The notes beneath the pieces were generated by a model that searched no databases, was not told where the DNA came from, and worked only from the letters and a program-made list of their open reading frames with translations. Source: Candidatus Altimarinota bacterium (lineage in GTDB: Bacteria > Patescibacteriota > Gracilibacteria > UBA1369 > UM-FILTER-53-11). Taken from it: a stretch of 61,131 nucleotides of DNA. The stretch covers positions 14,322-75,452 of the forward strand of contig JAGOUV010000007.1 of assembly GCA_018061065.1 (NCBI GenBank), in the 5' to 3' direction. Positions 1 to 61,131 of the stretch are shown here, in pieces; position 1 is the stretch's first letter, and each line of letters opens with the position of its first letter. Made by a program: the position numbers and the translations under genes.

Positions 1-759
1 CAGGCGGTGGAACAGTGCAGTAGCATACTCGAAAAAAAGACCCAACATCAGATTGTCACACCCAATCCTGAGATGCTCTTAGTGGCGCAGCACGATCCTC
101 ATTTTAAAGAAACGCTCAATCAGGCCTGGCTCAGTATTCCAGATGGAATCGGTATTCTGTGGGCCGCTCAGGTAATGAGTAAACACCATACAACGCGCCT
201 GGGAAAAATTCTGTATGGAGTCCTGACGCTTCCGTTATTGCTTATCATGCCGCGCTTTTTTAAAGGTATCCTTCCCGAGCGCGTGAGTGGAGTAGACCTA
301 ATGCTAGAGCTCTGCGCGGTAAGTGCTGAGAAAAAATACCGAATTTTTCTCCTTGGTGCACAAGAAGGAGTGGCTGAAAAAGTTAAGACAACATTAGAAA
401 AAAAATATCCTCATATATCAATTGTGGGAACACACAGTGGTTCACCTCGTATAAAAGACGAAGAGGATATCAAAGACCTCATTGAAAAAAGCAGACCTGA
501 TATTTTATTTGTTGCCTTTGGCGCTCCACATCAGGAATTGTGGATAGCGCGCAATCTCAAGGATCTTCCCACCGTAAAGATTGCGATGGGCGTAGGAGGT
601 GCCTTTGATTTTATCGCGCACATTCGCAAACGAGCCCCCAAATGGATGCAGAAACTGGGCATAGAGTGGTTGTATCGCCTCATTCAGGAACCGCGTCGAA
701 TAAAGCGGATCTTCAACGCCATCATCCGCTTCCCTTTTAAAGTTCTGACGACCCACTAA
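1..759 (+). CDS. WecG/TagA/CpsF-family glycosyltransferase (5' partial)
   Basis: GT26-family enzyme that moves a sugar (often N-acetylmannosamine) onto an undecaprenyl-linked acceptor on the inner face of the membrane, for teichoic-acid-like or other surface polymers. Family blocks appear in order: TPNPEMLLVAQ, PDGIGILWA, ERVSGVDLM, FLLGAQEG, FVAFGAPHQELWIA and GVGGAFDFIA, then a basic tail (RAPKWMQKLGIEWLYRLIQE). The frame is open to base 1 and the usual first ~15-20 residues are missing, so the true start lies left of the window and GTG at 7 is probably internal. The WecA-like transferase at 57355-58389 could supply the lipid-linked acceptor (inference). Family assignment is firm; donor and acceptor are unknown. 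Confidence 0.88.
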   Translation, partial: QAVEQCSSILEKKTQHQIVTPNPEMLLVAQHDPHFKETLNQAWLSIPDGIGILWAAQVMSKHHTTRLGKILYGVLTLPLLLIMPRFFKGILPERVSGVDLMLELCAVSAEKKYRIFLLGAQEGVAEKVKTTLEKKYPHISIVGTHSGSPRIKDEEDIKDLIEKSRPDILFVAFGAPHQELWIARNLKDLPTVKIAMGVGGAFDFIAHIRKRAPKWMQKLGIEWLYRLIQEPRRIKRIFNAIIRFPFKVLTTH

Positions 760-769
760 TAACAATCTA

Positions 770-1054
770 CTATTTCTTCTTGCTGTGCTTTTTTTCCTGT
801 GAGCGCCCCACTCTGTTAATGGCACTTTCAATCAACGGACGCACATGATCCACAATCGAACCAACCAATGTAACGGGCTTAATAATCATATTATTCACGC
901 GATCTACTGTTTCACGGACACGCTCGACTACCTTACTTGAATCTCTCAAGATAAATATCAAATAAATAATCGCAACCGACAAAACAATTGTCAGTATTGC
1001 AACTGAGATACTGAGAACCAAATATAATGTTTGTTGGTTATCTGCGACGGGCAT
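770..1054 (-). CDS. small single-pass membrane protein, unknown function
   Basis: A 94-residue protein with one strong membrane helix at about residues 10-34, followed by an amphipathic, probably helical segment and a very basic tail (SQEKKHSKKK). The soluble part resembles the DUF948-like small membrane proteins common in CPR genomes, but I cannot place it in a family with certainty. It converges on the glycosyltransferase at 1-759 with a gap of only 10 nt and lies just downstream of gatB on the same strand. No function is assigned. Confidence 0.6.
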   Translation of the reverse strand: MPVADNQQTLYLVLSISVAILTIVLSVAIIYLIFILRDSSKVVERVRETVDRVNNMIIKPVTLVGSIVDHVRPLIESAINRVGRSQEKKHSKKK

Positions 1055-1082
1055 ATTTGATTATTATTTTATACTTATATTG

Positions 1083-2519
1083 CTAAACAAGCAACTTCCG
1101 CAGTATTTCTTGCACAACAGCTGGCTGTGCTTTCCCCTTACTTTCTTTCATGACTTGTCCAACGATAAAACCGATTGCCGCCTCCTTGCCCGCTTTAAAA
1201 TCAGCCACCGCTGCAGGATTTTTTTCGAGCGCTGCTTTACACAATGCCTCAATCGCCCCCACATCACTCACTACTTCAATGCCCAATTCTTTCATAACTA
1301 CATCCGGATTTTTTCCCGTTTTATACATCACTTCAAAAACCTCGGACTTGGCTTGATTGTTACTTAATGCGCCTTTATTAACTAATGAAACTAACATTCC
1401 CAATTGTTGTGCGGTGACTGTGCACTGCTCTAATGAACGATGATCTTCTTTCAAATGTTTAAGTAAGGTAGTGGCCACAAACGAAAAACTCTTTTTTGCA
1501 TCGCCAGAAACCTTCACGACTTCCTCAAAATAATTCGCCAAATCCGGCTCTTCCACAAGCAGGATTGCATCATCAACCGCCAATTGATATTCGGTTATAA
1601 AGCGTTTCTTACGAGCTAAGGGAAGCTCTGGCAAAGCGGCACGCTCTTCATCAATAAAGGCCTGCTGCAAGACTAAAGGAGGCAAATCGGGCTCGGGGAA
1701 ATAACGATAATCATGAGCCTCTTCTTTGCTGCGCTGTGAAACTGTTGTGCCCGTGGCATCATCCCATCCGCGCGTTTCTTGTGAAATTGTTTTACCTTCA
1801 TTGAGCATCTCGGTTTGACGTTCTATTTCATAGACGAGTGCTTTCTCCAATGCACGGAACGAGTTCAAATTCTTCACCTCTACTTTTGTTCCAAATTTTT
1901 CCACGCCTTTTTTACGCAAAGAAACATTGATATCAAAACGCATCATGCCCTTTTCCATATCGCAGTCAGAAGAACCCACATATCGTAAAATACGGCGAAT
2001 CTGCTGTGCATACGCCGAGGCCTCTTCTACCGTGCGCATATCCGGCTCTGAAACAATCTCCATGAGCGGGCAGCCGCTGCGATTGTAATCACAGAGCGTT
2101 CCATCTGCTGTGTGGGTGAGCTTTCCCGCATCATCTTCCAAGTGCAAACGTGTTACTCCAATAACCGTCTGCGTTCCATCAGCGCGTTCAATTTCCACAC
2201 TTCCTTTTATAGCCACTGGTTCATCATATTGAGAAATTTGAAACCCTTTAGGCAAATCGGGATAAAAATAATTTTTACGATCAAATTTAGAAAAAAGTGG
2301 AATAGTGCAATTAAGCGCCAAACCCGCACGAATCCCCTTTTTCACCGTCACTTCATTGAGTACCGGCAACATACCCGGGAAACCCATACAAATAGGGCAC
2401 ACATTTGTATTTGCAGGCTTACCAAAAGAGTCGTTTGAACACCCACAAAACATCTTAGTAATTGAAGAAATTTGCGCATGAATCTCAAGTCCTATAACTG
2501 GCTCGTATATCTCTGACAT
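1083..2519 (-). CDS. gatB: aspartyl/glutamyl-tRNA amidotransferase subunit B
   Basis: GatB is the kinase/amidation subunit of GatCAB, which converts Glu-tRNA(Gln) and Asp-tRNA(Asn) to the correct amidated forms in bacteria lacking GlnRS or AsnRS. It shows GLEIHAQ near the N-terminus, two cysteine pairs of a zinc site (CGCSN and CPICMG), the conserved YFYPDLPKGFQISQYD block, and a C-terminal GatB/YqeY helical tail. I start it at ATG 2519 (MSEIYEPVIGLEIHAQ): the frame extends to 2573, but that would overlap coaE and adds residues unlike the family. This gives 478 residues, a normal length. It follows coaE with a 7-nt gap, so the two are cotranscribed. gatA and gatC are not in the window. Confidence 0.96.
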   Translation of the reverse strand: MSEIYEPVIGLEIHAQISSITKMFCGCSNDSFGKPANTNVCPICMGFPGMLPVLNEVTVKKGIRAGLALNCTIPLFSKFDRKNYFYPDLPKGFQISQYDEPVAIKGSVEIERADGTQTVIGVTRLHLEDDAGKLTHTADGTLCDYNRSGCPLMEIVSEPDMRTVEEASAYAQQIRRILRYVGSSDCDMEKGMMRFDINVSLRKKGVEKFGTKVEVKNLNSFRALEKALVYEIERQTEMLNEGKTISQETRGWDDATGTTVSQRSKEEAHDYRYFPEPDLPPLVLQQAFIDEERAALPELPLARKKRFITEYQLAVDDAILLVEEPDLANYFEEVVKVSGDAKKSFSFVATTLLKHLKEDHRSLEQCTVTAQQLGMLVSLVNKGALSNNQAKSEVFEVMYKTGKNPDVVMKELGIEVVSDVGAIEALCKAALEKNPAAVADFKAGKEAAIGFIVGQVMKESKGKAQPAVVQEILRKLLV

Positions 2520-2526
2520 GACGGTA

Positions 2527-3114
2527 TTATAAAGTAGATAGCTTTGACTTGAAAGCCTCCGGGCTCGTGTCATTCATAATAACCTCAGTAAAGTTTTTAG
2601 GCTGTATTTTTCGTTGAAAGGTAAGTATTTCCTTTGCCTCATCAGCAGGCAGTCCGCGTTCTTTAAGCCTTTGTAAAATACGATCATTCGGAGCGTCGAT
2701 ACACAGTATTCGATCGCAAAACGTCCCTACATCGCCCGGTTCCAGATAAAATGCCTCCAAACAAACCTTTAAATCTCGCTGTTCTCTTTTATATTGAGCC
2801 TTAAGTTGATCGATTTTCTTGCTCACTTCATTCCAAATAATCGGATGGATAACTTTATTGAGAATCCACATTTTTTGATGATTTTTTGCCACCAGCGCGC
2901 GCAGGCGATTTCTATGTACCTCAGTTTTTCCCACATAATAATCGCCGAAATATTCTTTAATTTTCGTATATCCCTGGCCGCCCTTTTGATATAGCTCATG
3001 TGTAATATGGTCAGCATCAAGCCAAACAAACCCACGCTCATCCTGAAAATATCTACAGGCAGTCGACTTTCCACTCGCAATAACACCAGTAACACCCACT
3101 AAGAAAGTTTTCAT
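2527..3114 (-). CDS. coaE: dephospho-CoA kinase
   Basis: Catalyses the last step of coenzyme A synthesis, phosphorylation of dephospho-CoA on the ribose 3'-hydroxyl. The P-loop is GVIASGKST near residues 10-18, followed by the family WLDADHITHELY block and an adenylate-kinase-like lid region. The 195-residue length is typical. The start codon is preceded by AACCT with no purine-rich ribosome binding site, one of seven genes in the window beginning CCTATG. It is first in a coaE-gatB unit and follows the small membrane protein at 3118-3510 by 3 nt. Confidence 0.93.
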   Translation of the reverse strand: MKTFLVGVTGVIASGKSTACRYFQDERGFVWLDADHITHELYQKGGQGYTKIKEYFGDYYVGKTEVHRNRLRALVAKNHQKMWILNKVIHPIIWNEVSKKIDQLKAQYKREQRDLKVCLEAFYLEPGDVGTFCDRILCIDAPNDRILQRLKERGLPADEAKEILTFQRKIQPKNFTEVIMNDTSPEAFKSKLSTL

Positions 3115-3117
3115 AGG

Positions 3118-3510
3118 TTATAGGCGGTGAAGCGCATCCTCAAAAGCAGCCAGTGCACGACGCGCATCGTGAGGTTTTAATGAATATCCAACCTCATGCA
3201 CAATACCGTTGCGCAATTTATGCGCAAACCAAATATCATTAATTCTATCTGCAAAAAGCTTCTCGCTTTTCTTTAACTTTTCTCCGAGCGTTCCTTTGTA
3301 TCCGCGTCGCCGCAGTGCCCAATCAAGCAACTTATCAGCCTCAATAATTGACTTAGAAGGATCCGTTACAGAAAGACGCGCAATCGACTTCCACTGACTT
3401 GAAATAAATTCATGCTGAAGTCGAGTAAGTTTCCCCCTTTTACTTAAAAGAACAAACAACAAAATAAGGACTCCAAGAAAGACGACAATTATTGCAACGG
3501 GAACATTCAT
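3118..3510 (-). CDS. single-pass membrane protein with soluble helical domain, unknown function
   Basis: 130 residues from ATG 3510. The frame is open to 3555, but that start would overlap the preceding gene by 35 nt, whereas 3510 lies 10 nt after its stop. One membrane helix occupies about residues 4-22, followed by a cytosolic helical domain with conserved-looking WALRRRGY, WFAHKLRNGIVHE and ARRALAAFEDAL segments. The second resembles the RN(x)4H-type motif of HEPN/DUF4145-like all-helical domains, but this is only a resemblance. It lies between a PH-domain membrane protein and coaE in one reverse-strand run. Confidence 0.6.
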   Translation of the reverse strand: MNVPVAIIVVFLGVLILLFVLLSKRGKLTRLQHEFISSQWKSIARLSVTDPSKSIIEADKLLDWALRRRGYKGTLGEKLKKSEKLFADRINDIWFAHKLRNGIVHEVGYSLKPHDARRALAAFEDALHRL

Positions 3511-3520
3511 AATAAAATGG

Positions 3521-4123
3521 CTAGGATTTCTCGTCTTCTGAACCCGGTACTCCATGCTCTAATACATGCTGCTGTAAGAGATCAGATAGAAGCCCCTGCA
3601 GCGCATGGTGATCACGATAATTTTTATGCTTAACAAACTCGTCCTGAGCTCGCGTGAGCATCTCAACTTTCTTTTTGGGGCTAATTGCTCCATCAAAGGT
3701 AGAAGGATGTCCCGTAAACTTCTCTAACGTGATCGATCCGTAATTAAAAAGGGTTCTAAAGATGCCCTTTATCTCATAGCCAATGCCTTGAATGATGTGA
3801 TATTCTATACGGGCTGAGCTTTTCTTGAAAAATCCCTCCCATATAACCTCTACGACACTTACATTCGTGACCAACCACGCGTCGTAATACCAGTCAAAAA
3901 ACTCATAGAGAAAACGTACAACGCCGATTACACCCCACAGTATGGTAAGCGGCAAAAGTTTAGGGAAGAGCCACCACGCAAAAACAGGAAGAAATAGCCC
4001 AAAGAAGAAAACTTTAAAAAAGTTTTTCAGCTCAAGAAAAAGGTGCCGATGAATCACGAACATAATCTCTTCACCATCGGTGATATAGGATTTATAGAAA
4101 AAATTACGAAGTTTTGTTCCCAT
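3521..4123 (-). CDS. PH-domain (bPH2/DUF304-like) membrane protein
   Basis: A 200-residue protein with two membrane helices (about residues 35-55 and 58-75), then a bacterial pleckstrin-homology-like fold. That fold is seen in the pattern YDAWLVTNVSVVEVIWEG, a turn, IEYHIIQGIGYEIKG and FNYGSITLEKFTG, typical of bPH2/DUF304 proteins. Such proteins are frequent in CPR genomes; their role is unknown, possibly envelope stress or lipid sensing. It is divergent from lepB (19 nt between start codons) and heads the run leading into coaE and gatB. Confidence 0.72.
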   Translation of the reverse strand: MGTKLRNFFYKSYITDGEEIMFVIHRHLFLELKNFFKVFFFGLFLPVFAWWLFPKLLPLTILWGVIGVVRFLYEFFDWYYDAWLVTNVSVVEVIWEGFFKKSSARIEYHIIQGIGYEIKGIFRTLFNYGSITLEKFTGHPSTFDGAISPKKKVEMLTRAQDEFVKHKNYRDHHALQGLLSDLLQQHVLEHGVPGSEDEKS

Positions 4124-4142
4124 TTCTTAAAGTCTAACACAC

Positions 4143-4862
4143 ATGAAGTCAGGAATCATCGGAAGTATCAAACGAAGCCTCGAACAATATAAGTCTCGAT
4201 TCCCCCAGCTCTATTTTTTAGGTGATCTCATCCTCAACGTTGTGGCCATTGTTTTAATGGTGTTAATCGTACGCACCTATGTCATCTCCCCTTTTCAGGT
4301 AAATGGCTCATCTATGTGCAATACGCTCAATTATATTGATGATAAATGTTACTCCGGCAATGGTGAATATTTGATTGTAAATAAAGCGGTTTACTATCCT
4401 TTCTTTGGCCATTCGTATCGCACACCAGAACGTGGAGACATTGTTGTTTTTAAGCCACCAAAAAGCGATGGAAAAGAATATTTCATCAAACGCGTTATCG
4501 GATTACCGGGTGAAAAAGTCTCAATACATGGCGGAAAAGTGTATATAATTAATAAAGAAAATCCAAAGGGCAAAGAGCTCGTTGAGCCCTATTTAAACGA
4601 AAGCAATCAAGGAAAAACATATCCAGAACCATTTAAACCCCTCCTCACAAAAGACTTTGCCGTGCCTGAGGGAATGTATTTTGTCATGGGAGATAATCGC
4701 AATGGCTCAACGGATTCACGTCAGTGCTTCCTCCACAGCGCATCACAAGACTGCAAAGATCAACTCGACCATTTCCTCGCATTCGAGGAAATAGAGGGAC
4801 GCGCTGCGGTCGTTCTCTGGCCATTCGGCAAAATACGCTTTCTTACGAATCCGACCTACTAA
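4143..4862 (+). CDS. lepB: signal peptidase I
   Basis: Membrane-anchored serine protease that removes signal peptides from Sec and Tat substrates on the outer face of the membrane. One N-terminal membrane helix (about residues 28-47) is followed by the catalytic serine in VNGSSM (Ser57), the general-base lysine in FIKRVIGLPG (about Lys116) and the family box MGDNRNGSTDSR. The sequence between Ser and Lys carries an insert (NYIDDKCYSGNGEY) longer than in E. coli minimal forms. The 3' end overlaps the convergent gene at 4843-5244 by 20 nt. It fits functionally with secDF and lgt elsewhere in the window. Confidence 0.95.
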   Translation: MKSGIIGSIKRSLEQYKSRFPQLYFLGDLILNVVAIVLMVLIVRTYVISPFQVNGSSMCNTLNYIDDKCYSGNGEYLIVNKAVYYPFFGHSYRTPERGDIVVFKPPKSDGKEYFIKRVIGLPGEKVSIHGGKVYIINKENPKGKELVEPYLNESNQGKTYPEPFKPLLTKDFAVPEGMYFVMGDNRNGSTDSRQCFLHSASQDCKDQLDHFLAFEEIEGRAAVVLWPFGKIRFLTNPTY

Positions 4863-5244
4863 AGTAGAACTCAATTGCCATAATGATGGCAATAAGCAAA
4901 AGTCCGCTCCACCATGTGAGCGCATTTATTAAAAGTAGAACCAAGCCCCCGATAGTCGCAAAGGTCAGAAGTAGACCTTGTCTTATGGAAAGCGTAAGGT
5001 GCTCACGGTAAATTTCTTTGTTAAACCAAAGTCTCAGTGAAAATCCGAGCGAAATAAATGTCCCTGCCATAGCCACCGCGCTACTCAAAAAAAATAACGC
5101 CAAAGAGCCAGATGAAACAGAGTGACAAATACTGATTTTTCCCGCTTCAGTACACGGCTCCATTTTGTATAAAACCAAAAAAAATGAGACCCATCCTAAA
5201 ACAGCCACCAACCCAATGCTAAAGAGATGTTTTTTGGCTGTCAT
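4843..5244 (-). CDS. four-helix membrane protein, unknown function
   Basis: A 133-residue protein with four predicted membrane helices (about residues 8-26, 46-68, 87-105 and 108-126). Two cysteines (EPCTEAGKISICHS) lie in the first extracytoplasmic loop and could form a disulfide. It overlaps the upstream gene by 26 nt and the convergent lepB by 20 nt. I do not recognise a family. Confidence 0.6.
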   Translation of the reverse strand: MTAKKHLFSIGLVAVLGWVSFFLVLYKMEPCTEAGKISICHSVSSGSLALFFLSSAVAMAGTFISLGFSLRLWFNKEIYREHLTLSIRQGLLLTFATIGGLVLLLINALTWWSGLLLIAIIMAIEFYFSRSDS

Positions 5245-6133
5245 AATTATTCAATAAGATTCTTATTCCGATAAATACGATACCAAGTGAGAGGAATGCG
5301 AAACTGAAAAGTCTAAATGTAGGCAGCGGTACGCCAATAAGTGAGGTAAGGAGCTGAAGTTGGAACGGCGTGAACATCGAAATCTTATCCAAATGATCGG
5401 GAAGATCTAACAACGCATACCATATGCCGTAGATAAGCGTACCAGTCAAAAAATACACAATACCTGTTGAGAGTAATGCCTTTGAGTTACTGCCGAGAAA
5501 AAGCCAATGCGATATAAACAGCATAATACAAAAAACTAAAATTATGCCCAAAACGTAATAACTAGAATCGGTAATCATGCGAAAATTAGATACCACTGTT
5601 TGATCGGCACCTTGAATTGTTATAACTGCGGGGACCTCCGTCTGTATAAAATTAACAAAGCGAGTTTTAATTTCATCATTGGTAACTTCTGGCGTAGCGG
5701 GCGGCACACACCACGGGAACGCAGCTTTTTGAAGTGCATCAAGTTCGGTACATATAGGCATGCGATTAAATATTTCGGGACTGCGTGAAATCATCTCAGT
5801 TTTCAACGCCGTTGTATCAACAACAAAACCATGAGCAGTCGCATCATACGTTCCTCCCTTTACTGCTGCGACTACCTTGGCGACCATCGCCTCAATATCT
5901 TCTGGGGTAATAACCTGGCGAATTCGCTGTTTAATAATTTCAGTAGTGCCTTGATCGAGAACACTATGCTGAGCAATGAGGCTTACCATTGGCTCGTACA
6001 TATTTTTCGAGTAATACTGAGGATTAGCGAACATGGGCAACTGCAAAAGAATCGATGCCAAAGCAACCAAGCCGGGCATGACGATCATGAATGGAATACT
6101 CGTTAATACAGTGATAACTTTTCGCACGAGCAC
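5219..6133 (-). CDS. multi-pass membrane protein with large extracytoplasmic domain, unknown function
   Basis: Starts best at GTG 6133, which shares one base with the TAG stop of nrnA (TAGTG), a translational-coupling arrangement; the frame is open to 6193 but that would overlap nrnA by 61 nt. The 304-residue protein has an N-terminal signal-anchor helix, about 150 residues outside the cell (with cysteines in PICTELD and FPWCVPP), and four C-terminal membrane helices. The layout suggests a sensor or envelope factor, but there is no recognisable domain. It forms a unit nrnA - this gene - 4843-5244. Confidence 0.65.
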   Translation of the reverse strand: MLVRKVITVLTSIPFMIVMPGLVALASILLQLPMFANPQYYSKNMYEPMVSLIAQHSVLDQGTTEIIKQRIRQVITPEDIEAMVAKVVAAVKGGTYDATAHGFVVDTTALKTEMISRSPEIFNRMPICTELDALQKAAFPWCVPPATPEVTNDEIKTRFVNFIQTEVPAVITIQGADQTVVSNFRMITDSSYYVLGIILVFCIMLFISHWLFLGSNSKALLSTGIVYFLTGTLIYGIWYALLDLPDHLDKISMFTPFQLQLLTSLIGVPLPTFRLFSFAFLSLGIVFIGIRILLNNYDSQKTSL

Positions 6134-7161
6134 TATTGTATCACATGCTGTGTCAGCTGCTGATGATCCGCTGTCACAGGCAAAATCTTCCAACGAATTT
6201 CTTTTCCTAAGCGACCTTGTACGCGGAAGCCTGACGCTTTTGGATGTCCACCACCGCCAAACGGTGCCGCTAAATCTGAGACATTTACCTCTTCACGTTG
6301 CGTGCGCAATGATCCCTTCACCATGCCTTTATCTTCAGCAAGTAAGAGCGAAAATTTTGAATCAGGAACCGTGTTAAGCAAATCAATAATACCGCCTGTA
6401 TCACCCGCGTGTGCACCAATTTTCATAAGGTCTTCATGAGTCACCACAGACGAAAGTATCTGCTCGTCATTCATACGTGCTTGTTCCAAAATATGTCCCC
6501 ACAACTTCAACTGTGGAAGCGTGGACATCTTAAACATTGGCCGACTGATATCTTCGACTTTAACTCCGAACTGCGCCAAGTCTGCGGCAATTTCAAATGT
6601 TTCCTGCGTCGTGTTTGAGTGCTGCATTCCGCCTGTGTCATTGTAAATTCCTGCCATAAGCGCGATCGCCATTTCTTTTGTAAAAGGAATTCCCATCGCC
6701 TTAATGAGCTTGTAGGTAATCATCGTAGCGGATGAGGCCTTTGGATCGACCACATTAATCGTTCCAAAAAAATCATTGCTTGCATGATGATCAATATTAA
6801 TAAAAGGAATGCTGTGATCCAGGAAATTCGTGTACACATTTTGAAATCCCGTCATATGTGAAGCGCCCGCATCTTGAATCACCATGCAGGGAAAATCAGT
6901 TTTGTTGAATGTCTGAACAAATCTGAGTGGTGCAGGAAGTAAGTCAGAGATGAATTGCAATCTCGTAGGTACATGGTCTATACATGCAGGAACGACCTCT
7001 ACGCCACGGCTATGAAGCGCAATTGCCAAAGCAACCGTCGCGCCCAAGGTATCGCCGTCAGGACGTTGATGTGAGACGAGCAAGACCTTTGGTATCGTTG
7101 AGAGCAACTGTACTACCTTTTGTAATTCGTCTTGTGCGGAATAGTTGAGGGGAAGTGGCAT
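6133..7161 (-). CDS. nrnA: DHH/DHHA1 phosphoesterase, NrnA-like (oligoribonuclease / pAp phosphatase)
   Basis: DHH-superfamily phosphoesterase of the NrnA type, which degrades short RNA oligonucleotides and often 3'-phosphoadenosine 5'-phosphate; some relatives cleave cyclic dinucleotides. Metal-binding motifs are present: SHQRPDGDTLG (Asp35, Asp37), VIQDAG, and the signature IDHH (Asp124-His126), followed by GIYNDTGGMQHSN. The DHHA1 substrate-binding domain ends in FGGGGHPKASGF. Length (342) is slightly above B. subtilis NrnA. It is first in a three-gene unit and has a near-perfect promoter (TTGACA, 16 nt, TATAAT on the minus strand, 7217 to 7190) that overlaps the divergent fmt promoter. 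Confidence 0.9.
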   Translation of the reverse strand: MPLPLNYSAQDELQKVVQLLSTIPKVLLVSHQRPDGDTLGATVALAIALHSRGVEVVPACIDHVPTRLQFISDLLPAPLRFVQTFNKTDFPCMVIQDAGASHMTGFQNVYTNFLDHSIPFINIDHHASNDFFGTINVVDPKASSATMITYKLIKAMGIPFTKEMAIALMAGIYNDTGGMQHSNTTQETFEIAADLAQFGVKVEDISRPMFKMSTLPQLKLWGHILEQARMNDEQILSSVVTHEDLMKIGAHAGDTGGIIDLLNTVPDSKFSLLLAEDKGMVKGSLRTQREEVNVSDLAAPFGGGGHPKASGFRVQGRLGKEIRWKILPVTADHQQLTQHVIQ

Positions 7162-7189
7162 GTGTAACTTTTATTACATAAAGTTTGTT

Positions 7190-7240
7190 ATTATAATGAT
7201 TTATTCTAATTTGTCAATATTTATCTTTTCAGGTTAGAAT
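7190..7240. promoter_or_regulatory. overlapping divergent promoters of nrnA (minus) and fmt (plus)
   Basis: The heptamer TTGTCAA at 7211-7217 reads as a -35 box on both strands: TTGTCA forward, with TAGAAT at 7235-7240 after 18 nt, and TTGACA reverse, with TATAAT at 7195-7190 after 16 nt. The forward -10 box ends exactly 6 nt before the fmt ATG at 7247, so that mRNA should have no leader. The reverse promoter leaves a leader of roughly 20 nt for nrnA. Confidence 0.75.
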
Positions 7241-7246
7241 GGCGCT

Positions 7247-8137
7247 ATGAGTGATGCTATACGAATAGTTTTTGCGGGGACGGGAGCATTTGGTAGACCT
7301 ATCTTAGAACACCTTATACAAGATCCTCGATTTCAGGTAGCTGCGGTCATCAGTGGACCAGACAAAGAAGCCGGACGCGGACTTACCATAGGCAAAAATA
7401 ACATTGTACAGGCGGCGGAACAACATAGGATCCCCGTGCATCAGGAGGTAACAACGGCGGAATTAAATACGGCGATTAAAGGCTATAGCCCCGATATATT
7501 GCTCGTGGTTGCATATGGAAAAATACTGCATTCTTCAACATTGGCGATAGCTCACGGTGGTTCTATAAATATCCATGGTTCGCTCATTCCTGCGTATCGT
7601 GGGGCTTCACCAATTCACGCCGCGCTGCTTAATAATGATGAAAAAACAGGTGTCAGCTGGCTGGTGATGGGTAAAAAAATGGATGCGGGACCACTTATAA
7701 AAAGTATTCCGTTGCCCATTACAGATGAAGATGACTTCCCTACTCTGTATGAAAAATTAAGCAACTTGGCGGCTGAAAAAACGGGTGATGTCTTGTATGA
7801 TTTTTCTCGGAATCACCATGCTGTAGCCCAAAATGAGTCAGAAGCGACCTATTCTTCAATTATAGAGAAAAAAGACGGCGAGTTATATTTTGATGAGGAA
7901 ACGGCAAAGACACTCGTAGGAAAAGTGCGAGCATATGTAACGTGGCCTGGAGCGTATTTTATGCATAAAGGTAAACGCATAAAAGTCTTAAAGGCACACT
8001 GGGTATCTGGTGAAGCGGTTATCTCCGATCCGGTACAGATAAAAACAAAGGAAGGTATTTTTATCCCCGATATTCTTCAACCCGAGTCAAAACGCCCCAT
8101 GGATGCGCGATCTTTTGCGCAAGGATACTGGAAATAA
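7247..8137 (+). CDS. fmt: methionyl-tRNA formyltransferase
   Basis: Formylates the methionine on initiator tRNA using 10-formyl-tetrahydrofolate. The N-terminal formyltransferase fold begins FAGTGAFG and carries the catalytic-loop signature INIHGSLIPAYRGASPI (Asn, His) and the ligand-loop sequence TGVSWLVMGKKMDAGPL. A C-terminal OB-like domain follows (about residues 205-296, with VRAYVTWPGAYF), so the gene is full length at 296 residues. The start ATG lies 6 nt after a -10 box, implying a leaderless mRNA. Its stop is immediately followed by the stop of the convergent solute-binding protein, with no base between. Confidence 0.95.
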   Translation: MSDAIRIVFAGTGAFGRPILEHLIQDPRFQVAAVISGPDKEAGRGLTIGKNNIVQAAEQHRIPVHQEVTTAELNTAIKGYSPDILLVVAYGKILHSSTLAIAHGGSINIHGSLIPAYRGASPIHAALLNNDEKTGVSWLVMGKKMDAGPLIKSIPLPITDEDDFPTLYEKLSNLAAEKTGDVLYDFSRNHHAVAQNESEATYSSIIEKKDGELYFDEETAKTLVGKVRAYVTWPGAYFMHKGKRIKVLKAHWVSGEAVISDPVQIKTKEGIFIPDILQPESKRPMDARSFAQGYWK

Positions 8138-9508
8138 TTATTTCTTCACTGCGGGTTTGGGAAATAGTCCCTGTGGCATCTCAAGCTTGAAAGCCTCTTG
8201 TAACAAAGTGCCGGCTTTACTTAATGCTGCCTGCTCATTATCAGTTTCTTGTGCGGTACGAATTGCATCACGCAGGGTTTGATCCGTTACTTGTTTAGAG
8301 AAAAAGCGGATGCTTTGTGCCATTCCCAACTGATCGAGAAAGACTTTCAATGTTGCATCTTTCTTTTGTGTCTCAATCAAATCACGGCGTGCCGTTGGTC
8401 GCTTTGTCTTTTTAATATAGGAGCTTGCACTGTCTTTTGATGTAGCAAACTGAACAAAATCCCATGCTAACGCAGCATTCTTACTATTACGAGAGACTGC
8501 CAATCCATAATAGTTCGCGTAAACCGCTTTTTTTGTATCATCTGTGGACATCTGTGGTGAAGGAGCAATGGCAATATCTTTAATACTCACAATTGCATCA
8601 CTGCGCGTTTTTACATTCTTAATTTCATTTTCCAAGCGTGCCGCAAGGTCACTATAGGCAAACATGCTCGATATTTTTCCCGACAAAAATGCCTCTAATT
8701 CTGCGGGGTTTGTCTTTCCTGCTGATTGTATCGGATCCCAACTAAAATTTTTCGCCTTAGGATCAGAGAAGCTCATGAAAAGCTGAAATTGCTTTACGGC
8801 ACCTGCATTAAGTGAGATCTGTTTATATTGATCATCATATAAGTTTGAACCTGCCTGTAAAAAAAGATTGTAGAGAATATCGGGCGCATAGGTAATTGTC
8901 CCTCCTCCCATGGCAATTTCACCACGGCTCAACGAAAGATTGAGATCGTCTTTCCGCAATACTTCTGCGTCCTTTACTGCCTCAGCCCACGTAGCTGCCG
9001 GAGCACCGCGCTCGGGTATTTCCTGTTCAAAATGAGTTTTGTTGTAGTAGAGCGCAAGCGTATCAACAAAGAGTGGCAATGCATAAATCTTACGTACGCC
9101 ATCGTTCACATCGGTCTGAATAAAATCGCCACTCGTTACTCCCACAAAAACCTGTCCAAACGCCTCAGGAGTAAGACTTTCTGAAACAAGCGGAACGATC
9201 TTTTTATTGTTGCGAGGAAGCCATCCATTGGGAATATAGAAAATATCGGGTCCCTCCCCTTCTGCCACTTCATTGATTACCAATTTTTCAAGTTCTTCAA
9301 TCGTGCTGAATTTCTTATATTTAATAACCGCGTCAGACTGTCGATCTTTATATTTAGCAATGATTGGCGCAATAACATCGCTGTTATCTACGCCATAAAT
9401 AGTAAGGTTACGCGGACCGGCAAAGGTAGTTGTTTTTTTAAAACAGCCAGCCAAACCAAATACGATGAGAAGCAACGCGGCACTTTGTTGTAGGTATTTC
9501 TTTTTCAT
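8138..9508 (-). CDS. ABC-type sugar-binding lipoprotein (family 1 extracellular solute-binding protein)
   Basis: Secreted lipoprotein of the maltose/multiple-sugar-binding class. A lipoprotein signal peptide ends in the lipobox LAGC (Cys22), the site of diacylglycerol attachment by Lgt. The mature part shows family features: ADVIKY-type cluster-1 start, GEGPDIFYIPNGWLPR, YALPLFVDTLALYYNK, WAEAVKDAEVL, an inserted-Gly block IAMGGGTITYAPDILYNLFLQAGS, and a C-terminal NSKNAALAWDFVQFATS. No permease or ATPase gene of an ABC importer is near, so the partner must be elsewhere, or the protein acts as a free binding protein. It overlaps the upstream glycosyltransferase by 4 nt. The ligand is unknown. 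Confidence 0.88.
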   Translation of the reverse strand: MKKKYLQQSAALLLIVFGLAGCFKKTTTFAGPRNLTIYGVDNSDVIAPIIAKYKDRQSDAVIKYKKFSTIEELEKLVINEVAEGEGPDIFYIPNGWLPRNNKKIVPLVSESLTPEAFGQVFVGVTSGDFIQTDVNDGVRKIYALPLFVDTLALYYNKTHFEQEIPERGAPAATWAEAVKDAEVLRKDDLNLSLSRGEIAMGGGTITYAPDILYNLFLQAGSNLYDDQYKQISLNAGAVKQFQLFMSFSDPKAKNFSWDPIQSAGKTNPAELEAFLSGKISSMFAYSDLAARLENEIKNVKTRSDAIVSIKDIAIAPSPQMSTDDTKKAVYANYYGLAVSRNSKNAALAWDFVQFATSKDSASSYIKKTKRPTARRDLIETQKKDATLKVFLDQLGMAQSIRFFSKQVTDQTLRDAIRTAQETDNEQAALSKAGTLLQEAFKLEMPQGLFPKPAVKK

Positions 9509-10416
9509 CTCTCACTAGTATACCCCGCTGCAAGACCTTCGAGAAAGTATTTTTTGGAGAGTGCGTACCAATAGGCATCCGACCAAGTAGCGCGGAGTAA
9601 TCCCGTGACAAGTGGCGCGCTGAGAAAATCAAAAACTGTTTTTTTAAAACCTTGGGGTACAAAATTATGTGTCGGATATTTTTGCTGCATTGTATGTGCG
9701 CCTTTCCCCACCGCAATCATACGTTTTTTAAAGCTCTCGAGCGTCATCTCATGGTCATGGAAACCTACTGATTCCCGTGCATAGAGGAGTTTAAATCCGT
9801 GTTCTTGTGTAAGCCGCAATCCTAGATCTATATCTTCCCATCCATACCCCTGAAACGTGGGATCAAAAGGTGTTTTTTCCAAAAGAGATTTTTTGAGCGA
9901 AATCTGCGCCGTGTAAAAAAAACGATAATCTGCCTCTGTTTTTCCCTCAATCAGATCATAAGCGAACTGGCTCCCGCCAAAACGCCCAAAGAGCGCGCGA
10001 CCCCGCTCCATAAAACTCATCAGTGGCGTTACGACCAGGTGCGGTGCCCACGTCACAAAACCCAAAATGCCGATATGCTCCTGCGGATGTGAGCGATGAT
10101 AATGTGCGTGAATCTCAAGGGCATCCGGCTGAAGATAAATATCATCCCCTATAAAGAGAATTATGTCGCCTTTTGCATGTGATACCCCCGTATTACGCGC
10201 CACTCCCGGCCCCTTATTTTCTTGATGGAAATAATGAAGAGGAACGGTAGTTATTTTGCTCAATTCCGCTACGACCGCCTTTGCCTCAGCGTTTCCACCG
10301 TCATTCACCACAATCACTTCATACGTTCCTTTATAAGTCTGCGCGATGAGTGCCTTAAGTGCATTTTTAAGAATCGGTGCGCGGTTATAGGTAGGAATAA
10401 CGATTGAGATAGTCAC
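9505..10416 (-). CDS. family 2 glycosyltransferase
   Basis: GT-A fold inverting glycosyltransferase of 303 residues. The N-terminus has the family start ISIVIPTYNRA, nucleotide-binding VIVVNDGG, the metal-binding aspartates in ILFIGDDIYL, and an acceptor-site block GWEDIDLGLRL, as in polysaccharide and rhamnosyl-type transferases. It starts with GTG at 10416. A weak amphipathic or membrane-associated segment lies near the C-terminus. It overlaps the downstream sugar-binding lipoprotein by 4 nt, so the two are cotranscribed. Sugar donor and acceptor cannot be read from sequence. Confidence 0.88.
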   Translation of the reverse strand: MTISIVIPTYNRAPILKNALKALIAQTYKGTYEVIVVNDGGNAEAKAVVAELSKITTVPLHYFHQENKGPGVARNTGVSHAKGDIILFIGDDIYLQPDALEIHAHYHRSHPQEHIGILGFVTWAPHLVVTPLMSFMERGRALFGRFGGSQFAYDLIEGKTEADYRFFYTAQISLKKSLLEKTPFDPTFQGYGWEDIDLGLRLTQEHGFKLLYARESVGFHDHEMTLESFKKRMIAVGKGAHTMQQKYPTHNFVPQGFKKTVFDFLSAPLVTGLLRATWSDAYWYALSKKYFLEGLAAGYTSER

Positions 10417-10447
10417 ATCGGGAGCATATCGGACTATGGGGCTGCGC

Positions 10448-10810
10448 TCAAGCTACGACCGCCTCCTGTTCCGGTACGGGAGCCTTATTGAGAAAATTAA
10501 AGTCGTCCATAATCACCTCAGTGACATAGCGTTTTGCGCCATCCGTTGTCTCATATGAACGATTGCGCAATTTTCCCAATAACAAAATGGGCATGCCTTT
10601 TTTGAGCTTTTCTCCTACGACATCGGCGAGCTTGCCAAAAGCAACGACACGGTGAAAATCGGTGCTGCCTAACACCTTACCTTCTTTGTCCTTCCAGCGC
10701 GCATTGGTTGCCACTGAAAAATGCCGCATGCTCCGACCTGTTTTAGTCGTCACCTGCTCCGGATCGGCGGTGAGATTGCCGTAGAGCATAACCTTATTTA
10801 TTGATCTCAT
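10448..10810 (-). CDS. ssb: single-stranded DNA-binding protein
   Basis: OB-fold SSB of 120 residues. The start is ATG 10810 (MRSINKVMLYGNLTADPE), because upstream codons in the open frame do not resemble the family. Recognisable blocks are NKVMLYGNLTADPE, FSVATNARWKD, DFHRVVAFGKLADVV and KGMPILLLGKLRNRSYE. The protein stops soon after the OB fold (ending PEQEAVVA) and lacks both the long flexible linker and the acidic DDDxPF-type tip that recruits partners in most bacterial SSBs. It may be a short paralogue with a fuller SSB elsewhere. Confidence 0.9.
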   Translation of the reverse strand: MRSINKVMLYGNLTADPEQVTTKTGRSMRHFSVATNARWKDKEGKVLGSTDFHRVVAFGKLADVVGEKLKKGMPILLLGKLRNRSYETTDGAKRYVTEVIMDDFNFLNKAPVPEQEAVVA

Positions 10811-10910
10811 AGATAATAAATTAAGAAATAGAATAATTGGCATGCTAGCAAAGCAACATGAACTTTTTGTGAAAAAAAGATGAAAAATCTCGAGTCCCCG
10901 CTTCATGCTG

Positions 10911-10916
10911 TATAAT
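10911..10916 (+). promoter_or_regulatory. -10 box of ribE, leaderless
   Basis: TATAAT at 10911-10916 is followed by 6 nt (GACCGC) and then the GTG start of ribE. No good -35 box is visible 16-18 nt upstream. Confidence 0.6.
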
Positions 10917-10922
10917 GACCGC

Positions 10923-11492
10923 GTGTTTACGGGAATCATTCGCCATAAAGGACAGGTTGTTGCGCTCACTAAAAAACCAAGTGGTTCTTATGAGCTGACG
11001 ATTTCAACAAACTATAAAAGCGGCAGATTAGGCGACAGCATAGCTATTCAAGGAACCTGTTTAACTATTACAGAAGCCAAAAATAGCACCTATAGCTTCC
11101 AAGTCATTCCCGAATCAATTTCACGAACGGCACTTTCTCAGCTCACCAAAGGCAGCGAGGTAAATATTGAGCCAGCACTGAAATTAAGTGATCGTCTCGA
11201 TGGTCATTTTGTACTTGGTCACGTCGATGGCACGGCAAAAGTGCTCAAAATCACTTCAACCGATCTTACTTTTTCCCTTCCTAAAGACCTTTCGCGTTTT
11301 ATTGCGCCAAAAGGATCTATCACCATAAATGGCGTGAGTCTGACGGTTACAACTGTTACTAAAACCAGCTTCAGTATCGCGATTATTGATACTACAAAGG
11401 CGGAAACAAGCTTAGGAAAAGTAAAAAAGAACATGCTCGTGAATATTGAAGTTGATGTCATTGCACGTTATCTTAATCGCCTTATTATATGA
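10923..11492 (+). CDS. ribE: riboflavin synthase
   Basis: Dismutates two molecules of 6,7-dimethyl-8-ribityllumazine to riboflavin, the last step of the pathway. It has the two tandem lumazine-binding barrels: the first starts FTGIIRHKG and includes GDSIAIQGTCLTI and PESISRTAL; the second includes LDGHFVLGHVDG, GSITINGVSLTV and the C-terminal NIEVDVIARYL helix needed for trimer formation. The start is GTG 10923, giving VFTGII at the position where the family has MFTGII. Length 189 is slightly short. The downstream ribH overlaps by 4 nt (ATGA). Confidence 0.95.
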   Translation: MFTGIIRHKGQVVALTKKPSGSYELTISTNYKSGRLGDSIAIQGTCLTITEAKNSTYSFQVIPESISRTALSQLTKGSEVNIEPALKLSDRLDGHFVLGHVDGTAKVLKITSTDLTFSLPKDLSRFIAPKGSITINGVSLTVTTVTKTSFSIAIIDTTKAETSLGKVKKNMLVNIEVDVIARYLNRLII

Positions 11493-11926
11493 AAATTGCC
11501 ATTGTTGCTGCACAATTTAATACCGATATTTCAGAACGTCTCACTGAAGGAGCGATACACTTTTTTGAGCATTACAAAAAACAAGGCCACCCTATCACTT
11601 ATAAAGTGTTCCACGTGCCCGGCGCACTTGAGCTCCCTGCCCTTATAACTAAGCTGGCTGAGACAAAACAGTACGACGGCTACATTGCGTTGGGATGCGT
11701 GATTAAAGGCGAAACTGATCATTATGGTGCAGTATGCGACGGCGTTACGTACGGATTGCAAATGGTGAGCATCACAAAAGGCGCTGCACTCACCAACGGC
11801 GTACTCATGTGTACGCACAAAGACCAAGCGATTGAGCGGAGCATGCCAAAACAAGCCAACAACAAGGGATATGAATGTGCACAAGGCATAGTACAGATGG
11901 TTCAATTGTTTAAAGAATTATTTTAG
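11489..11926 (+). CDS. ribH: 6,7-dimethyl-8-ribityllumazine synthase
   Basis: Condenses 5-amino-6-ribitylaminouracil with 3,4-dihydroxy-2-butanone 4-phosphate to make the substrate of RibE. Family blocks are VAAQFN, VPGALELP, ALGCVIKGETDHY (with the catalytic His) and TNGVLMCTHKDQAIER. Length 145 is normal. It overlaps ribE by 4 nt, so translation is coupled. Genes for the earlier steps (ribA, ribB, ribD) are not in the window. Confidence 0.95.
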   Translation: MKIAIVAAQFNTDISERLTEGAIHFFEHYKKQGHPITYKVFHVPGALELPALITKLAETKQYDGYIALGCVIKGETDHYGAVCDGVTYGLQMVSITKGAALTNGVLMCTHKDQAIERSMPKQANNKGYECAQGIVQMVQLFKELF

Positions 11927-11928
11927 TT

Positions 11929-11934
11929 TATAGT
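11929..11934 (+). promoter_or_regulatory. -10 box of pgk, near-leaderless
   Basis: TATAGT at 11929-11934 ends 7 nt before the pgk ATG at 11942. It lies between the end of ribH and pgk, so pgk can be transcribed separately from the riboflavin pair. Confidence 0.5.
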
Positions 11935-11941
11935 TGCCCTG

Positions 11942-13129
11942 ATGTTACGCACTCTCTCTAAAGTAAAATCACTAAAGGGAAAACGTGTTCTTGTCCGCGT
12001 TGATTTTAATGTGCCTATCGATAAAAAAGGCGTCAGTGATGACACGCGTATACGTGAGACGCTCCCCACGCTCAAACATCTTATTAAACAAGGCGCACGG
12101 GTCATTGTTATAACTCATTTGGGGCGCCCAGAGGGAAAAGTGGTAGAAAAGTTGAAGCTCGATGCAGTGGCCAAGTCACTCTCAAAACTGCTCAAGAAGA
12201 AAGTCCAAAAACTCAATGCGTGCATAGGACCAAAAGTTGAGGCAGCGATAGATAAAATGAAAAATGGCGAGGTAATGTTGCTCGAAAATATCCGCTTCTA
12301 TCCTGAGGAAGAAACATGCGAGGCTGCTTTTACTAAAGCCCTTGCATCACTCGGTGATGTGTTTGTAAATGACGCCTTTGCTGCGTGTCATCGCAAGCAT
12401 GCTTCCGTCTATGGTATTGCAAAAAAACTCCCTTCATATGCCGGATTCCTCATTGAACAGGAGATGAAAAATCTCGCTCCCCTTTTGGCTAAACCTAAAC
12501 ATCCCTTTACGCTTATCGTAGGTGGAGCAAAAATTGACACTAAGATTGGTCTTATTAAAAATTTTATTGGAAAAGCGGATCATATTATCATCGGTGGAGC
12601 ACTTGCAAATACGTTCTTAGCTGCACAAGGATTTGACGTGGGAGGATCTCTCTATGAAAAGGAAAAGATTGTTGTAGCTCAAGAAATTCTTATGCTCGCT
12701 GAAAAGAAACATCAGCATATTTCACTTCCAGAAGACGTCGTAGTTGCGAGTGAGGCGACTGAATATGCAACACACCTGGATGTGCCCGCTGAAGATGTTG
12801 AGGGTGACATGAAAATCTTCGATATTGGAGTAAAAACACAGAAGAAATTTGCTAAAATTATTGGCGCTTCCAAGATGGTGGTATGGAATGGGCCCTTGGG
12901 ATTGTATGAGTTCACTCCTTTCCGCGGGGGAACCTCTGCAGTAGCTAAGGCAACAGCAAAAGTAACGGGAAAAGCACAAACGGTGATCGGGGGTGGAGAT
13001 ACGCTTGATGCACTCACTCGCTGCAAAGTAGCACGCAAAAAATTCACCTTTGTATCAACAGGCGGTGGTGCAATGTTGGAGTTCTTAGAAGGCAAAAAAT
13101 TACCGGGAATCGAGGTGCTAATGGATTAG
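11942..13129 (+). CDS. pgk: phosphoglycerate kinase
   Basis: Glycolytic enzyme making ATP from 1,3-bisphosphoglycerate. Conserved blocks: VLVRVDFNVPID, THLGRPEGK, LLENIRFYPEE, VNDAFAACHRKHAS, the hinge and nucleotide-site sequences LIVGGAKIDTKIGLI, VVWNGPLGLYEF and the C-terminal STGGGAMLEFLEGK. 395 residues, full length. Lower-glycolysis partners gpmI and pyk are also in the window but not adjacent. It runs to within 5 nt of the convergent PAP2-family gene. Confidence 0.97.
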   Translation: MLRTLSKVKSLKGKRVLVRVDFNVPIDKKGVSDDTRIRETLPTLKHLIKQGARVIVITHLGRPEGKVVEKLKLDAVAKSLSKLLKKKVQKLNACIGPKVEAAIDKMKNGEVMLLENIRFYPEEETCEAAFTKALASLGDVFVNDAFAACHRKHASVYGIAKKLPSYAGFLIEQEMKNLAPLLAKPKHPFTLIVGGAKIDTKIGLIKNFIGKADHIIIGGALANTFLAAQGFDVGGSLYEKEKIVVAQEILMLAEKKHQHISLPEDVVVASEATEYATHLDVPAEDVEGDMKIFDIGVKTQKKFAKIIGASKMVVWNGPLGLYEFTPFRGGTSAVAKATAKVTGKAQTVIGGGDTLDALTRCKVARKKFTFVSTGGGAMLEFLEGKKLPGIEVLMD

Positions 13130-13134
13130 TTTAC

Positions 13135-13854
13135 CTACCTCATTCTATGGAAAATGCTAAACCGACGCTCAATGCGCTGGACGATTTTCTTAAATGACAA
13201 ATTCAATTCATTAAAAATCTTATCACTCACCATGTAGATCGAATACGTGATGAAATAAGCGGCAAAAACATCAATTGAATAATGCACGTGCATGAATAAA
13301 ACAGTAAATGCCTGGGCAATGGAAGTTATGATAAGCAGGCTACGAATTATCTTATTTTCCCAAAACAACAACGCACCTAAAAAGGGGAAGCCCGTGTGAC
13401 CGGAGAAAAACAAGTCATTTGTATAGAAAATCCTAAAGACACCCGGCTGATCTTCAAATTGTGGAAGCTGGAAATAGTTTGCCGGAGCCCCCAAATGAGT
13501 AAGACTGATAAAACCCGCACGTATAGCCACAAATGCTGCAACCGTCTTGAGCGTAAATGGAAGGAGTTCAGGCTTAAAAAAGAGCGGGTATACAAACATC
13601 AAAATCGCCACAAAATAGATCCCAAACGTATACATGAACGTCAGATCAAGCGTCGGAATATTATTGAGGATGAGGTCATCGACAGAGATTACTGGAATCT
13701 CATGAACATACAAAACTGCCCGGTAATTAATCATGTAGGCCAGAAGCATTAATACAAGACCAAAAAGCAGCGAGCTGCGATAACTACGCTCATGCAATAG
13801 CTCTTTCCACTTGTGCTTCAACTTAGAAAAAAACAGCTTAATAGTCGATAACAT
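13135..13854 (-). CDS. PAP2_C-family membrane lipid phosphatase/transferase (sphingomyelin-synthase-like)
   Basis: A 239-residue protein with about six membrane helices. The C-terminal half has NDLFFSGHTGFPF and VHYSIDVFAAYF, matching the SGHT and HYxxDVxxAY catalytic motifs of the PAP2_C group (sphingomyelin/ceramide phosphotransferase-like) rather than the classical PAP2 set. These His and Asp residues form the phospho-enzyme triad in known members. The likely role is transfer or removal of a lipid head group on the outer leaflet. It is next to the block containing a CDP-alcohol phosphatidyltransferase and a CarS-like enzyme. The exact substrate is unknown. Confidence 0.75.
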   Translation of the reverse strand: MLSTIKLFFSKLKHKWKELLHERSYRSSLLFGLVLMLLAYMINYRAVLYVHEIPVISVDDLILNNIPTLDLTFMYTFGIYFVAILMFVYPLFFKPELLPFTLKTVAAFVAIRAGFISLTHLGAPANYFQLPQFEDQPGVFRIFYTNDLFFSGHTGFPFLGALLFWENKIIRSLLIITSIAQAFTVLFMHVHYSIDVFAAYFITYSIYMVSDKIFNELNLSFKKIVQRIERRFSIFHRMR

Positions 13855-13898
13855 AACAAAAAAAAGGATACATAGGATTGAGCGAATAGTAAAATCGT

Positions 13899-16352
13899 TT
13901 ATTCCCTGCCTGGCTCGTCTTTTTCCTCACTACTTTCTGACCAACGACGAATTTTGTCTTCTATAAGCTCTCGTTTCATGCTGTAGCGCTCACGGCAAAA
14001 CTTCAATATCTTCTCTCGTCTACCATCCTCAACATCGCGTTCAATAGGCGGAAACGTACTCATAGAAAACGTTGTGGAAGGCATGCCATTTACAAGCAAA
14101 CGCAGGTAGGTATTACCCATCGATAGTGCCACCAGGTCTGCGATCATCGTCTCATCGCCCCCAAATTGCCCCGCAATAGCCTCAGCATCATCAAAACCAA
14201 CCTGGAAGCTCACGAGCGAACCCACGTTACCAAACACGGCATCGCGCACCGTCTCATCCATCTGAGCGATATACTGATTGGCCATAATAAGATTCAAGCG
14301 ATATTTACGTGCTTCAGAAAGGATCGTGGCAAAAGACTCAGTCGCAAAGTTCTGGAACTCATCAACATAGAGGTAAAAATCATTACGCTCGGGCTCGGGA
14401 ATATTTGCGCGGCTCATAGCATCAAGCTGGAACTTAGTAATAATCATCGCACCCAACAACGACGATACATCTTCACCGATTTTTCCTTTAGAAAGATTTA
14501 CAATGATAATTTTCTTTTTATCCATCGCAAAACGGAAGTTCACCGAGCTCTTGGGCTGACCCACGATGTTACGTATCAACGGACTCGCCAAAAACTGACC
14601 AACCTTATTCAGAATCGGAGAGATCGCTTCCACGCGCATCTTGGGATCCATACGCTCAAATTCTTGTATCCAAAAGGCCTTAACAATCGGATCCGTAATT
14701 TTTTTCACCACGCGACGGCGGTAATCTTGATCCTGAAGAATACGTGTAATGCCGAGCATGGTCGTATTGGGATACTCGAGCAAACCCAGAATGGTATTGC
14801 GCAAAATATGTTCCAAACGCGGCCCCCAGCTCTCTGCATAAAGTTTTTTAAAGATGCCCACCAATCCAGATGCCACAATCGTCGCATAAGCAGGATCGAC
14901 ATTTTCCAACATGTTAAAACCAATGGGAAAGTCACGATCAGAAGGATCAATCATAATAACGTCATTCGTGCGATGTGACGGCACAAAATCCATGACGTGC
15001 TCCGCCAAGTCTCCGTGCGGATCCACAACTGCCACTCCCTTCCCCGCCTGGATATCTGAATAAATCATATTTTCCAACAAGGTGGACTTACCCATACCCG
15101 TCTTACCAATGATGTACGTGTGACGACGGCGATCCACCGATTTCATACCAAAGGTGCTGCGCATCGAGCGAAAATTCGTCATACCCAGGATGGTCAGCTC
15201 TGTGTCGTTTTCATCCACAGGAACGGGTAAATCATGTGGCGGCTCCAGCTTGCGTGAGCGCACCCACGCAATATTCGGCGTAGAAACCGACATATGCGGC
15301 AAGTGATACAACGTCGCCAACTCTTCAGTATTTAATACAAGTTCTCCATCTAAAAAGCGTTTTCTGAATATCTCAAGTCCCGCTGTACCGCGCACATATT
15401 TCTTAATGTGAAATCCATTTAAATGCGCCAATTCAAATTGCTTAAAAGCACCCGCCATTTCTTGAATTTTTATATCCGCCTCTTCTTTTGCCGTATCGCG
15501 TGGATGGGGAATATAAATAAAACGAATCGTTGCCTCAAAGAGCAGTTTTGCAATTTTACTCACTGCAGCGTCGATATCGCTTTCGCGGTTATGCTCACTG
15601 GAAACCTCTTCACGCAGCTCCGCATCGCTATCGCTTTCTTCACCGGGAAGTGCGAGACTCATATGTTTTGCTCCAGAGAAAAGTCCACGGAACCAAAAAT
15701 AAATATACAGTGGAAATAAAATCGTTTTTATCCAGACTTTGCGCGTAATAAAAGCCCTAATATACGCCTTCTTCATACTCTCAATATTGGCAAAAATCCC
15801 ACGCACCACTAAACGCAAACACTTGAGATACACCAAACGCCAGCGCGGATCCAACGGACGAATTACCATTTGAATCGCCACTACGTCATGAGGATTGGGC
15901 AGTTGCGAAATTGTCGCCGTCATACCCGCTATAGGATCTACAGAGGTACGTGTAATTTTGTCTTCAAATTGGTTATACCGTTTAATGGGAAAGATAACAG
16001 GATCGGTGCACTTTAATTCTGCCACCAAGGCATTTTCTGCATAAGGCGGAAGATAGTCATCAATCTCATCGATTTCCGCATCAGGATATTGAGCGTAAAT
16101 TTGTCCCTCAATAAGTGATTTAAGTCGTGTCGGTAGATGTACATAAAATGCAATCTGACGATCCAAATTAGCAATTTCAAAACTCACTGCTTCTCCACCC
16201 ACATTTAAGAACCGCTGCAAAAAAGTTCTCTTGCGAAACATGCCATGCAGGGTTGAATAAATATGCTCGGCCACGTTGGGTCCCGATTCATTTGTTTTTG
16301 CCACCCGTATTCGCAGAGTGACACGTCGTTTTTTTGCTTTTATAGTAGGCAT
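13899..16352 (-). CDS. TraG/VirB4-like P-loop ATPase, paralogue 1 (type IV secretion/conjugation-like)
   Basis: An 817-residue ATPase (frame open to 16376; ATG 16352 gives MPTIKAKKRR, and no ribosome binding site decides). A ~400-residue N-terminal region of unknown fold, with a hydrophobic stretch WIKTILFPLYIYFWF, precedes a HerA/VirB4-type motor. That motor has Walker A GKTGMGKST (15081-15107), VAVVDPHGDL, Walker B FYLYVDEFQNFA, and LIMANQYIAQM as a sensor motif. This architecture is widespread in CPR genomes, is annotated as type IV secretion or conjugative transfer, and may drive DNA or protein export across the membrane (inference). A paralogue lies at 17613-20174. It is divergent from the phosphatidyltransferase at 16407. 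Confidence 0.85.
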   Translation of the reverse strand: MPTIKAKKRRVTLRIRVAKTNESGPNVAEHIYSTLHGMFRKRTFLQRFLNVGGEAVSFEIANLDRQIAFYVHLPTRLKSLIEGQIYAQYPDAEIDEIDDYLPPYAENALVAELKCTDPVIFPIKRYNQFEDKITRTSVDPIAGMTATISQLPNPHDVVAIQMVIRPLDPRWRLVYLKCLRLVVRGIFANIESMKKAYIRAFITRKVWIKTILFPLYIYFWFRGLFSGAKHMSLALPGEESDSDAELREEVSSEHNRESDIDAAVSKIAKLLFEATIRFIYIPHPRDTAKEEADIKIQEMAGAFKQFELAHLNGFHIKKYVRGTAGLEIFRKRFLDGELVLNTEELATLYHLPHMSVSTPNIAWVRSRKLEPPHDLPVPVDENDTELTILGMTNFRSMRSTFGMKSVDRRRHTYIIGKTGMGKSTLLENMIYSDIQAGKGVAVVDPHGDLAEHVMDFVPSHRTNDVIMIDPSDRDFPIGFNMLENVDPAYATIVASGLVGIFKKLYAESWGPRLEHILRNTILGLLEYPNTTMLGITRILQDQDYRRRVVKKITDPIVKAFWIQEFERMDPKMRVEAISPILNKVGQFLASPLIRNIVGQPKSSVNFRFAMDKKKIIIVNLSKGKIGEDVSSLLGAMIITKFQLDAMSRANIPEPERNDFYLYVDEFQNFATESFATILSEARKYRLNLIMANQYIAQMDETVRDAVFGNVGSLVSFQVGFDDAEAIAGQFGGDETMIADLVALSMGNTYLRLLVNGMPSTTFSMSTFPPIERDVEDGRREKILKFCRERYSMKRELIEDKIRRWSESSEEKDEPGRE

Positions 16353-16393
16353 AAAGCTATCTATTAAGTATATCATTTTTGAGACTTTTTCTC

Positions 16394-16399
16394 TATACT
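16394..16399 (+). promoter_or_regulatory. -10 box of the CDP-alcohol phosphatidyltransferase gene, near-leaderless
   Basis: TATACT at 16394-16399 ends 7 nt before the GTG start at 16407. Confidence 0.5.
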
Positions 16400-16406
16400 A
16401 AAAAAT

Positions 16407-16922
16407 GTGATTCGTTGGCTTCCCAATCTCGTTTCGTTGCTGCGTCTACTACTGACTATCCCCTACTTTTTATGGCTGAGCAAAAGCCCTTTTTCTCAGG
16501 AAGTGGTGCTTTTAGCGTTAATTATTACCTTAAGTGACAAAATCGACGGTTTTTTGGCTCGAAAACTCAAGGTAACATCGAAGTTGGGAGAGGTGCTCGA
16601 CAGTTTTGCCGACAGTGTGTTTTTTGTCGGAACATGGATACTATTTTTTATTAAAAACCTCATTTCTCTTGGATTTTTCATCGGTTTCCTCATCCCCCGC
16701 GCAATCGTCCTAATATCGTTATGCATTTTTTATTTACGAAAAAAACGCTGGTCGAATAAGCATTTTATTGGAAATAAAATTACCGGCGTCACACATTTTA
16801 TGGCGATTTTATGGTTCTTACTCGAATTCCCTGGCTCTGAACTGGTACTCATGCTCGCACTTATCGTCGGATGTATCGCAGCGCTGTGGTCAGAATACGA
16901 ACGTCACTCACAAAAAATATGA
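16407..16922 (+). CDS. CDP-alcohol phosphatidyltransferase family protein (PgsA-like)
   Basis: Integral membrane enzyme that joins a CDP-activated lipid to an alcohol such as glycerol phosphate. The complete family signature D-x2-DG-x2-AR-x8-G-x3-D-x3-D is present: Asp44, Asp47, Gly48, Ala51, Arg52, Gly61, Asp65, Asp69. Five or six membrane helices are predicted in 171 residues. It starts with GTG and overlaps the next gene (CarS-like) by ATGA, so the two are translationally coupled and probably act in sequence: CDP activation, then head-group transfer. The head-group alcohol cannot be read from the sequence. Confidence 0.88.
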   Translation: MIRWLPNLVSLLRLLLTIPYFLWLSKSPFSQEVVLLALIITLSDKIDGFLARKLKVTSKLGEVLDSFADSVFFVGTWILFFIKNLISLGFFIGFLIPRAIVLISLCIFYLRKKRWSNKHFIGNKITGVTHFMAILWFLLEFPGSELVLMLALIVGCIAALWSEYERHSQKI

Positions 16923-17467
16923 ATGTAATTCTCGAATCCCTGTATCTCATGTTGCCGGTTTATATTGCAGAAATGTCACCTGTTTTTGCGAGTTATCTAC
17001 CCTGGCCCGCTACACCGGTGGATAATGGCGCAAGCTGGCGTGGCAAGCGAATTCTAGGCGATCACAAAACGTACCGTGGGCTTATCGTTGGCCTTATCGT
17101 TGCTATTGTAATCGTGTTTATCCAACACTCACTCGACCACATCGCTTTTTTTGATGCGGCTGGAATTATCGATTATGGCGCACTTCAATTACGGCAGGTT
17201 ACGCTCATTGGATTAATGCTTGGTGGCGGTGCATTTGTAGGCGATATGATAAAAAGTTTTTTCAAACGTCGTGTGGGAATTGCTCCGGGAAAAGCATGGA
17301 TTCCTTTCGACCACATCGACTCGACCATCGGCGCACTGATCGCGGCACTTTTTATCGTCGATCTTTCGTGTGCTCACATTATTGTAATACTTATTGCTAA
17401 TCCGCTTTTGCATGTACTGGCAAACGTAGTTGGATATATGATGAAGGTACGAAAAACACCACTGTAA
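16919..17467 (+). CDS. CarS-like CTP-lipid cytidylyltransferase (CDP-archaeol synthase family, DUF46)
   Basis: Membrane protein of 182 residues (start ATG 16919, inside the ATGA overlap; the frame extends upstream to 16871 but those residues do not fit). Family motifs are PVDNGASWRGKRILGDHKTYRG, GGGAFVGDMIKSFFKRR and GIAPGKAWIPFDHIDSTIGA. This corresponds to CarS (PF01864), which in archaea uses CTP to activate unsaturated archaetidic acid. In bacteria it is found sporadically, including in CPR, where the lipid substrate is uncertain. Pairing with a CDP-alcohol phosphatidyltransferase suggests it makes the CDP-lipid used by that enzyme. No CdsA-type gene is in the window. Confidence 0.85.
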   Translation: MNVILESLYLMLPVYIAEMSPVFASYLPWPATPVDNGASWRGKRILGDHKTYRGLIVGLIVAIVIVFIQHSLDHIAFFDAAGIIDYGALQLRQVTLIGLMLGGGAFVGDMIKSFFKRRVGIAPGKAWIPFDHIDSTIGALIAALFIVDLSCAHIIVILIANPLLHVLANVVGYMMKVRKTPL

Positions 17468-17468
17468 T

Positions 17469-17612
17469 ATGACTTTGAAATCGAAAAAATCATCCCGTCC
17501 CCTCTCAAAAACTCCCCGCAAACACAGCAAAAAACGTGCACTGGATTTTGGCTTAGATATACGAAAAAAAATCTCTGAAAACTGGGTTGAGGTCAGAAAA
17601 GGTAATAAGTAA
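17469..17612 (+). CDS. small very basic protein (47 residues), unknown function
   Basis: ATG 17469 follows the CarS stop by one base and the frame runs to TAA at 17610-17612. The first half is almost only Lys, Ser, Arg and Pro; the second half (ALDFGLDIRKKISENWVEV) looks like a short helix. The stop abuts, with no gap, the stop of the convergent ATPase at 17613. Spacing and base use fit a genuine third gene of the phosphatidyltransferase-carS unit, but there is no recognisable domain. Confidence 0.6.
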   Translation: MTLKSKKSSRPLSKTPRKHSKKRALDFGLDIRKKISENWVEVRKGNK

Positions 17613-20174
17613 TCAAGTTAAGCCGATTCGTGCCTCGATTTCCTGATCCACAAACTGACGCTTGCGACCGTACTTCATACGAGAGTACTCACGCAAAATC
17701 TGTGCGACCTTAACATTCTTCTGCGACTCATCCCACACCGTTTCAAGTGAGAACGGACGCGTAGTTGAGCTTTTAATGTTCAACTTAATATATGCCTTAT
17801 AGTTGGCGATACCGATCACATCTTGCTCACTCAAGAGCGGCGCATATTCTTTTGCCATATACTCTGCGTCTTCTGCACCAATCTTAAACGACTGCATCGT
17901 ACCTACGTTACCAAACACCGCATCACGAATCTGCGTAGAAGAAGTACCAAATTTACTCACCACCAGCTGATTAATATATTGATGAGCCATGATTAATCCC
18001 AAATGATATTTACGAGCCTCAGACAAGATTGAACAGAAACTATCCGTAGCAAAGTTCTGGAACTCATCAACATAGAGGTAAAAATCTTTACGATCCGCCT
18101 CAAGCATATCCACACGACTCATGGCTGCCATTTGCAAACGAGCCACAATAATCAATCCCAATAGCTGCGTATTAAGCTCACCAATGGCACCTTTTGAAAG
18201 TTTAATGAGCAACACTTTACGGCTATCCATAGCCTCGCGGAAGTCAAAAGCACTCTTAGGCTGTCCAATCGTATTACGCATAATCGTATTCGTAATAAAT
18301 GGACCAAATTTTGCGGAGAAATACGGAATCATTTCCTGACGTTCACGCTCACCGGTACTAGCATATTCATGTTCCCAGAATGATTTCACCACGGGATTGG
18401 TAACCTTTTTAACTTTGTATTTCATAAACGCGTCATCCACAAACATACGCGGCACATCGATCAATGTTGCGCCTTCTTCCTCATCCTCCATGAGCGTCAA
18501 ACACGCGTTGCGGAAGTAATGCTGAAGACGTGGACCAAAGATTTCATCACCAAACAATTTAATAAAGATTTCCGTCGCCTGGCTCGATGCCATATCACGT
18601 TGCGCAGAGTTGTGCGCCTCAAGAATATTCAAACCCATGGGACGATCCTGATCCGATGGATCAAAAACAATCACATCCTTGGCACGCTCCTTAGGAACAT
18701 AATTTAAAATTTCATCGATCAAATCACCGTGGGGATCGATCACCGCTACCCCATCTCCCGCCGCAATATCCTGACGAATAATCCAGCTCAAGAATGCAGA
18801 TTTACCTGTACCCGTCTGTCCAATGACATAGTGATGACGCATACGATCTTTTCGCATCATATGCACCTCACGCTTCACCCCGCGATACGTATTGTATCCG
18901 AGCATAATGCCTTCCTGTGGCAAATCCGGCGGTGCGGGCAATACCTTATACTGCAGCCATTTAATAATCGGCGTGTAGTTATAATGACTGTTTGGAAAGT
19001 GGAAAAATGAAGCAAGCTCTTCTGGCACCATCAATGATTTTTTCTCGAACATCCTAAAAATACGATGCTTCATATTGTGCATCATAATTGGGCTATTCAA
19101 TACATGGAGGGGAATAATACGTCGCGTCTGAAAATAATTCATCTCCGGATCTTTAAACAAACTCAGCGCAACCATGATGTCATTCGTAATTTCATCTGCA
19201 CGTCCGCGTGTTTTTGCATTCGCCATCATACGAATCACCGTATCAAATCCATCTTGCTGACCCTTTGTACCCACCTGTTTTGCACGCTCTTCAGTGGTCT
19301 GTAACATACGGATAAATGAATCTCCGTGCGTTGCACCGGGAGCGTTAAATGCACCACCTTCTTTTGCTCGATCATATCCAAAAAATATAAGTTGAATTGC
19401 GGTATTAATCGCACCCAGAACTGGAATTTTCGAGAAAAATGATTTAGGTTTTTCGCGCTTCATCATGGCGGTACCTACCTCATCCGATTTTTTTCGCCAT
19501 TTTCCACTTACGGGACGAATCGAAAATTGAATAACTGCTGTCTCGTCGTCCGCCAACTTTGAAAGCACATTGGTCATACTATTCAGCGGATCATTTTCAA
19601 TCGTCTTAAATGTTTTAATAGGAAACCAGAAAGGCTTAGCCTGATAAGCATAATAAGCCACGGACTTATATCCGGGCCGTGTCATTTCATACGCCTTGGC
19701 ATATTGGATATCGGCATCAGGATAATATGAGGTAACCTGCTTTTCTATCAGGTTCATGTATTCCTTTGGAACCACAATATAAAACTGCACCATTTTATCT
19801 TTTGCCACGATCTCAAATGTCACAAAGGTATGAGCAAATAACCATCGACGAATCGCATTCCATAGCGAAAGTTCTCGAATTTCATATAAACTGCGATACA
19901 GCTGTTCCATGATAGAAATCTTTTCTCGGAAATCTTTTTCTACCTGTTTTTCTTTATCTTTTTGAGAGTCTTCGCGTGGCAAGGTGATCTGCATAAAAAT
20001 CAGATCTTTTTCCACCATACGAAAACGTATGTAGCGCGTTATCCACAGCCAAGCCGTCCAACCATAATAAATGACAAAAGGCGCAAGAATAATCTGCAAT
20101 GGATGAGCGACAATATACTGCCAAGTAGCAGCCCAATCGATTCCCTTCCAAAAATTTACGAGAAACTGCTTCAT
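17613..20174 (-). CDS. TraG/VirB4-like P-loop ATPase, paralogue 2 with N-terminal membrane anchor
   Basis: An 853-residue paralogue of the ATPase at 13899-16352. It has an N-terminal membrane helix (about residues 25-47), a ~380-residue middle region, Walker A GQTGTGKSA (18795-18821), VAVIDPHGDLIDEIL, Walker B FYLYVDEFQNFATDSF, and LIMAHQYINQL. The two copies share the IGQPKS-F-F--AMD and VFGNVG blocks. Relative to paralogue 1 this copy adds the anchor and a KFGTSSTQ insertion near the sensor motif. The pair may form a mixed hexamer or act at two steps of one machine (inference). Its start codon context is ACACCTATG and a good promoter lies 23 nt upstream. Confidence 0.85.
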   Translation of the reverse strand: MKQFLVNFWKGIDWAATWQYIVAHPLQIILAPFVIYYGWTAWLWITRYIRFRMVEKDLIFMQITLPREDSQKDKEKQVEKDFREKISIMEQLYRSLYEIRELSLWNAIRRWLFAHTFVTFEIVAKDKMVQFYIVVPKEYMNLIEKQVTSYYPDADIQYAKAYEMTRPGYKSVAYYAYQAKPFWFPIKTFKTIENDPLNSMTNVLSKLADDETAVIQFSIRPVSGKWRKKSDEVGTAMMKREKPKSFFSKIPVLGAINTAIQLIFFGYDRAKEGGAFNAPGATHGDSFIRMLQTTEERAKQVGTKGQQDGFDTVIRMMANAKTRGRADEITNDIMVALSLFKDPEMNYFQTRRIIPLHVLNSPIMMHNMKHRIFRMFEKKSLMVPEELASFFHFPNSHYNYTPIIKWLQYKVLPAPPDLPQEGIMLGYNTYRGVKREVHMMRKDRMRHHYVIGQTGTGKSAFLSWIIRQDIAAGDGVAVIDPHGDLIDEILNYVPKERAKDVIVFDPSDQDRPMGLNILEAHNSAQRDMASSQATEIFIKLFGDEIFGPRLQHYFRNACLTLMEDEEEGATLIDVPRMFVDDAFMKYKVKKVTNPVVKSFWEHEYASTGERERQEMIPYFSAKFGPFITNTIMRNTIGQPKSAFDFREAMDSRKVLLIKLSKGAIGELNTQLLGLIIVARLQMAAMSRVDMLEADRKDFYLYVDEFQNFATDSFCSILSEARKYHLGLIMAHQYINQLVVSKFGTSSTQIRDAVFGNVGTMQSFKIGAEDAEYMAKEYAPLLSEQDVIGIANYKAYIKLNIKSSTTRPFSLETVWDESQKNVKVAQILREYSRMKYGRKRQFVDQEIEARIGLT

Positions 20175-20197
20175 AGGTGTGTTTTTTGTATCTGTTT

Positions 20198-20226
20198 ATT
20201 ATACCAGAATAAGCCTTTCCTGCCAA
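20198..20226 (-). promoter_or_regulatory. promoter of ATPase paralogue 2
   Basis: On the minus strand, TTGGCA (20226-20221), 17 nt, then TATAAT (20203-20198). The start codon at 20174 is 23 nt further on, so this transcript has a short leader. Confidence 0.7.
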
Positions 20227-20260
20227 TTGTATTATAGGCAAACAGGACTAGCATAAAAGT

Positions 20261-20461
20261 ATGGCCGACTTAGATACTCCAAGATCGAAGAGATTGGCTA
20301 ATAGACCAGGTTCTGACTGGGAGCACACCCTGGGTGTTGTCGAAGCTACGCCGGGTCACGAACCTGTCCAAGACATTACGAACAGAATACGGCTTTCATT
20401 CGATCTACCACCTGATCGTACGGCACACGCTCCTGCTTCATCGAATCTCGATCGCGAATAG
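20261..20461 (+). CDS. possible small protein (66 residues), unknown
   Basis: An ATG-started frame whose first ~38 codons lie in otherwise empty DNA and whose last ~28 codons run antisense over the 3' end of the glycyl-tRNA synthetase gene. A TATTAT box at 20230-20235 could serve as -10. The product is hydrophilic (many Arg, Asp, Pro) and resembles nothing I know. The antisense overlap makes a chance frame quite possible. Confidence 0.25.
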   Translation: MADLDTPRSKRLANRPGSDWEHTLGVVEATPGHEPVQDITNRIRLSFDLPPDRTAHAPASSNLDRE

Positions 20462-21791
20462 TGACCATGTTGTCCTTTTCGATCGTATCGAAGTCCACGG
20501 TGATACAGTAAGGAGTTCCTAGCTCGTCCTGTCTGCGGTAGCGTTTACCAATTGAGCCGCTTTCATCGTACTCAACCATAAAGTGCTTCTTAAGCTGGTT
20601 GTAGAGATCGTGAGCCTTTGTAGCGAGGGGTTCTTTTTTAGCGAGCGGCAAGATAGCAACTTTAATCGGCGCGAGCGCAGGAGCAAAGCGCATGACAATG
20701 CGCGGCTCGGTTTCCCCTTCCTTAGCGGTAGGAACCATTTCTTCATCGTAGGCATCGAGCAGAATCACTAATGCAGTACGCGTAACTCCAAATGTTGGCT
20801 CAATTACATGTGGCACATATTTTGCATTCGTCTCAGGATCAAGGTACTCCAATTTTTCGCCTGAAAATTGTTCATGCTGTTTCAAATCGTAATCGGTTCT
20901 GTAGGCAATTCCCCACAACTCACCCCATCCAAATGGAAAATCATACTCCACATCCCACGTTTCTTTTGAGTAATGTGAGAGCTCATCAGCGTCATGCTGT
21001 CTCCAGCGCATTTTGTCTTGTTTAAGCCCTAATTTCTGCACAAAAAAGTTGTTCATCTCCTCTCGCCAACCATCGTAAAGTGGCTTCCAATTATCGGGAT
21101 GAACAAAAAATTCGATCTCCATTTGTTCGAACTCTCTCGTGCGGAAAGTAAAGTTTCCCGGAGTAATTTCGTTTCTAAATGCCTTACCAATTTGTCCAAC
21201 ACCAAAAGGAATTCTCTTACGTGTGGTCTGCTGAACATTTTTAAAGTTCACAAAAATTCCCTGTGCAGTTTCCGGTCGCATATACACGAGTGCTGCATCT
21301 TCTTCGATCACGCCCTGATGTGTCTTGAACATCAAATTAAATGAACGCGCTTCAGTAAAATCACAAACGCCACATGTAGGACATTTGATATTGAGCTCCT
21401 TAATCATCGTAGAAATTTCTTTCAAAGACTTTCCGGCCGCTTCTTCTACACCCAACCTTTCTTCAATCAATTTGTCGCCGCGCACGCGTGTGTGACACTT
21501 CTTGCAGTCCATCAATGGATCGGAAAACGAGGCAACGTGACCGGAGGCTTCCCAGACGCGTGGATTCATGAGAATCGCCGCATCAATACCCACCATATCT
21601 TCGCGTTCCTGCACAAAGGTCTTCCACCAGAGCTTTTTCAAGTTATTCAAAAGTTCCACACCATAGGGTCCGTAATCCCATGTATTGGCCAAACCGCCAT
21701 AAATTTCTGAACCCGGAAATACAAATCCGCGTCGCTTACAGAGCGAAACGATCTTTTCCATGGTAGCTGTTGAGGTGGTGGGAGTGGTCAT
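20376..21791 (-). CDS. glyQS: glycyl-tRNA synthetase (single-chain class II type)
   Basis: Charges tRNA-Gly. This is the alpha2 dimeric type, not the split GlyQ/GlyS form. The N-terminus has the class II block FVFPGSEIYGGLANTWDYGP, then zinc-binding cysteine pairs (CKKCHTR and CPTCGVC), motif 2 around FGVGQIGKAFRNEITPG and FRTREFEQMEIEFF, motif 3 EPTFGVTRTALVILLDAY, and a C-terminal anticodon-binding domain (IKVAILPLAKKEP to the end). Two starts are possible, ATG 21791 or ATG 21761 (MEKIVSLCKRRG). 471 residues from the first. Confidence 0.95.
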   Translation of the reverse strand: MTTPTTSTATMEKIVSLCKRRGFVFPGSEIYGGLANTWDYGPYGVELLNNLKKLWWKTFVQEREDMVGIDAAILMNPRVWEASGHVASFSDPLMDCKKCHTRVRGDKLIEERLGVEEAAGKSLKEISTMIKELNIKCPTCGVCDFTEARSFNLMFKTHQGVIEEDAALVYMRPETAQGIFVNFKNVQQTTRKRIPFGVGQIGKAFRNEITPGNFTFRTREFEQMEIEFFVHPDNWKPLYDGWREEMNNFFVQKLGLKQDKMRWRQHDADELSHYSKETWDVEYDFPFGWGELWGIAYRTDYDLKQHEQFSGEKLEYLDPETNAKYVPHVIEPTFGVTRTALVILLDAYDEEMVPTAKEGETEPRIVMRFAPALAPIKVAILPLAKKEPLATKAHDLYNQLKKHFMVEYDESGSIGKRYRRQDELGTPYCITVDFDTIEKDNMVTIRDRDSMKQERVPYDQVVDRMKAVFCS

Positions 21792-21828
21792 ATAAATGTG
21801 TTAAGGCAGGGGCTAGAATAGCATATTA

Positions 21829-22287
21829 TTAACCAATCCACTCACCCTCTTTGGTCTCAAGCATAATCGTCGTTGGGCCATCATTCACCAAAGCGACATC
21901 CATCATCGCGCCGAACTCACCTTCTTGGACATTGGGAACTAAGACTTTCGCTTTTTCAATGCATTTTTTATAGAGCTCAATTGCCTGCTCCGGGCGTGCT
22001 GCATCGGTAAAGCTAGGGCGGCGGCCTTTTTTGCAGTCCGCGTACAGGGTGAATTGTGAAACGATGAGCAGTGAGCCACCAACATCGATGAGTGACTTAT
22101 TCATTTTCTGCTCTTCGTCCTCAAAAATCCGCAGATTGACGATTTTTTCTAATAAAAGATCGAGATCTTTTTCAGTGTCCGACTGAGTTATGCCCAGCAA
22201 AATGAGAAATCCTTTTTGAATTTCGCCTGTGAGCCGATCGCCCACATGAACCGATGCTTTTGAGACGCGTTGTAAGAGTGCTTTCAT
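21829..22287 (-). CDS. dtd: D-aminoacyl-tRNA deacylase
   Basis: Hydrolyses D-amino acids wrongly attached to tRNA. The N-terminus MKALLQRVSKASV is typical, followed by GFLILLGI, the active-site block SQFTLYADCKKGRRPSF, and the C-terminal NDGPTTI, corresponding to the Gly-cisPro (NxGPxT) motif. 152 residues, normal length. A -10-like TAAAAT on the minus strand (22300-22295) ends 7 nt before the ATG, suggesting a near-leaderless mRNA. It lies directly next to the GC-rich island. Confidence 0.94.
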   Translation of the reverse strand: MKALLQRVSKASVHVGDRLTGEIQKGFLILLGITQSDTEKDLDLLLEKIVNLRIFEDEEQKMNKSLIDVGGSLLIVSQFTLYADCKKGRRPSFTDAARPEQAIELYKKCIEKAKVLVPNVQEGEFGAMMDVALVNDGPTTIMLETKEGEWIG

Positions 22288-22294
22288 GGGTCAG

Positions 22295-22300
22295 ATTTTA
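22295..22300 (-). promoter_or_regulatory. -10 box of dtd, near-leaderless
   Basis: Minus-strand TAAAAT followed by 7 nt (CTGACCC) and the ATG at 22287. Confidence 0.4.
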
Positions 22301-22360
22301 GCGTATTTATAGATTTAAATCAGTTGCATATCAGCCAACATTTATGTATTATCGCAACCT

Positions 22361-22477
22361 TTATCTAATTTCCTGTTCTATGATCTCTGCTTTGGTGTGC
22401 ACACCATACTCAACGGCCGTATCTGTCAGGAGGTGGAAAAAGGCATTTGTACCTTTCTCTTCATGTAAGAAGTGTTC
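22361..22477 (-). pseudogene. possible C-terminal gene remnant
   Basis: On the minus strand, a 38-codon frame between stops reads like protein (for example AFFHLLTDTAVEYGVHTKAE, then IIEQEIR and a stop). It has no start codon, so if real it is the tail of a decayed gene left beside the inserted island. It is short enough to be chance. Confidence 0.18.
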
Positions 22478-22524
22478 TTAGCATGAGAGAAGTTGTTCTT
22501 TGACAAGCAGTGAATAACTTTAGA

Positions 22525-22596
22525 CTTAGGGGATCGCGATAAGTGATGAAGCTGCGCGGTCATATAACGCTACATCTTTTTTTGCGATCCCTTAAG
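22525..22596 (+). repeat. 13-bp inverted repeat (long stem) in the OPT leader
   Basis: CTTAGGGGATCGC (22525-22537) pairs with GCGATCCCTTAAG (22584-22596), with one G-U pair. The 46-nt interior has further complementary segments (GATG with CATC, GCG with CGC). There is no T-run after the right arm, so it is not a simple terminator on the plus strand. It could be a structured RNA element or a remnant of a small mobile element. Confidence 0.6.
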
Positions 22597-22673
22597 AAAT
22601 AGTCATAGTTTTCTAAAGAGTTTTCCGCCTCTTGCGCGGTCTGCCAACAACCAACAACAACCATAGAAAGGAG

Positions 22674-22712
22674 ATGATTTTTTTGCCCTGGCAGGCTACG
22701 GTAGAGCGGTAA
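22674..22712 (+). other. possible 12-codon leader peptide in the OPT leader
   Basis: AAAGGAG (22667-22673), the best Shine-Dalgarno match seen in the window, is followed at once by ATG and a frame of 12 codons ending TAA. The spacing of zero is too tight for the ATG; a TTG at codon 4 has better spacing. This may be a short regulatory peptide or chance. Confidence 0.2.
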
Positions 22713-22827
22713 CTCTCGTGTTATATAGGTTGATTTCCTCTTACGGCAGTTCGGCCGGTGAGGAAAGGGATCGAGACTGCTCGCGCTTCTAGCAAGCGGC
22801 GAGCCACTGACGGAAGGAATCAGATCC

Positions 22828-24726
22828 GTGGCAATCAAAGAACTCTCGGACGAACAGGTCCGAACGATGACCCTGGTCGAGAAAGACCAGTGGTGGAAAG
22901 CGAACGTGTACAAGGGCAATATGCCCCAGCTCACGATCCGCGCGGCGCTGACGGGAATGCTGCTCGGGGGGATCCTCTCCCTGACCAACCTCTACGTCGG
23001 AGCCAAGACCGGATGGACGCTGGGCGTCGGCATCACCTCGGTGATTCTGGCCTTCGCCATGTTCAAGGCCCTCACGCGACTCGGTCTCGGCAGTGAGTTC
23101 ACCGTCCTGGAGAACAACTGCATGCAGTCCATCGCGACGGCTGCGGGGTACATGACCTCGCCATTGATCGCAAGCCTGGCCGCCTACATGATGGTCACGA
23201 ACACCGTCATCCCGATGTGGACCACAATCACATGGATGGTGGCGATCAGCGTACTGGGCGTCCTCTTCGCATTCCCCCTCAAGAAGCGTTTCATCAACGA
23301 CGAACAGCATCCGTTCCCCGAGGGACGGGCAGCTGGTATCGTGATGGACGCAATGCATGAGGGCGGAGCTGCCGAGGGTCTGCTCAAGGCAAAGCTGCTT
23401 GTGATCACCAGCGTATTCTCCTCGTTCGTGGCAATTTTCAAGGACGAAGGCATACTCGAGCGACTCCGGCTGAAGTTCATGATGATCCCCGAGTACATGG
23501 ATGGATGGGTCTACTCTCTCACCACCCTGCGCATCGGTGGCATCGACCTGCGAGAACTGACGATCCGTCCGGATACAGATGTCGTCATGATAGCCGCCGG
23601 CGGCCTGATGGGAATTCGTACTGGAATCTCAATCATGGTCGGCGCGCTCATCAACTACTTCATCGTCGTCCCGATGATCATCAACTCCGGTGACATCCAC
23701 GGCACCATGGATCCTGAGGGCATCACCCACTACGGCTTCAAGGCCATCACCAAGTGGGCGCTCTGGGGCGGCGTCGCCATGATGACCACTGCTTCGCTCC
23801 TCGCGTTCTTCAGCAAGCCGCAGATGATCATCGGCGCCTTCCGCGGGATGTTCAAGAAGGGTCAACCTTCGACCGACATCCTCAAGGATATCGAGCTCCC
23901 CATGAGCGTCTTCGTCGTCGGCATCCCAATCGTGGGTACGGTCGTCGTCGTCCTGGCAAACATGTTCTTCAACGTGGAGCTGTGGATGGGGGCGATCGCC
24001 ATTCCCCTCGTCTTCGTCTTCACGCTCATCGCGGTGCACTCCACCGCCATGACGTCGATCACGCCAAGCGGCGCTATGGGCAAGCTCACGCAGCTCACCT
24101 ATGGCCTGCTGGCTCCTGGCAACGTCACGACCAACCTCATGGCGGCCGGAATCACGGGCGAAGTTGCCGGCAACGCCAGCAACCTTCTGATGGACATCAA
24201 ACCCGGCTACATGCTCGGCGCAAAGCCCCGTCAACAGGCAATCGGCCACGTGCTGGGAATCTTCGCTGGCGCATTCGTGGCAGTTCCGGTCTTCTACCTC
24301 ACCTTCCTCGCTCACGGTCCCGACAAGATGGTCACCGAAGCATACCCGATGCCCGGTGCTGCTGTCTGGAAGTCGGTAGCGGAGATTCTGGCCAATGGGC
24401 TGTCTTCGCTCCCCGGCTCAGCGCAGTACGCTATCATCATCGGGGCTCTCGCGGGTCTGGTGATCGAGTCGATCAAGATCGCCAGCAAGGGCAAGTTCTG
24501 GCTGACGGCCACGGCCATGGCTCTGGCTACCGTCATCCCGTTCAACACCTGCTTCGCGATGTTCCTCGGCTCGCTGCTCTTCTGGATCGCCGGTAAGATG
24601 TTCCCGAATGCCGAAAGTCGTGGCAACAAGGTCATCGTCCAGAACCAGGAACCGATCTGCGCCGGCCTCATCGCTGGTGGTGCGCTCACCGGCATCGCCA
24701 TCATGATCATCAGCACCTTCACCTGA
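22828..24726 (+). CDS. OPT-family oligopeptide transporter (GC-rich, probably acquired)
   Basis: Polytopic membrane transporter of the OPT family, which imports small peptides or metal-chelate complexes with protons. The 632-residue sequence has the family's TNLYVGAKTGWTLGVGI block after the first helices, NNCMQSIATAAGYM, FPEGRAAGIVMDA (the FPxGxA-type motif), and roughly 15 membrane helices. The start is GTG 22828, supported by GGAAGGA at 22812-22818. Base use differs sharply from every neighbour: third codon positions are mostly G or C (17 of the first 23 codons), whereas adjacent genes are rich in A and T. It stands alone between two reverse-strand housekeeping genes. It is probably a recent horizontal acquisition; assembly chimerism must be excluded. 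Confidence 0.9.
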   Translation: MAIKELSDEQVRTMTLVEKDQWWKANVYKGNMPQLTIRAALTGMLLGGILSLTNLYVGAKTGWTLGVGITSVILAFAMFKALTRLGLGSEFTVLENNCMQSIATAAGYMTSPLIASLAAYMMVTNTVIPMWTTITWMVAISVLGVLFAFPLKKRFINDEQHPFPEGRAAGIVMDAMHEGGAAEGLLKAKLLVITSVFSSFVAIFKDEGILERLRLKFMMIPEYMDGWVYSLTTLRIGGIDLRELTIRPDTDVVMIAAGGLMGIRTGISIMVGALINYFIVVPMIINSGDIHGTMDPEGITHYGFKAITKWALWGGVAMMTTASLLAFFSKPQMIIGAFRGMFKKGQPSTDILKDIELPMSVFVVGIPIVGTVVVVLANMFFNVELWMGAIAIPLVFVFTLIAVHSTAMTSITPSGAMGKLTQLTYGLLAPGNVTTNLMAAGITGEVAGNASNLLMDIKPGYMLGAKPRQQAIGHVLGIFAGAFVAVPVFYLTFLAHGPDKMVTEAYPMPGAAVWKSVAEILANGLSSLPGSAQYAIIIGALAGLVIESIKIASKGKFWLTATAMALATVIPFNTCFAMFLGSLLFWIAGKMFPNAESRGNKVIVQNQEPICAGLIAGGALTGIAIMIISTFT

Positions 24727-24735
24727 CACAATTGG

Positions 24736-24826
24736 AAGATGACTTTTCTCCGCGCTTCTGCGTGCGAGTCTAAAGACGGGCCAGAGACGAACGTCTCTCA
24801 CCGGTAAGCTCACTGCTTGTCATCTT
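24736..24826. terminator. nested inverted repeats after the OPT gene (possible terminator or island border)
   Basis: AAGATGAC (24736-24743) pairs with GTCATCTT (24819-24826), enclosing a tight palindrome AGAGACGAACGTCTCT (24783-24798). A T-rich tail (TTCTTTAATTCTTATTTTT) follows. It lies between the OPT stop and the rlmN stop and could terminate both transcripts. Confidence 0.45.
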
Positions 24827-24836
24827 TCTTTAATTC

Positions 24837-25877
24837 TTATTTTTGCTGTGCGCCCGTTTCTTTTGTTTCCTTTGCAGCCAGCTGTCCACACGCCGCACTA
24901 ATATCCTGCCCGAGCGACACACGCACCGTCACCGGAACATCATACGACTCCACGATCTGACGGAAGGTATCAATGCGCGATTTTCCGGCATTTGAAAAAC
25001 CCAAATACGTTTCATTATACGGAATCAGATTCACGTGACACAGCTGACCCTTAATTAACTGTGCGAGCTGCTGCGCAATTTCCGGCGAGTCATTAATATT
25101 TTTCAGCATCACATACTCATAGGAAACACGACGCTTGGTCGTCTCCATATACAGCTGAAGTGTCGCCATTAATTCGTCCAATTTATACGCTTTGGCAATC
25201 GGCATAAAAGACTCACGCAAGGCTTGATTAGGAGCGTGTAGACTTACCGCAAGATTTATCTGCAACGGCTCTTTCATAAATTTTTTAATTCCGGGAACCA
25301 CGCCCGATGTAGAGACCGTGATGTGACGCGCCGCAATGTGCAGACAGTCAGGATCATTGAACGTGCGAATCGCGGTCATGACATTATCGTAGTTGAGCAT
25401 TGGCTCACCCATGCCCATAAAAACAATATGATCGACACGCGTATTTTCTTTTTTTAGGAGCTGGTCGAAGTATAAAACTTGATCAGAAATTTCTTCCGCG
25501 GTGAGGTTGCGTTTAAAACCCATAGTTCCCGTGGAGCAGAATGAACACTTCAAACCGCAGCCTACCTGACTTGATATACACACAGAATTGCGACCATCAG
25601 AAAAGCGCATGAGCACGCCCTCTATGAGCGCACCATCGGGAAGTTTAAATAATGTTTTGACTGTATTCCCCAGTGGAGATTTCACCTCACGCTCGACGGT
25701 GAAACAAAAAATCGGGGCTCGTTCTGTAAAAATTTCGCGCACTTCTTTTGGCAAAACTGCTATATCCGCATAGCTATTTTTTCCCTCTTTATAAATCGCC
25801 TGAAGCACCTGTTTGGCACGAAAGGTGGGTACGCCGAGTTCTTTACAAAGTTCAATTAAGTTATCTTTTGACTTCAT
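24837..25877 (-). CDS. rlmN: 23S rRNA/tRNA (adenine-C2)-methyltransferase, radical SAM
   Basis: Methylates A2503 of 23S rRNA and A37 of some tRNAs. The radical-SAM cluster motif is CGLKCSFC (Cys107, Cys111, Cys114), followed by MGMGEPMLNYDNV (SAM-binding GGE-type) and STSGVVPGI. The C-terminal catalytic cysteine is in DISAACGQL, where the usual neighbour is also present. The N-terminal RlmN accessory domain starts LCKELGVPTFRAKQVLQAIY. 346 residues, full length. Convergent with the OPT gene. Confidence 0.96.
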   Translation of the reverse strand: MKSKDNLIELCKELGVPTFRAKQVLQAIYKEGKNSYADIAVLPKEVREIFTERAPIFCFTVEREVKSPLGNTVKTLFKLPDGALIEGVLMRFSDGRNSVCISSQVGCGLKCSFCSTGTMGFKRNLTAEEISDQVLYFDQLLKKENTRVDHIVFMGMGEPMLNYDNVMTAIRTFNDPDCLHIAARHITVSTSGVVPGIKKFMKEPLQINLAVSLHAPNQALRESFMPIAKAYKLDELMATLQLYMETTKRRVSYEYVMLKNINDSPEIAQQLAQLIKGQLCHVNLIPYNETYLGFSNAGKSRIDTFRQIVESYDVPVTVRVSLGQDISAACGQLAAKETKETGAQQK

Positions 25878-25966
25878 ATTTCTACATTGTCACGTATTTA
25901 TAACAACTAATTCCGGCTTATTTAAAGCGTAAAACCGATTACCCGCCCACTGACTGTGGTTGTTTT

Positions 25967-25994
25967 TTGACAATTGCCCACAATTCAATAAAAT
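25967..25994 (+). promoter_or_regulatory. sigma-70-type promoter of the OmpR-like regulator gene
   Basis: A perfect TTGACA at 25967-25972, 16 nt, then TAAAAT at 25989-25994. Transcription should start near 26001, giving a leader of about 54 nt before ATG 26055, longer than for most genes here. The leader ends in a C-rich run (CACCCCTCTC), not a Shine-Dalgarno sequence. Confidence 0.7.
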
Positions 25995-26054
25995 AAAAGT
26001 CTTCACGTAAAAAAATTTGTATCACGTTACACACTTCTTAACAACACCCCTCTC

Positions 26055-26726
26055 ATGGAGGCCGTTCTCATTCACCCACCAAAGAAAAACGTTGAATCGA
26101 TACAAACAATGCTTTCGGGGGAAAATATTTTTGCTCACAGCATTTCTCACGAAAAACTACGCAATGAGTTTCAGCAGTTTACGGGAGCGGCTGCATTTCT
26201 CGTTTTTGCTGAAGAAAATTTGAATGATGCACTCAAGAGCATACAATTTTTGTCTGATCGTCAACCCCAGGCAAGTATTTTTCTTTTGGATGCGAATAGC
26301 TCCCCTGCTCGAGCCAAGTTGTGCAACATGTACACGTGTACGTATTTAGATCTCACCCATAAACAGTTGGTGGGCTCGTCGATTCGTAAACAATTATATA
26401 GAGACGCGCAGCTGCGTACGGTTCAGAAATATATTCGCGCATACAATGTCTACGTTGATTTACAGCGACGTTTAGTGAAGCGTGACGACAAAGTAATTTT
26501 TCTCCGCAATAAGGAATTTTCATTATTGGAATATTTCATTTTAAACAAAGGGAAGCTTCTGCAGCGCAGCACGATTCTAGAGCAGGTCTGGGATCGCAAT
26601 GCGAACTTTGGCAGCAATACCCTAGATGTTCACGTTAACCGCCTCCGCCGCAAGCTCGATGGGCCTTTTAAGACCAAACTGATTCATACGGTGCACTGTA
26701 TTGGGTATCGATTTGATAAGGAGTAG
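26055..26726 (+). CDS. OmpR/PhoB-type winged-helix regulator with degenerate receiver domain
   Basis: The C-terminal ~100 residues are a clear OmpR-type DNA-binding domain: KEFSLLEYFILNKGKLLQRSTILEQVW, NTLDVHVNRLRRKLDG and LIHTVHCIGYRF. The N-terminal ~115 residues have the length and strand/helix alternation of a receiver domain but lack the acidic pair, the phospho-accepting Asp and the conserved Lys. It should therefore not be controlled by a histidine kinase in the usual way; no kinase gene is nearby. It may bind a ligand or respond to dimerisation. The target genes are unknown. 223 residues. Confidence 0.85.
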   Translation: MEAVLIHPPKKNVESIQTMLSGENIFAHSISHEKLRNEFQQFTGAAAFLVFAEENLNDALKSIQFLSDRQPQASIFLLDANSSPARAKLCNMYTCTYLDLTHKQLVGSSIRKQLYRDAQLRTVQKYIRAYNVYVDLQRRLVKRDDKVIFLRNKEFSLLEYFILNKGKLLQRSTILEQVWDRNANFGSNTLDVHVNRLRRKLDGPFKTKLIHTVHCIGYRFDKE

Positions 26727-26729
26727 AAT
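26701..26729 (+). promoter_or_regulatory. candidate promoter of the M24 peptidase gene, leaderless
   Basis: TTGGGT (26701-26706), 17 nt, TAGAAT (26724-26729), which ends 6 nt before ATG 26736. The promoter overlaps the end of the upstream regulator gene. Confidence 0.5.
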
Positions 26730-26735
26730 GGGCGC

Positions 26736-27761
26736 ATGTTTCAGCTTATTACGAATCGCGCGAATATCGCCTACCTCACCGGATTTACCGGAACTGCCGG
26801 CTGGGTGGTGACGGGACCAAACATGAAGGCGCTCTTTACCGATGCGCGGTATCACATCGTGGCAAAAAAGGTTTTGCCTAAAGGCTGGAAGGTCGTTGAT
26901 ACGACCAAGGGATTTGGTGTGGCGTGGCAGGAGTTTGTGAAGAAAAATAGAGTGAGAAGCTGTGAGATAGAGGGCGCAGATATGACACATGCTTTTTTTC
27001 TCTCATTGAAAAAACTTACACCTAAGGTGAAATTTTCAGACGCGGGAAAGAAGATATCAAGCCTACGCATGGTGAAGTTGCCGCATGAAATCGCCGCTAT
27101 TAAAAAGGCTCAAGAGATTACCGATCGCATTTATGTAGAGCTGCAGAAGTATCTAAAAATTGGCGTGAAAGAAAGTGATATTGCCTGGAAGGTTGAGGTG
27201 CTCGCGAGGGAGTATGGAGCGCAGGATATCTCATTTCCTCCGATCATCGCCTTTGGCGAAAATAGCGCAGCTCCCCATCATAACTCTGGTCCACGAAAGT
27301 TAAAAAAGGGAGATGTGATTCTCATTGATATGGGCGTTTTGTATAACAATTATTGTTCGGATATGACACGCATGTACTTCACTGCCCCGCCGACCAACGA
27401 GCAGCGAACGGTCTATGAGACGGTGCGTGCAGCGCAGGAAAAAGCTGAGGGTTTTGTGAAGGCGGGCATCAAAGGAGCCGCCGCAGACAAGGTCGCGCGT
27501 GATCACATTACCGCAGCAGGATACGGAAAATACTTTGGCCACTCACTGGGTCACGGCATTGGCTTAGAGGTCCACGAGCTACCCAATCTATCTTCTCGCT
27601 ACACTGAAAAAATCCCCGAGGGCACGATCGTCACCGTAGAGCCCGGTATCTATCTAGAAGGCAAATTTGGCGTGCGCTTGGAGGATATGGTGCTAGTGAC
27701 AAAGATAGGCGTGAAGAATCTCACGGGGAGTAGTAAGCATATACAGGTAATTGACATATAG
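26736..27761 (+). CDS. Xaa-Pro aminopeptidase-like M24B metallopeptidase
   Basis: Pita-bread-fold peptidase that releases an N-terminal residue before proline, or cleaves Xaa-Pro dipeptides. The N-terminal creatinase-like domain (about residues 1-115) precedes the catalytic domain. Metal ligands are seen in ILIDMGVLYNNYCSDMTR (two Asp), GHSLGHGIGLEVHE (His), TVEPGIYL (Glu) and GVRLEDMVLV (Glu). 341 residues, a PepQ-like size. Its start is 9 nt after the regulator's stop. Confidence 0.92.
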   Translation: MFQLITNRANIAYLTGFTGTAGWVVTGPNMKALFTDARYHIVAKKVLPKGWKVVDTTKGFGVAWQEFVKKNRVRSCEIEGADMTHAFFLSLKKLTPKVKFSDAGKKISSLRMVKLPHEIAAIKKAQEITDRIYVELQKYLKIGVKESDIAWKVEVLAREYGAQDISFPPIIAFGENSAAPHHNSGPRKLKKGDVILIDMGVLYNNYCSDMTRMYFTAPPTNEQRTVYETVRAAQEKAEGFVKAGIKGAAADKVARDHITAAGYGKYFGHSLGHGIGLEVHELPNLSSRYTEKIPEGTIVTVEPGIYLEGKFGVRLEDMVLVTKIGVKNLTGSSKHIQVIDI

Positions 27762-27810
27762 TAAAATTACTGTATTATAGCGGTAGGACATTTTAAAATC
27801 ATAAAATTTT

Positions 27811-28068
27811 ATGACTGAACAAGCAGCTACCATTACAGTTTCGTCCGAAGAAATAGACCAGCTGGAGAGAGATGGAAATGTTGTTTTGCCAAATATAAGT
27901 CTTTTTCCTGATGCAAAAGTAGGCGAAAGGATTAAATTGATTGCTGCCAATGAGGGCAGCAGTTTGAGAGAAGTTATAGGAGTCATTGATGGTATCACCT
28001 CAGATGGTAAACATTCTTTCTATCGGGGTAATCCTTCCTCTGAAGTAAAAGTAAAATTAGCGAGTTAG
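27811..28068 (+). CDS. hypothetical protein, 85 residues
   Basis: A small acidic protein with an N-terminal helix (SSEEIDQLERDG) and a strand-rich core (NVVLPNISLFPDAKVGERIKL), ending in a probable beta segment (EVKVKLAS). The size and pattern suggest a small beta-barrel, but I do not recognise the family. A TATTAT-like box lies about 36 nt upstream of the ATG; the gene has an A/T-rich leader and no ribosome binding site. Confidence 0.55.
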   Translation: MTEQAATITVSSEEIDQLERDGNVVLPNISLFPDAKVGERIKLIAANEGSSLREVIGVIDGITSDGKHSFYRGNPSSEVKVKLAS

Positions 28069-28098
28069 TTATATAGAGCTACTGAATTTATAACTGTA

Positions 28099-28127
28099 CT
28101 GACTCCCCCCTCCCAACCCTGTATAAT
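28099..28127 (+). promoter_or_regulatory. glmS promoter, leaderless
   Basis: CTGACT (28099-28104), 17 nt, TATAAT (28122-28127), then 6 nt (GCCCCC) and ATG 28134. No room for a ribosome binding site or for a glmS ribozyme. Confidence 0.65.
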
Positions 28128-28133
28128 GCCCCC

Positions 28134-29942
28134 ATGTGTGGAATTATTGCCTATAGGGGAAGCCGAAGTGATGCGGGAAGCCTGGTGCTCAACGGACTCA
28201 AGAAGCTGGAGTATCGCGGATATGACTCGTGGGGTGTTGCCGTGCGTGATCCACAGAGTGGCGTGATTACCGTTAAGAAGAAGACGGGAAAAATTGGCGA
28301 GCTCAATATTAAGTCGCTCAAATTACCAAGCGGCACGATGGCCATGGCGCACTCACGCTGGGCTACACACGGTGGCGTGACGGAGAAAAATGCCCATCCT
28401 CACAGTGGCTGCTATGGAGATTTGGTAATCATTCACAACGGCATCATTGAGAATTTTTTGGCGCTCAAGAAAAAGCTAAAGAAAAATGGTCATACTTTTG
28501 TTTCCGATACGGACACCGAGGTCGCGGCGCATTTGATTGAGGAGTGTGTGGATAAGATGAAGAAGAAAAATACGCTGACTCCCGAGCAGTTCACCGCAGG
28601 TGTGCAGAAGGCGCTCAAGCAGCTCGATGGTCGCTATGCATTTTTGGTTATGTCTAAGTCATCATCCGTGATTGTGGCGGCTCGCCGAGGCTCGCCGCTC
28701 ATCATTGGCAAAGGCGAAAACGGTGAATACTTTATAGCCTCTGATATTCCGGCATTTCTGGAGTTCACCAACAAAGTAATTTACCTCGATGATGAAGAAA
28801 TGGTGACGATCGATGACACGGGCCATCATGTGGTTTCAATAAATACCGGCAAGCCCATTACCAAACGCATTATCGAAATCTCATGGAAGTCAGACGAAGC
28901 GGAAAAGGGAGAGTTTAAGCACTTTATGATCAAGGAAATCATGGAGCAAAAGATGACGATTCATCGCGCAATCAATCAAAAAGATGAATTGATAAAGGCG
29001 GCCACTAAGCATATTGAGAAAGCCTTTGGAACGTACCTTGTAGGATGTGGAACGGCGGGAAAAGTGTGTATGATCGCCAGTTATTTGTTTGCAAAAATTG
29101 CGCACAAGCATGTGAATGTGGAATTTGGTTCTGAGTTTGCAAATTTTCAGCATTTTATTCAGAAAAAAAGTTTAGTTATTGCGGTATCACAGAGTGGAGA
29201 GACGGCTGACACGCTTGAGGCAATGGAGATCGCGGAGAAAAAAGGTGCAACGCTCATGTGTGTGGTAAATGTTGAGGGCTCCAGCATGGATCGCATGTCT
29301 GATGTTTCAGTATATTTAAAAGTTGGCCCGGAAAAAGCAGTGGCTTCTACAAAAGCTACCACCGCACAAATTGCGATTCTCACGCTTATTGCCTACGCAT
29401 GTGCAGGCAAATTACCCGAAGGTAAAAAACTACTCATAGAAACGGCCTCACAAATTAACGACATGTTAAATCCTCGTTATGAGGATCACATCCGTGAGCT
29501 GGCCAAGAAAATTAAGAATGTGGAGAGCATGTATGTGATTGGACGTGGATTAAACTATCCGATTGCGCTTGAGGCGGCGATCAAATTGCAGGAAGTGTCG
29601 TATATTCATGCCGAGGGATTTGCGGGCGGCGAGCTCAAGCATGGACCAATTGCGCTCATAAGTAAGGGCACGCCGTGTATTGCGATCGTGGCGAACGACG
29701 ACACGCGTATGAGCATGCTTTCAAATGCGATGGAGGTGAAGTCTCGTGGTGGTTTTATTATCGGTATCAGTCCTAAGCGCGAGGAGGTCTTTGACTACTG
29801 GATTCGAGTACCAGATGCGGGTGATGCCTCCCCTATTGTAAATATCATTCCCGTGCAGATGCTCGCCTATCATTTGGCACTACTGCGCAAAAACGATCCG
29901 GACATGCCTCGTAACCTGGCAAAAAGCGTTACCGTTAAGTAA
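28134..29942 (+). CDS. glmS: glutamine--fructose-6-phosphate aminotransferase (isomerizing)
   Basis: Makes glucosamine-6-phosphate from fructose-6-phosphate and glutamine, the entry to peptidoglycan and amino-sugar synthesis. The N-terminal Ntn-type glutaminase starts MCGIIAYRG with the catalytic Cys, and has EYRGYDSWG, HSRWATHGGVTEKNAHPH and HNGIIEN. Two SIS isomerase domains follow, with VSQSGETADTLEAM, STKATTAQI and a C-terminal LAKSVTVK. 602 residues, full length. The leaderless promoter rules out a long 5' riboswitch or ribozyme of the kind that controls glmS in Bacillota. Confidence 0.97.
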   Translation: MCGIIAYRGSRSDAGSLVLNGLKKLEYRGYDSWGVAVRDPQSGVITVKKKTGKIGELNIKSLKLPSGTMAMAHSRWATHGGVTEKNAHPHSGCYGDLVIIHNGIIENFLALKKKLKKNGHTFVSDTDTEVAAHLIEECVDKMKKKNTLTPEQFTAGVQKALKQLDGRYAFLVMSKSSSVIVAARRGSPLIIGKGENGEYFIASDIPAFLEFTNKVIYLDDEEMVTIDDTGHHVVSINTGKPITKRIIEISWKSDEAEKGEFKHFMIKEIMEQKMTIHRAINQKDELIKAATKHIEKAFGTYLVGCGTAGKVCMIASYLFAKIAHKHVNVEFGSEFANFQHFIQKKSLVIAVSQSGETADTLEAMEIAEKKGATLMCVVNVEGSSMDRMSDVSVYLKVGPEKAVASTKATTAQIAILTLIAYACAGKLPEGKKLLIETASQINDMLNPRYEDHIRELAKKIKNVESMYVIGRGLNYPIALEAAIKLQEVSYIHAEGFAGGELKHGPIALISKGTPCIAIVANDDTRMSMLSNAMEVKSRGGFIIGISPKREEVFDYWIRVPDAGDASPIVNIIPVQMLAYHLALLRKNDPDMPRNLAKSVTVK

Positions 29943-29955
29943 AAAGTGGCTTTTT
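29941..29955 (+). terminator. possible short terminator after glmS
   Basis: AAAAAGTGGCTTTTT forms a small 6-bp stem with a 3-nt loop immediately after the glmS stop. It is A/T-rich and weak. Confidence 0.25.
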
Positions 29956-29959
29956 GTGC

Positions 29960-29965
29960 TATAAT
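29960..29965 (+). promoter_or_regulatory. extended -10 promoter of the 106-residue protein gene
   Basis: TGCTATAAT (29957-29965) is a perfect extended -10 element. The ATG at 29991 is 25 nt downstream, so this transcript does have a leader (A-rich, no Shine-Dalgarno). Confidence 0.6.
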
Positions 29966-29990
29966 ATAAGCAACACTAAAACAAATTTTT

Positions 29991-30311
29991 ATGACCTGGC
30001 AGGAAGAATATCAACAGATCATTACCGGACAACGCGAGTATTTGCTTGGCCTACAAAAAACATTTCATGAGAAGTGTGAGGAAGCTAAGAAAACGGCGCA
30101 GGATAAAATTGCAGCACTCCCCGATGATGACACGCAAGGTCGCGAGGAGATTTTGAAACAGGAAAAAAGCATATTGGACGGTGCATTAAAAGAACTCAAG
30201 GAAACAATTGCCCTCTCTACACGCGCTACGATGAAGAAATTAGAGGTAGTCGTACGCAAACAAGAGGAAGAGACCATCACACACTTGGAAGAAGAACTAG
30301 CTCTTCTATAA
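29991..30311 (+). CDS. small coiled-coil protein, unknown function
   Basis: 106 residues, highly charged and almost entirely helical, with heptad-like spacing in the second half (ILKQEKSILDGALKELKETI, then MKKLEVVVRKQEEE). It ends 7 nt before pyk. There is no enzymatic motif; perhaps a scaffold or cell-shape accessory, but that is a guess. Confidence 0.6.
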   Translation: MTWQEEYQQIITGQREYLLGLQKTFHEKCEEAKKTAQDKIAALPDDDTQGREEILKQEKSILDGALKELKETIALSTRATMKKLEVVVRKQEEETITHLEEELALL

Positions 30312-30312
30312 T
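30285..30312 (+). promoter_or_regulatory. pyk promoter, leaderless, overlapping the upstream gene
   Basis: TTGGAA (30285-30290), 16 nt, TATAAT (30307-30312), then 6 nt (GAACTT) and ATG 30319. The TATAAT contains the stop codon of the coiled-coil gene. Confidence 0.65.
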
Positions 30313-30318
30313 GAACTT

Positions 30319-31728
30319 ATGAACGCATACAACAGAACAAAAATTATCTGCACGATTGGCCCTTCTTCTGAGACTAAACAGGTTCTCAAAAAAATGGTGC
30401 AAGCAGGTATGGACGCAGTGCGTCTGAATTTTTCACATGGAACGTACGATCAGTTCGCCTCAATTATTAAAATTATTCGTCAGATTTCAAAAGAAGAGGG
30501 TCGCGAAATTGGTATAATTCAAGATTTACAAGGACCCAAGATTCGCATTGGTGATTTGCCTAAAGCAGGTGTGCCCGTAAAGGAAGGCGATACGGTTATT
30601 TTGTCTATTGTTAAGGCTCCAGGCACGATTCCGGTGCAATATAAATTCCTTCCGCACGATGTAAAAAAAGATGATCTGATTTTGATTGCCGATGGATTGA
30701 TTGAGTTACAGGTACTTGAAGTAAACAAAGCTAAGACCCAGATTACATGTAAGACTACCGTAGGTGGATTGATCGAGGCACATAAGGGAATTAATGTTCC
30801 CACGGCTTCTATCAATGCTCCTGCACTTACAAAAAAAGATAAGGAAGATGTGGTTTTTGGTGCAAAGGCGGGCGTGGATTATGTTGCTCTGTCTTTTGTG
30901 CGCGATGTGGGTGACATTCACGAGCTGCGCGGCATATTGCGCAAACTCAAATCAACTGCGGATATTATTGCCAAGATCGAGCGGCATGAAGCGCTGAATA
31001 ATCTAGATGAAATTGTAAAAGCTTCTGATGCCATTATGATTGCGCGTGGAGATTTGGGCGTGGAGATCCCCGCTGAACAGGTGCCGATCGTTCAGAAAAA
31101 ACTCATTCATGTGTGTAATACCTATGGTAAACCCGTGATCGTAGCTACTCATATGTTGGCTTCCATGGTGGATAATCCTCGTGCAACCCGTGCGGAAATT
31201 TCCGATGCGGCCAATGCGATTTTTGATCATGCAGATGCGGTGATGCTTTCAAATGAAACAGCGGTGGGGAAATATCCAGTAGAGGCGACGCGAACCTTAC
31301 AAAAAGTGGCAACTGCGGTAGAGGAAGATTTGAAAAAACATAAAGAGTTATTGCGTTTGCGACGTCCTGAAGAAATGCCGATCACGAATGCCACATGTCT
31401 CAATGCAACTAAGCTCGCTCAAGATATTAATGCGGCGTACATCGTGGCGCTCACGCGCAGCGGCTATACCGCACGAGAGATGGCAAAATACCGTCCGTTT
31501 ATTCCGATTGTGGTCTTCAGCTCTGATATAAATGTCGCGCGAAAAGTAAGTATCGTATGGGGCGTAGAGCACTGCGTAGTGGAGTGGATTGATTTGAAAG
31601 AACCTCTGACACAGGTCAAAAAACGCTTGAAAGAAATGAAGCTCATCAAGAGCGGCGATGAAATTGTGATTTGTAATGCGGGATTTGGTCGCAGAGAAAA
31701 ACTTATTACTACAACAACTGTTGAATAA
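30319..31728 (+). CDS. pyk: pyruvate kinase
   Basis: Last glycolytic step, making ATP and pyruvate from phosphoenolpyruvate. Blocks: TKIICTIGPSSE, AVRLNFSHGTYD, QDLQGPKIRIG, the catalytic IIAKIERHEAL, MIARGDLGVEIPAEQVP, and ATHMLASMVDNPRATRAE. The B domain (about residues 70-165) is present and the C-terminal domain (about 345-469) is complete. 469 residues. No extra PEP-utiliser domain. Confidence 0.97.
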   Translation: MNAYNRTKIICTIGPSSETKQVLKKMVQAGMDAVRLNFSHGTYDQFASIIKIIRQISKEEGREIGIIQDLQGPKIRIGDLPKAGVPVKEGDTVILSIVKAPGTIPVQYKFLPHDVKKDDLILIADGLIELQVLEVNKAKTQITCKTTVGGLIEAHKGINVPTASINAPALTKKDKEDVVFGAKAGVDYVALSFVRDVGDIHELRGILRKLKSTADIIAKIERHEALNNLDEIVKASDAIMIARGDLGVEIPAEQVPIVQKKLIHVCNTYGKPVIVATHMLASMVDNPRATRAEISDAANAIFDHADAVMLSNETAVGKYPVEATRTLQKVATAVEEDLKKHKELLRLRRPEEMPITNATCLNATKLAQDINAAYIVALTRSGYTAREMAKYRPFIPIVVFSSDINVARKVSIVWGVEHCVVEWIDLKEPLTQVKKRLKEMKLIKSGDEIVICNAGFGRREKLITTTTVE

Positions 31729-31736
31729 ATTGCGCA

Positions 31737-32246
31737 ATGAATCCCCTTCTCATCCAACTCATTGGTGGCGTGGGCGTGCTGTTTTTAACCCTTTCTTTTC
31801 AGAAAAATAAGCGTTCTTTTACGTTGATGTCACAGCTGGCGGGCTCGTGTTTCTTCCTTATTCATTTTGTTTTATTAGGCGGCTGGACGGGTGTGGGAAT
31901 GAATGTAATTGCTGCTCTGCGCAGTTATATTTTTAATCTTCGTGAAAAGAAATCCTGGGCAAAAAATGACATGACTATGTACGTCTTTGTAGCCCTATTT
32001 TGGATTGCGGGAGCGGTGACGTGGCAAGGCTACCTTAGTATTTTTCCCGTGTATGCGATGACGCTCGAATGTTTTGCACTCTGGGCAGATACACCCAAGA
32101 AAATGCGTCGTATTTACCTTTTTGCACGCCCTGGCTGGATTGTATACGACTTTATGATGGGCTCGTATGCGGGATTGCTCTCTGAAGTGACGATTATTAC
32201 GTCATTGATTGTGGCGGTATTCCGTTTTGATCGAAAGAAAAAATAG
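31737..32246 (+). CDS. YgjV-family inner membrane protein
   Basis: 169 residues with five to six membrane helices. The start LIQLIGGVGVLFLTLSFQKNKR and the central LLGGWTGVGMNVIAALRSYIF are typical of the YgjV/Imp-YgjV family (PF10688-like). The function of this family is unknown. It follows pyk by 8 nt and is probably cotranscribed. Confidence 0.75.
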   Translation: MNPLLIQLIGGVGVLFLTLSFQKNKRSFTLMSQLAGSCFFLIHFVLLGGWTGVGMNVIAALRSYIFNLREKKSWAKNDMTMYVFVALFWIAGAVTWQGYLSIFPVYAMTLECFALWADTPKKMRRIYLFARPGWIVYDFMMGSYAGLLSEVTIITSLIVAVFRFDRKKK

Positions 32247-32261
32247 TTTTACGCTCTACTG

Positions 32262-32267
32262 TATACT
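32262..32267 (+). promoter_or_regulatory. -10 box of ruvC, leaderless
   Basis: TATACT (32262-32267), then 6 nt (GTTTCC) and ATG 32274. No convincing -35 box. Confidence 0.5.
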
Positions 32268-32273
32268 GTTTCC

Positions 32274-32741
32274 ATGCGTGTCATAGGCATTGATCCTGGT
32301 ATTGAAAAAGTGGGCTTCGCTATTGTCGATCATATAAAAGGAAAGACGACGGTTTTGGATTGTGGCTGTATTAAAACGTCCAAGACGCTTTCGACTCCGG
32401 AACGCTTGGTGCAAATCGCGGAGGATTTGGAGGAAATTATTGCCCAGTGGCAGCCAAAAGCGGCAGGAATTGAGGAGCTCTTTTTCTCGAAAAATGTGAA
32501 GACGGCACTGACGGTGGCACATGCACGCGGAGTGATCGTGAGTGTTTTGGCAAAATCGAAAATGAAAATAGTTGAGCTTAATCCGCGCACGGTAAAAAAC
32601 GCCATGACGGGCGATAGCAAGGCGAACAAAAAACAAATGCAGAAAATGCTACAATACACGACAGGAATTCGCCTCAAGAATGATGACACGATTGATGCGG
32701 TGTGCATAGCACTGTGCTTGACTCCTACTATGCTTACATAA
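32274..32741 (+). CDS. ruvC: Holliday junction resolvase RuvC
   Basis: Cuts Holliday junctions after RuvAB branch migration. The RNase-H-like fold keeps all catalytic acids: Asp7 (GIDPG), Glu67 (GIEELFF), Asp138 and Asp141 (NDDTIDAV). The basic DNA-binding segment PRTVKNAMTGDSKANKKQM is conserved. 155 residues, normal. It is followed after 7 nt by a TPR protein. ruvA and ruvB are not in the window. Confidence 0.95.
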   Translation: MRVIGIDPGIEKVGFAIVDHIKGKTTVLDCGCIKTSKTLSTPERLVQIAEDLEEIIAQWQPKAAGIEELFFSKNVKTALTVAHARGVIVSVLAKSKMKIVELNPRTVKNAMTGDSKANKKQMQKMLQYTTGIRLKNDDTIDAVCIALCLTPTMLT

Positions 32742-32748
32742 GCCCTAC

Positions 32749-34290
32749 ATGAGCGTCTCACACAAACCAATACGCATACTGCAAATTATCTCGGGGATCG
32801 CGATACTGGCCTCCGTGACCTTGATGTTGGATTATTTTGATGTCATTACCCTTCCCCGTTTTTCAGATTTTACCGGCACGCGTCCTGTAGCCACGACTCC
32901 TAAAAAAATTAAGCGACCAACGATTTCCCGCTCTGCAAGCGTACAGGAGCTCTTGGATCAAGGCGCTCAGTTAATGTTTGATCGACAATATGAAGATGCA
33001 ATTGCTGCCTACAAAGCTGCTGCAGAAAAATCTCCAAAAGACGCGACTATTTATGAAAAAATAGGCGATGCGTATTTTTCACAACGCAAACATGATTTGG
33101 CTCATGCGCAGTACGAGATAGCACAAAAACTTTCACCCACCAGTGAGACACTTTTGATTAAACGGGTACGTACGCTTATTGGTCAACGTAAGCCACTTCA
33201 GGCGCGCCAGCTTTTGGATGCAAACACTTCCCCCAGCGCTCCCGTAACTTTTTATAAAGGATTACTTGCGGCGTTTTATAACGATAGAGATGCGGCTCAA
33301 AAGTTATTTGCTATGGTTATTGAATCGGGAAATAATCAATTGCTGCAAACCAAATCCCAATTATTCCTCAATTTATATAAGGAATTTGATGTCGCTGAAG
33401 AAGCACCACTCACCTATCTGCAAGTTCAGCTCGCACTTGCCTTTAATCATGTGGGTGAATATGGATTAGCCATCGATTTGGCTTTTAATGCGGTCAAAAA
33501 TGATAGCGTATACCGTGATGCATATTTGGTACTAGGCCATTCATTTTTAAATGAGTATCGTTGGTTTGATGCTGAAGATGCGTTCTCAAAAGTTATCTCA
33601 CTCGATTCGACCAGTGGTGCGGGATATTTTTTTAGAGGAGTGAGTCGTCGTGAATTAAACAAACCGCGCGAGGCGATTTCAGACTTTTCACAGGCAATTC
33701 AAAATGGATATCGTCCAAAAATTGCCGTAGAAGATGAGCTGGCAAGTTTGTATTACAGCTTGGGCGATCTGCCGCATGCCTATGAGTACTACAAACACAT
33801 CGTGGAAACGGATCCCACCGAGATTAAACGATTTATTCGTCCCATGGCGCTGGCGATCAATCAATTGAAAAAACCGCTTGAGGCAAAGGCGCTTGCTGAA
33901 AGGGCACTCAAGGCACATCCCAATACCGCAATGAGTCATAATTTAATCGGTTGGGCACACATGGCAAACGGAGAGTTGGCAGAGGCACGCGCAAGTTTTG
34001 ATCAAGCACGAACATTGGACCCGGAGTTGCCCGCACTTTCCTATAATATTGGCCAGTTAGAGGAGCGCATTGGTGCCGTGGATAAAGCGCGCGCAGCGTA
34101 CCTGAAAGCAGTGGAATACGGGAAAAAATACAACGATCCAGGAATTGCCTACGATGCTCAAACTAAATTTGATGCACTCGCGAATGCAACAGCCACGAAC
34201 AACGCGGGCACATCAGTGCTTTCAACAGGGGCAATTGGCACATCGACTCCTCTTCCTCCACAAATCGTTCCCTCTTTATCTTTAGAATAA
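32749..34290 (+). CDS. membrane-anchored TPR-repeat protein
   Basis: 513 residues: an N-terminal membrane helix (about residues 8-27) followed by a Ser/Pro/Lys-rich linker and at least seven tetratricopeptide repeats. Repeats are seen as AAYKAAAEKSPKDATIYEKI, YFSQRKHDLAHAQYEIAQKL, LGHSFLNEYRWFDAEDAFSK, FFRGVSRRELNKPREAISDF and YNIGQLEERIGAVDKARAAY, ending in a Thr/Ser/Pro-rich tail. TPRs mediate protein contacts, here probably outside the membrane. Next to prepilin peptidase it could be a pilus or secretion assembly factor (inference from position only). Confidence 0.82.
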   Translation: MSVSHKPIRILQIISGIAILASVTLMLDYFDVITLPRFSDFTGTRPVATTPKKIKRPTISRSASVQELLDQGAQLMFDRQYEDAIAAYKAAAEKSPKDATIYEKIGDAYFSQRKHDLAHAQYEIAQKLSPTSETLLIKRVRTLIGQRKPLQARQLLDANTSPSAPVTFYKGLLAAFYNDRDAAQKLFAMVIESGNNQLLQTKSQLFLNLYKEFDVAEEAPLTYLQVQLALAFNHVGEYGLAIDLAFNAVKNDSVYRDAYLVLGHSFLNEYRWFDAEDAFSKVISLDSTSGAGYFFRGVSRRELNKPREAISDFSQAIQNGYRPKIAVEDELASLYYSLGDLPHAYEYYKHIVETDPTEIKRFIRPMALAINQLKKPLEAKALAERALKAHPNTAMSHNLIGWAHMANGELAEARASFDQARTLDPELPALSYNIGQLEERIGAVDKARAAYLKAVEYGKKYNDPGIAYDAQTKFDALANATATNNAGTSVLSTGAIGTSTPLPPQIVPSLSLE

Positions 34291-34303
34291 ATTACTCACC
34301 ACT

Positions 34304-35104
34304 ATGACGATACTCATTGTATTGACGATTGCAGCAGGAATTTTGGGAATGTTGTTTGGTAGTTTTATAAGTGTGGCGATTGACCGCCTGCACACAAAAG
34401 AGAAAGGAATGGTGACCGGCCGCTCACGCTGCGAGGCATGCAAAAAAACGCTTCATGCAAAAGATCTCGTGCCACTGCTCAGTTTCTTGGTTTTACGCGG
34501 TAAATGTCGTCACTGTAGCGCACGAATCTCGTATATGTATCCTATTCTTGAGCTTATTACCGGTGCGCTTTTCGCACTCATGTATGTGAAGTTTCCTTTT
34601 TTGACTGAATCGCTCGTTTTTTCTGAGTCGATGATGGGACTTTTTGTTCTTCATGCCTTCTATACGATTGTCCTTGTGTTTACTTTTTTCTACGACCTGA
34701 GATACATGGAGGTGGCCGATGAAGTGCTAGTTCCTGGTATAATTATCGCGCTGATTGCAACAATTGGCGCACCACTGACTCCCTCACTTATAGATGCTCT
34801 ACTCGGCATGGCGATTCCGGTAGGATTTTTCTTGTTACAAATTCTCGTATCAAAAGGCCGCTGGATCGGCGGCGGAGATCTGCGTGTCGGCGCGTTCATG
34901 GGGGCGATCCTGGGATGGCAGTTAGTTATCGTGGCACTCTTTGCTTCGTATATGGTGGGCAGCATTATCTCTATTGGCATCGCACTCAAGAAAAAAACAC
35001 TGACGGGGATTCAAGTTCCCTTTGCGCCATTTTTAGTGGCGGGAACCTACATTGCGATGTTTTTTGGCAATGATCTTATCAAATGGTATCTTGGGAGCCT
35101 ATAA
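34304..35104 (+). CDS. pilD: prepilin peptidase (type IV leader peptidase)
   Basis: Membrane aspartyl protease that cleaves and methylates type IV prepilins. The N-terminal domain has two CxxC pairs (Cys43/46 and Cys68/71) of the zinc site in the methylase loop. The two catalytic aspartates are in FFYDLRYM (Asp131) and GGGDLR (Asp192), the GxGD motif. About eight membrane helices in 266 residues. Pilin genes are not in the window; the GspF-N-like protein at 50801-52138 is the only other pilus-like element. Confidence 0.94.
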   Translation: MTILIVLTIAAGILGMLFGSFISVAIDRLHTKEKGMVTGRSRCEACKKTLHAKDLVPLLSFLVLRGKCRHCSARISYMYPILELITGALFALMYVKFPFLTESLVFSESMMGLFVLHAFYTIVLVFTFFYDLRYMEVADEVLVPGIIIALIATIGAPLTPSLIDALLGMAIPVGFFLLQILVSKGRWIGGGDLRVGAFMGAILGWQLVIVALFASYMVGSIISIGIALKKKTLTGIQVPFAPFLVAGTYIAMFFGNDLIKWYLGSL

Positions 35105-35109
35105 ACTTC

Positions 35110-36648
35110 ATGAATAATACCCTTTTGGTCATATTAGACGGTTTTGGTGAAGGCCCCGCATACCCTGGAAATGCGGTGACACGGGCGGCAACCTCAACGA
35201 TTCCCTGGCTCAATGAACATGCTTCCAAGGCGCTCTTAACGGCGTGTGGTGAGGCAGTGGGAATCCCAGTAGGAACACAAGGTGGCTCAGAAGTTGGGCA
35301 CTTTACCATGGGCGCAGGCCGACGTGTTTTTCAAACATTGGAGGCAATAAATCGATCAATTACTGATGGAAGTTTTTTTAAGAAGCCGGAACTAGTAAGT
35401 GCCTTTGAACATATTAAAAATACTAAAGGTGCGCGATTGCATTTGATGGGAATGATTTCAGATCAAGGGATTCATGCCCACACCAATCATCTCTTTGCGC
35501 TTTTACAAATGGCAAAAGACCAAGGCGTGCAGGAGATTTTCATTCATGCAGTTACTGACGGACGTGACGTGCCTGAGCGCAGTGCTGCAGGATTTATCAC
35601 ACGGATTCAAGAAGAGATCTCACGACTGGGACTGAGCAAACAAGCCAAAATCGCCTCTATCATGGGACGTTATTACGCCATGGATCGCGATGCGAACTGG
35701 GATCGCACGCGAGCCGCATATGAGCTGCTCACGGAAGGTAAAGGAGCGGAAGAAACCGATCCCCTTGCGGCAATCGAGCATGCGTATGAGCGCGGTGCAC
35801 ACACGGATTACTACCTCGCACCGATGATCTTAGAAAAAGATGGCCTAGTAAAAAATGAAGATGCGATGATTATCTGGAACTTCCGTACTGACCGTTTACG
35901 TCAGCTCACATGGGCATTTACCGGCGAAAAAAATCCACGTACCGGTGAGCCAATCGGATTTACTCCTACATTACCTATACGACCATTTGTCGTCTGCATG
36001 GGACACTACTCTCATGTTGCGCCCGTTGTTTTCCCGACCCCGGTGGTGGTCAATAACCTTGCCACGGTACTCTCACATAATAATCTCAAACAGTTTCACT
36101 TAGCTGAAACAGAAAAATACGCCCATGTGACGTATTTTTTTAATAGTCAGATTGAAGACCCGCTACCCGGTGAAGATCGCCTCATGATCGCCTCACCTAA
36201 ATGCCCTTCTTATGCGGAAAAACCCGCTATGAGTGCTCAAGAAATCACTCATTCACTCACGCAGAAACTCAGTGAAAAAAACTATGAATTTATTGTCGTG
36301 AATTTTGCGAACTGTGATTTAGTTGGTCATTCGGGAAATCTTACCTCGGCCATAAAAGCAGTTGAGGTTGTAGATGAATGTCTGGGAAAAGTTCTCACTG
36401 CTGCAAAAGAAAATGGCTACACCACACTCATTACCGGTGACCATGGAAATGTTGAATATATGCTCTACGATGACGGAACTCCTTGCCCCAGCCACACAAA
36501 AAATCCTGTTCCCCTTTATTTAGTAGATCCCACTGGCCGCTTCGAATTGAAACAAAAGAAAGGCGAGCTCGCCCAAATCGCACCGACTATTTTAGCTATC
36601 ATGGGCGTATCAAAACCGGCAGAAATGACCGGCGAATCCTTGATCTAA
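35110..36648 (+). CDS. gpmI: 2,3-bisphosphoglycerate-independent phosphoglycerate mutase
   Basis: Interconverts 3- and 2-phosphoglycerate with manganese and a phosphoserine intermediate. The start is ATG 35110 (MNNTLLVILDGFGEGP); codons from 35083 would overlap pilD. Asp10 and Ser60 (GTQGGSEVGHFTMGAGR) are the metal and phospho-acceptor residues; HAVTDGRDVPE, SIMGRYYAMDRDANWDR, NFRTDRLRQ and NCDLVGHSG, ITGDHGN and SHTKNPVP complete the family set. 512 residues. It follows pilD by 5 nt. Confidence 0.95.
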   Translation: MNNTLLVILDGFGEGPAYPGNAVTRAATSTIPWLNEHASKALLTACGEAVGIPVGTQGGSEVGHFTMGAGRRVFQTLEAINRSITDGSFFKKPELVSAFEHIKNTKGARLHLMGMISDQGIHAHTNHLFALLQMAKDQGVQEIFIHAVTDGRDVPERSAAGFITRIQEEISRLGLSKQAKIASIMGRYYAMDRDANWDRTRAAYELLTEGKGAEETDPLAAIEHAYERGAHTDYYLAPMILEKDGLVKNEDAMIIWNFRTDRLRQLTWAFTGEKNPRTGEPIGFTPTLPIRPFVVCMGHYSHVAPVVFPTPVVVNNLATVLSHNNLKQFHLAETEKYAHVTYFFNSQIEDPLPGEDRLMIASPKCPSYAEKPAMSAQEITHSLTQKLSEKNYEFIVVNFANCDLVGHSGNLTSAIKAVEVVDECLGKVLTAAKENGYTTLITGDHGNVEYMLYDDGTPCPSHTKNPVPLYLVDPTGRFELKQKKGELAQIAPTILAIMGVSKPAEMTGESLI

Positions 36649-36654
36649 AACTCT

Positions 36655-37692
36655 ATGAAAGCAGTCATTATGGCAGGCGGCACGGGCACTCGATTATGGC
36701 CTCTCAGCCGCGATAAACAACCCAAGCAGTTCCAGGCATTTGTCGGTAACAAGACAATGCTGCAACACACGTACAAGCGTCTTTCTTTTATGAAGAAGGA
36801 CGATATTTTTGTGGCGACTAACTCGCACTATCTTCCGCTCATTCGCAAACAACTTCCTCAACTCAAGCGCACTCATATTTTTCAAGAGACGGCGATGCGC
36901 GATACCGGCGCAAGCATCTGCAACAGTGCGTGGCAGTTATCACAAGCAGGCCACGGAGATGATGTGATGGCGGTGATCTACGCAGATCATCTTATTAAAC
37001 ATACTGACGCCTTTCAGAAAGCGCTCAAGTGCGCTATTTCATATGCACAGAAAACCCAACAACTCGGCGTCGTGGGCGTTCGTGCTCAATATCCCAACAC
37101 GGGCTTGGGCTACATAAAAATCGGCACACAGCTCACCACTCAAAACAATTTAGATATTTATGAACTGGCGCAGTTTGTAGAAAAGCCATCGCTCACAAAG
37201 GCAAAACAATTTCTCCACTCGTATCGCTATTTATGGAATACAGGTTTATATGTCGCGCCCATTAAAGTTCTTTTGAATATTTATAAGACCTATTCCCCTG
37301 CAATTTATAAAGCAATCACGCAAAACAACTACGACGCAGCACCGAAAATTTCTTTTGACTATGCGGTAATCGAACACCTTACACCCTCACAGATGTTTGT
37401 GATTCCCGCTGATTTGGGATGGAATGATATTGGCAACTGGGGTGCGCTTTTTGATGAACTCACGCAGGCAAAGACAGATAATTTAGTAGAGGGAAATCAT
37501 CTCGGCATAGAAACGAACGGCTCACTGATTCTAAGTTCGGACAAAAAAAAACTCATCGCCACGTACGGACTGGATAATATAATTGTTGTTGATACGCCTG
37601 ATGCACTTCTGATTATGCCAAAAGACCAAGCCGGCGAGGTAAAAAAAGTCGTGGAGCAGCTGAAATTAAAGAAAATGGATCGCTATCTTTAG
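36655..37692 (+). CDS. manC: mannose-1-phosphate guanylyltransferase
   Basis: Makes GDP-mannose from mannose-1-phosphate and GTP. The nucleotidyltransferase start is VIMAGGTGTRLWPLSRDKQPKQF; other blocks are AVIYADHLI (metal-binding Asp), FVEKPSLTKAKQFL, WNTGLYVAP and DLGWNDIGNWGALFD. 345 residues: the transferase half of the long ManC/AlgA enzymes. The isomerase-type cupin that is fused to it in those enzymes appears as a separate gene just downstream (37745-38185). Confidence 0.92.
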   Translation: MKAVIMAGGTGTRLWPLSRDKQPKQFQAFVGNKTMLQHTYKRLSFMKKDDIFVATNSHYLPLIRKQLPQLKRTHIFQETAMRDTGASICNSAWQLSQAGHGDDVMAVIYADHLIKHTDAFQKALKCAISYAQKTQQLGVVGVRAQYPNTGLGYIKIGTQLTTQNNLDIYELAQFVEKPSLTKAKQFLHSYRYLWNTGLYVAPIKVLLNIYKTYSPAIYKAITQNNYDAAPKISFDYAVIEHLTPSQMFVIPADLGWNDIGNWGALFDELTQAKTDNLVEGNHLGIETNGSLILSSDKKKLIATYGLDNIIVVDTPDALLIMPKDQAGEVKKVVEQLKLKKMDRYL

Positions 37693-37732
37693 TCGATAAT
37701 AGTAAAACCTGTTCACTCGGGCTGCTTGCCTA

Positions 37733-37738
37733 TATAAT
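37733..37738 (+). promoter_or_regulatory. -10 box of the cupin gene, leaderless
   Basis: TATAAT (37733-37738), then 6 nt (AGCGAC) and GTG 37745. A weak TGTTCA sits 17 nt upstream. Confidence 0.55.
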
Positions 37739-37744
37739 AGCGAC

Positions 37745-38185
37745 GTGAAAAATTTCCTCCCACATGCAAAAGAAGTCCTCAAGCCTTGGGGACGCGAGAT
37801 CTGGTTTGCGTGGACCGATCGTTACGCTGGAAAAATTTTAGAAATTGAGCCGGGACATCGTTTTTCCCTTCAAATACACAAGAAAAAGGCAGAGTCACAA
37901 TTCATCATTGAGGGAAAAGTAAAGTTCACCTTCGGAAAATCAGAAAAAACACTCAAAACTCAGACGCTTACCGTTGGCGATAAAATTGATATACCACCAG
38001 GCATGCTACACCGCGCCGAAGCCTTAACTAAAACAGTTATATTCGAGGTGTCAACACCCGAGCTTGACGATGTCGTGAAACTTGCCGATGATTACGGGCG
38101 TTTTGGCATTGGCAACGACGCCAAACTTGATAAGAAATTGGCCAAGAAAAAGCCAGTAACTAAAAAGAAAACTTCCCGAGCATAG
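37745..38185 (+). CDS. cupin-domain mannose-6-phosphate isomerase-like protein
   Basis: 146 residues with one cupin barrel, as in the C-terminal domain of type II phosphomannose isomerases. Key parts are VLKPWGREIWFAWTDRYAGK, PGHRFSLQIHKKKAESQFII (metal-binding His, Glu), GDKIDIPPGMLHRAEA and IFEVSTPELDDVVKLADDYG. With manC directly upstream it probably completes the route from fructose-6-phosphate to GDP-mannose, though a phosphomannomutase would also be needed. GTG start, leaderless promoter, Lys-rich C-terminus. Confidence 0.82.
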   Translation: MKNFLPHAKEVLKPWGREIWFAWTDRYAGKILEIEPGHRFSLQIHKKKAESQFIIEGKVKFTFGKSEKTLKTQTLTVGDKIDIPPGMLHRAEALTKTVIFEVSTPELDDVVKLADDYGRFGIGNDAKLDKKLAKKKPVTKKKTSRA

Positions 38186-38227
38186 ACTTGCTCTCCCCTA
38201 TCCCCTTACCCCTAACCCTATCCTAAA

Positions 38228-41200
38228 ATGTTCCGCTCCTCTCTCTCTCGCATTGCTGTGATCGTTGTAGCTGCACTTTTGATTGGTTACTTTGATTTAC
38301 CGAGTAGTCTTCAAACCGTGCCAGGCACACCCGAAGTTATAAAACAGTCCAACATACGATTGGGATTGGATCTACAAGGAGGCTCTCAGCTCGATTATAA
38401 AATCGATTTATCAAAAGTTGCTGCAAGCGATCAGAAAGATATTGTTAATGGTGTTATTGCCGTTATCAATCGTCGCGTAAACGGAATTGGCGTCTCTGAG
38501 CCAAATATCTATACCTCAACACTGGGAAATGAGCAGCATATTATTGTGGAGTTGGCAGGTATTAAAGACCTTGAGGAGGCAAAGAAAATTGTAGGAAAGA
38601 CGATTCAGCTCGAGTTTAAAGAGAAAAAAGAACAAGCCGATCCTGAGTTTGTAAATAAAATTAAAGCCGAGGCACAAGGTTTCTTAAATGAGATCAAGGC
38701 ACGCCCTGAACAGTTCGCTGCACTGGCTGGTGAACGAGCAAAATCGAGTCCTGGAAAGCAAACTTATGCGCCAGTTGCTTGGACAATGAGCAGTCTCGTT
38801 CCAGGCTCTATTGCAGGAAAGTTAAAAAATATAAAACCCGGAACTGTTCTCCCTACTATTGTGGAGGGAAGCAATGGGTATGCCGTGATTGATGGCCAGA
38901 TTGAGGAACAAAAGGGAGTGATGGTGGTGAAGTTTGAGGGCACACGCAACACTTCTGGCCTTCCTGAAGATCAACGAGAATTAAAAGTAAGCCATGCACT
39001 TATTTCATATAAAGGTGCAGAAAATGCAGCGGATACAGTAACACGCTCAAAAGAAGAAGCGAAAAAATTAGCTGAGGATTCTTTGGCACAGATACGTGAA
39101 GGTAAAACTAATTTAGACAATATTATTCATAACCTTTCTGACGATCCAAGCGCAAAAAATAATGGAGGACGCATTAACGATGTTATTAAAAAAGGTGCCA
39201 GCTATGTTGAGCCATTTATCAACGGAGCACTTAAGTTAAGCAAAGTCGGCGAAGTATCAGATGTAGTGGAAACTAAATATGGCTTCCATATTATCCAGGC
39301 TCTGGAATTTGATCAGACAGGCTACAGCCAGCTTTTCTTCTCAACTATGGATGACCCATGGAAGTCGACGGGTCTTACGGGAGAGCAGTTCGAGCGTGCT
39401 GATGTCACATTTGATAATGTATTCCGACCGGTTGTTAACATTACCTTTAATGCTGAAGGAGCAAAATTATTTGAAGAAATTACAGGCCGCAACATTAATA
39501 AACCTCTTGCGATTTTCGTCGGTGGAAATCTTATTTCCGCACCTAACGTCACTTCAAAAATTCCAAGCGGAACCGCAGTAATCACCGGACAACGAACTGT
39601 TGAAGAAGCACAGAAGCTCGCCCAGGATCTAAATACAGGTGCAATCCCCGCTCCTATCTACCTTAACGGTCAGTTCACGATCGGTGCGAGTTTGGGTCAG
39701 GAAGCACTTGATACAAGTATGAAGGCCGGCATTATTGGTGTCGCGCTCTTGGTGCTCTTTATGATTCTTTACTACCGCTTACCAGGTGTCATCGCAACTA
39801 TTGCCTTGTCACTTTATACATTGGTGATGGTGTTCTTAATTAAGTCTCAACTTCCCGACTGGTTGGCATTGGGAATTGCCATTGTGATATTTGTGGCAGT
39901 CGTACAGAAAATCTTGAAGACAAAAGAAGGTGGCTGGGAAAAATTAATTTCATTTATCCTTGCCTGCTTTATCCTCTACTTTGTTACCTTCCTCTTAAAA
40001 AATCCTATTACGCTTACCCTCGCGGGTGTTGCGGGTGTGATTCTTTCAATTGGTATGGCAGTGGATGCAAACGTGCTTATCTTTGAGCGTATGAAAGAAG
40101 AGCTACGCGCTGGCCGCCCTCTCTCTGCTGCAATTGATGTAGGTTTTGACCGCGCATGGAGCTCTATCCGCGACTCGAACTTCTCATCACTTATTACTTG
40201 TGCGATCTTGTATTACTTTGGTACCTCAATCATTCAAGGATTCGCCTTTAACCTTGCTGCAGGTATTTTGGTCTCTATGTTCACTGCGATCACGATTACA
40301 CGAACATTACTTAATGCAGCAATGAATACGAGACTTTCAAAACACATGGCACTCTGGGGAATGCCAAAAGATGCAAAAGCTCCAAAGACATTACATATCG
40401 TAGAAAAGTCTAAGGTATGGTTTAGCATTTCAGGTGTCCTCGTAGGAATAAGTTTGATATCTGCGATCGTATTTGGATTGAAGTTAAGCATCGACTTTAA
40501 AGGTGGTACCCTCATGGATATAACCTTTGATAAGGTAGTAACGGTAGACGAAGTAAAAGCAGAATTAAAAGTAATTGGTGACAAACTCAATGCAGGACAG
40601 GCTACCTCAAATCCCCTTCCTACGGTTGATGCGGGACAACAGCTTGAGGATGCAAGTGTTCCTCTTGATTTGGCTGATGCGCGTGTTGTTTCTGCCGGTG
40701 AGAAACAGCTACTCATTAATACTGAACACCTTGAAAACGAAGATCACGATATGATCTTGAAAGAACTGGAGGGTAAGTTTGGAACACTTACGGAAAATCG
40801 TTTTACGACGATCGGTCCAGTAGTAGGTGAAACACTCAAACGCAAAGCAGTTATCGCTGTTCTCGTTGCGATGGCTATGATCATCATGTATATCGCCTTT
40901 GCCTTCCGCAAAGTTCCTAAGCGCGTGAGCCCATGGAAGTTTGGTGTATGTGCTGTTATCGCACTCTTACATGATGTTCTCATCCCTATTGGTGTCTTCT
41001 CTCTTTTGAATCTAGAAGTAGATGCGCTCTTTATTACGGCAATTCTAACGGTGCTTGGTTTCTCCGTCCACGACACGATTGTGGTATTCGACCGTATTCG
41101 TGAAAACCTGAAGTATCAGGAGCGTGATGAGAGCTTTGCTCAGGTTGCAAATAAGAGTATGTCCCAGACAATTGCTCGTTCGGTGAATACCTCATTAACG

Positions 41201-41356
41201 GTAATTATTACCCTATCTGCCCTCTTAATCTTTGGCAGCCCATCAATCTTCAACTTCATCTTGGCACTCGTCATTGGTGTGGGTGTAGGTACGTATTCTT
41301 CGATCTTCATTGCAACTCCCCTCTTGGTTCTCTGGCAGAAAAAGGATCAGAAATAG
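38228..41356 (+). CDS. secDF: SecD-SecF fusion with inserted parvulin-type PPIase domains
   Basis: 1042-residue protein translocase subunit that uses the proton gradient to pull exported proteins through SecYEG. Order: membrane helix (about 10-24); SecD P1 start with RLGLDLQGGSQ (44-53); a degenerate parvulin-like segment (about 140-230); a canonical parvulin/PpiC domain (about 250-360: VSHALIS, DDPSAKNNGGRINDV, ALKLSKVGEVSDVV, KYGFHIIQ); the rest of P1 with FAIF-like PLAIFVGG; SecD helices with GMAVDANVLIFERMKEEL (about 609-626). SecF then begins near 730 with SIDFKGG, VGETLKRKA and FSVHDTIVVFDRIREN. An extra hydrophobic pair lies at about 541-592 in the SecD half. No frameshift is seen. Confidence 0.93.
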   Translation: MFRSSLSRIAVIVVAALLIGYFDLPSSLQTVPGTPEVIKQSNIRLGLDLQGGSQLDYKIDLSKVAASDQKDIVNGVIAVINRRVNGIGVSEPNIYTSTLGNEQHIIVELAGIKDLEEAKKIVGKTIQLEFKEKKEQADPEFVNKIKAEAQGFLNEIKARPEQFAALAGERAKSSPGKQTYAPVAWTMSSLVPGSIAGKLKNIKPGTVLPTIVEGSNGYAVIDGQIEEQKGVMVVKFEGTRNTSGLPEDQRELKVSHALISYKGAENAADTVTRSKEEAKKLAEDSLAQIREGKTNLDNIIHNLSDDPSAKNNGGRINDVIKKGASYVEPFINGALKLSKVGEVSDVVETKYGFHIIQALEFDQTGYSQLFFSTMDDPWKSTGLTGEQFERADVTFDNVFRPVVNITFNAEGAKLFEEITGRNINKPLAIFVGGNLISAPNVTSKIPSGTAVITGQRTVEEAQKLAQDLNTGAIPAPIYLNGQFTIGASLGQEALDTSMKAGIIGVALLVLFMILYYRLPGVIATIALSLYTLVMVFLIKSQLPDWLALGIAIVIFVAVVQKILKTKEGGWEKLISFILACFILYFVTFLLKNPITLTLAGVAGVILSIGMAVDANVLIFERMKEELRAGRPLSAAIDVGFDRAWSSIRDSNFSSLITCAILYYFGTSIIQGFAFNLAAGILVSMFTAITITRTLLNAAMNTRLSKHMALWGMPKDAKAPKTLHIVEKSKVWFSISGVLVGISLISAIVFGLKLSIDFKGGTLMDITFDKVVTVDEVKAELKVIGDKLNAGQATSNPLPTVDAGQQLEDASVPLDLADARVVSAGEKQLLINTEHLENEDHDMILKELEGKFGTLTENRFTTIGPVVGETLKRKAVIAVLVAMAMIIMYIAFAFRKVPKRVSPWKFGVCAVIALLHDVLIPIGVFSLLNLEVDALFITAILTVLGFSVHDTIVVFDRIRENLKYQERDESFAQVANKSMSQTIARSVNTSLTVIITLSALLIFGSPSIFNFILALVIGVGVGTYSSIFIATPLLVLWQKKDQK

Positions 41357-41362
41357 TATACT
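41357..41362 (+). promoter_or_regulatory. -10 box of the cysteine-rich protein gene
   Basis: TATACT ends 8 nt before ATG 41371, overlapping the secDF stop region. The GGAG right before the ATG is too close to act as a Shine-Dalgarno sequence. Confidence 0.45.
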
Positions 41363-41370
41363 AAGCGGAG

Positions 41371-42327
41371 ATGAACTTTCTACAACAACTTGAAGAGCTG
41401 CGGCGTAAAACACCGCGGCTCTTTAATATCAACATTGGCTCGGAAAATTCCGATTACTGCACGCACTCAGATAAGAACAAAAATTCTTACCTGCTGTTTG
41501 CAGCAAACTACTGCGAAGATTCCATGTACTCAGGACTGTTAGTTGAATGCACGGACTGCGTAGACTGCACCTATGCTGAAAAATGTGAACTGTGTTTTGA
41601 GTGTACTGACGCTTATTCTTGCTACAACTGCACATATAGTCAGTTAGTAAAAAATTGTTCTGACTCATCTTTTTGTTATGACTGCGTGGGTTGCCGCAAC
41701 TGTTTTGGCTGCGTGGGACTGACTCAAAAAGAATACTGTTATTTCAATCAACAGCTGACGAAAGAAGCGTATTTGGAAGCGATCAAACAGTACGATGTGA
41801 AAAATCCTGAACATGTGCAGTTCGCCTTTGATGAACGCCGTAAGCTTGAGCTTACTATTCCTCGACGTGCGGTGCGTATGATCAACTCAGAACAGTGCAC
41901 GGGCGACAATATCTACAACTCAAAAAATTGTGATCAATGTTTTGATCTCCACGATAGCCAGGATTCGATTCATCTTAATGACTGTTGGAGAACAAATGAC
42001 TCTGTAGATCTCTCATTTTCAGATGGAAGTGAGCTCTGTTACGAGTGCTTTTCTATCGGCCTGGGCTGCTATAACGATAACTTCTGCAACTATATTCGCG
42101 GCTCTAGCGACTGCGAGTACTCTGAGCTGCTCTTTAGCTGCAAAAACTGTTTTGGCTGCGTGAGCCTGCAGAGCAAAGAGTACTACATACTCAATGAGCC
42201 GTACTCAAAAGACGACTATTTTAAGAAAGTTGCTGAGATCAAAGCCCAGATGAATGCAGATGGAACATACGGCAAACACATCATCTCGTCGTATAAATTT
42301 GAGGATACGGCCGCTGCAGAGGTTTAA
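41371..42327 (+). CDS. cysteine-rich repeat protein of a CPR-associated type
   Basis: 318 residues with 29 cysteines, many as CxxC pairs. The block CxxCFGCVxLxxKEY followed by an Asn and a KxxY helix occurs twice (starting near residues 109 and 264), and irregular CxxC strands fill the rest, suggesting a right-handed beta-helix or stacked zinc-binding turns. Very similar proteins in CPR genomes have been labelled CaiB/BaiF family, a label I consider wrong because no CoA-transferase feature is visible. There is no signal peptide, so it is probably cytosolic and metal-binding or redox-active. Function unknown. Confidence 0.75.
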   Translation: MNFLQQLEELRRKTPRLFNINIGSENSDYCTHSDKNKNSYLLFAANYCEDSMYSGLLVECTDCVDCTYAEKCELCFECTDAYSCYNCTYSQLVKNCSDSSFCYDCVGCRNCFGCVGLTQKEYCYFNQQLTKEAYLEAIKQYDVKNPEHVQFAFDERRKLELTIPRRAVRMINSEQCTGDNIYNSKNCDQCFDLHDSQDSIHLNDCWRTNDSVDLSFSDGSELCYECFSIGLGCYNDNFCNYIRGSSDCEYSELLFSCKNCFGCVSLQSKEYYILNEPYSKDDYFKKVAEIKAQMNADGTYGKHIISSYKFEDTAAAEV

Positions 42328-42330
42328 ATA

Positions 42331-42405
42331 TGGTGCACCTGGAGGGAATCGAACCCCCATTAACGGTTCCGAAGACCGTCGTTCTATCCGTTGAACTACA
42401 GGTGC
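42331..42405 (-). tRNA. tRNA-Arg (anticodon UCG)
   Basis: On the minus strand a full cloverleaf folds: acceptor GCACCTG paired with CAGGTGC, D-arm GTTCAACGGATAGAAC, anticodon stem ACGGT/ACCGT around CTTCGGA (anticodon TCG, reads CGA), and T-arm with GGTTCGATTCC. The terminal CCA is encoded (TGG at 42331-42333 on the plus strand). An extra U precedes the first acceptor base at the 5' side in the transcript. Convergent with the cysteine-rich gene. Confidence 0.95.
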
Positions 42406-42502
42406 ATTTAACGAGATTTTATTGCAACGGTATTTTAGTGGATTATATAATATTAAGATACTATTGACTTTCTTCTAGTTTGTTTTATAGTGTGGCGTAC
42501 TT

Positions 42503-44956
42503 ATGAGCGAAACCCCATCAGAACTAGGATACTCTTCAATTATATCTGGCAGGCAACCAGTGAAATTCAGCGGCGTGCCCACTCTATCTCATGGACCTGA
42601 CATGACGTGGGATCAAATCGCAGCGTGCGCTGATGATGATGTTGTTGATCCAGATGCTACACTGGAAGAGCTGGATGATATTGATAGTAGTAGTGATGCT
42701 GGAGATGACCGATTGAGCTCAAGAGAATCTGTTTTCTTCATTCCGGTTCCTCGTGGGAGAGATGCAACAAAAGCAAATGCAACAAAGTGGAAAGCGGAAG
42801 TGGCGGAACTACGAGCAGAATTCACGAAAATTAGTAATATTATACGAAGCAATCCGAAAGATCGTTATAACACTGCGTACGCATTACGTTTGGCAGAGGG
42901 TTTAGCACAGACATTCAATCAACGTAGTGAAACTGCAGAGGCCGCTCAACGATACAAAGTGCGAAGCAAAGAATTAGGTGAGCGTCTCTCATTGATACCT
43001 TCAAGTGGAATTATTCATGCACCACGGCTCGCAGAAACCCCTTTGCCAACATCTGCAGTACTAGAGCCTGAGCCATCAGAAACCCATTTGCCAACATCTG
43101 TAGCACTAGAACCTGAGCCACCTGCTCCATCTAGTTGGGGCCCCTCTACTGATTTATTCCCTGAATTAGCATTAGCAGAACCTGCGGAAGAACCAATTGA
43201 AAAACCTACATACGATAGACCTGATTCGTTTAGACGAATTATGGCTGAAGTTGCAGCAGTAGGAGAACCTATGGATCTATTTGGACAATATCGCGAGCGC
43301 TTAGAAAAAATTACTGCAGTAAGTGATCCGGTGACGCAGATACTCATGATACGGCAGGTATTGGAGGATGTTTCTCCTTCATCAGCACAACTTTCACCAT
43401 TTGATGCTCGTTTTTTTGAGTCGACTCTTTCTTCACTCCACCCTAATACACGAAAAATTATCGAAGCAATACGCCAAGAACCAGGGATGAGTGATACCGA
43501 TGTTCGCGTACGATATGGCGATGTGCTCATGGCTATGGGATCTTCCTTTGCAGCAGAAACTGCAGATATTCATGAAAACTACAGACGCGCATTGCATGCC
43601 GCCTGCAATGAGGCAGTTTTGCACACAAAAGATGTTACCCGTGATCCTCGCATGACGAGTGCTCGAGCACAAACGGAAATGACTCCTATATTTGCCCGTG
43701 CAGAACTATTATTGCGATGGGCTCCGGCAGGTACAACAAAAGTATCAGCTGACTGGGTTGATCGCCTTAAGAAACTATTTGAACAAACCTTAGCAGCAAG
43801 AGAAGCTAGAAGCGTTGCACCAAGAGTAGAATTGCGCGGAACTGCCGTAGCAGACGCACCAAGTGCACCAAGAAGTGTGCCATCTATCGTAGATAATTCA
43901 GCTCTACTTGAGAACATCGACACTGCGGTAAACGGTGCCGAAATAACAACGATGTGGGATGAAATTGTGACAATGACACGAACTATTAACGAATCGGGAA
44001 TACACAGTGATCTTCCTCGACTTTTAACTGAATCAATTCGGAGAGTTTTTGGAAGCGGTCCACGAGCTCAAGCAGCAGAAAAAATGCTCCGCATTCGTGA
44101 TGGTCAGGTTGTTCTTGATCCTTCTCAACATGAGACATTCCAGAGAATTCCCGCTTTCCGCACTATGCTCACTGATGAGCCGATTACTCCGCTCAATCCA
44201 GATATTAAACCTGCAAGCATCACGGCAACGATAACGGGGATGCCACGGCTACAAGTGGCACCACCAGCGCTTGAACCTGTGCAAATGCGCGGCGTTTCTA
44301 TCGAAAATCCAGCCGTACAAAGAGAGACCTTGCCACCAATGACTGAAGAAGTCGGAGAACCATTACAATCTCCCGCAACCCTCACTCCCCCCGCTCCAAC
44401 TCCTTATCAACGCATAGTTGAACATTTTAAGACAAATGGTGTATATCAAGCACCAGAAATGCCTCGTCAAGGAGTGCGTGGCATGCGTGCAATTTTCGCT
44501 GCGGGTATTTTAGCGCTCATGGGATCAGTTGCAGCAAATAACTACCTCGACCGTCCGGTTGAAGATGCAGGAGAAGGATATAGACCTGCTCCAGCAGATA
44601 TACAAAGAGCAGCGCCCGAACCACAGCCAGTAGCTGAGAACTATGCCAAGCCGGCACCGGATAGAAGTCTACCAAGAGCAATTCACACATTTATAAACAA
44701 GAACGAAGCAGCTGCGCATAATCTCGAAAAAACGCTTGAGAATACTTCAGCACAAGAGGCCATAGAACGTCAACGGGTGGCAGAAGTTGTAGATGGAGTA
44801 GATATGCTTGAAAATTTAGAGTTTGCAATCACGGGTAACGAACGAAGTAATGATATTCCCCCAGCAGTTATAGCTTCATTTGAAAAACAGCCAGAGCAAA
44901 AGAAAAGCTTCGTAAGACGCGCCTTCAACTGGTTGCTATCGATGAAACAAGCATAG
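42503..44956 (+). CDS. 817-residue Pro/Glu/Ala-rich protein with a C-terminal membrane helix, unknown function
   Basis: A large, acidic protein with no family I recognise. Residues 1-160 include an Asp-rich patch and a helical segment (WKAEVAELRAEFTKISNII). Residues about 170-215 are a Pro/Glu/Ser linker containing a perfect-phase 45-bp repeat (43034-43123). The middle is mostly helical, and a single membrane helix lies at about 660-680 (MRAIFAAGILALMGSVAA), followed by a ~135-residue helical tail ending in a basic-hydrophobic segment. That topology means most of the protein is on one side of the membrane, before the helix. It stands alone between two tRNA-Arg genes. It could be a structural or surface-interaction protein; this is not supported beyond its architecture. 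Confidence 0.75.
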   Translation: MSETPSELGYSSIISGRQPVKFSGVPTLSHGPDMTWDQIAACADDDVVDPDATLEELDDIDSSSDAGDDRLSSRESVFFIPVPRGRDATKANATKWKAEVAELRAEFTKISNIIRSNPKDRYNTAYALRLAEGLAQTFNQRSETAEAAQRYKVRSKELGERLSLIPSSGIIHAPRLAETPLPTSAVLEPEPSETHLPTSVALEPEPPAPSSWGPSTDLFPELALAEPAEEPIEKPTYDRPDSFRRIMAEVAAVGEPMDLFGQYRERLEKITAVSDPVTQILMIRQVLEDVSPSSAQLSPFDARFFESTLSSLHPNTRKIIEAIRQEPGMSDTDVRVRYGDVLMAMGSSFAAETADIHENYRRALHAACNEAVLHTKDVTRDPRMTSARAQTEMTPIFARAELLLRWAPAGTTKVSADWVDRLKKLFEQTLAAREARSVAPRVELRGTAVADAPSAPRSVPSIVDNSALLENIDTAVNGAEITTMWDEIVTMTRTINESGIHSDLPRLLTESIRRVFGSGPRAQAAEKMLRIRDGQVVLDPSQHETFQRIPAFRTMLTDEPITPLNPDIKPASITATITGMPRLQVAPPALEPVQMRGVSIENPAVQRETLPPMTEEVGEPLQSPATLTPPAPTPYQRIVEHFKTNGVYQAPEMPRQGVRGMRAIFAAGILALMGSVAANNYLDRPVEDAGEGYRPAPADIQRAAPEPQPVAENYAKPAPDRSLPRAIHTFINKNEAAAHNLEKTLENTSAQEAIERQRVAEVVDGVDMLENLEFAITGNERSNDIPPAVIASFEKQPEQKKSFVRRAFNWLLSMKQA
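43034..43123 (+). repeat. two-copy 45-bp tandem repeat inside the 817-residue protein gene
   Basis: Two 45-bp units start at 43034 and 43079 (each opening GAAACCC), in frame and coding for ETPLPTSAVLEPEPS and ETHLPTSVALEPEPP. They differ at only a few bases, suggesting a recent duplication within a flexible linker. Confidence 0.85.
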
Positions 44957-44966
44957 TAAAGCGACG

Positions 44967-45041
44967 TGGTGTCCTCGCTGGGAATCGAACCCAGATATCA
45001 AGCTCCGGAGGCCTGCGCTCTATCCATTGAGCTACGAAGAC
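44967..45041 (-). tRNA. tRNA-Arg (anticodon CCG)
   Basis: On the minus strand: acceptor GTCTTCG paired with CGAGGAC (one G-U), D-arm GCTCAATGGATAGAGC, anticodon stem CAGGC/GCTTG around CTCCGGA (anticodon CCG, reads CGG), T-arm with GGTTCGATTCC, and encoded CCA. It is the second tRNA-Arg of the pair bracketing the 817-residue protein gene. Confidence 0.95.
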
Positions 45042-45061
45042 TCAGATTTTATCGAATCTGA
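45042..45061. repeat. inverted repeat between tRNA-Arg(CCG) and the P-loop protein gene
   Basis: TCAGATT-6nt-AATCTGA. It lies at the tRNA 5' end on one strand and about where the -35 box of the next gene should be on the other, so it could be an operator or simply a structured spacer. Confidence 0.45.
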
Positions 45062-45066
45062 TATAC

Positions 45067-45072
45067 TATAGT
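45067..45072 (+). promoter_or_regulatory. -10 box of the P-loop protein gene, leaderless
   Basis: TATAGT (45067-45072), then 6 nt (GCCGAC) and ATG 45079. Confidence 0.5.
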
Positions 45073-45078
45073 GCCGAC

Positions 45079-46095
45079 ATGCGAATTTATATAGATAAAA
45101 TTAGTTCGGTCACAAAAAATGTTCGACTGAGTAGAAGCGTGGAGACCTCTGAACACATTTCTTGTACACCAGGATCTATTGTTGTAGCGCGGGTTTTGAA
45201 TAATAAAAAAATTTATAACAGTTTAGAGATCGCATCGGGACGCATGAGCATTCTTCAAAAAGGAGATATTATTGTGGTGGCCTTGGGCGATAGAAAAGCC
45301 TTAAAAGGGTTCGTAGGTGAAACGCCAAAAAAGTTGAGCGTGGGTGATACGATTCACCTTCTCAATATTGGTGGTGTTGCAGGAATATGTACAAGTGCGA
45401 GTTATCCGGAGGTAGGTGCTCCGCTTAAACTAAAGGTACTTGGTGCAGTCGTACGAGACGGAAAACCAGCAAACATTGCGAGCTATCGACTCTTTGAACC
45501 AACACCAAAACTCAAGAGCCGCATACCTCTCATTATCGTAAGTGGCACCTGTATGAATGTGGGAAAAACCTCAACTGCATGCGCAATTATCAAACATGCA
45601 ACGCTGAATGGAAAACGCATCGCTGCGGCAAAACTAGCAGGAATTGCTTCACTAAAAGATACGGAAAATATGCGCGATTACGGTGCCATTGAAGTTGTGT
45701 CTTTTGTCGATGCGGGATTTACCTCTACCATCGCATCGGAAAAAATTGTGGACTCTATTGCAAAAGGAGCCATTGAATTTTTGTCTCAAAAAAAACCTGA
45801 TTATATTGTCATCGAATTTGGAGACGGTGTGTTTGGCGAATATGGCGTACAGGCAATGTTAAAAGATCCGTACATCGCTGAGAATATTAAACGTCATATC
45901 GGCTGCGCTCATGACCCAATGGGTGCCACCAAATTACAAGAGGTGTGTAAGCGGCTCAAGGTGCCACTCAATATGATCTCGGGGCCGGTCAGCGATAATT
46001 CAGTAGGATGCGATTTTATACGGAAGCATCTAAAAGTGGCCGCCTATAATGCCATTAGACAACCGGAAGAACTTTATAATAATCTTTTCCTGTGA
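45079..46095 (+). CDS. P-loop NTPase of DUF1611-like type, unknown function
   Basis: 338 residues. The N-terminal ~145 are strand-rich, perhaps two small barrels. A Walker A SGTCMNVGKTSTA at 155-167 opens a nucleotide-binding domain of the SIMIBI/MobB-like kind, with FVDAGFTSTIAS and a Walker-B-like YIVIEFGDGVFGEYG. This layout resembles DUF1611/dethiobiotin-synthetase-like proteins, but I cannot name a substrate. It overlaps the PriA-like gene by 4 nt (ATGA), so the two are translationally coupled. This is interesting because the PriA-like partner has lost its own P-loop. Confidence 0.7.
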   Translation: MRIYIDKISSVTKNVRLSRSVETSEHISCTPGSIVVARVLNNKKIYNSLEIASGRMSILQKGDIIVVALGDRKALKGFVGETPKKLSVGDTIHLLNIGGVAGICTSASYPEVGAPLKLKVLGAVVRDGKPANIASYRLFEPTPKLKSRIPLIIVSGTCMNVGKTSTACAIIKHATLNGKRIAAAKLAGIASLKDTENMRDYGAIEVVSFVDAGFTSTIASEKIVDSIAKGAIEFLSQKKPDYIVIEFGDGVFGEYGVQAMLKDPYIAENIKRHIGCAHDPMGATKLQEVCKRLKVPLNMISGPVSDNSVGCDFIRKHLKVAAYNAIRQPEELYNNLFL

Positions 46096-47747
46096 AGTAT
46101 GTCTTTGCCTCTATAGCTCTCCATCGCCGCGTTCCACCCCAGTTTGCGCAGGTGTCTTATGAGATACCCAAGGGAATGGAGCTTACGATTGGCCAACTAG
46201 TGGAGGTGCCTTTTCGCAAACAACTTCTCCCGGGAATAGTGGTTAATATGACCACTGCAGCACCTAAATATAAAACTAGGCCAATAACTGCTGCACAGGC
46301 TTTTTGTATGCCCGCAAACAGCATGAGACTGGCACAATGGATGGCGCGCCAGTACGACAGCACTCTGCGCAATGCATTGGATACGATTATGCCTGAGCAG
46401 TTGTGGGATATTGAGGGAAAAAGAAAACGCCGTAGTCAGCCGGAGGTTGAGACGAAAAAAGAGAAAATAGCGACCACTACGGAATATGAACAGCTGGCAC
46501 AAAAATGTTTTGAAACAAGCAAAAAAGAAATCATTATCTTAGAAAAAAAACGTCTGGATCGGAAGATGTTTTATACGGCGCTCGTAGATAATCTTACATC
46601 TGATGAGCAGGCACTTTTTCTAGTTCCCGAAACTGACTTTATAGAGCTGTTAGACGTGCCATTTACCCGCTATCACGGAGAGTTAAGTGATATGCAAAAA
46701 GCACATGTCTGGCGCGCAGTGGCAGCGGGTATGGTGCCCGTGGTGATAGGGACGCGAAGCAGCTGCCTACTCCCCTTTCCCAAACTAAAATATGTAGTGG
46801 TGGATTTTGAGCATAGCGAACACTATAAAGAACAACGTAACCCCAGCTATGACGCTCGCGAGGTGGTAGAGAAACTAGGTGCAACAATTATATCGATAAG
46901 CCCGGCACCACGTATGAGCACATGGCATACAAAAATTGCGAGCCGCAAGGCCGAGGTGATTTCATGGGAAGATACAGTACCAAAAAATCGCATAGAGATA
47001 ATTGATATGGCAGATGAACGCCGAAAAGGCGTCACGGGGGCCCTCAGCGAGATTGCATTGGAATCAATTGCCCGCTGTTTGGCTCATAAAGAGCAAGTTA
47101 TGGTCTTGGTACCTCGCCGTGGTTATGCAGGAGCGCTTTGGTGCAACACCTGTAATAACGTAGAACACTGTCCAGAATGTAAGTCGCTCCTTACTCCACA
47201 CAAAAATAACCGTCTTCGTTGTCATCGCTGTGGATATGAGCGCGACATGTTGCTTCTATGTACAAATTGTAGCAATGTAACGCTAAAAAACATCGGAATA
47301 GGCACTGAAAAAATAGAATTATCATTGAATAAAACTTTTGCTCTATCTAGTATTTTACGAGTTGATAAAGATACTTATATAAAACAAAAAATGACAATTA
47401 ATGAGTTACAGCAAAAAATAGAAAAAGCTGATCTAATTATTGGAACACAGATGTTATTGAAGCCTTTCGCACTTCCGCGTTTGACATTAATCATTTTTGC
47501 ATCCTCCGATATGCTTTTTACTTCTTCTCATTTCCAGGCAGAGGAAGAGTCACTACAAATAATGCAACAATTAATAACTGCCGCAACTAACCCCTTGGTG
47601 ATAATACAAACCCTACTCCCCACTCATCCCGTCTATGCGTCGATACAGGAGCATAAATTAAGCGACTACTACAAAAAAGAGCTCTCGATGCGCAAAATCC
47701 TCTCACTACCTCCCTATCCCAGCGCGCTGAACGGGAGGAAATTTTGA
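46092..47747 (+). CDS. priA: degenerate PriA (primosomal protein N') lacking Walker A and the C-terminal domain
   Basis: PriA recognises stalled replication forks and reloads the replisome. This 551-residue protein keeps the N-terminal 3'-DNA-binding domain (about 1-100), the RYHGELS block, and the eight-cysteine zinc module (CNTCNNVEHCPECKSLL and CHRCGY plus CTNC, about 351-393). It also keeps DLIIGTQMLLK and the PPYP motif at its end. The helicase core is eroded: where GxTGSGKT should be (about 146-158) it reads ILEKKRLDRKM, and the DEEH box is DFEH (238-241, 46803-46814). The protein stops right after PPYPSA, lacking the ~80-100-residue C-terminal domain. It is probably an ATPase-dead structural primosome factor. 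Confidence 0.85.
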   Translation: MKYVFASIALHRRVPPQFAQVSYEIPKGMELTIGQLVEVPFRKQLLPGIVVNMTTAAPKYKTRPITAAQAFCMPANSMRLAQWMARQYDSTLRNALDTIMPEQLWDIEGKRKRRSQPEVETKKEKIATTTEYEQLAQKCFETSKKEIIILEKKRLDRKMFYTALVDNLTSDEQALFLVPETDFIELLDVPFTRYHGELSDMQKAHVWRAVAAGMVPVVIGTRSSCLLPFPKLKYVVVDFEHSEHYKEQRNPSYDAREVVEKLGATIISISPAPRMSTWHTKIASRKAEVISWEDTVPKNRIEIIDMADERRKGVTGALSEIALESIARCLAHKEQVMVLVPRRGYAGALWCNTCNNVEHCPECKSLLTPHKNNRLRCHRCGYERDMLLLCTNCSNVTLKNIGIGTEKIELSLNKTFALSSILRVDKDTYIKQKMTINELQQKIEKADLIIGTQMLLKPFALPRLTLIIFASSDMLFTSSHFQAEEESLQIMQQLITAATNPLVIIQTLLPTHPVYASIQEHKLSDYYKKELSMRKILSLPPYPSALNGRKF

Positions 47748-48026
47748 TTCACACAGCTCACGCTTCACACCTGCTTCTGCAGGACTCATTGGTTTAGGAT
47801 GAGCTGGCTGGAAACACTCAAACCACTCACGAAGATCATCGGGTTCCGTACGGCCTTGATCTCGTTGTTGGGATACATCACTAACAGGTGCACTTATATC
47901 CTCAGTACAGCCACGAATTCCACAACCAATAGTTAAACTCAAAGATAGTATTGCACCTGCTACAGAGGGGCTTATGTTGAGCGTAGGGGCTCTTTTCAAG
48001 GATGGTAGTCGATCCGGACTTCGCAT
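47706..48026 (-). CDS. small putative lipoprotein, unknown function
   Basis: 106 residues with a basic start and a hydrophobic stretch ending at LTIGC, a plausible lipobox (Cys35), then a hydrophilic tail with cysteine residues. A minus-strand TATAAT lies 13 nt before the start. Its 3' end overlaps the PriA-like gene by 42 nt. The unusual Arg/Pro content leaves room for a chance frame. Confidence 0.4.
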   Translation of the reverse strand: MRSPDRLPSLKRAPTLNISPSVAGAILSLSLTIGCGIRGCTEDISAPVSDVSQQRDQGRTEPDDLREWFECFQPAHPKPMSPAEAGVKRELCESKFPPVQRAGIGR

Positions 48027-48115
48027 AATAATTGCGCCTATTATACGACCATATGTATTTATGTCAATATATCATGGGGAGGGGCCATTTTGATTTTCAG
48101 GCAACGTGCCTCACA

Positions 48116-49111
48116 ATGAGTCCGATGAAACGCTACTTATCTGGCATGCAACCCTCGGGCACGGGCAATCCTCACTTGGGAAATTACTTGGGTGCCATGC
48201 GTCAGCATGTCGCCTCACAGGACATCGGTGAAACATATTATTTTTTGGCGAACTATCATGCGCTCACCAGCACGCGAGATCGTGAGCAACTTGAGCACAA
48301 TACGCTTTCGCTTGCGATGGATTATTTGGCGCTCGGTATTAATCCAGATAAGACAGCATTTTTTCTTCAAAGCGATGTTCCTGAAGTAACCGAACTCACT
48401 TGGATTTTAAATACCGTCACCCCGATGGGTCTTCTGGAACGTGCTCACGCCTGGAAAGATGCTAAGCAAAAAGGAAAAAAAGGTGAATCTGCCGGACTTT
48501 TTGATTATCCGGTATTGATGGCTGCAGATATTCTCATATATAAACCCGATATTGTTCCGGTAGGCCAGGATCAGAAACAACATGTGGAAATCGCTGCAGA
48601 TATCGCGGGATATTTTAATAATACGTATGGTGAGGTATTCAAAATGCCCGAGGCTCTCATTACGAAAGATGTTGCCACCGTGCAGGGTACCGATGGCCAG
48701 AAGATGAGCAAAAGCTATGGAAACGTCATTGATATTTTTGCACCTGAGGGTGTTATGAAAAAACAGGTAATGTCGATTAAGACGGACTCAAAAGATATTA
48801 ACGAACCAAAGGTTCCAGAAGAGTGCCTCCCCTACAAATTGATAGAGTTTTTTGTGAGTGATAATGAGAGAAACCAGCTAGCTGAAGATCTGCGCAAAGG
48901 TGGCATGGGCTATGGAACACTCAAGACAAAGTTGCTCGAAGCGCTCTTGAAGTATTTTGCTCAGGCGCGTGAAAAACGTCTTGAGCTCGAGAAAAAACAA
49001 GATTTTGTCATGGATGTGTTGGCCATGGGAGCAAAAAAAGCCCATATCGTAGCAGACGAGACGATGAGAGTCGTACGTGAGAAAACGGGAATCATAAAGA
49101 CTACACGTTAG
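48116..49111 (+). CDS. trpS: tryptophanyl-tRNA synthetase
   Basis: Class I synthetase charging tRNA-Trp. Family parts: SGMQPSGTGNPHLGNYLGA (HIGH-type signature), LLERAHAWKD, DYPVLMAADILIYKPDIVPVGQDQKQHVE and QKMSKSYGN (KMSKS). The start is ATG 48116 (MSPMKRYLSGMQPSG); a second ATG at 48125 also fits, and an upstream TTG frame is unlikely. A small hairpin AGGCAACGTGCCT (48099-48111) lies right before the start. 331 residues. Confidence 0.95.
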   Translation: MSPMKRYLSGMQPSGTGNPHLGNYLGAMRQHVASQDIGETYYFLANYHALTSTRDREQLEHNTLSLAMDYLALGINPDKTAFFLQSDVPEVTELTWILNTVTPMGLLERAHAWKDAKQKGKKGESAGLFDYPVLMAADILIYKPDIVPVGQDQKQHVEIAADIAGYFNNTYGEVFKMPEALITKDVATVQGTDGQKMSKSYGNVIDIFAPEGVMKKQVMSIKTDSKDINEPKVPEECLPYKLIEFFVSDNERNQLAEDLRKGGMGYGTLKTKLLEALLKYFAQAREKRLELEKKQDFVMDVLAMGAKKAHIVADETMRVVREKTGIIKTTR

Positions 49112-49171
49112 AGACGAAGATGAATTCTAGATATTTTTGACTTTTTGGGGACAGTGCTGTAATTAATATTT

Positions 49172-50791
49172 ATGCCGTCACAAACAAAATACATCTTCGT
49201 TACCGGGGGTGTCTGTTCTTCTTTGGGGAAAGGTATCGCTACAGCATCGATAGGGGCACTGATGAAGGCCGCTGGCTTTTCTGTTATGCCCATGAAGATG
49301 GATCCCTATTTGAATATGGATCCGGGAACTATGAATCCGTTCCAACATGGAGAGGTATTTGTGACTGATGATGGATCTGAAACTGACTTGGATTTAGGCC
49401 ATTATGAGCGTTTTATAGATGTTCCCGTTACTAACTTATCGACGATTACTTCAGGGAAAATATATAGCGAGACGATTGCAAAAGAGCGCCGCGGAGATTT
49501 CTTGGGTGGTACGATTCAAATCATTCCCCATATTACCAATGCGATTAAAGGAAAAATCACTGAGGTTGGCAAGAAAACAGGAGTGAATATTGTTCTCGTT
49601 GAAATTGGCGGAACCGTAGGTGATATCGAGGGACTTCCTTATCTAGAAGCCATTCGTCAGATGCGTTGGGAATTGGGACCTGAACGCACGTTTTTTGTGC
49701 ATCTCACGCTCCTACCTTATCTTCAGGCAAGTAAAGAGCTCAAGACAAAGCCTACGCAAGCCTCTGTGCGTGAACTGCGTTCAATTGGAATTCAGCCGGA
49801 TTTGATTATTGCGCGTGCAGATTACCCTATTGCAAAAGAGCATCTCAAGAAAATCGCACTCTTCTGTGATGTTGAAGAAGAAGCAGTGATACCATCAGTG
49901 ACCGCAAACTCCATTTATGAGGTTCCCCTTATGATGGAATCCTATAAAGTGGCTGAATTAATTAGTAAAAAATTGGCTCTGGAAAATAAGAAACCGGATA
50001 TGAAGGCCTGGAAAGATTTTTCAAAGAAAATTCAAAATAGTGAAAAAACCGTACGCATTGCGCTCGTGGGTAAGTACACGGGATTGGACGATGCATATTT
50101 ATCAGTCATCGAGTCGCTCAAGATCGCGTGCTATCACAACGAACGCAAACTTGAACTCATATGGGTTAACTCTGAACTACTTGAGCAAAATGACAAAGAG
50201 TCATGGACAGAGCTCAAGACGGCATCGGGAATTGTCGTACCGGGAGGGTTCGGTATTCGTGGAACTGAGGGGAAAATTATGGCAGCAAAGTATGCGCGAG
50301 AAAATAAAATCCCCTACCTTGGTTTATGCTTAGGAATGCAGGTAATGACGATTGAGTTTGCACGTCACGCATTGAAAAATGAGAAGCTTACCTCACAGGA
50401 GTTCGACCCGGATGAGAAGCTTACTCAGGATGATTATGTCATTCATTTCCTACCTAATCAGTCATGGCAGAAAGATAAGGGCGGGACACTACGCTTGGGA
50501 GTCTATGAGTGTGCCTTAAAGGCGGGAACAAAGACTAAAAAGTATTATGGTGAGGAAAAAATCATGGAACGTCACCGCCATCGCTATGAGTTCAATAATA
50601 ATTTCCGCGAGAAGTTGGAAGCTGCAGGTTGGATCGCGTCGGGAGTAAATGAAAAAGCCAATTTAGTTGAGATTGCTGAGCTTAAAGATCACCCTTTTAT
50701 GATCGGTTCACAGTTCCATCCAGAGTTCCTATCACGACCACATCGCCCGCATCCACTGTTCTTAAACTTTGTGAAAGCGACTCTGCTATAA
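49172..50791 (+). CDS. pyrG: CTP synthase
   Basis: Makes CTP from UTP, ATP and glutamine. N-terminal synthase domain with VTGGVCSSLGKG, KMDPYLNMDPGTMNPFQHGEV and the EIGGTVGDIEGLP block; C-terminal glutamine amidotransferase with VPGGFGIRGTEGK and the nucleophile elbow LGLCLGMQ (catalytic Cys around residue 387), then QFHPEFLSRPHRPHPLF. 539 residues, full length. A TTGACT (49137-49142) is the best -35 candidate; the -10 region (TAATTA) is poor. Confidence 0.97.
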   Translation: MPSQTKYIFVTGGVCSSLGKGIATASIGALMKAAGFSVMPMKMDPYLNMDPGTMNPFQHGEVFVTDDGSETDLDLGHYERFIDVPVTNLSTITSGKIYSETIAKERRGDFLGGTIQIIPHITNAIKGKITEVGKKTGVNIVLVEIGGTVGDIEGLPYLEAIRQMRWELGPERTFFVHLTLLPYLQASKELKTKPTQASVRELRSIGIQPDLIIARADYPIAKEHLKKIALFCDVEEEAVIPSVTANSIYEVPLMMESYKVAELISKKLALENKKPDMKAWKDFSKKIQNSEKTVRIALVGKYTGLDDAYLSVIESLKIACYHNERKLELIWVNSELLEQNDKESWTELKTASGIVVPGGFGIRGTEGKIMAAKYARENKIPYLGLCLGMQVMTIEFARHALKNEKLTSQEFDPDEKLTQDDYVIHFLPNQSWQKDKGGTLRLGVYECALKAGTKTKKYYGEEKIMERHRHRYEFNNNFREKLEAAGWIASGVNEKANLVEIAELKDHPFMIGSQFHPEFLSRPHRPHPLFLNFVKATLL

Positions 50792-50792
50792 T
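50787..50792 (+). promoter_or_regulatory. -10 box of the GspF-N-like protein gene
   Basis: TATAAT overlaps the pyrG stop and ends 8 nt before ATG 50801. Confidence 0.5.
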
Positions 50793-50800
50793 AACCGCTG

Positions 50801-52138
50801 ATGCTCGCTTTTCATTATGTTGCGATAAATCCTCAGCGCCAACAGCTATCGGGGGTAATAGAGGCTGCCGACGAACAAACAGCACGAAAAAAACTAAACG
50901 ACCTGGGTGTTTCAATCATATCGATATCCCTTGTGGATGCACCAGCTCATGATGAAAGCACCAAGCCCGTTTTTGAATTTGAGGCATTTGATAAAAACGG
51001 CAAAAAAATTGTGGGAACGATTGTCGGGGAAGATGCGCTCGTGGCATATGCTCGCCTTTTTGAGGCGTACCAATTAAATGTCATTTATCTCTGCGTGCGA
51101 AATGCGAGTGAGTCGGAAAAAAATGAAGCTCGGAAAAATGGCATAGCTGATCTACAAGCGCGCTATGAAAAAATTAAGGTTAAGTCACTAGATGCTTCAC
51201 AACCGGCTGCCCTTGGTATTGGAATAAACGAGGCAGAACGTCAGGTGCTTTTGGAAAAAATAAACAGCACTACTAAGCGGATTATCGATTTCTTGACGCA
51301 ATATAATGCCGATCTAAAGCCTGATGAGCGGGATATTATTCAAAGTTATCTCAACCAATTAAGTCGCATTAAAGATTCTTCAAATCTTGATCACATTCGA
51401 TCAACCTGCGAGCGCATGTTGGAGCATATTCAAAAACAGGAGTTATTCATCAATGAGAAAGAAAAAAGAAAAGTAAGTGCGACGCTCAAACTACAGACAC
51501 ATAATTTATTGGACCAACTGAAAGCAACCGGATTACAACAGGAGATATCCCTTGCATCAGTGACGAAAAAGCTTGAGCAGAAGCCGTTACTTGAGCCTAT
51601 TGCACGATTGCTTAATAGATTTTTTGCCGAGCCTGACCCTGCGATTCAAAGTATTTCCGATCAAATAAAAGGAGTAAATCACAATATTACCACCTATATA
51701 AGAGTGCTCTTTATCGGACCGAAGAGCATTCGTCATGAGGCCTGGGAAAGCATAAAGGTGCTGCGTGGAGAAAAAAAACGTCTCATGTTGCAGCGTGAGG
51801 CACTGCGTCAACAAGCCAGAAAAATAACCACTGCCGAGGGAACCGTAGAAAATGGAATACTCTATGACTTAAGTGGCTGGCTTCTTGGCTTCTACATGGT
51901 AGGCTATTTTTCCACCTATCTTTTCACGATCAAGCAAATAGGTGCCACTAAACCGCCCCATGTCTTTTTCTTCTACTCCTCCGCCTTAACAAATGACATC
52001 GTGTTAGGCATTTTTATACTCTTCTGTATCCAACGTTCTATGACATTTTTTGTTTCTCAGGATCAGCCTGTTGTCCGTTGGGGCGCCTACGCAGGCGGCT
52101 TGATCTCCTACCTACTCCTCTCAATCAATTTACTCTAA
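50801..52138 (+). CDS. membrane protein with duplicated GspF/PilC-N-like motif and coiled coil, unknown function
   Basis: 445 residues. Two repeats (about 2-44 and 57-100) follow the pattern of the start of PilC/GspF inner-membrane pilus proteins: F-x-Y-x-A ... G-x-I-x-A ... A-x-x-x-L-x-x-x-x-x-x-I-x-x-I. Instead of the GspF helical bundles there is a long charged coiled-coil region (about 110-350) and three membrane helices at the C-terminus (about 355-445). I read it as a relative of the pilus-assembly platform that kept only the N-terminal motif; a direct role in pili is not proven. Confidence 0.65.
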   Translation: MLAFHYVAINPQRQQLSGVIEAADEQTARKKLNDLGVSIISISLVDAPAHDESTKPVFEFEAFDKNGKKIVGTIVGEDALVAYARLFEAYQLNVIYLCVRNASESEKNEARKNGIADLQARYEKIKVKSLDASQPAALGIGINEAERQVLLEKINSTTKRIIDFLTQYNADLKPDERDIIQSYLNQLSRIKDSSNLDHIRSTCERMLEHIQKQELFINEKEKRKVSATLKLQTHNLLDQLKATGLQQEISLASVTKKLEQKPLLEPIARLLNRFFAEPDPAIQSISDQIKGVNHNITTYIRVLFIGPKSIRHEAWESIKVLRGEKKRLMLQREALRQQARKITTAEGTVENGILYDLSGWLLGFYMVGYFSTYLFTIKQIGATKPPHVFFFYSSALTNDIVLGIFILFCIQRSMTFFVSQDQPVVRWGAYAGGLISYLLLSINLL

Positions 52139-52144
52139 CCCCCT

Positions 52145-52993
52145 ATGTATCCCATACTATTTGAAATCGGCATGATTACTATCTATTCACGTTGGTTTTT
52201 TATTACCCTGGGATTTATAGCGGGCTGTATGCTTTTTGCATCGCTCATACGACGAAATCGAATAACGGTAACTATCGTTACTGATAATGCGGTGATGCTC
52301 TTTGTGTGGTCGCTTATCGTGTCGCGCATTTTTTTTATCGTCACCCACTCAGAATTTTATATTTTCGACTTTCACCCCGCACACATATTCTCACTTTTAA
52401 ATATTTCGGATAAAGGCCTGTCATTCTGGGGAGTAATGTTGGGTTTTGCAATGGGGATTTGGTATTTACAAAAAAAATCAGTTGAGCCGCTCCAACGTGT
52501 CTTTGATGTTATTGTTCCCTCGATTACTTTTGGCTTTGTATTCGCTAGTTTTGGCGCGTTTTTAGAAGGAGCAAATTACGGTATACCAACGGAATTACCT
52601 TGGGGAGTCGAGTTCCACAGCGCACAGGTTAAATATGTGCTGCCGCTGCACCCTACACAGATCTACAGCGCCCTTTATAGCGGTCTCATTACGCTTATTC
52701 TGGTAAAGATGTATCGACATGCTAAAACGCACCGTATGGAGGGATTTATTTCAGAAGTAGGACTTTTTCTCTATAGCATCTGTCGTTTTTTAGAAGAATT
52801 TGTTCGCGGTGATGATGTTCTTGAATTATTTGGCATACGCATTTCGCAGATACTCGCATTTGCTGGAATAATTGTGAGCAGTTACCTGTTATATCAACGC
52901 TATACTAATAAAAAAGGCGGCGATCCTGAGTATATCCTCCGCACAAGAGTTCATGATGCACTAAGCAAACTAAAGATCGGAACTAAAGCGTAG
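52145..52993 (+). CDS. lgt: prolipoprotein diacylglyceryl transferase (divergent)
   Basis: Transfers diacylglycerol to the lipobox cysteine of prelipoproteins. About seven membrane helices in 282 residues; conserved GLSFWGVMLG, FLEGANYGIPTELPWGV, LHPTQIYSALY and RFLEEFVRGDD. The segment matching E. coli GRIGNFINGELWG reads ASFGAFLEGANYG, so the conserved Arg (Arg143 in E. coli) is replaced, while the C-terminal Arg of RFLEEFVR is present. Its job is needed for the lipoproteins at 8138-9508 and perhaps 47706-48026. ATG follows ACCCCCT; the 3' end overlaps the convergent gene by 24 nt. Confidence 0.88.
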   Translation: MYPILFEIGMITIYSRWFFITLGFIAGCMLFASLIRRNRITVTIVTDNAVMLFVWSLIVSRIFFIVTHSEFYIFDFHPAHIFSLLNISDKGLSFWGVMLGFAMGIWYLQKKSVEPLQRVFDVIVPSITFGFVFASFGAFLEGANYGIPTELPWGVEFHSAQVKYVLPLHPTQIYSALYSGLITLILVKMYRHAKTHRMEGFISEVGLFLYSICRFLEEFVRGDDVLELFGIRISQILAFAGIIVSSYLLYQRYTNKKGGDPEYILRTRVHDALSKLKIGTKA

Positions 52994-53839
52994 CTCAGCA
53001 AATTTTGTCCTGCCTGCTGCATCTGACATCTCAATCACAAAGTTTCCGTCTTCGCCTTCAATAGGCGATGCTTTCAGCACGGATTCAGCAAGGACATGGC
53101 AGTTTTCATAATCTTCATCACAAAAACTAATCCTCCCTTTATTAGTAAGAAAGAGCATATGATGAGTGTCTGCAACACGATACAGCCACGTAACCTGATC
53201 TCCTGAAATACCCCAGTTGTGTAATCGATCCCCTGTCTCAAGATCAATAACCACAAGTTGATCACCTTCAATAATCCAAGCCTCATTCTCCTCATCTAAA
53301 TACATATTTTCAGCATCACGTATAAGGGCGATATCGCTGCCATTGTATACGATTATCTTTGAGCGCTGACTGCCTTTTGGAATGAACTGCACGGCGCGGT
53401 AATCTCCTTTTTCTTGGATTTCTATAAGTTCTTCGACATCAAACCCGCTAATCTGCATAGGAGACAAAAGTGGTGCAGGGATACGCGAATCATCACTTGC
53501 TAAAGCAAAAGGCGCAAATTTTATGGGCAACAAAAACAGTTCCTTGTAACGCAGAATTTCATCATCATTGAGATACATTTTTTTCTTCCATGAGTAACGT
53601 CCCGGCAGTGAGAACTCAAGATCGTAAAATCCCGGCGTCAAACGAATCTCACCATTTATAAGAGACGTATGCGGCTGATTATTTATAACAATTTTCGCGC
53701 TATGAAAGCCATTTTCAAAGTAGATAACGCTTTTTTTGACCACGTCCGTAGTGACTCCGTTAAATTGATAGCCTTGTACAAAAAACACGGCAGCTACGAC
53801 AAAACAAACGGAGATAATAACTGCCAATGTTCGCCACAT
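52970..53839 (-). CDS. membrane-anchored PEGA-like protein
   Basis: 289 residues: an N-terminal membrane helix (about 4-23) followed by a small PEGA-like beta domain (IVINNQPHTSLINGEIRL, TPGFYDLEFSLPGRYSWKKKMYL). A larger beta-rich region then has VVIDLETGDRLHNW and YRVADTHHMLFLTNKG, perhaps a propeller. PEGA domains occur on surface or cell-wall-associated proteins. It follows greA after 4 nt, in the same reverse-strand run. Confidence 0.7.
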   Translation of the reverse strand: MWRTLAVIISVCFVVAAVFFVQGYQFNGVTTDVVKKSVIYFENGFHSAKIVINNQPHTSLINGEIRLTPGFYDLEFSLPGRYSWKKKMYLNDDEILRYKELFLLPIKFAPFALASDDSRIPAPLLSPMQISGFDVEELIEIQEKGDYRAVQFIPKGSQRSKIIVYNGSDIALIRDAENMYLDEENEAWIIEGDQLVVIDLETGDRLHNWGISGDQVTWLYRVADTHHMLFLTNKGRISFCDEDYENCHVLAESVLKASPIEGEDGNFVIEMSDAAGRTKFAELRFSSDL

Positions 53840-53843
53840 AGGC

Positions 53844-54398
53844 TTATTTTATCTTAATAATCTTATACTCAATATGACCGGCAGGGGCTGTAACCTTTAC
53901 AACATCACCCACACGCTTATCCAAGAGTGCTTTCCCCACAGGAGAAACGTTTGAGACCTTGTGATTAATAGGATCTGCCTCAGTAGAACCCACGATCGTA
54001 TATTCTTCTTCTTCGGGCTTTCCTTTGCCAGATACATTTTGAATTACGACGCGTGAACCCAACTGAACAATAACTCCTTTATGCTGATCATCGATAATTT
54101 TTGCAAATTTGATCTTCTCTTCAAGCTCAAGAATACGTCCTTCTACAAAGGCCTGCTCGTTTTTAGCCTCTTCGTACTCAGCATTTTCAGAAAGATCACC
54201 GTAGCTAATAGCTTCTCTCAAACGTTCAGCAACTTCCTTACGCTTAACTTCTTTCAAAAAATTCAATTCTTCTTTCAACTTCTCGAAACCTTCTTTAGTT
54301 ACCAAGGTGAGTTTATCTTCGCTCACGACAAATGTTTGCTGAGATGTAGCTTGAGTTGCTTCGCTGAGGATATCGTCTTCGTCTTTGAAGGAAGGCAT
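53844..54398 (-). CDS. greA: transcription elongation factor GreA
   Basis: Rescues backtracked RNA polymerase by stimulating transcript cleavage. The N-terminal coiled coil carries the acidic tip ISYGDLSENAEYEEAKNEQ, with the C-terminal FKBP-like domain TIVGSTEADP, ISPVGKALLDKRVGD-type and VTAPAGHIEYKI. An N-terminal extension of ~27 residues (MPSFKDEDDILSEATQATSQ and on) is unusual but continuous; no later ATG fits before TKEGFEKLKEEL. The start context is CCCTATG. 184 residues. It follows rpoD by 22 nt. Confidence 0.93.
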   Translation of the reverse strand: MPSFKDEDDILSEATQATSQQTFVVSEDKLTLVTKEGFEKLKEELNFLKEVKRKEVAERLREAISYGDLSENAEYEEAKNEQAFVEGRILELEEKIKFAKIIDDQHKGVIVQLGSRVVIQNVSGKGKPEEEEYTIVGSTEADPINHKVSNVSPVGKALLDKRVGDVVKVTAPAGHIEYKIIKIK

Positions 54399-54420
54399 AG
54401 GGCTTAGGGTTTAGGGTATA

Positions 54421-55563
54421 TTAGCTTGCGAGAGGGCGAATTTTAACGCTCTTAGGATGTTCTTTTAGTTTCTGAAGAACCTTTGCCTCGATCTGACGAA
54501 TACGCTCACGCGTAACACGGAACTCTTGTCCTACTTCTTCAAGCGTATGTCCCACGCCATCGCGAAGTCCAAAACGCATTTCAATAATTTTCTTTTCACG
54601 AGGTGAGAGATACTGAAGCATCTCGTGGATATACTCTTTAATGAGCTGACGATTTGTCGCCTCAGCAGGAGATAATGCATCATCATCTTCAATAAAGTCA
54701 CCGAGCTTAGAATCTTCCTCTGTACCAACCGGTGCCTCAAGTGAAACGATATCCTGTGAAATCTTGAGAATATGGCGGACTTTCTTCACATCCATGTCCA
54801 TTTCAGCAGCCAACTCTTCTACGAGTGGCTCACGACCCAATTCTTGTACGAGACGGCGCTGTGCATGCGTAAGCTTGTTGATCGTCTCAACCATATGCAC
54901 GGGAATACGAATCGTACGAGCTTGATCAGCAATAGCACGGGTAATAGCCTGACGAATCCACCATGTTGCGTAGGTCGAAAATTTGAATCCACGATCTGGA
55001 TCAAACTTCTCAACTGCACGGAAAAGACCGATATTTCCCTCTTGAATGAGATCCAAGAATGAAAGTCCACGGCCAATATATTTTTTTGCGATTGATACCA
55101 CCAAACGAAGATTTGCCTCAGCAAGCTTCTGTTTTGCTGTCTGGTCTCCCTTGCGAATACGCTTTGCCAAGTCAATTTCTTCCTTTGCTGTAAGCAATTT
55201 TACCTTACCAATTTCACATAAGTACATGCGAATAGAGTCATTCGCAATTTCAGAAAGCTCCTGACCTTTGGTTGCCTCTTCTTTAATCATGTCATCATCG
55301 TCCAACTCTTTTCCTGACGAATCATTCCAGATCATTGAATCTTTTACATCAATAACCTCAATACCTAAATCCATGAAGAGCGTGTAAATCTCATCAAGCA
55401 AAATAACGTCCTTTTCAATATTTGGAACCGCCTTTAGTAACTCTTGTTGAGTGACGAATTTTTGATCGCGTCCTTTCTTAATAAGCTCCTGAACGGCTTT
55501 GGGATATTTTGCCAACTGTTCATCAGAGGGCTGGGATATGAATTTTTTTAACTTTTTTGCCAT
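54421..55563 (-). CDS. rpoD: primary sigma factor (RpoD/SigA)
   Basis: 380-residue housekeeping sigma-70. Region 1.1-like N-terminus, region 1.2/2 with [53 protein letters not shown] and [13 protein letters not shown] (-10 recognition), region 3, and region 4 with [24 protein letters not shown] (-35 recognition helix-turn-helix). It overlaps dnaG by 16 nt, the macromolecular-synthesis arrangement dnaG-rpoD. The many TATAAT-like boxes noted here would be read by this factor. Confidence 0.97.
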
Positions 55564-57347
55564 AGGTATTGTTGAGCCTGAGCCCCCTGTGCCAGAAGTG
55601 TCTCATACTCGGTGAGGAGTTGAGCGTGTTCTTCTTTTGGCGCTGCCTGCAGACGGGTGAGAAACGCACGCTTACGTCGCTCGAAATGCTGACGTAGTAG
55701 ATAGGAAATGACCTCATGGAGCTGTCCCTCTATCTCCTCGGGAGTAAGCTCATCACACATGCGCTCTGCTGAGAGTTCGAGCACATTTCTCACGGCCTCT
55801 CGTTCCGGATGAGCGTTCAGTAAATCTTCTGGAGGCCTCGGTGACTGATTGTACTGACTTATAAGCTCCATGTAAAGAGCTCGTAGATCCTCATTCTCGA
55901 TAACATTTGGCTCTACGATCGCATTAATCTGTGCAGTAATTTGAGGTTTTGTCAAAAGTAGCATGATAAAATATTCTTCTTTATTCATCAATTTATGCTC
56001 GATAATAGGGGTAGAAGAGCTTTGTGTAGCGCTTGCGGGTCGGCGCTGTTTGCCACTGAAACGTTTGAGTTCGTCATAGACCACATTGGGGCCGATAGAC
56101 AAAGCAAGCGCGATTTCTTTCACCCATTGGTCGCGATCAAGTGCATTTTGCGTCTCCAATAATGCGGGAAGTACCTGCTCCAAAACATTTTTTTTCTCCA
56201 GAGGCGACTGAGTACCGTGAAGCTCGAGCGCAAATTGTAAGAGAAAATGCTGACCACTGTGTGCCTGGGCAATCGCATCGTGAAAAGCCGTGGGATTCTT
56301 TCGTACCAGCTCATCTGGATCTTTTGCTTCTGCTGATAACGGCCAGTTGATGACTTTTACCATCACGTCTTCTTGGCGCGCCTCGGAGAGGGCGCGCTCG
56401 GTAGCGTGCTTGCCGGCGGAATCTTGATCAAAGGCAAAGTACACAAGCGACGCAATACGCTTGAGCACTTTTAACTGATCACGAGTGAGGGCCGTGCCAC
56501 TGGAGGCAACCACATTCGTCACACCAGCCTGGTGCAAACCAATGACATCCATATATCCTTCTACGACAATCACATGCTTATGGGTGCGAATATCATTTTT
56601 AGCCTCCGCATAACCAAAGAGCACATTACTTTTATGATAAATGGGCGTCTCGGGAGAATTGAGATACTTGGGCTCATCGCCCGCACGAACCACACGTCCA
56701 CCAAAGCCACAGACACTTCCCTGGTACGATCGAATGGGAAACATTGCGCGGAGACGGAAACGGTCGATACACTCGTTGCCCGTGGCATCTCGTGTGACCA
56801 CTAGTCCCGAGCGAATGATATCTTCTTTTTTATAGTTACTCTGGAGCAGGTGGGTATATAACACCGCTCCCCCATCGGGCGCGAAGCCTAAACGCCAAGA
56901 TTTAATGGTGGCTTCAGTGAGGCCACGTTCCAAAAAATAATCGCGAATTTTATTTCCCTCTGGCGTCTCCCACAATTGCTGCTCAAAAAAATCCGTCGCA
57001 GTACGGTGAATATCATATAATGTATCTTTCTCAGACTTAGGAACCGCATGAAATGCAGGTGAATTTTTGGGCAAATCAATTCCCGCTCGTGCAGCCAGAA
57101 ACTCAAGAGCTTCAGGAAAATTCATTCCCTCAATTTCCTGAACAAAAGCGAAGTGATCCCCTCCTTTTCGGCAACCAAAACAATACGCCAACTGCTTTTC
57201 AGGACTCACATAAAAACTGGGCGAACGCTCGTTATGAAACGGACACAGCGCCTTAAACTGTCTTCCCATACGCTTAAGCTGAACGTAGGAGCCGACGAGC
57301 TCTTCTATAGGAATACGCGATTTTATCTCTGCAACTGGATCGAACAT
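55548..57347 (-). CDS. dnaG: DNA primase
   Basis: Makes RNA primers for replication. The N-terminal zinc ribbon has CPFH and CFGC (Cys35, His38, Cys56, Cys59); the TOPRIM/polymerase core shows [39 protein letters not shown] and [15 protein letters not shown]. The C-terminal helicase-interaction region (about 450-599) is present but diverged. 599 residues. A minus-strand promoter TTGATG-16-TATACT ends 9 nt before the ATG. Confidence 0.96.
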
Positions 57348-57354
57348 AGAGTAA

Positions 57355-58389
57355 TTAGTATAGCTTTTTCCCCCGAATCATCAACAAAACAACCGCGAGT
57401 AGAAGCGAAATAACAATCAATGCGATGAGTTTTTCATAGCTTGTCGAGAGGCGCAATGCCACAAAAGCAAACAATACTGCGGCGACATAATTGAAGATTA
57501 ATGCAGTGCGTGGAGAAAATCCTGCACCGAGCAACCGATGATGTAGATGTGTGTAATCCCAATGGAAAGGCGATTTTCCCCTCAATAATCTCCCCATAAT
57601 CACGACAAATGCATCCAAGACAGGAAATCCCATAATTAAAATCGCTGTAGCAAATTTCCCACCGGCAATAATCGAAAGCGCCCCCAGCATAAATCCGAGG
57701 AACATGCTGCCTGTATCCCCCATGAGCACCTTAGGTTTGGCAAAATCAAAAAAGAGAAATGCAAGCGTAGAGGCACCTAGTGCACTCGAAAGGGTGATGA
57801 CTGCACTTTGATCGACCACATGAAACTGTTCAAGTGAGAGAAAAAAGAGTGAGAATTGTGCAATGGTCGAAAGCCCGCTCGCAAGGCCCGGAATCCCATC
57901 TATCCAATTCATCACATTCATCATCAACACCATCCACGTTACAATTCCCGCAAGCGAGAGCAACCAAATTTCTTGTCCTGCAATTATTACTTTTATTGAA
58001 TCCAACAAAAGTGGATCTCCGCCAAATGGATTGGCGATAAGTTGAATTTTGACTCCACAAAAAACAAGCACAGCTCCCGCCAAAGCCTGTACTAAGAGGC
58101 GCACCCACGGCTTCACTCGTATCCGATCATCAATAAAACTCACCAGTACGATCATTCCCCCACCAACCAAAAGTCCAATAATGACCGGCGTTATTTTTAC
58201 AAATATAAATGTAGCCAGCAGGACGATAATATAAAAAACAATTCCCACACTGTAAGGAATAGGATCGCGCGACAATCCATACTCGCGTGGACGATCCATC
58301 AACTTCAATTTAGGAAACAACCATTGTGCGCCTTTAATAAGCAAAAAAGTGGCAATGAACGACAACAATGGTGGAAGATACATACTCAT
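57355..58389 (-). CDS. WecA/TagO-family undecaprenyl-phosphate sugar-1-phosphate transferase
   Basis: Polytopic membrane enzyme that puts a sugar-1-phosphate (often GlcNAc) on undecaprenyl phosphate. Motifs are IDDRIRVKP (DDxx), NVMNWIDGIPGLASGLS, MGDTGSMFLGF and THLHHRLLGAGFS, which place it in the WecA/TagO rather than the MraY group. About 11 membrane helices in 344 residues. It would start lipid-linked oligosaccharides that the WecG-like enzyme at the left end could extend. It overlaps the preceding nuclease-like gene by 4 nt. Confidence 0.9.
   Translation of the reverse strand: MSMYLPPLLSFIATFLLIKGAQWLFPKLKLMDRPREYGLSRDPIPYSVGIVFYIIVLLATFIFVKITPVIIGLLVGGGMIVLVSFIDDRIRVKPWVRLLVQALAGAVLVFCGVKIQLIANPFGGDPLLLDSIKVIIAGQEIWLLSLAGIVTWMVLMMNVMNWIDGIPGLASGLSTIAQFSLFFLSLEQFHVVDQSAVITLSSALGASTLAFLFFDFAKPKVLMGDTGSMFLGFMLGALSIIAGGKFATAILIMGFPVLDAFVVIMGRLLRGKSPFHWDYTHLHHRLLGAGFSPRTALIFNYVAAVLFAFVALRLSTSYEKLIALIVISLLLAVVLLMIRGKKLY
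57357..57384 (-). promoter_or_regulatory. dnaG-rpoD promoter
   Basis: Minus strand: TTGATG (57384-57379), 16 nt, TATACT (57362-57357), then 9 nt to the dnaG ATG at 57347. It overlaps the stop codon of the upstream phosphoglycosyltransferase gene. Confidence 0.5.
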
Positions 58390-59180
58390 ACGTTGAGCTC
58401 TAAGGTTATACCATAGTGATCAGAAAAAAAATGCTCACCGATGGATTTTGCAAGCTCATATTTTTCACTTTTTATATGAGGTGATTTATACCACATATAA
58501 TCGATGCGCCCCGACAAGTGATGATGCATCACAAAAGGATTATGCAAGTCATAGGTATGCGTATCGTCTTTGTGCACTCTTCCCGCATCGGTAAATCCCG
58601 CCAATGCCACCATCTCATATGCCGCAGAATCAGGCTTCATATTAAAATCACCCAAAAGCACGACATGTTCGGCCAATTGCAGATCAGTATCGTGTAATAA
58701 TTGATTTAATTGCAACAATCGAGACGCTTCATCCGCAGGCCGATGAGCAAGATGCGTAAGTACAAAAAGCACTCGTTTTTGGTTTACGGTAAGCCATGTT
58801 TTTACGTATCCACGTCCACTTATTTTTTCATCCAAATGGTTGCTGATATTTTCATAAGGCGTAAAAAGATGCGCCAATGTAGGGGTAATTTTTTCTTTCA
58901 CCGCAAGTAACAACCCTCCCTGTGTCGTATCAATGGTATGAGTAAAAGGCACGAAGGGTATTTTCAGCGATGGATTTTTCCCTTCACATTTCACTACGTA
59001 ATGATGATTCTGTAGCCATTCAATAAGCTCTTTTCGTTGAACTTTATGATAGACCTCTTGCAAAGCAATAACATCAAAATCACGCTGCTGAAAAAACTCG
59101 AGCATATCAGCAGCACGCTTTTTATTGCTCACCGAGATACCCGCCATCGTAAGCCACGTATTTAAAGTGAAGAGCTTCAT
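58386..59180 (-). CDS. endonuclease/exonuclease/phosphatase family protein
   Basis: 264-residue EEP-fold hydrolase. Motifs: TLNTWL near the start, VIALQEVY (metal-binding Glu), THLAHRP, LLGDFNMKPDSAAYE (Asp, Asn), RIDYMWY and a terminal SDHYGITLEL (catalytic Asp-His). No signal peptide is visible, so it is likely cytosolic. The substrate may be a nucleic acid, a sphingomyelin- or inositol-type phosphodiester, or a nucleotide; the sequence does not decide. Confidence 0.85.
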   Translation of the reverse strand: MKLFTLNTWLTMAGISVSNKKRAADMLEFFQQRDFDVIALQEVYHKVQRKELIEWLQNHHYVVKCEGKNPSLKIPFVPFTHTIDTTQGGLLLAVKEKITPTLAHLFTPYENISNHLDEKISGRGYVKTWLTVNQKRVLFVLTHLAHRPADEASRLLQLNQLLHDTDLQLAEHVVLLGDFNMKPDSAAYEMVALAGFTDAGRVHKDDTHTYDLHNPFVMHHHLSGRIDYMWYKSPHIKSEKYELAKSIGEHFFSDHYGITLELNV

Positions 59181-59182
59181 AA

Positions 59183-59806
59183 TTAGAACGCTTCAAGTTT
59201 CTGCGCGGTCTCCACGCGATGAGGACCGATTGCCGTGCGTCGCAGTGATTTTACATAGGCACCTACTTCCAGCTTCTGTCCTATGTCATGAACAAGCGAG
59301 CGCACATACGTACCCTTTGCACAGCGCACACGCAAGGCCACAAAGGGAAAATCAAACTGCACGATATCAATGGCATCAATGCGCACCTGGCGCGGCTCCA
59401 GCACCACGGCCTCCCCTGCTCGCGCGCGATCATACGCGCGCACACCTTTTACTTTAATTGCGGAATAGGCAGGAGGAACTTGTGAAATAGTTCCAATAAA
59501 TTCTTTTATCACCACCTCAATTTCTTCGCGTGAAATAATCTTTTTTGAAACCTCCGTTAGCTCTCCGTCGGCGTCATAGCTGTCAGAAATTTTCCCCAAC
59601 TCCATCATCACCTCATATTCTTTATCTAAATTCATGAATTCATTAATGCGCTTGGTATCTTTTTCTACTGCGATAATTAAGAGGCCCGTTGCTAATGGAT
59701 CGAGCGTTCCCGCATGTCCCATTTTACGAATGTTGAGACGCTTACGGAGCTGACGTATGACATCAAAAGAAGTCATGCCACTGGGTTTGTCGATATACAA
59801 AATCAT
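59183..59806 (-). CDS. truB: tRNA pseudouridine-55 synthase
   Basis: Makes pseudouridine 55 in the T-loop of tRNAs. The start is ATG 59806 (MILYIDKPSGMTSFDV), preceded by GCCT like several other genes; a TTG at 59812 is the alternative. The catalytic block is KMGHAGTLDPLATGLL (Asp is the nucleophile), followed by KEYEVMMELG, PPAYSAIKVKGVRAYDRARAGE and CAKGTYVRSLVHDIG. 207 residues: the catalytic domain only, without the C-terminal PUA domain. Confidence 0.94.
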   Translation of the reverse strand: MILYIDKPSGMTSFDVIRQLRKRLNIRKMGHAGTLDPLATGLLIIAVEKDTKRINEFMNLDKEYEVMMELGKISDSYDADGELTEVSKKIISREEIEVVIKEFIGTISQVPPAYSAIKVKGVRAYDRARAGEAVVLEPRQVRIDAIDIVQFDFPFVALRVRCAKGTYVRSLVHDIGQKLEVGAYVKSLRRTAIGPHRVETAQKLEAF

Positions 59807-59815
59807 AGGCAATAG

Positions 59816-61129
59816 TTAGTTCAAGGCGACATGCAGATCACTGCCGAGAATCTCACGGGCAATTTTGCGATCATCCCACTCAATGCGTTTGGTTCCGATA
59901 ATTTGAATTGGCTCACATCCTTTACCTGCAATAATCACGGTATCCCCTGGCTGCGCCAAAGTCAGCGGCAAGCGAATCGCCTCTTTACGATCGCGGATTT
60001 TCCAGAGCCTCTCGCCTTCTTTACGTTTAATGCCAGCGGCAATTTCGTTAATAATCTTCATCCGATCTTCAGTATAGGGATCATCGTCAGTGAGAATGAT
60101 ATTGTCTGCGAATCTATCTGCAACTTCTCCCATCTTAGGACGTTTTCCCGCATCACGGCCTCCACCAGTTGCACCAAAAACCAACCAAAGTTTCCCTTTA
60201 GTAAGGGGCTTAAATAAAGACAATACTTTTTCAAGTGACTCAGTGGTATGCGCATAATCTACAATTACGGTAAATGGCTGTCCCACTGAAATAACCTCCA
60301 ATCGTCCTGGAATCTCAATATCTTGCTCAAGTCCTTTTTGAATTGCGGGAAGTTTTATTCCCAGTGCCAATGCAGCAGTGCTCGCCGCGAGCGCATTGTG
60401 GATATTAAACTCACCGGGAATCTGCATTTTTATCGGCACCTCACCATTCGGTACGTGTAAAACAAACTGTGAACCGCTCGGAGTGAGTGAGACATCGGCA
60501 GCAGTTACCGTTCCTTTTGTGAGCCCGTAGGTTGTTTTTTTATCGACAGCAAATGAATCAAAATAGGCATAATTGGCATCTTCAATAGGCAAAATTGCCG
60601 TCTTCTCGAATCCTCCTTTACGTTCAAGTCGCACCAAAGATGCAAACAAGAGCCCCTTTGCATGAAGATAATTTTCAGCTCCTCCGTGATACTCCAAGTG
60701 ATCGCTTTGAATATTTGTCAGGACACCAATATCAAAATTAACGCCCCACAACCGCGACTGTACTAACGCATGAGAAGTGACCTCTAAAATCGCGACATCG
60801 CAGTGATCATCTGCCATCTGTCGAATAAGTTTTTGCAATTTAAACCGCCCCTGGGTTGTCTGCTTTGTATCATTTGCCCAGACTTTTTCACCGACTTGGA
60901 AACCAATTGACGTAGCCAGGCCGATTTTGTATCCCGCACTCTTTAATATAGACGCAAGCAGATGCGCCGTCGTGGACTTTCCTTTAGTTCCCGTAATTGC
61001 AATTACCTTCATTCGATTGCCCGGGAATCCGTAATACACCGCAGCCATCACCGCAATGAGACGATGGTAGAGCAATAACAGCGGGTTAGAGGGAGAGATA
61101 TGTTTGCGAGCGAAGCCAAGAACTGACAT
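59816..61129 (-). CDS. murE: UDP-N-acetylmuramoyl-tripeptide ligase MurE, short form
   Basis: ATP-dependent Mur ligase that adds the third amino acid of the peptidoglycan stem. The ATP site is VIAITGTKGKSTTAHLL, with EVTSHAL, DIGVLTNIQSDHLEYHG, FNIHNALAASTAAL, the substrate-binding IPGRLEVI and the C-terminal domain VDYAHTTESLEKVLSLF. The usual N-terminal UMAG-binding domain (~100 residues) is replaced by a short segment with a hydrophobic helix, as in CPR MurE-like proteins. The specificity motif is DDDPYTED, not the DNPR of meso-diaminopimelate enzymes. The start at 61129 is 2 bases from the window edge, so an upstream extension cannot be excluded. Confidence 0.88.
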   Translation of the reverse strand: MSVLGFARKHISPSNPLLLLYHRLIAVMAAVYYGFPGNRMKVIAITGTKGKSTTAHLLASILKSAGYKIGLATSIGFQVGEKVWANDTKQTTQGRFKLQKLIRQMADDHCDVAILEVTSHALVQSRLWGVNFDIGVLTNIQSDHLEYHGGAENYLHAKGLLFASLVRLERKGGFEKTAILPIEDANYAYFDSFAVDKKTTYGLTKGTVTAADVSLTPSGSQFVLHVPNGEVPIKMQIPGEFNIHNALAASTAALALGIKLPAIQKGLEQDIEIPGRLEVISVGQPFTVIVDYAHTTESLEKVLSLFKPLTKGKLWLVFGATGGGRDAGKRPKMGEVADRFADNIILTDDDPYTEDRMKIINEIAAGIKRKEGERLWKIRDRKEAIRLPLTLAQPGDTVIIAGKGCEPIQIIGTKRIEWDDRKIAREILGSDLHVALN

Positions 61130-61131
61130 GG

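Follow-up and report, generated by a model that had tools for sequence, protein, structure and literature searches.

A PriA homologue with degenerate helicase motifs and no C-terminal domain in a family of Candidatus Altimarinota

The window, a stretch of 61,131 nucleotides from a genome of Candidatus Altimarinota, encodes a PriA-family protein that lacks the C-terminal domain (CTD) of PriA and appears to have lost its ATP-driven motor. We consider it probable that this protein is an ATPase-dead, minimal PriA maintained by selection as a structural factor, that is, as a scaffold that would bind forks and reload DnaB. The reading is drawn from the sequence: the ATP motifs and the CTD are lost across the family, the DNA-binding and zinc parts are conserved, there is a single PriA, RecG is present, and so is DnaB in five of the six family genomes.

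The PriA homologue and its helicase motifs

The features of the window are the following:

45079..46095, + strand: P-loop gene encoding 338 aa with a DUF1611/BioD-like fold, taken to lie outside PriA function
45541..45573, + strand: Walker A (SGTCMNVGKTS) of the P-loop gene, intact and conserved in the aligned homologues
46092..46095, + strand: stop/start overlap of the P-loop gene and priA, GTGA, read in the sequence
46092..47747, + strand: coding sequence of the PriA-family pseudohelicase, 551 aa, GTG start, uninterrupted frame
46092..46406, + strand: 3'-DNA-binding domain (3'BD), residues 1-105, with the PF17764 PriA_3primeBD match at residues 21-101
46527..46568, + strand: erased motif I/Walker A, residues 146-159, IILEKKRLDRKMFY where intact relatives have LIHGVTGSGKTEVY
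46803..46814, + strand: motif II, residues 238-241, DFEH for DEEH
46899..46913, + strand: motif III, SPAPR for GSATP
47142..47270, + strand: cysteine-rich region with eight zinc-ligand cysteines, C351, 354, 360, 363, 377, 380, 390 and 393
47559..47609, + strand: erased motif VI region, IMQQLITAATNPLVIIQ; the intact form is QVxGRxGR
47706..47747, + strand: C-terminus directly after LPPY, chain end LPPYPSALNGRKF, CTD missing

The protein scored 271.8 bits with the PriA equivalog model TIGR00595, above the cut-off of 230.35, and its N-terminal domain matched PF17764 with 57.8 bits (E = 9.7e-16; cut-off 22.7). The match of the cysteine-rich region to PF18319 fell just under the Pfam cut-off (E = 2e-4). 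All eight zinc-ligand cysteines are present, as is the DNA-binding domain, in agreement with an earlier note on this DNA. The best solved relatives were the PriA chains 4nl4, 6dgd, 6dcr and 8fak; the winged-helix insert is missing from the window protein. The earlier note had allowed for an intact second PriA elsewhere in the genome. A search of the assembly, which is 98.5% complete, found none, and 46092-47747 was the sole PriA match. Between priA and trpS there is a small ORF on the minus strand (47706-48026); its N-terminus is lipoprotein-like, and it shares 42 bp with the 3' end of priA.

The motif alignment showed that all four SF2 helicase motifs (I, II, III and VI) are degenerate. In motif I, the first Gly of the Walker A is replaced by E151 and its catalytic Lys by R157. 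The absence of the Walker A, the change to DFEH and the absence of the CTD had all been noticed earlier from the letters alone, and our readings bear them out. A search with PF18074 for the CTD as a separate gene gave zero matches in all genomes of the family; the sensitivity of this search is limited, because the diverged CTD of another genome of the order (G018) escapes the same model. In the predicted structure the strand-loop-helix that surrounds the former P-loop is preserved, and the top Foldseek matches were PriA structures. This model was built from only three input sequences (pLDDT 70, pTM 0.50), its overall Foldseek TM was about 0.45 with poor placement of the lobes, and only its local features were used. 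From these motif losses we infer that the window PriA has no ATPase activity. As the only PriA in the genome seems to have no usable ATP site, any PriA-dependent restart would have to run without the PriA ATPase, a suggestion already made in the earlier note.

The same note named a frameshift or assembly error that conceals an intact motif as a finding that would refute its reading. We found nothing in favour of such an artefact and give it a negligible chance, given that the frame in the window is unbroken and the same loss occurs in five other, independent assemblies of the family and in tens of other families.

Occurrence of the motor-less form in the family, the order and the phylum

The window genome (G000) belongs to a GTDB family here called f1, in which we analyzed five other genomes from five other genera. 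By the named relatives of the gene next to priA, the lineage falls within Candidatus Peregrinibacteria/Peribacteria of the Patescibacteria. A PriA of about 550 aa with the same losses was found in all five, one of them (G003) fragmentary, and the window protein was 29-38% identical (about 35%) to these orthologues. In G001, G002, G004 and G005 the priA ORF is intact, and the end of the protein lies at most a few residues from a shared PPY/PPF/APF site. In the fifth, G003 (L016:1187-2457), priA is cut by a contig break. A frame change in its linker separates an ORF for the DNA-binding domain from a second, helicase-like ORF that has an ATG of its own; this split is either real or a sequencing error. 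A contig scan with the PriA protein as query returned no relatives. An alignment of the P-loop gene was used as search query in place of the PriA alignment, whose five rows were too divergent for this purpose.

The eight zinc-ligand cysteines were invariant in all f1 members that cover the region. Among the residues that at least 90% of the 56 intact relatives share, 41 (the 8 cysteines and 33 others) were kept in all five full-length f1 proteins (5/5). New invariants have also appeared: G151E and K157R occur in the dead Walker A loop of 5/5 f1 members, and Q247E and G458P are likewise fixed. The identity per structured domain was 31-43% in f1 versus 46-76% in intact families, and for HD1 it was 0.34 versus 0.58-0.68. 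The divergence of the f1 proteins is thus above that of intact families and the constraint is therefore relaxed, though still present. These data support a lineage-wide form of PriA, apparently under selection, that would lack a usable ATP site.

The faster divergence could also be a sign of decay towards loss. A decaying relic, with PriA dispensable in reduced genomes and the f1 form on its way out, is an unlikely explanation. It fits the accelerated divergence, the helicase motifs already lost, the frame change in the linker of G003, and the many relatives in the phylum without detectable PriA, where PriA may be dispensable. However, neutral decay over the divergence of f1 would bring stop codons and random loss of cysteines, and what we found in five genera were open frames of 550 aa with a common end point, eight invariant cysteines, and the new invariants E151, R157, E247 and P458, all of which counts against a relic. 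These family-specific invariants, and the joint loss of motor and CTD, are also compatible with a PriA body that has taken a new role outside restart, e.g., as an architectural or zinc-dependent adaptor of the replisome or of repair. We think this improbable, since the PriA-specific 3'BD and the cysteine-rich region are retained, which argues for the ancestral recognition of DNA, and since the conserved neighbourhood (trpS downstream) gives no pointer to another role. Selective maintenance of a structural PriA is the reading that we retain for f1.

Across the order, we read the motif states from 74 aligned PriA ORFs. Three groups have lost Walker A, motif II and motif VI: f1, family f12 (G016 and G027) and genus g19 of family f14 (G018, G029, G036 and G057). 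The CTD is retained in f12 and g19 wherever the sequence covers the end of the gene, and only f1 has lost it as well. All remaining PriAs of the order with the motif regions covered were intact, including those of genus g38 of f14; their motifs read GxTGSGKT (or a near variant), DEEH and QVxGRxGR, and their CTD is about 120 aa long.

We also considered a single origin of the three groups, which is disfavoured. The RpoB tree recovered f14 as one group (85/87), so that three changes are required on it, and GTDB likewise places g19 (pseudohelicases) together with g38 (intact). Forcing the three groups into one clade on RpoB gave a p-AU of 0.066, just short of rejection. In the PriA tree the three groups lie on one side of a branch, all of them on long branches, and this grouping may be the product of long-branch attraction.

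The search of 286 genomes of the phylum with TIGR00595 gave a bimodal distribution of scores. There were 86 matches with at least 430 bits; nearly all of them begin at profile position 1-2, the others being truncated at contig ends. G113 added a partial intact match. The second class scored at most 335 bits and begins after motif I. The 39 PriAs that we read from this lower class, as well as those of G000, G001 and G018, all lack the Walker A. In nearly all of them the cysteines are retained, as is a CTD 105-139 aa long, and 24 of the 39 have Arg at the position of the Walker A Lys. A profile built from these pseudohelicases recovered further diverged copies, which we read in 18 genomes: the Walker A was missing from the 16 that cover the region (16/16), two of which contain a stray GxxxxGKS string. 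The tally for the phylum sample is therefore at least 58 PriAs without Walker A versus about 87 intact ones; the other genomes gave only weak matches, as RecG or Mfd would give, or matches that were left unread. The loss, which the earlier note had wished to see traced beyond one genome, thus extends to all f1 genomes and to many other families, and PriAs without Walker A (loci L194-L232 and L236-L253) are widespread in Patescibacteria. In six of these loci (L232, L240, L242, L245, L246 and L248) the zinc cysteines are lost (no CxxC) and the C-terminal region is kept, the reverse of f1.

Our searches of open-access literature turned up no previous account of PriA pseudohelicases in Patescibacteria. 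What is new relative to the known pseudohelicases is that the CTD is missing and that the loss recurs across Patescibacteria. A broader view, to which we give about an even chance, is that the PriA motor was lost repeatedly in Patescibacteria with the DNA-reading and zinc parts kept, that restart in a large part of the phylum uses an ATPase-free loader or no loader at all, and that f1 represents a minimal core without the CTD.

The upstream P-loop gene

The gene upstream of priA was described in the earlier note as a DUF1611-like gene with an intact Walker A, coupled to priA by ATGA, whose product might supply the missing NTPase activity. The overlap and the Walker A are indeed present, but the overlap reads GTGA. 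The DUF1611 assignment is weak by Pfam (PF07755, 14.1 bits with a cut-off of 25, E = 0.03) and is favoured by the predicted fold: the model (pLDDT 91) matched 2g0t (Z 17.9), 2obn (Z 16.7) and DgcN (7xrj, Z 16.2), and dethiobiotin synthetases and CTP synthases scored about equally.

The protein is strongly conserved, with 52-60% identity to its homologues in the order. The gene lies next to priA in one RpoB subclade alone, made up of G000, G001 and G005; the overlap is GTGA in G000, longer in G001 (L115) and ATGA in G005 (L122). It is located away from priA in G004 and in the g19 genomes other than G018, it is absent from G002, G003 and G018, all three with a pseudohelicase PriA, and it is also present in genomes with an intact PriA. 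In the phylum sample it occurred in 4 of the 286 genomes and in 2 of the 58 with a sequence-checked pseudohelicase. Co-occurrence with such PriAs within the order was 8/12 versus 5/42 (p = 0.0004, uncorrected for ancestry); across the phylum p was 0.56. Distant homologues lie in arginine operons, in Balneolales (L124, 4480-5559) in the order argG-[P-loop homologue]-argC-argD-argF'-argB, and in Blastocatellia of the Acidobacteria (L133, 4462-5508) in the order argG-argH-[P-loop homologue]-argC-argF'-argB.

That this NTPase supplies the missing ATPase in trans is very improbable. The three overlapping gene pairs and the co-occurrence within the order speak for a partner; its absence from three genomes with a pseudohelicase, its separate location in G004, its presence in genomes with an intact PriA and its rarity in the phylum speak against one. 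The arginine-operon homologues and the fold, which resembles DUF1611, DgcN and dethiobiotin synthetase (BioD) enzymes rather than a translocase, make the protein an unlikely substitute for the motor of PriA. It is most likely an unrelated enzyme of amino-acid or small-molecule metabolism; the modelled fold suggests an unrecognised enzyme of an amino-acid pathway, perhaps with N-acyl chemistry. The overlap most plausibly reflects transcription or translation that the two genes share in a single subclade.

A putative ATPase-free scaffold and its closest known systems

The preferred explanation, an ATPase-dead PriA that acts as a scaffold, has experimental parallels. In Escherichia coli, the K230R change abolishes the ATPase of PriA, and ATPase-dead alleles assemble primosomes and support viability (PMC4504706); K230A PriA was used in DnaB-reloading assays (PMC10175261). 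The PriA of Deinococcus, with Arg for the Lys, does not hydrolyse ATP or unwind DNA, and it binds forks and DnaB (PMC4504706).

By analogy with these proteins, the window PriA would bind forks and load DnaB with a minimal architecture of 3'BD, degenerate helicase lobes and zinc-binding cysteine-rich region. Abandoned forks would be bound through the 3'BD and the surface of the helicase lobes, and the cysteine-rich platform would recruit DnaB or a DnaB loader, with the lagging strand left wound. Any single-stranded landing site that is required could come from fork processing by another motor, e.g., RecG, which was above its curated cut-off in all 11 genomes with pseudohelicase PriAs that were tested. 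The CTD of E. coli PriA helps to frame the ssDNA pore and contacts the leading strand (PMC10175261); its loss should alter the PriA-fork complex and may weaken fork binding. DnaB was found in five of the six f1 genomes (G001-G005). The window genome gave no full DnaB_C match, only a weak one in an ORF of 437 aa (C18:174872-175063) that is probably RadA, and the missing DnaB is possibly an assembly gap.

If this explanation is true, a very large group of bacteria has been able to dispense, in evolution, with the ATP-driven unwinding by PriA that most studied bacteria conserve. Natural minimal PriAs without motor, CTD and winged helix would also be a means to test which parts are needed for DnaB reloading.

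The closest known system is the PriA pseudohelicase of Deinococcus-Thermus (D. radiodurans), in which motifs I and II are likewise degenerate and Arg occupies the position of the catalytic Lys (PMC4504706). The window protein may also share its proposed role of binding DnaB and DNA without unwinding. In contrast to the Deinococcus protein, the window PriA lacks motif VI and the whole CTD as well and has only 551 aa; it comes from a different phylum, and its origin is probably separate.

Actinobacterial PriA is also reported to lack recognisable helicase motifs. The window PriA matched the NCBIfam models of this PRK14873 type weakly, whereas it scored far better with the general PriA models. 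The E. coli K230R and K230A proteins resemble it as ATPase-dead PriAs, the E. coli alleles still supporting primosome assembly, but they are engineered point mutants with the other domains intact. Finally, the intact PriAs of the order (e.g., G008, G014 and G023) have the orthologous 3'BD and cysteine-rich region and, judged by length, mostly lack the winged-helix insert too; unlike the window PriA, they keep the Walker A, DEEH and QVxGRxGR, and their CTD (about 120 aa) is still present.
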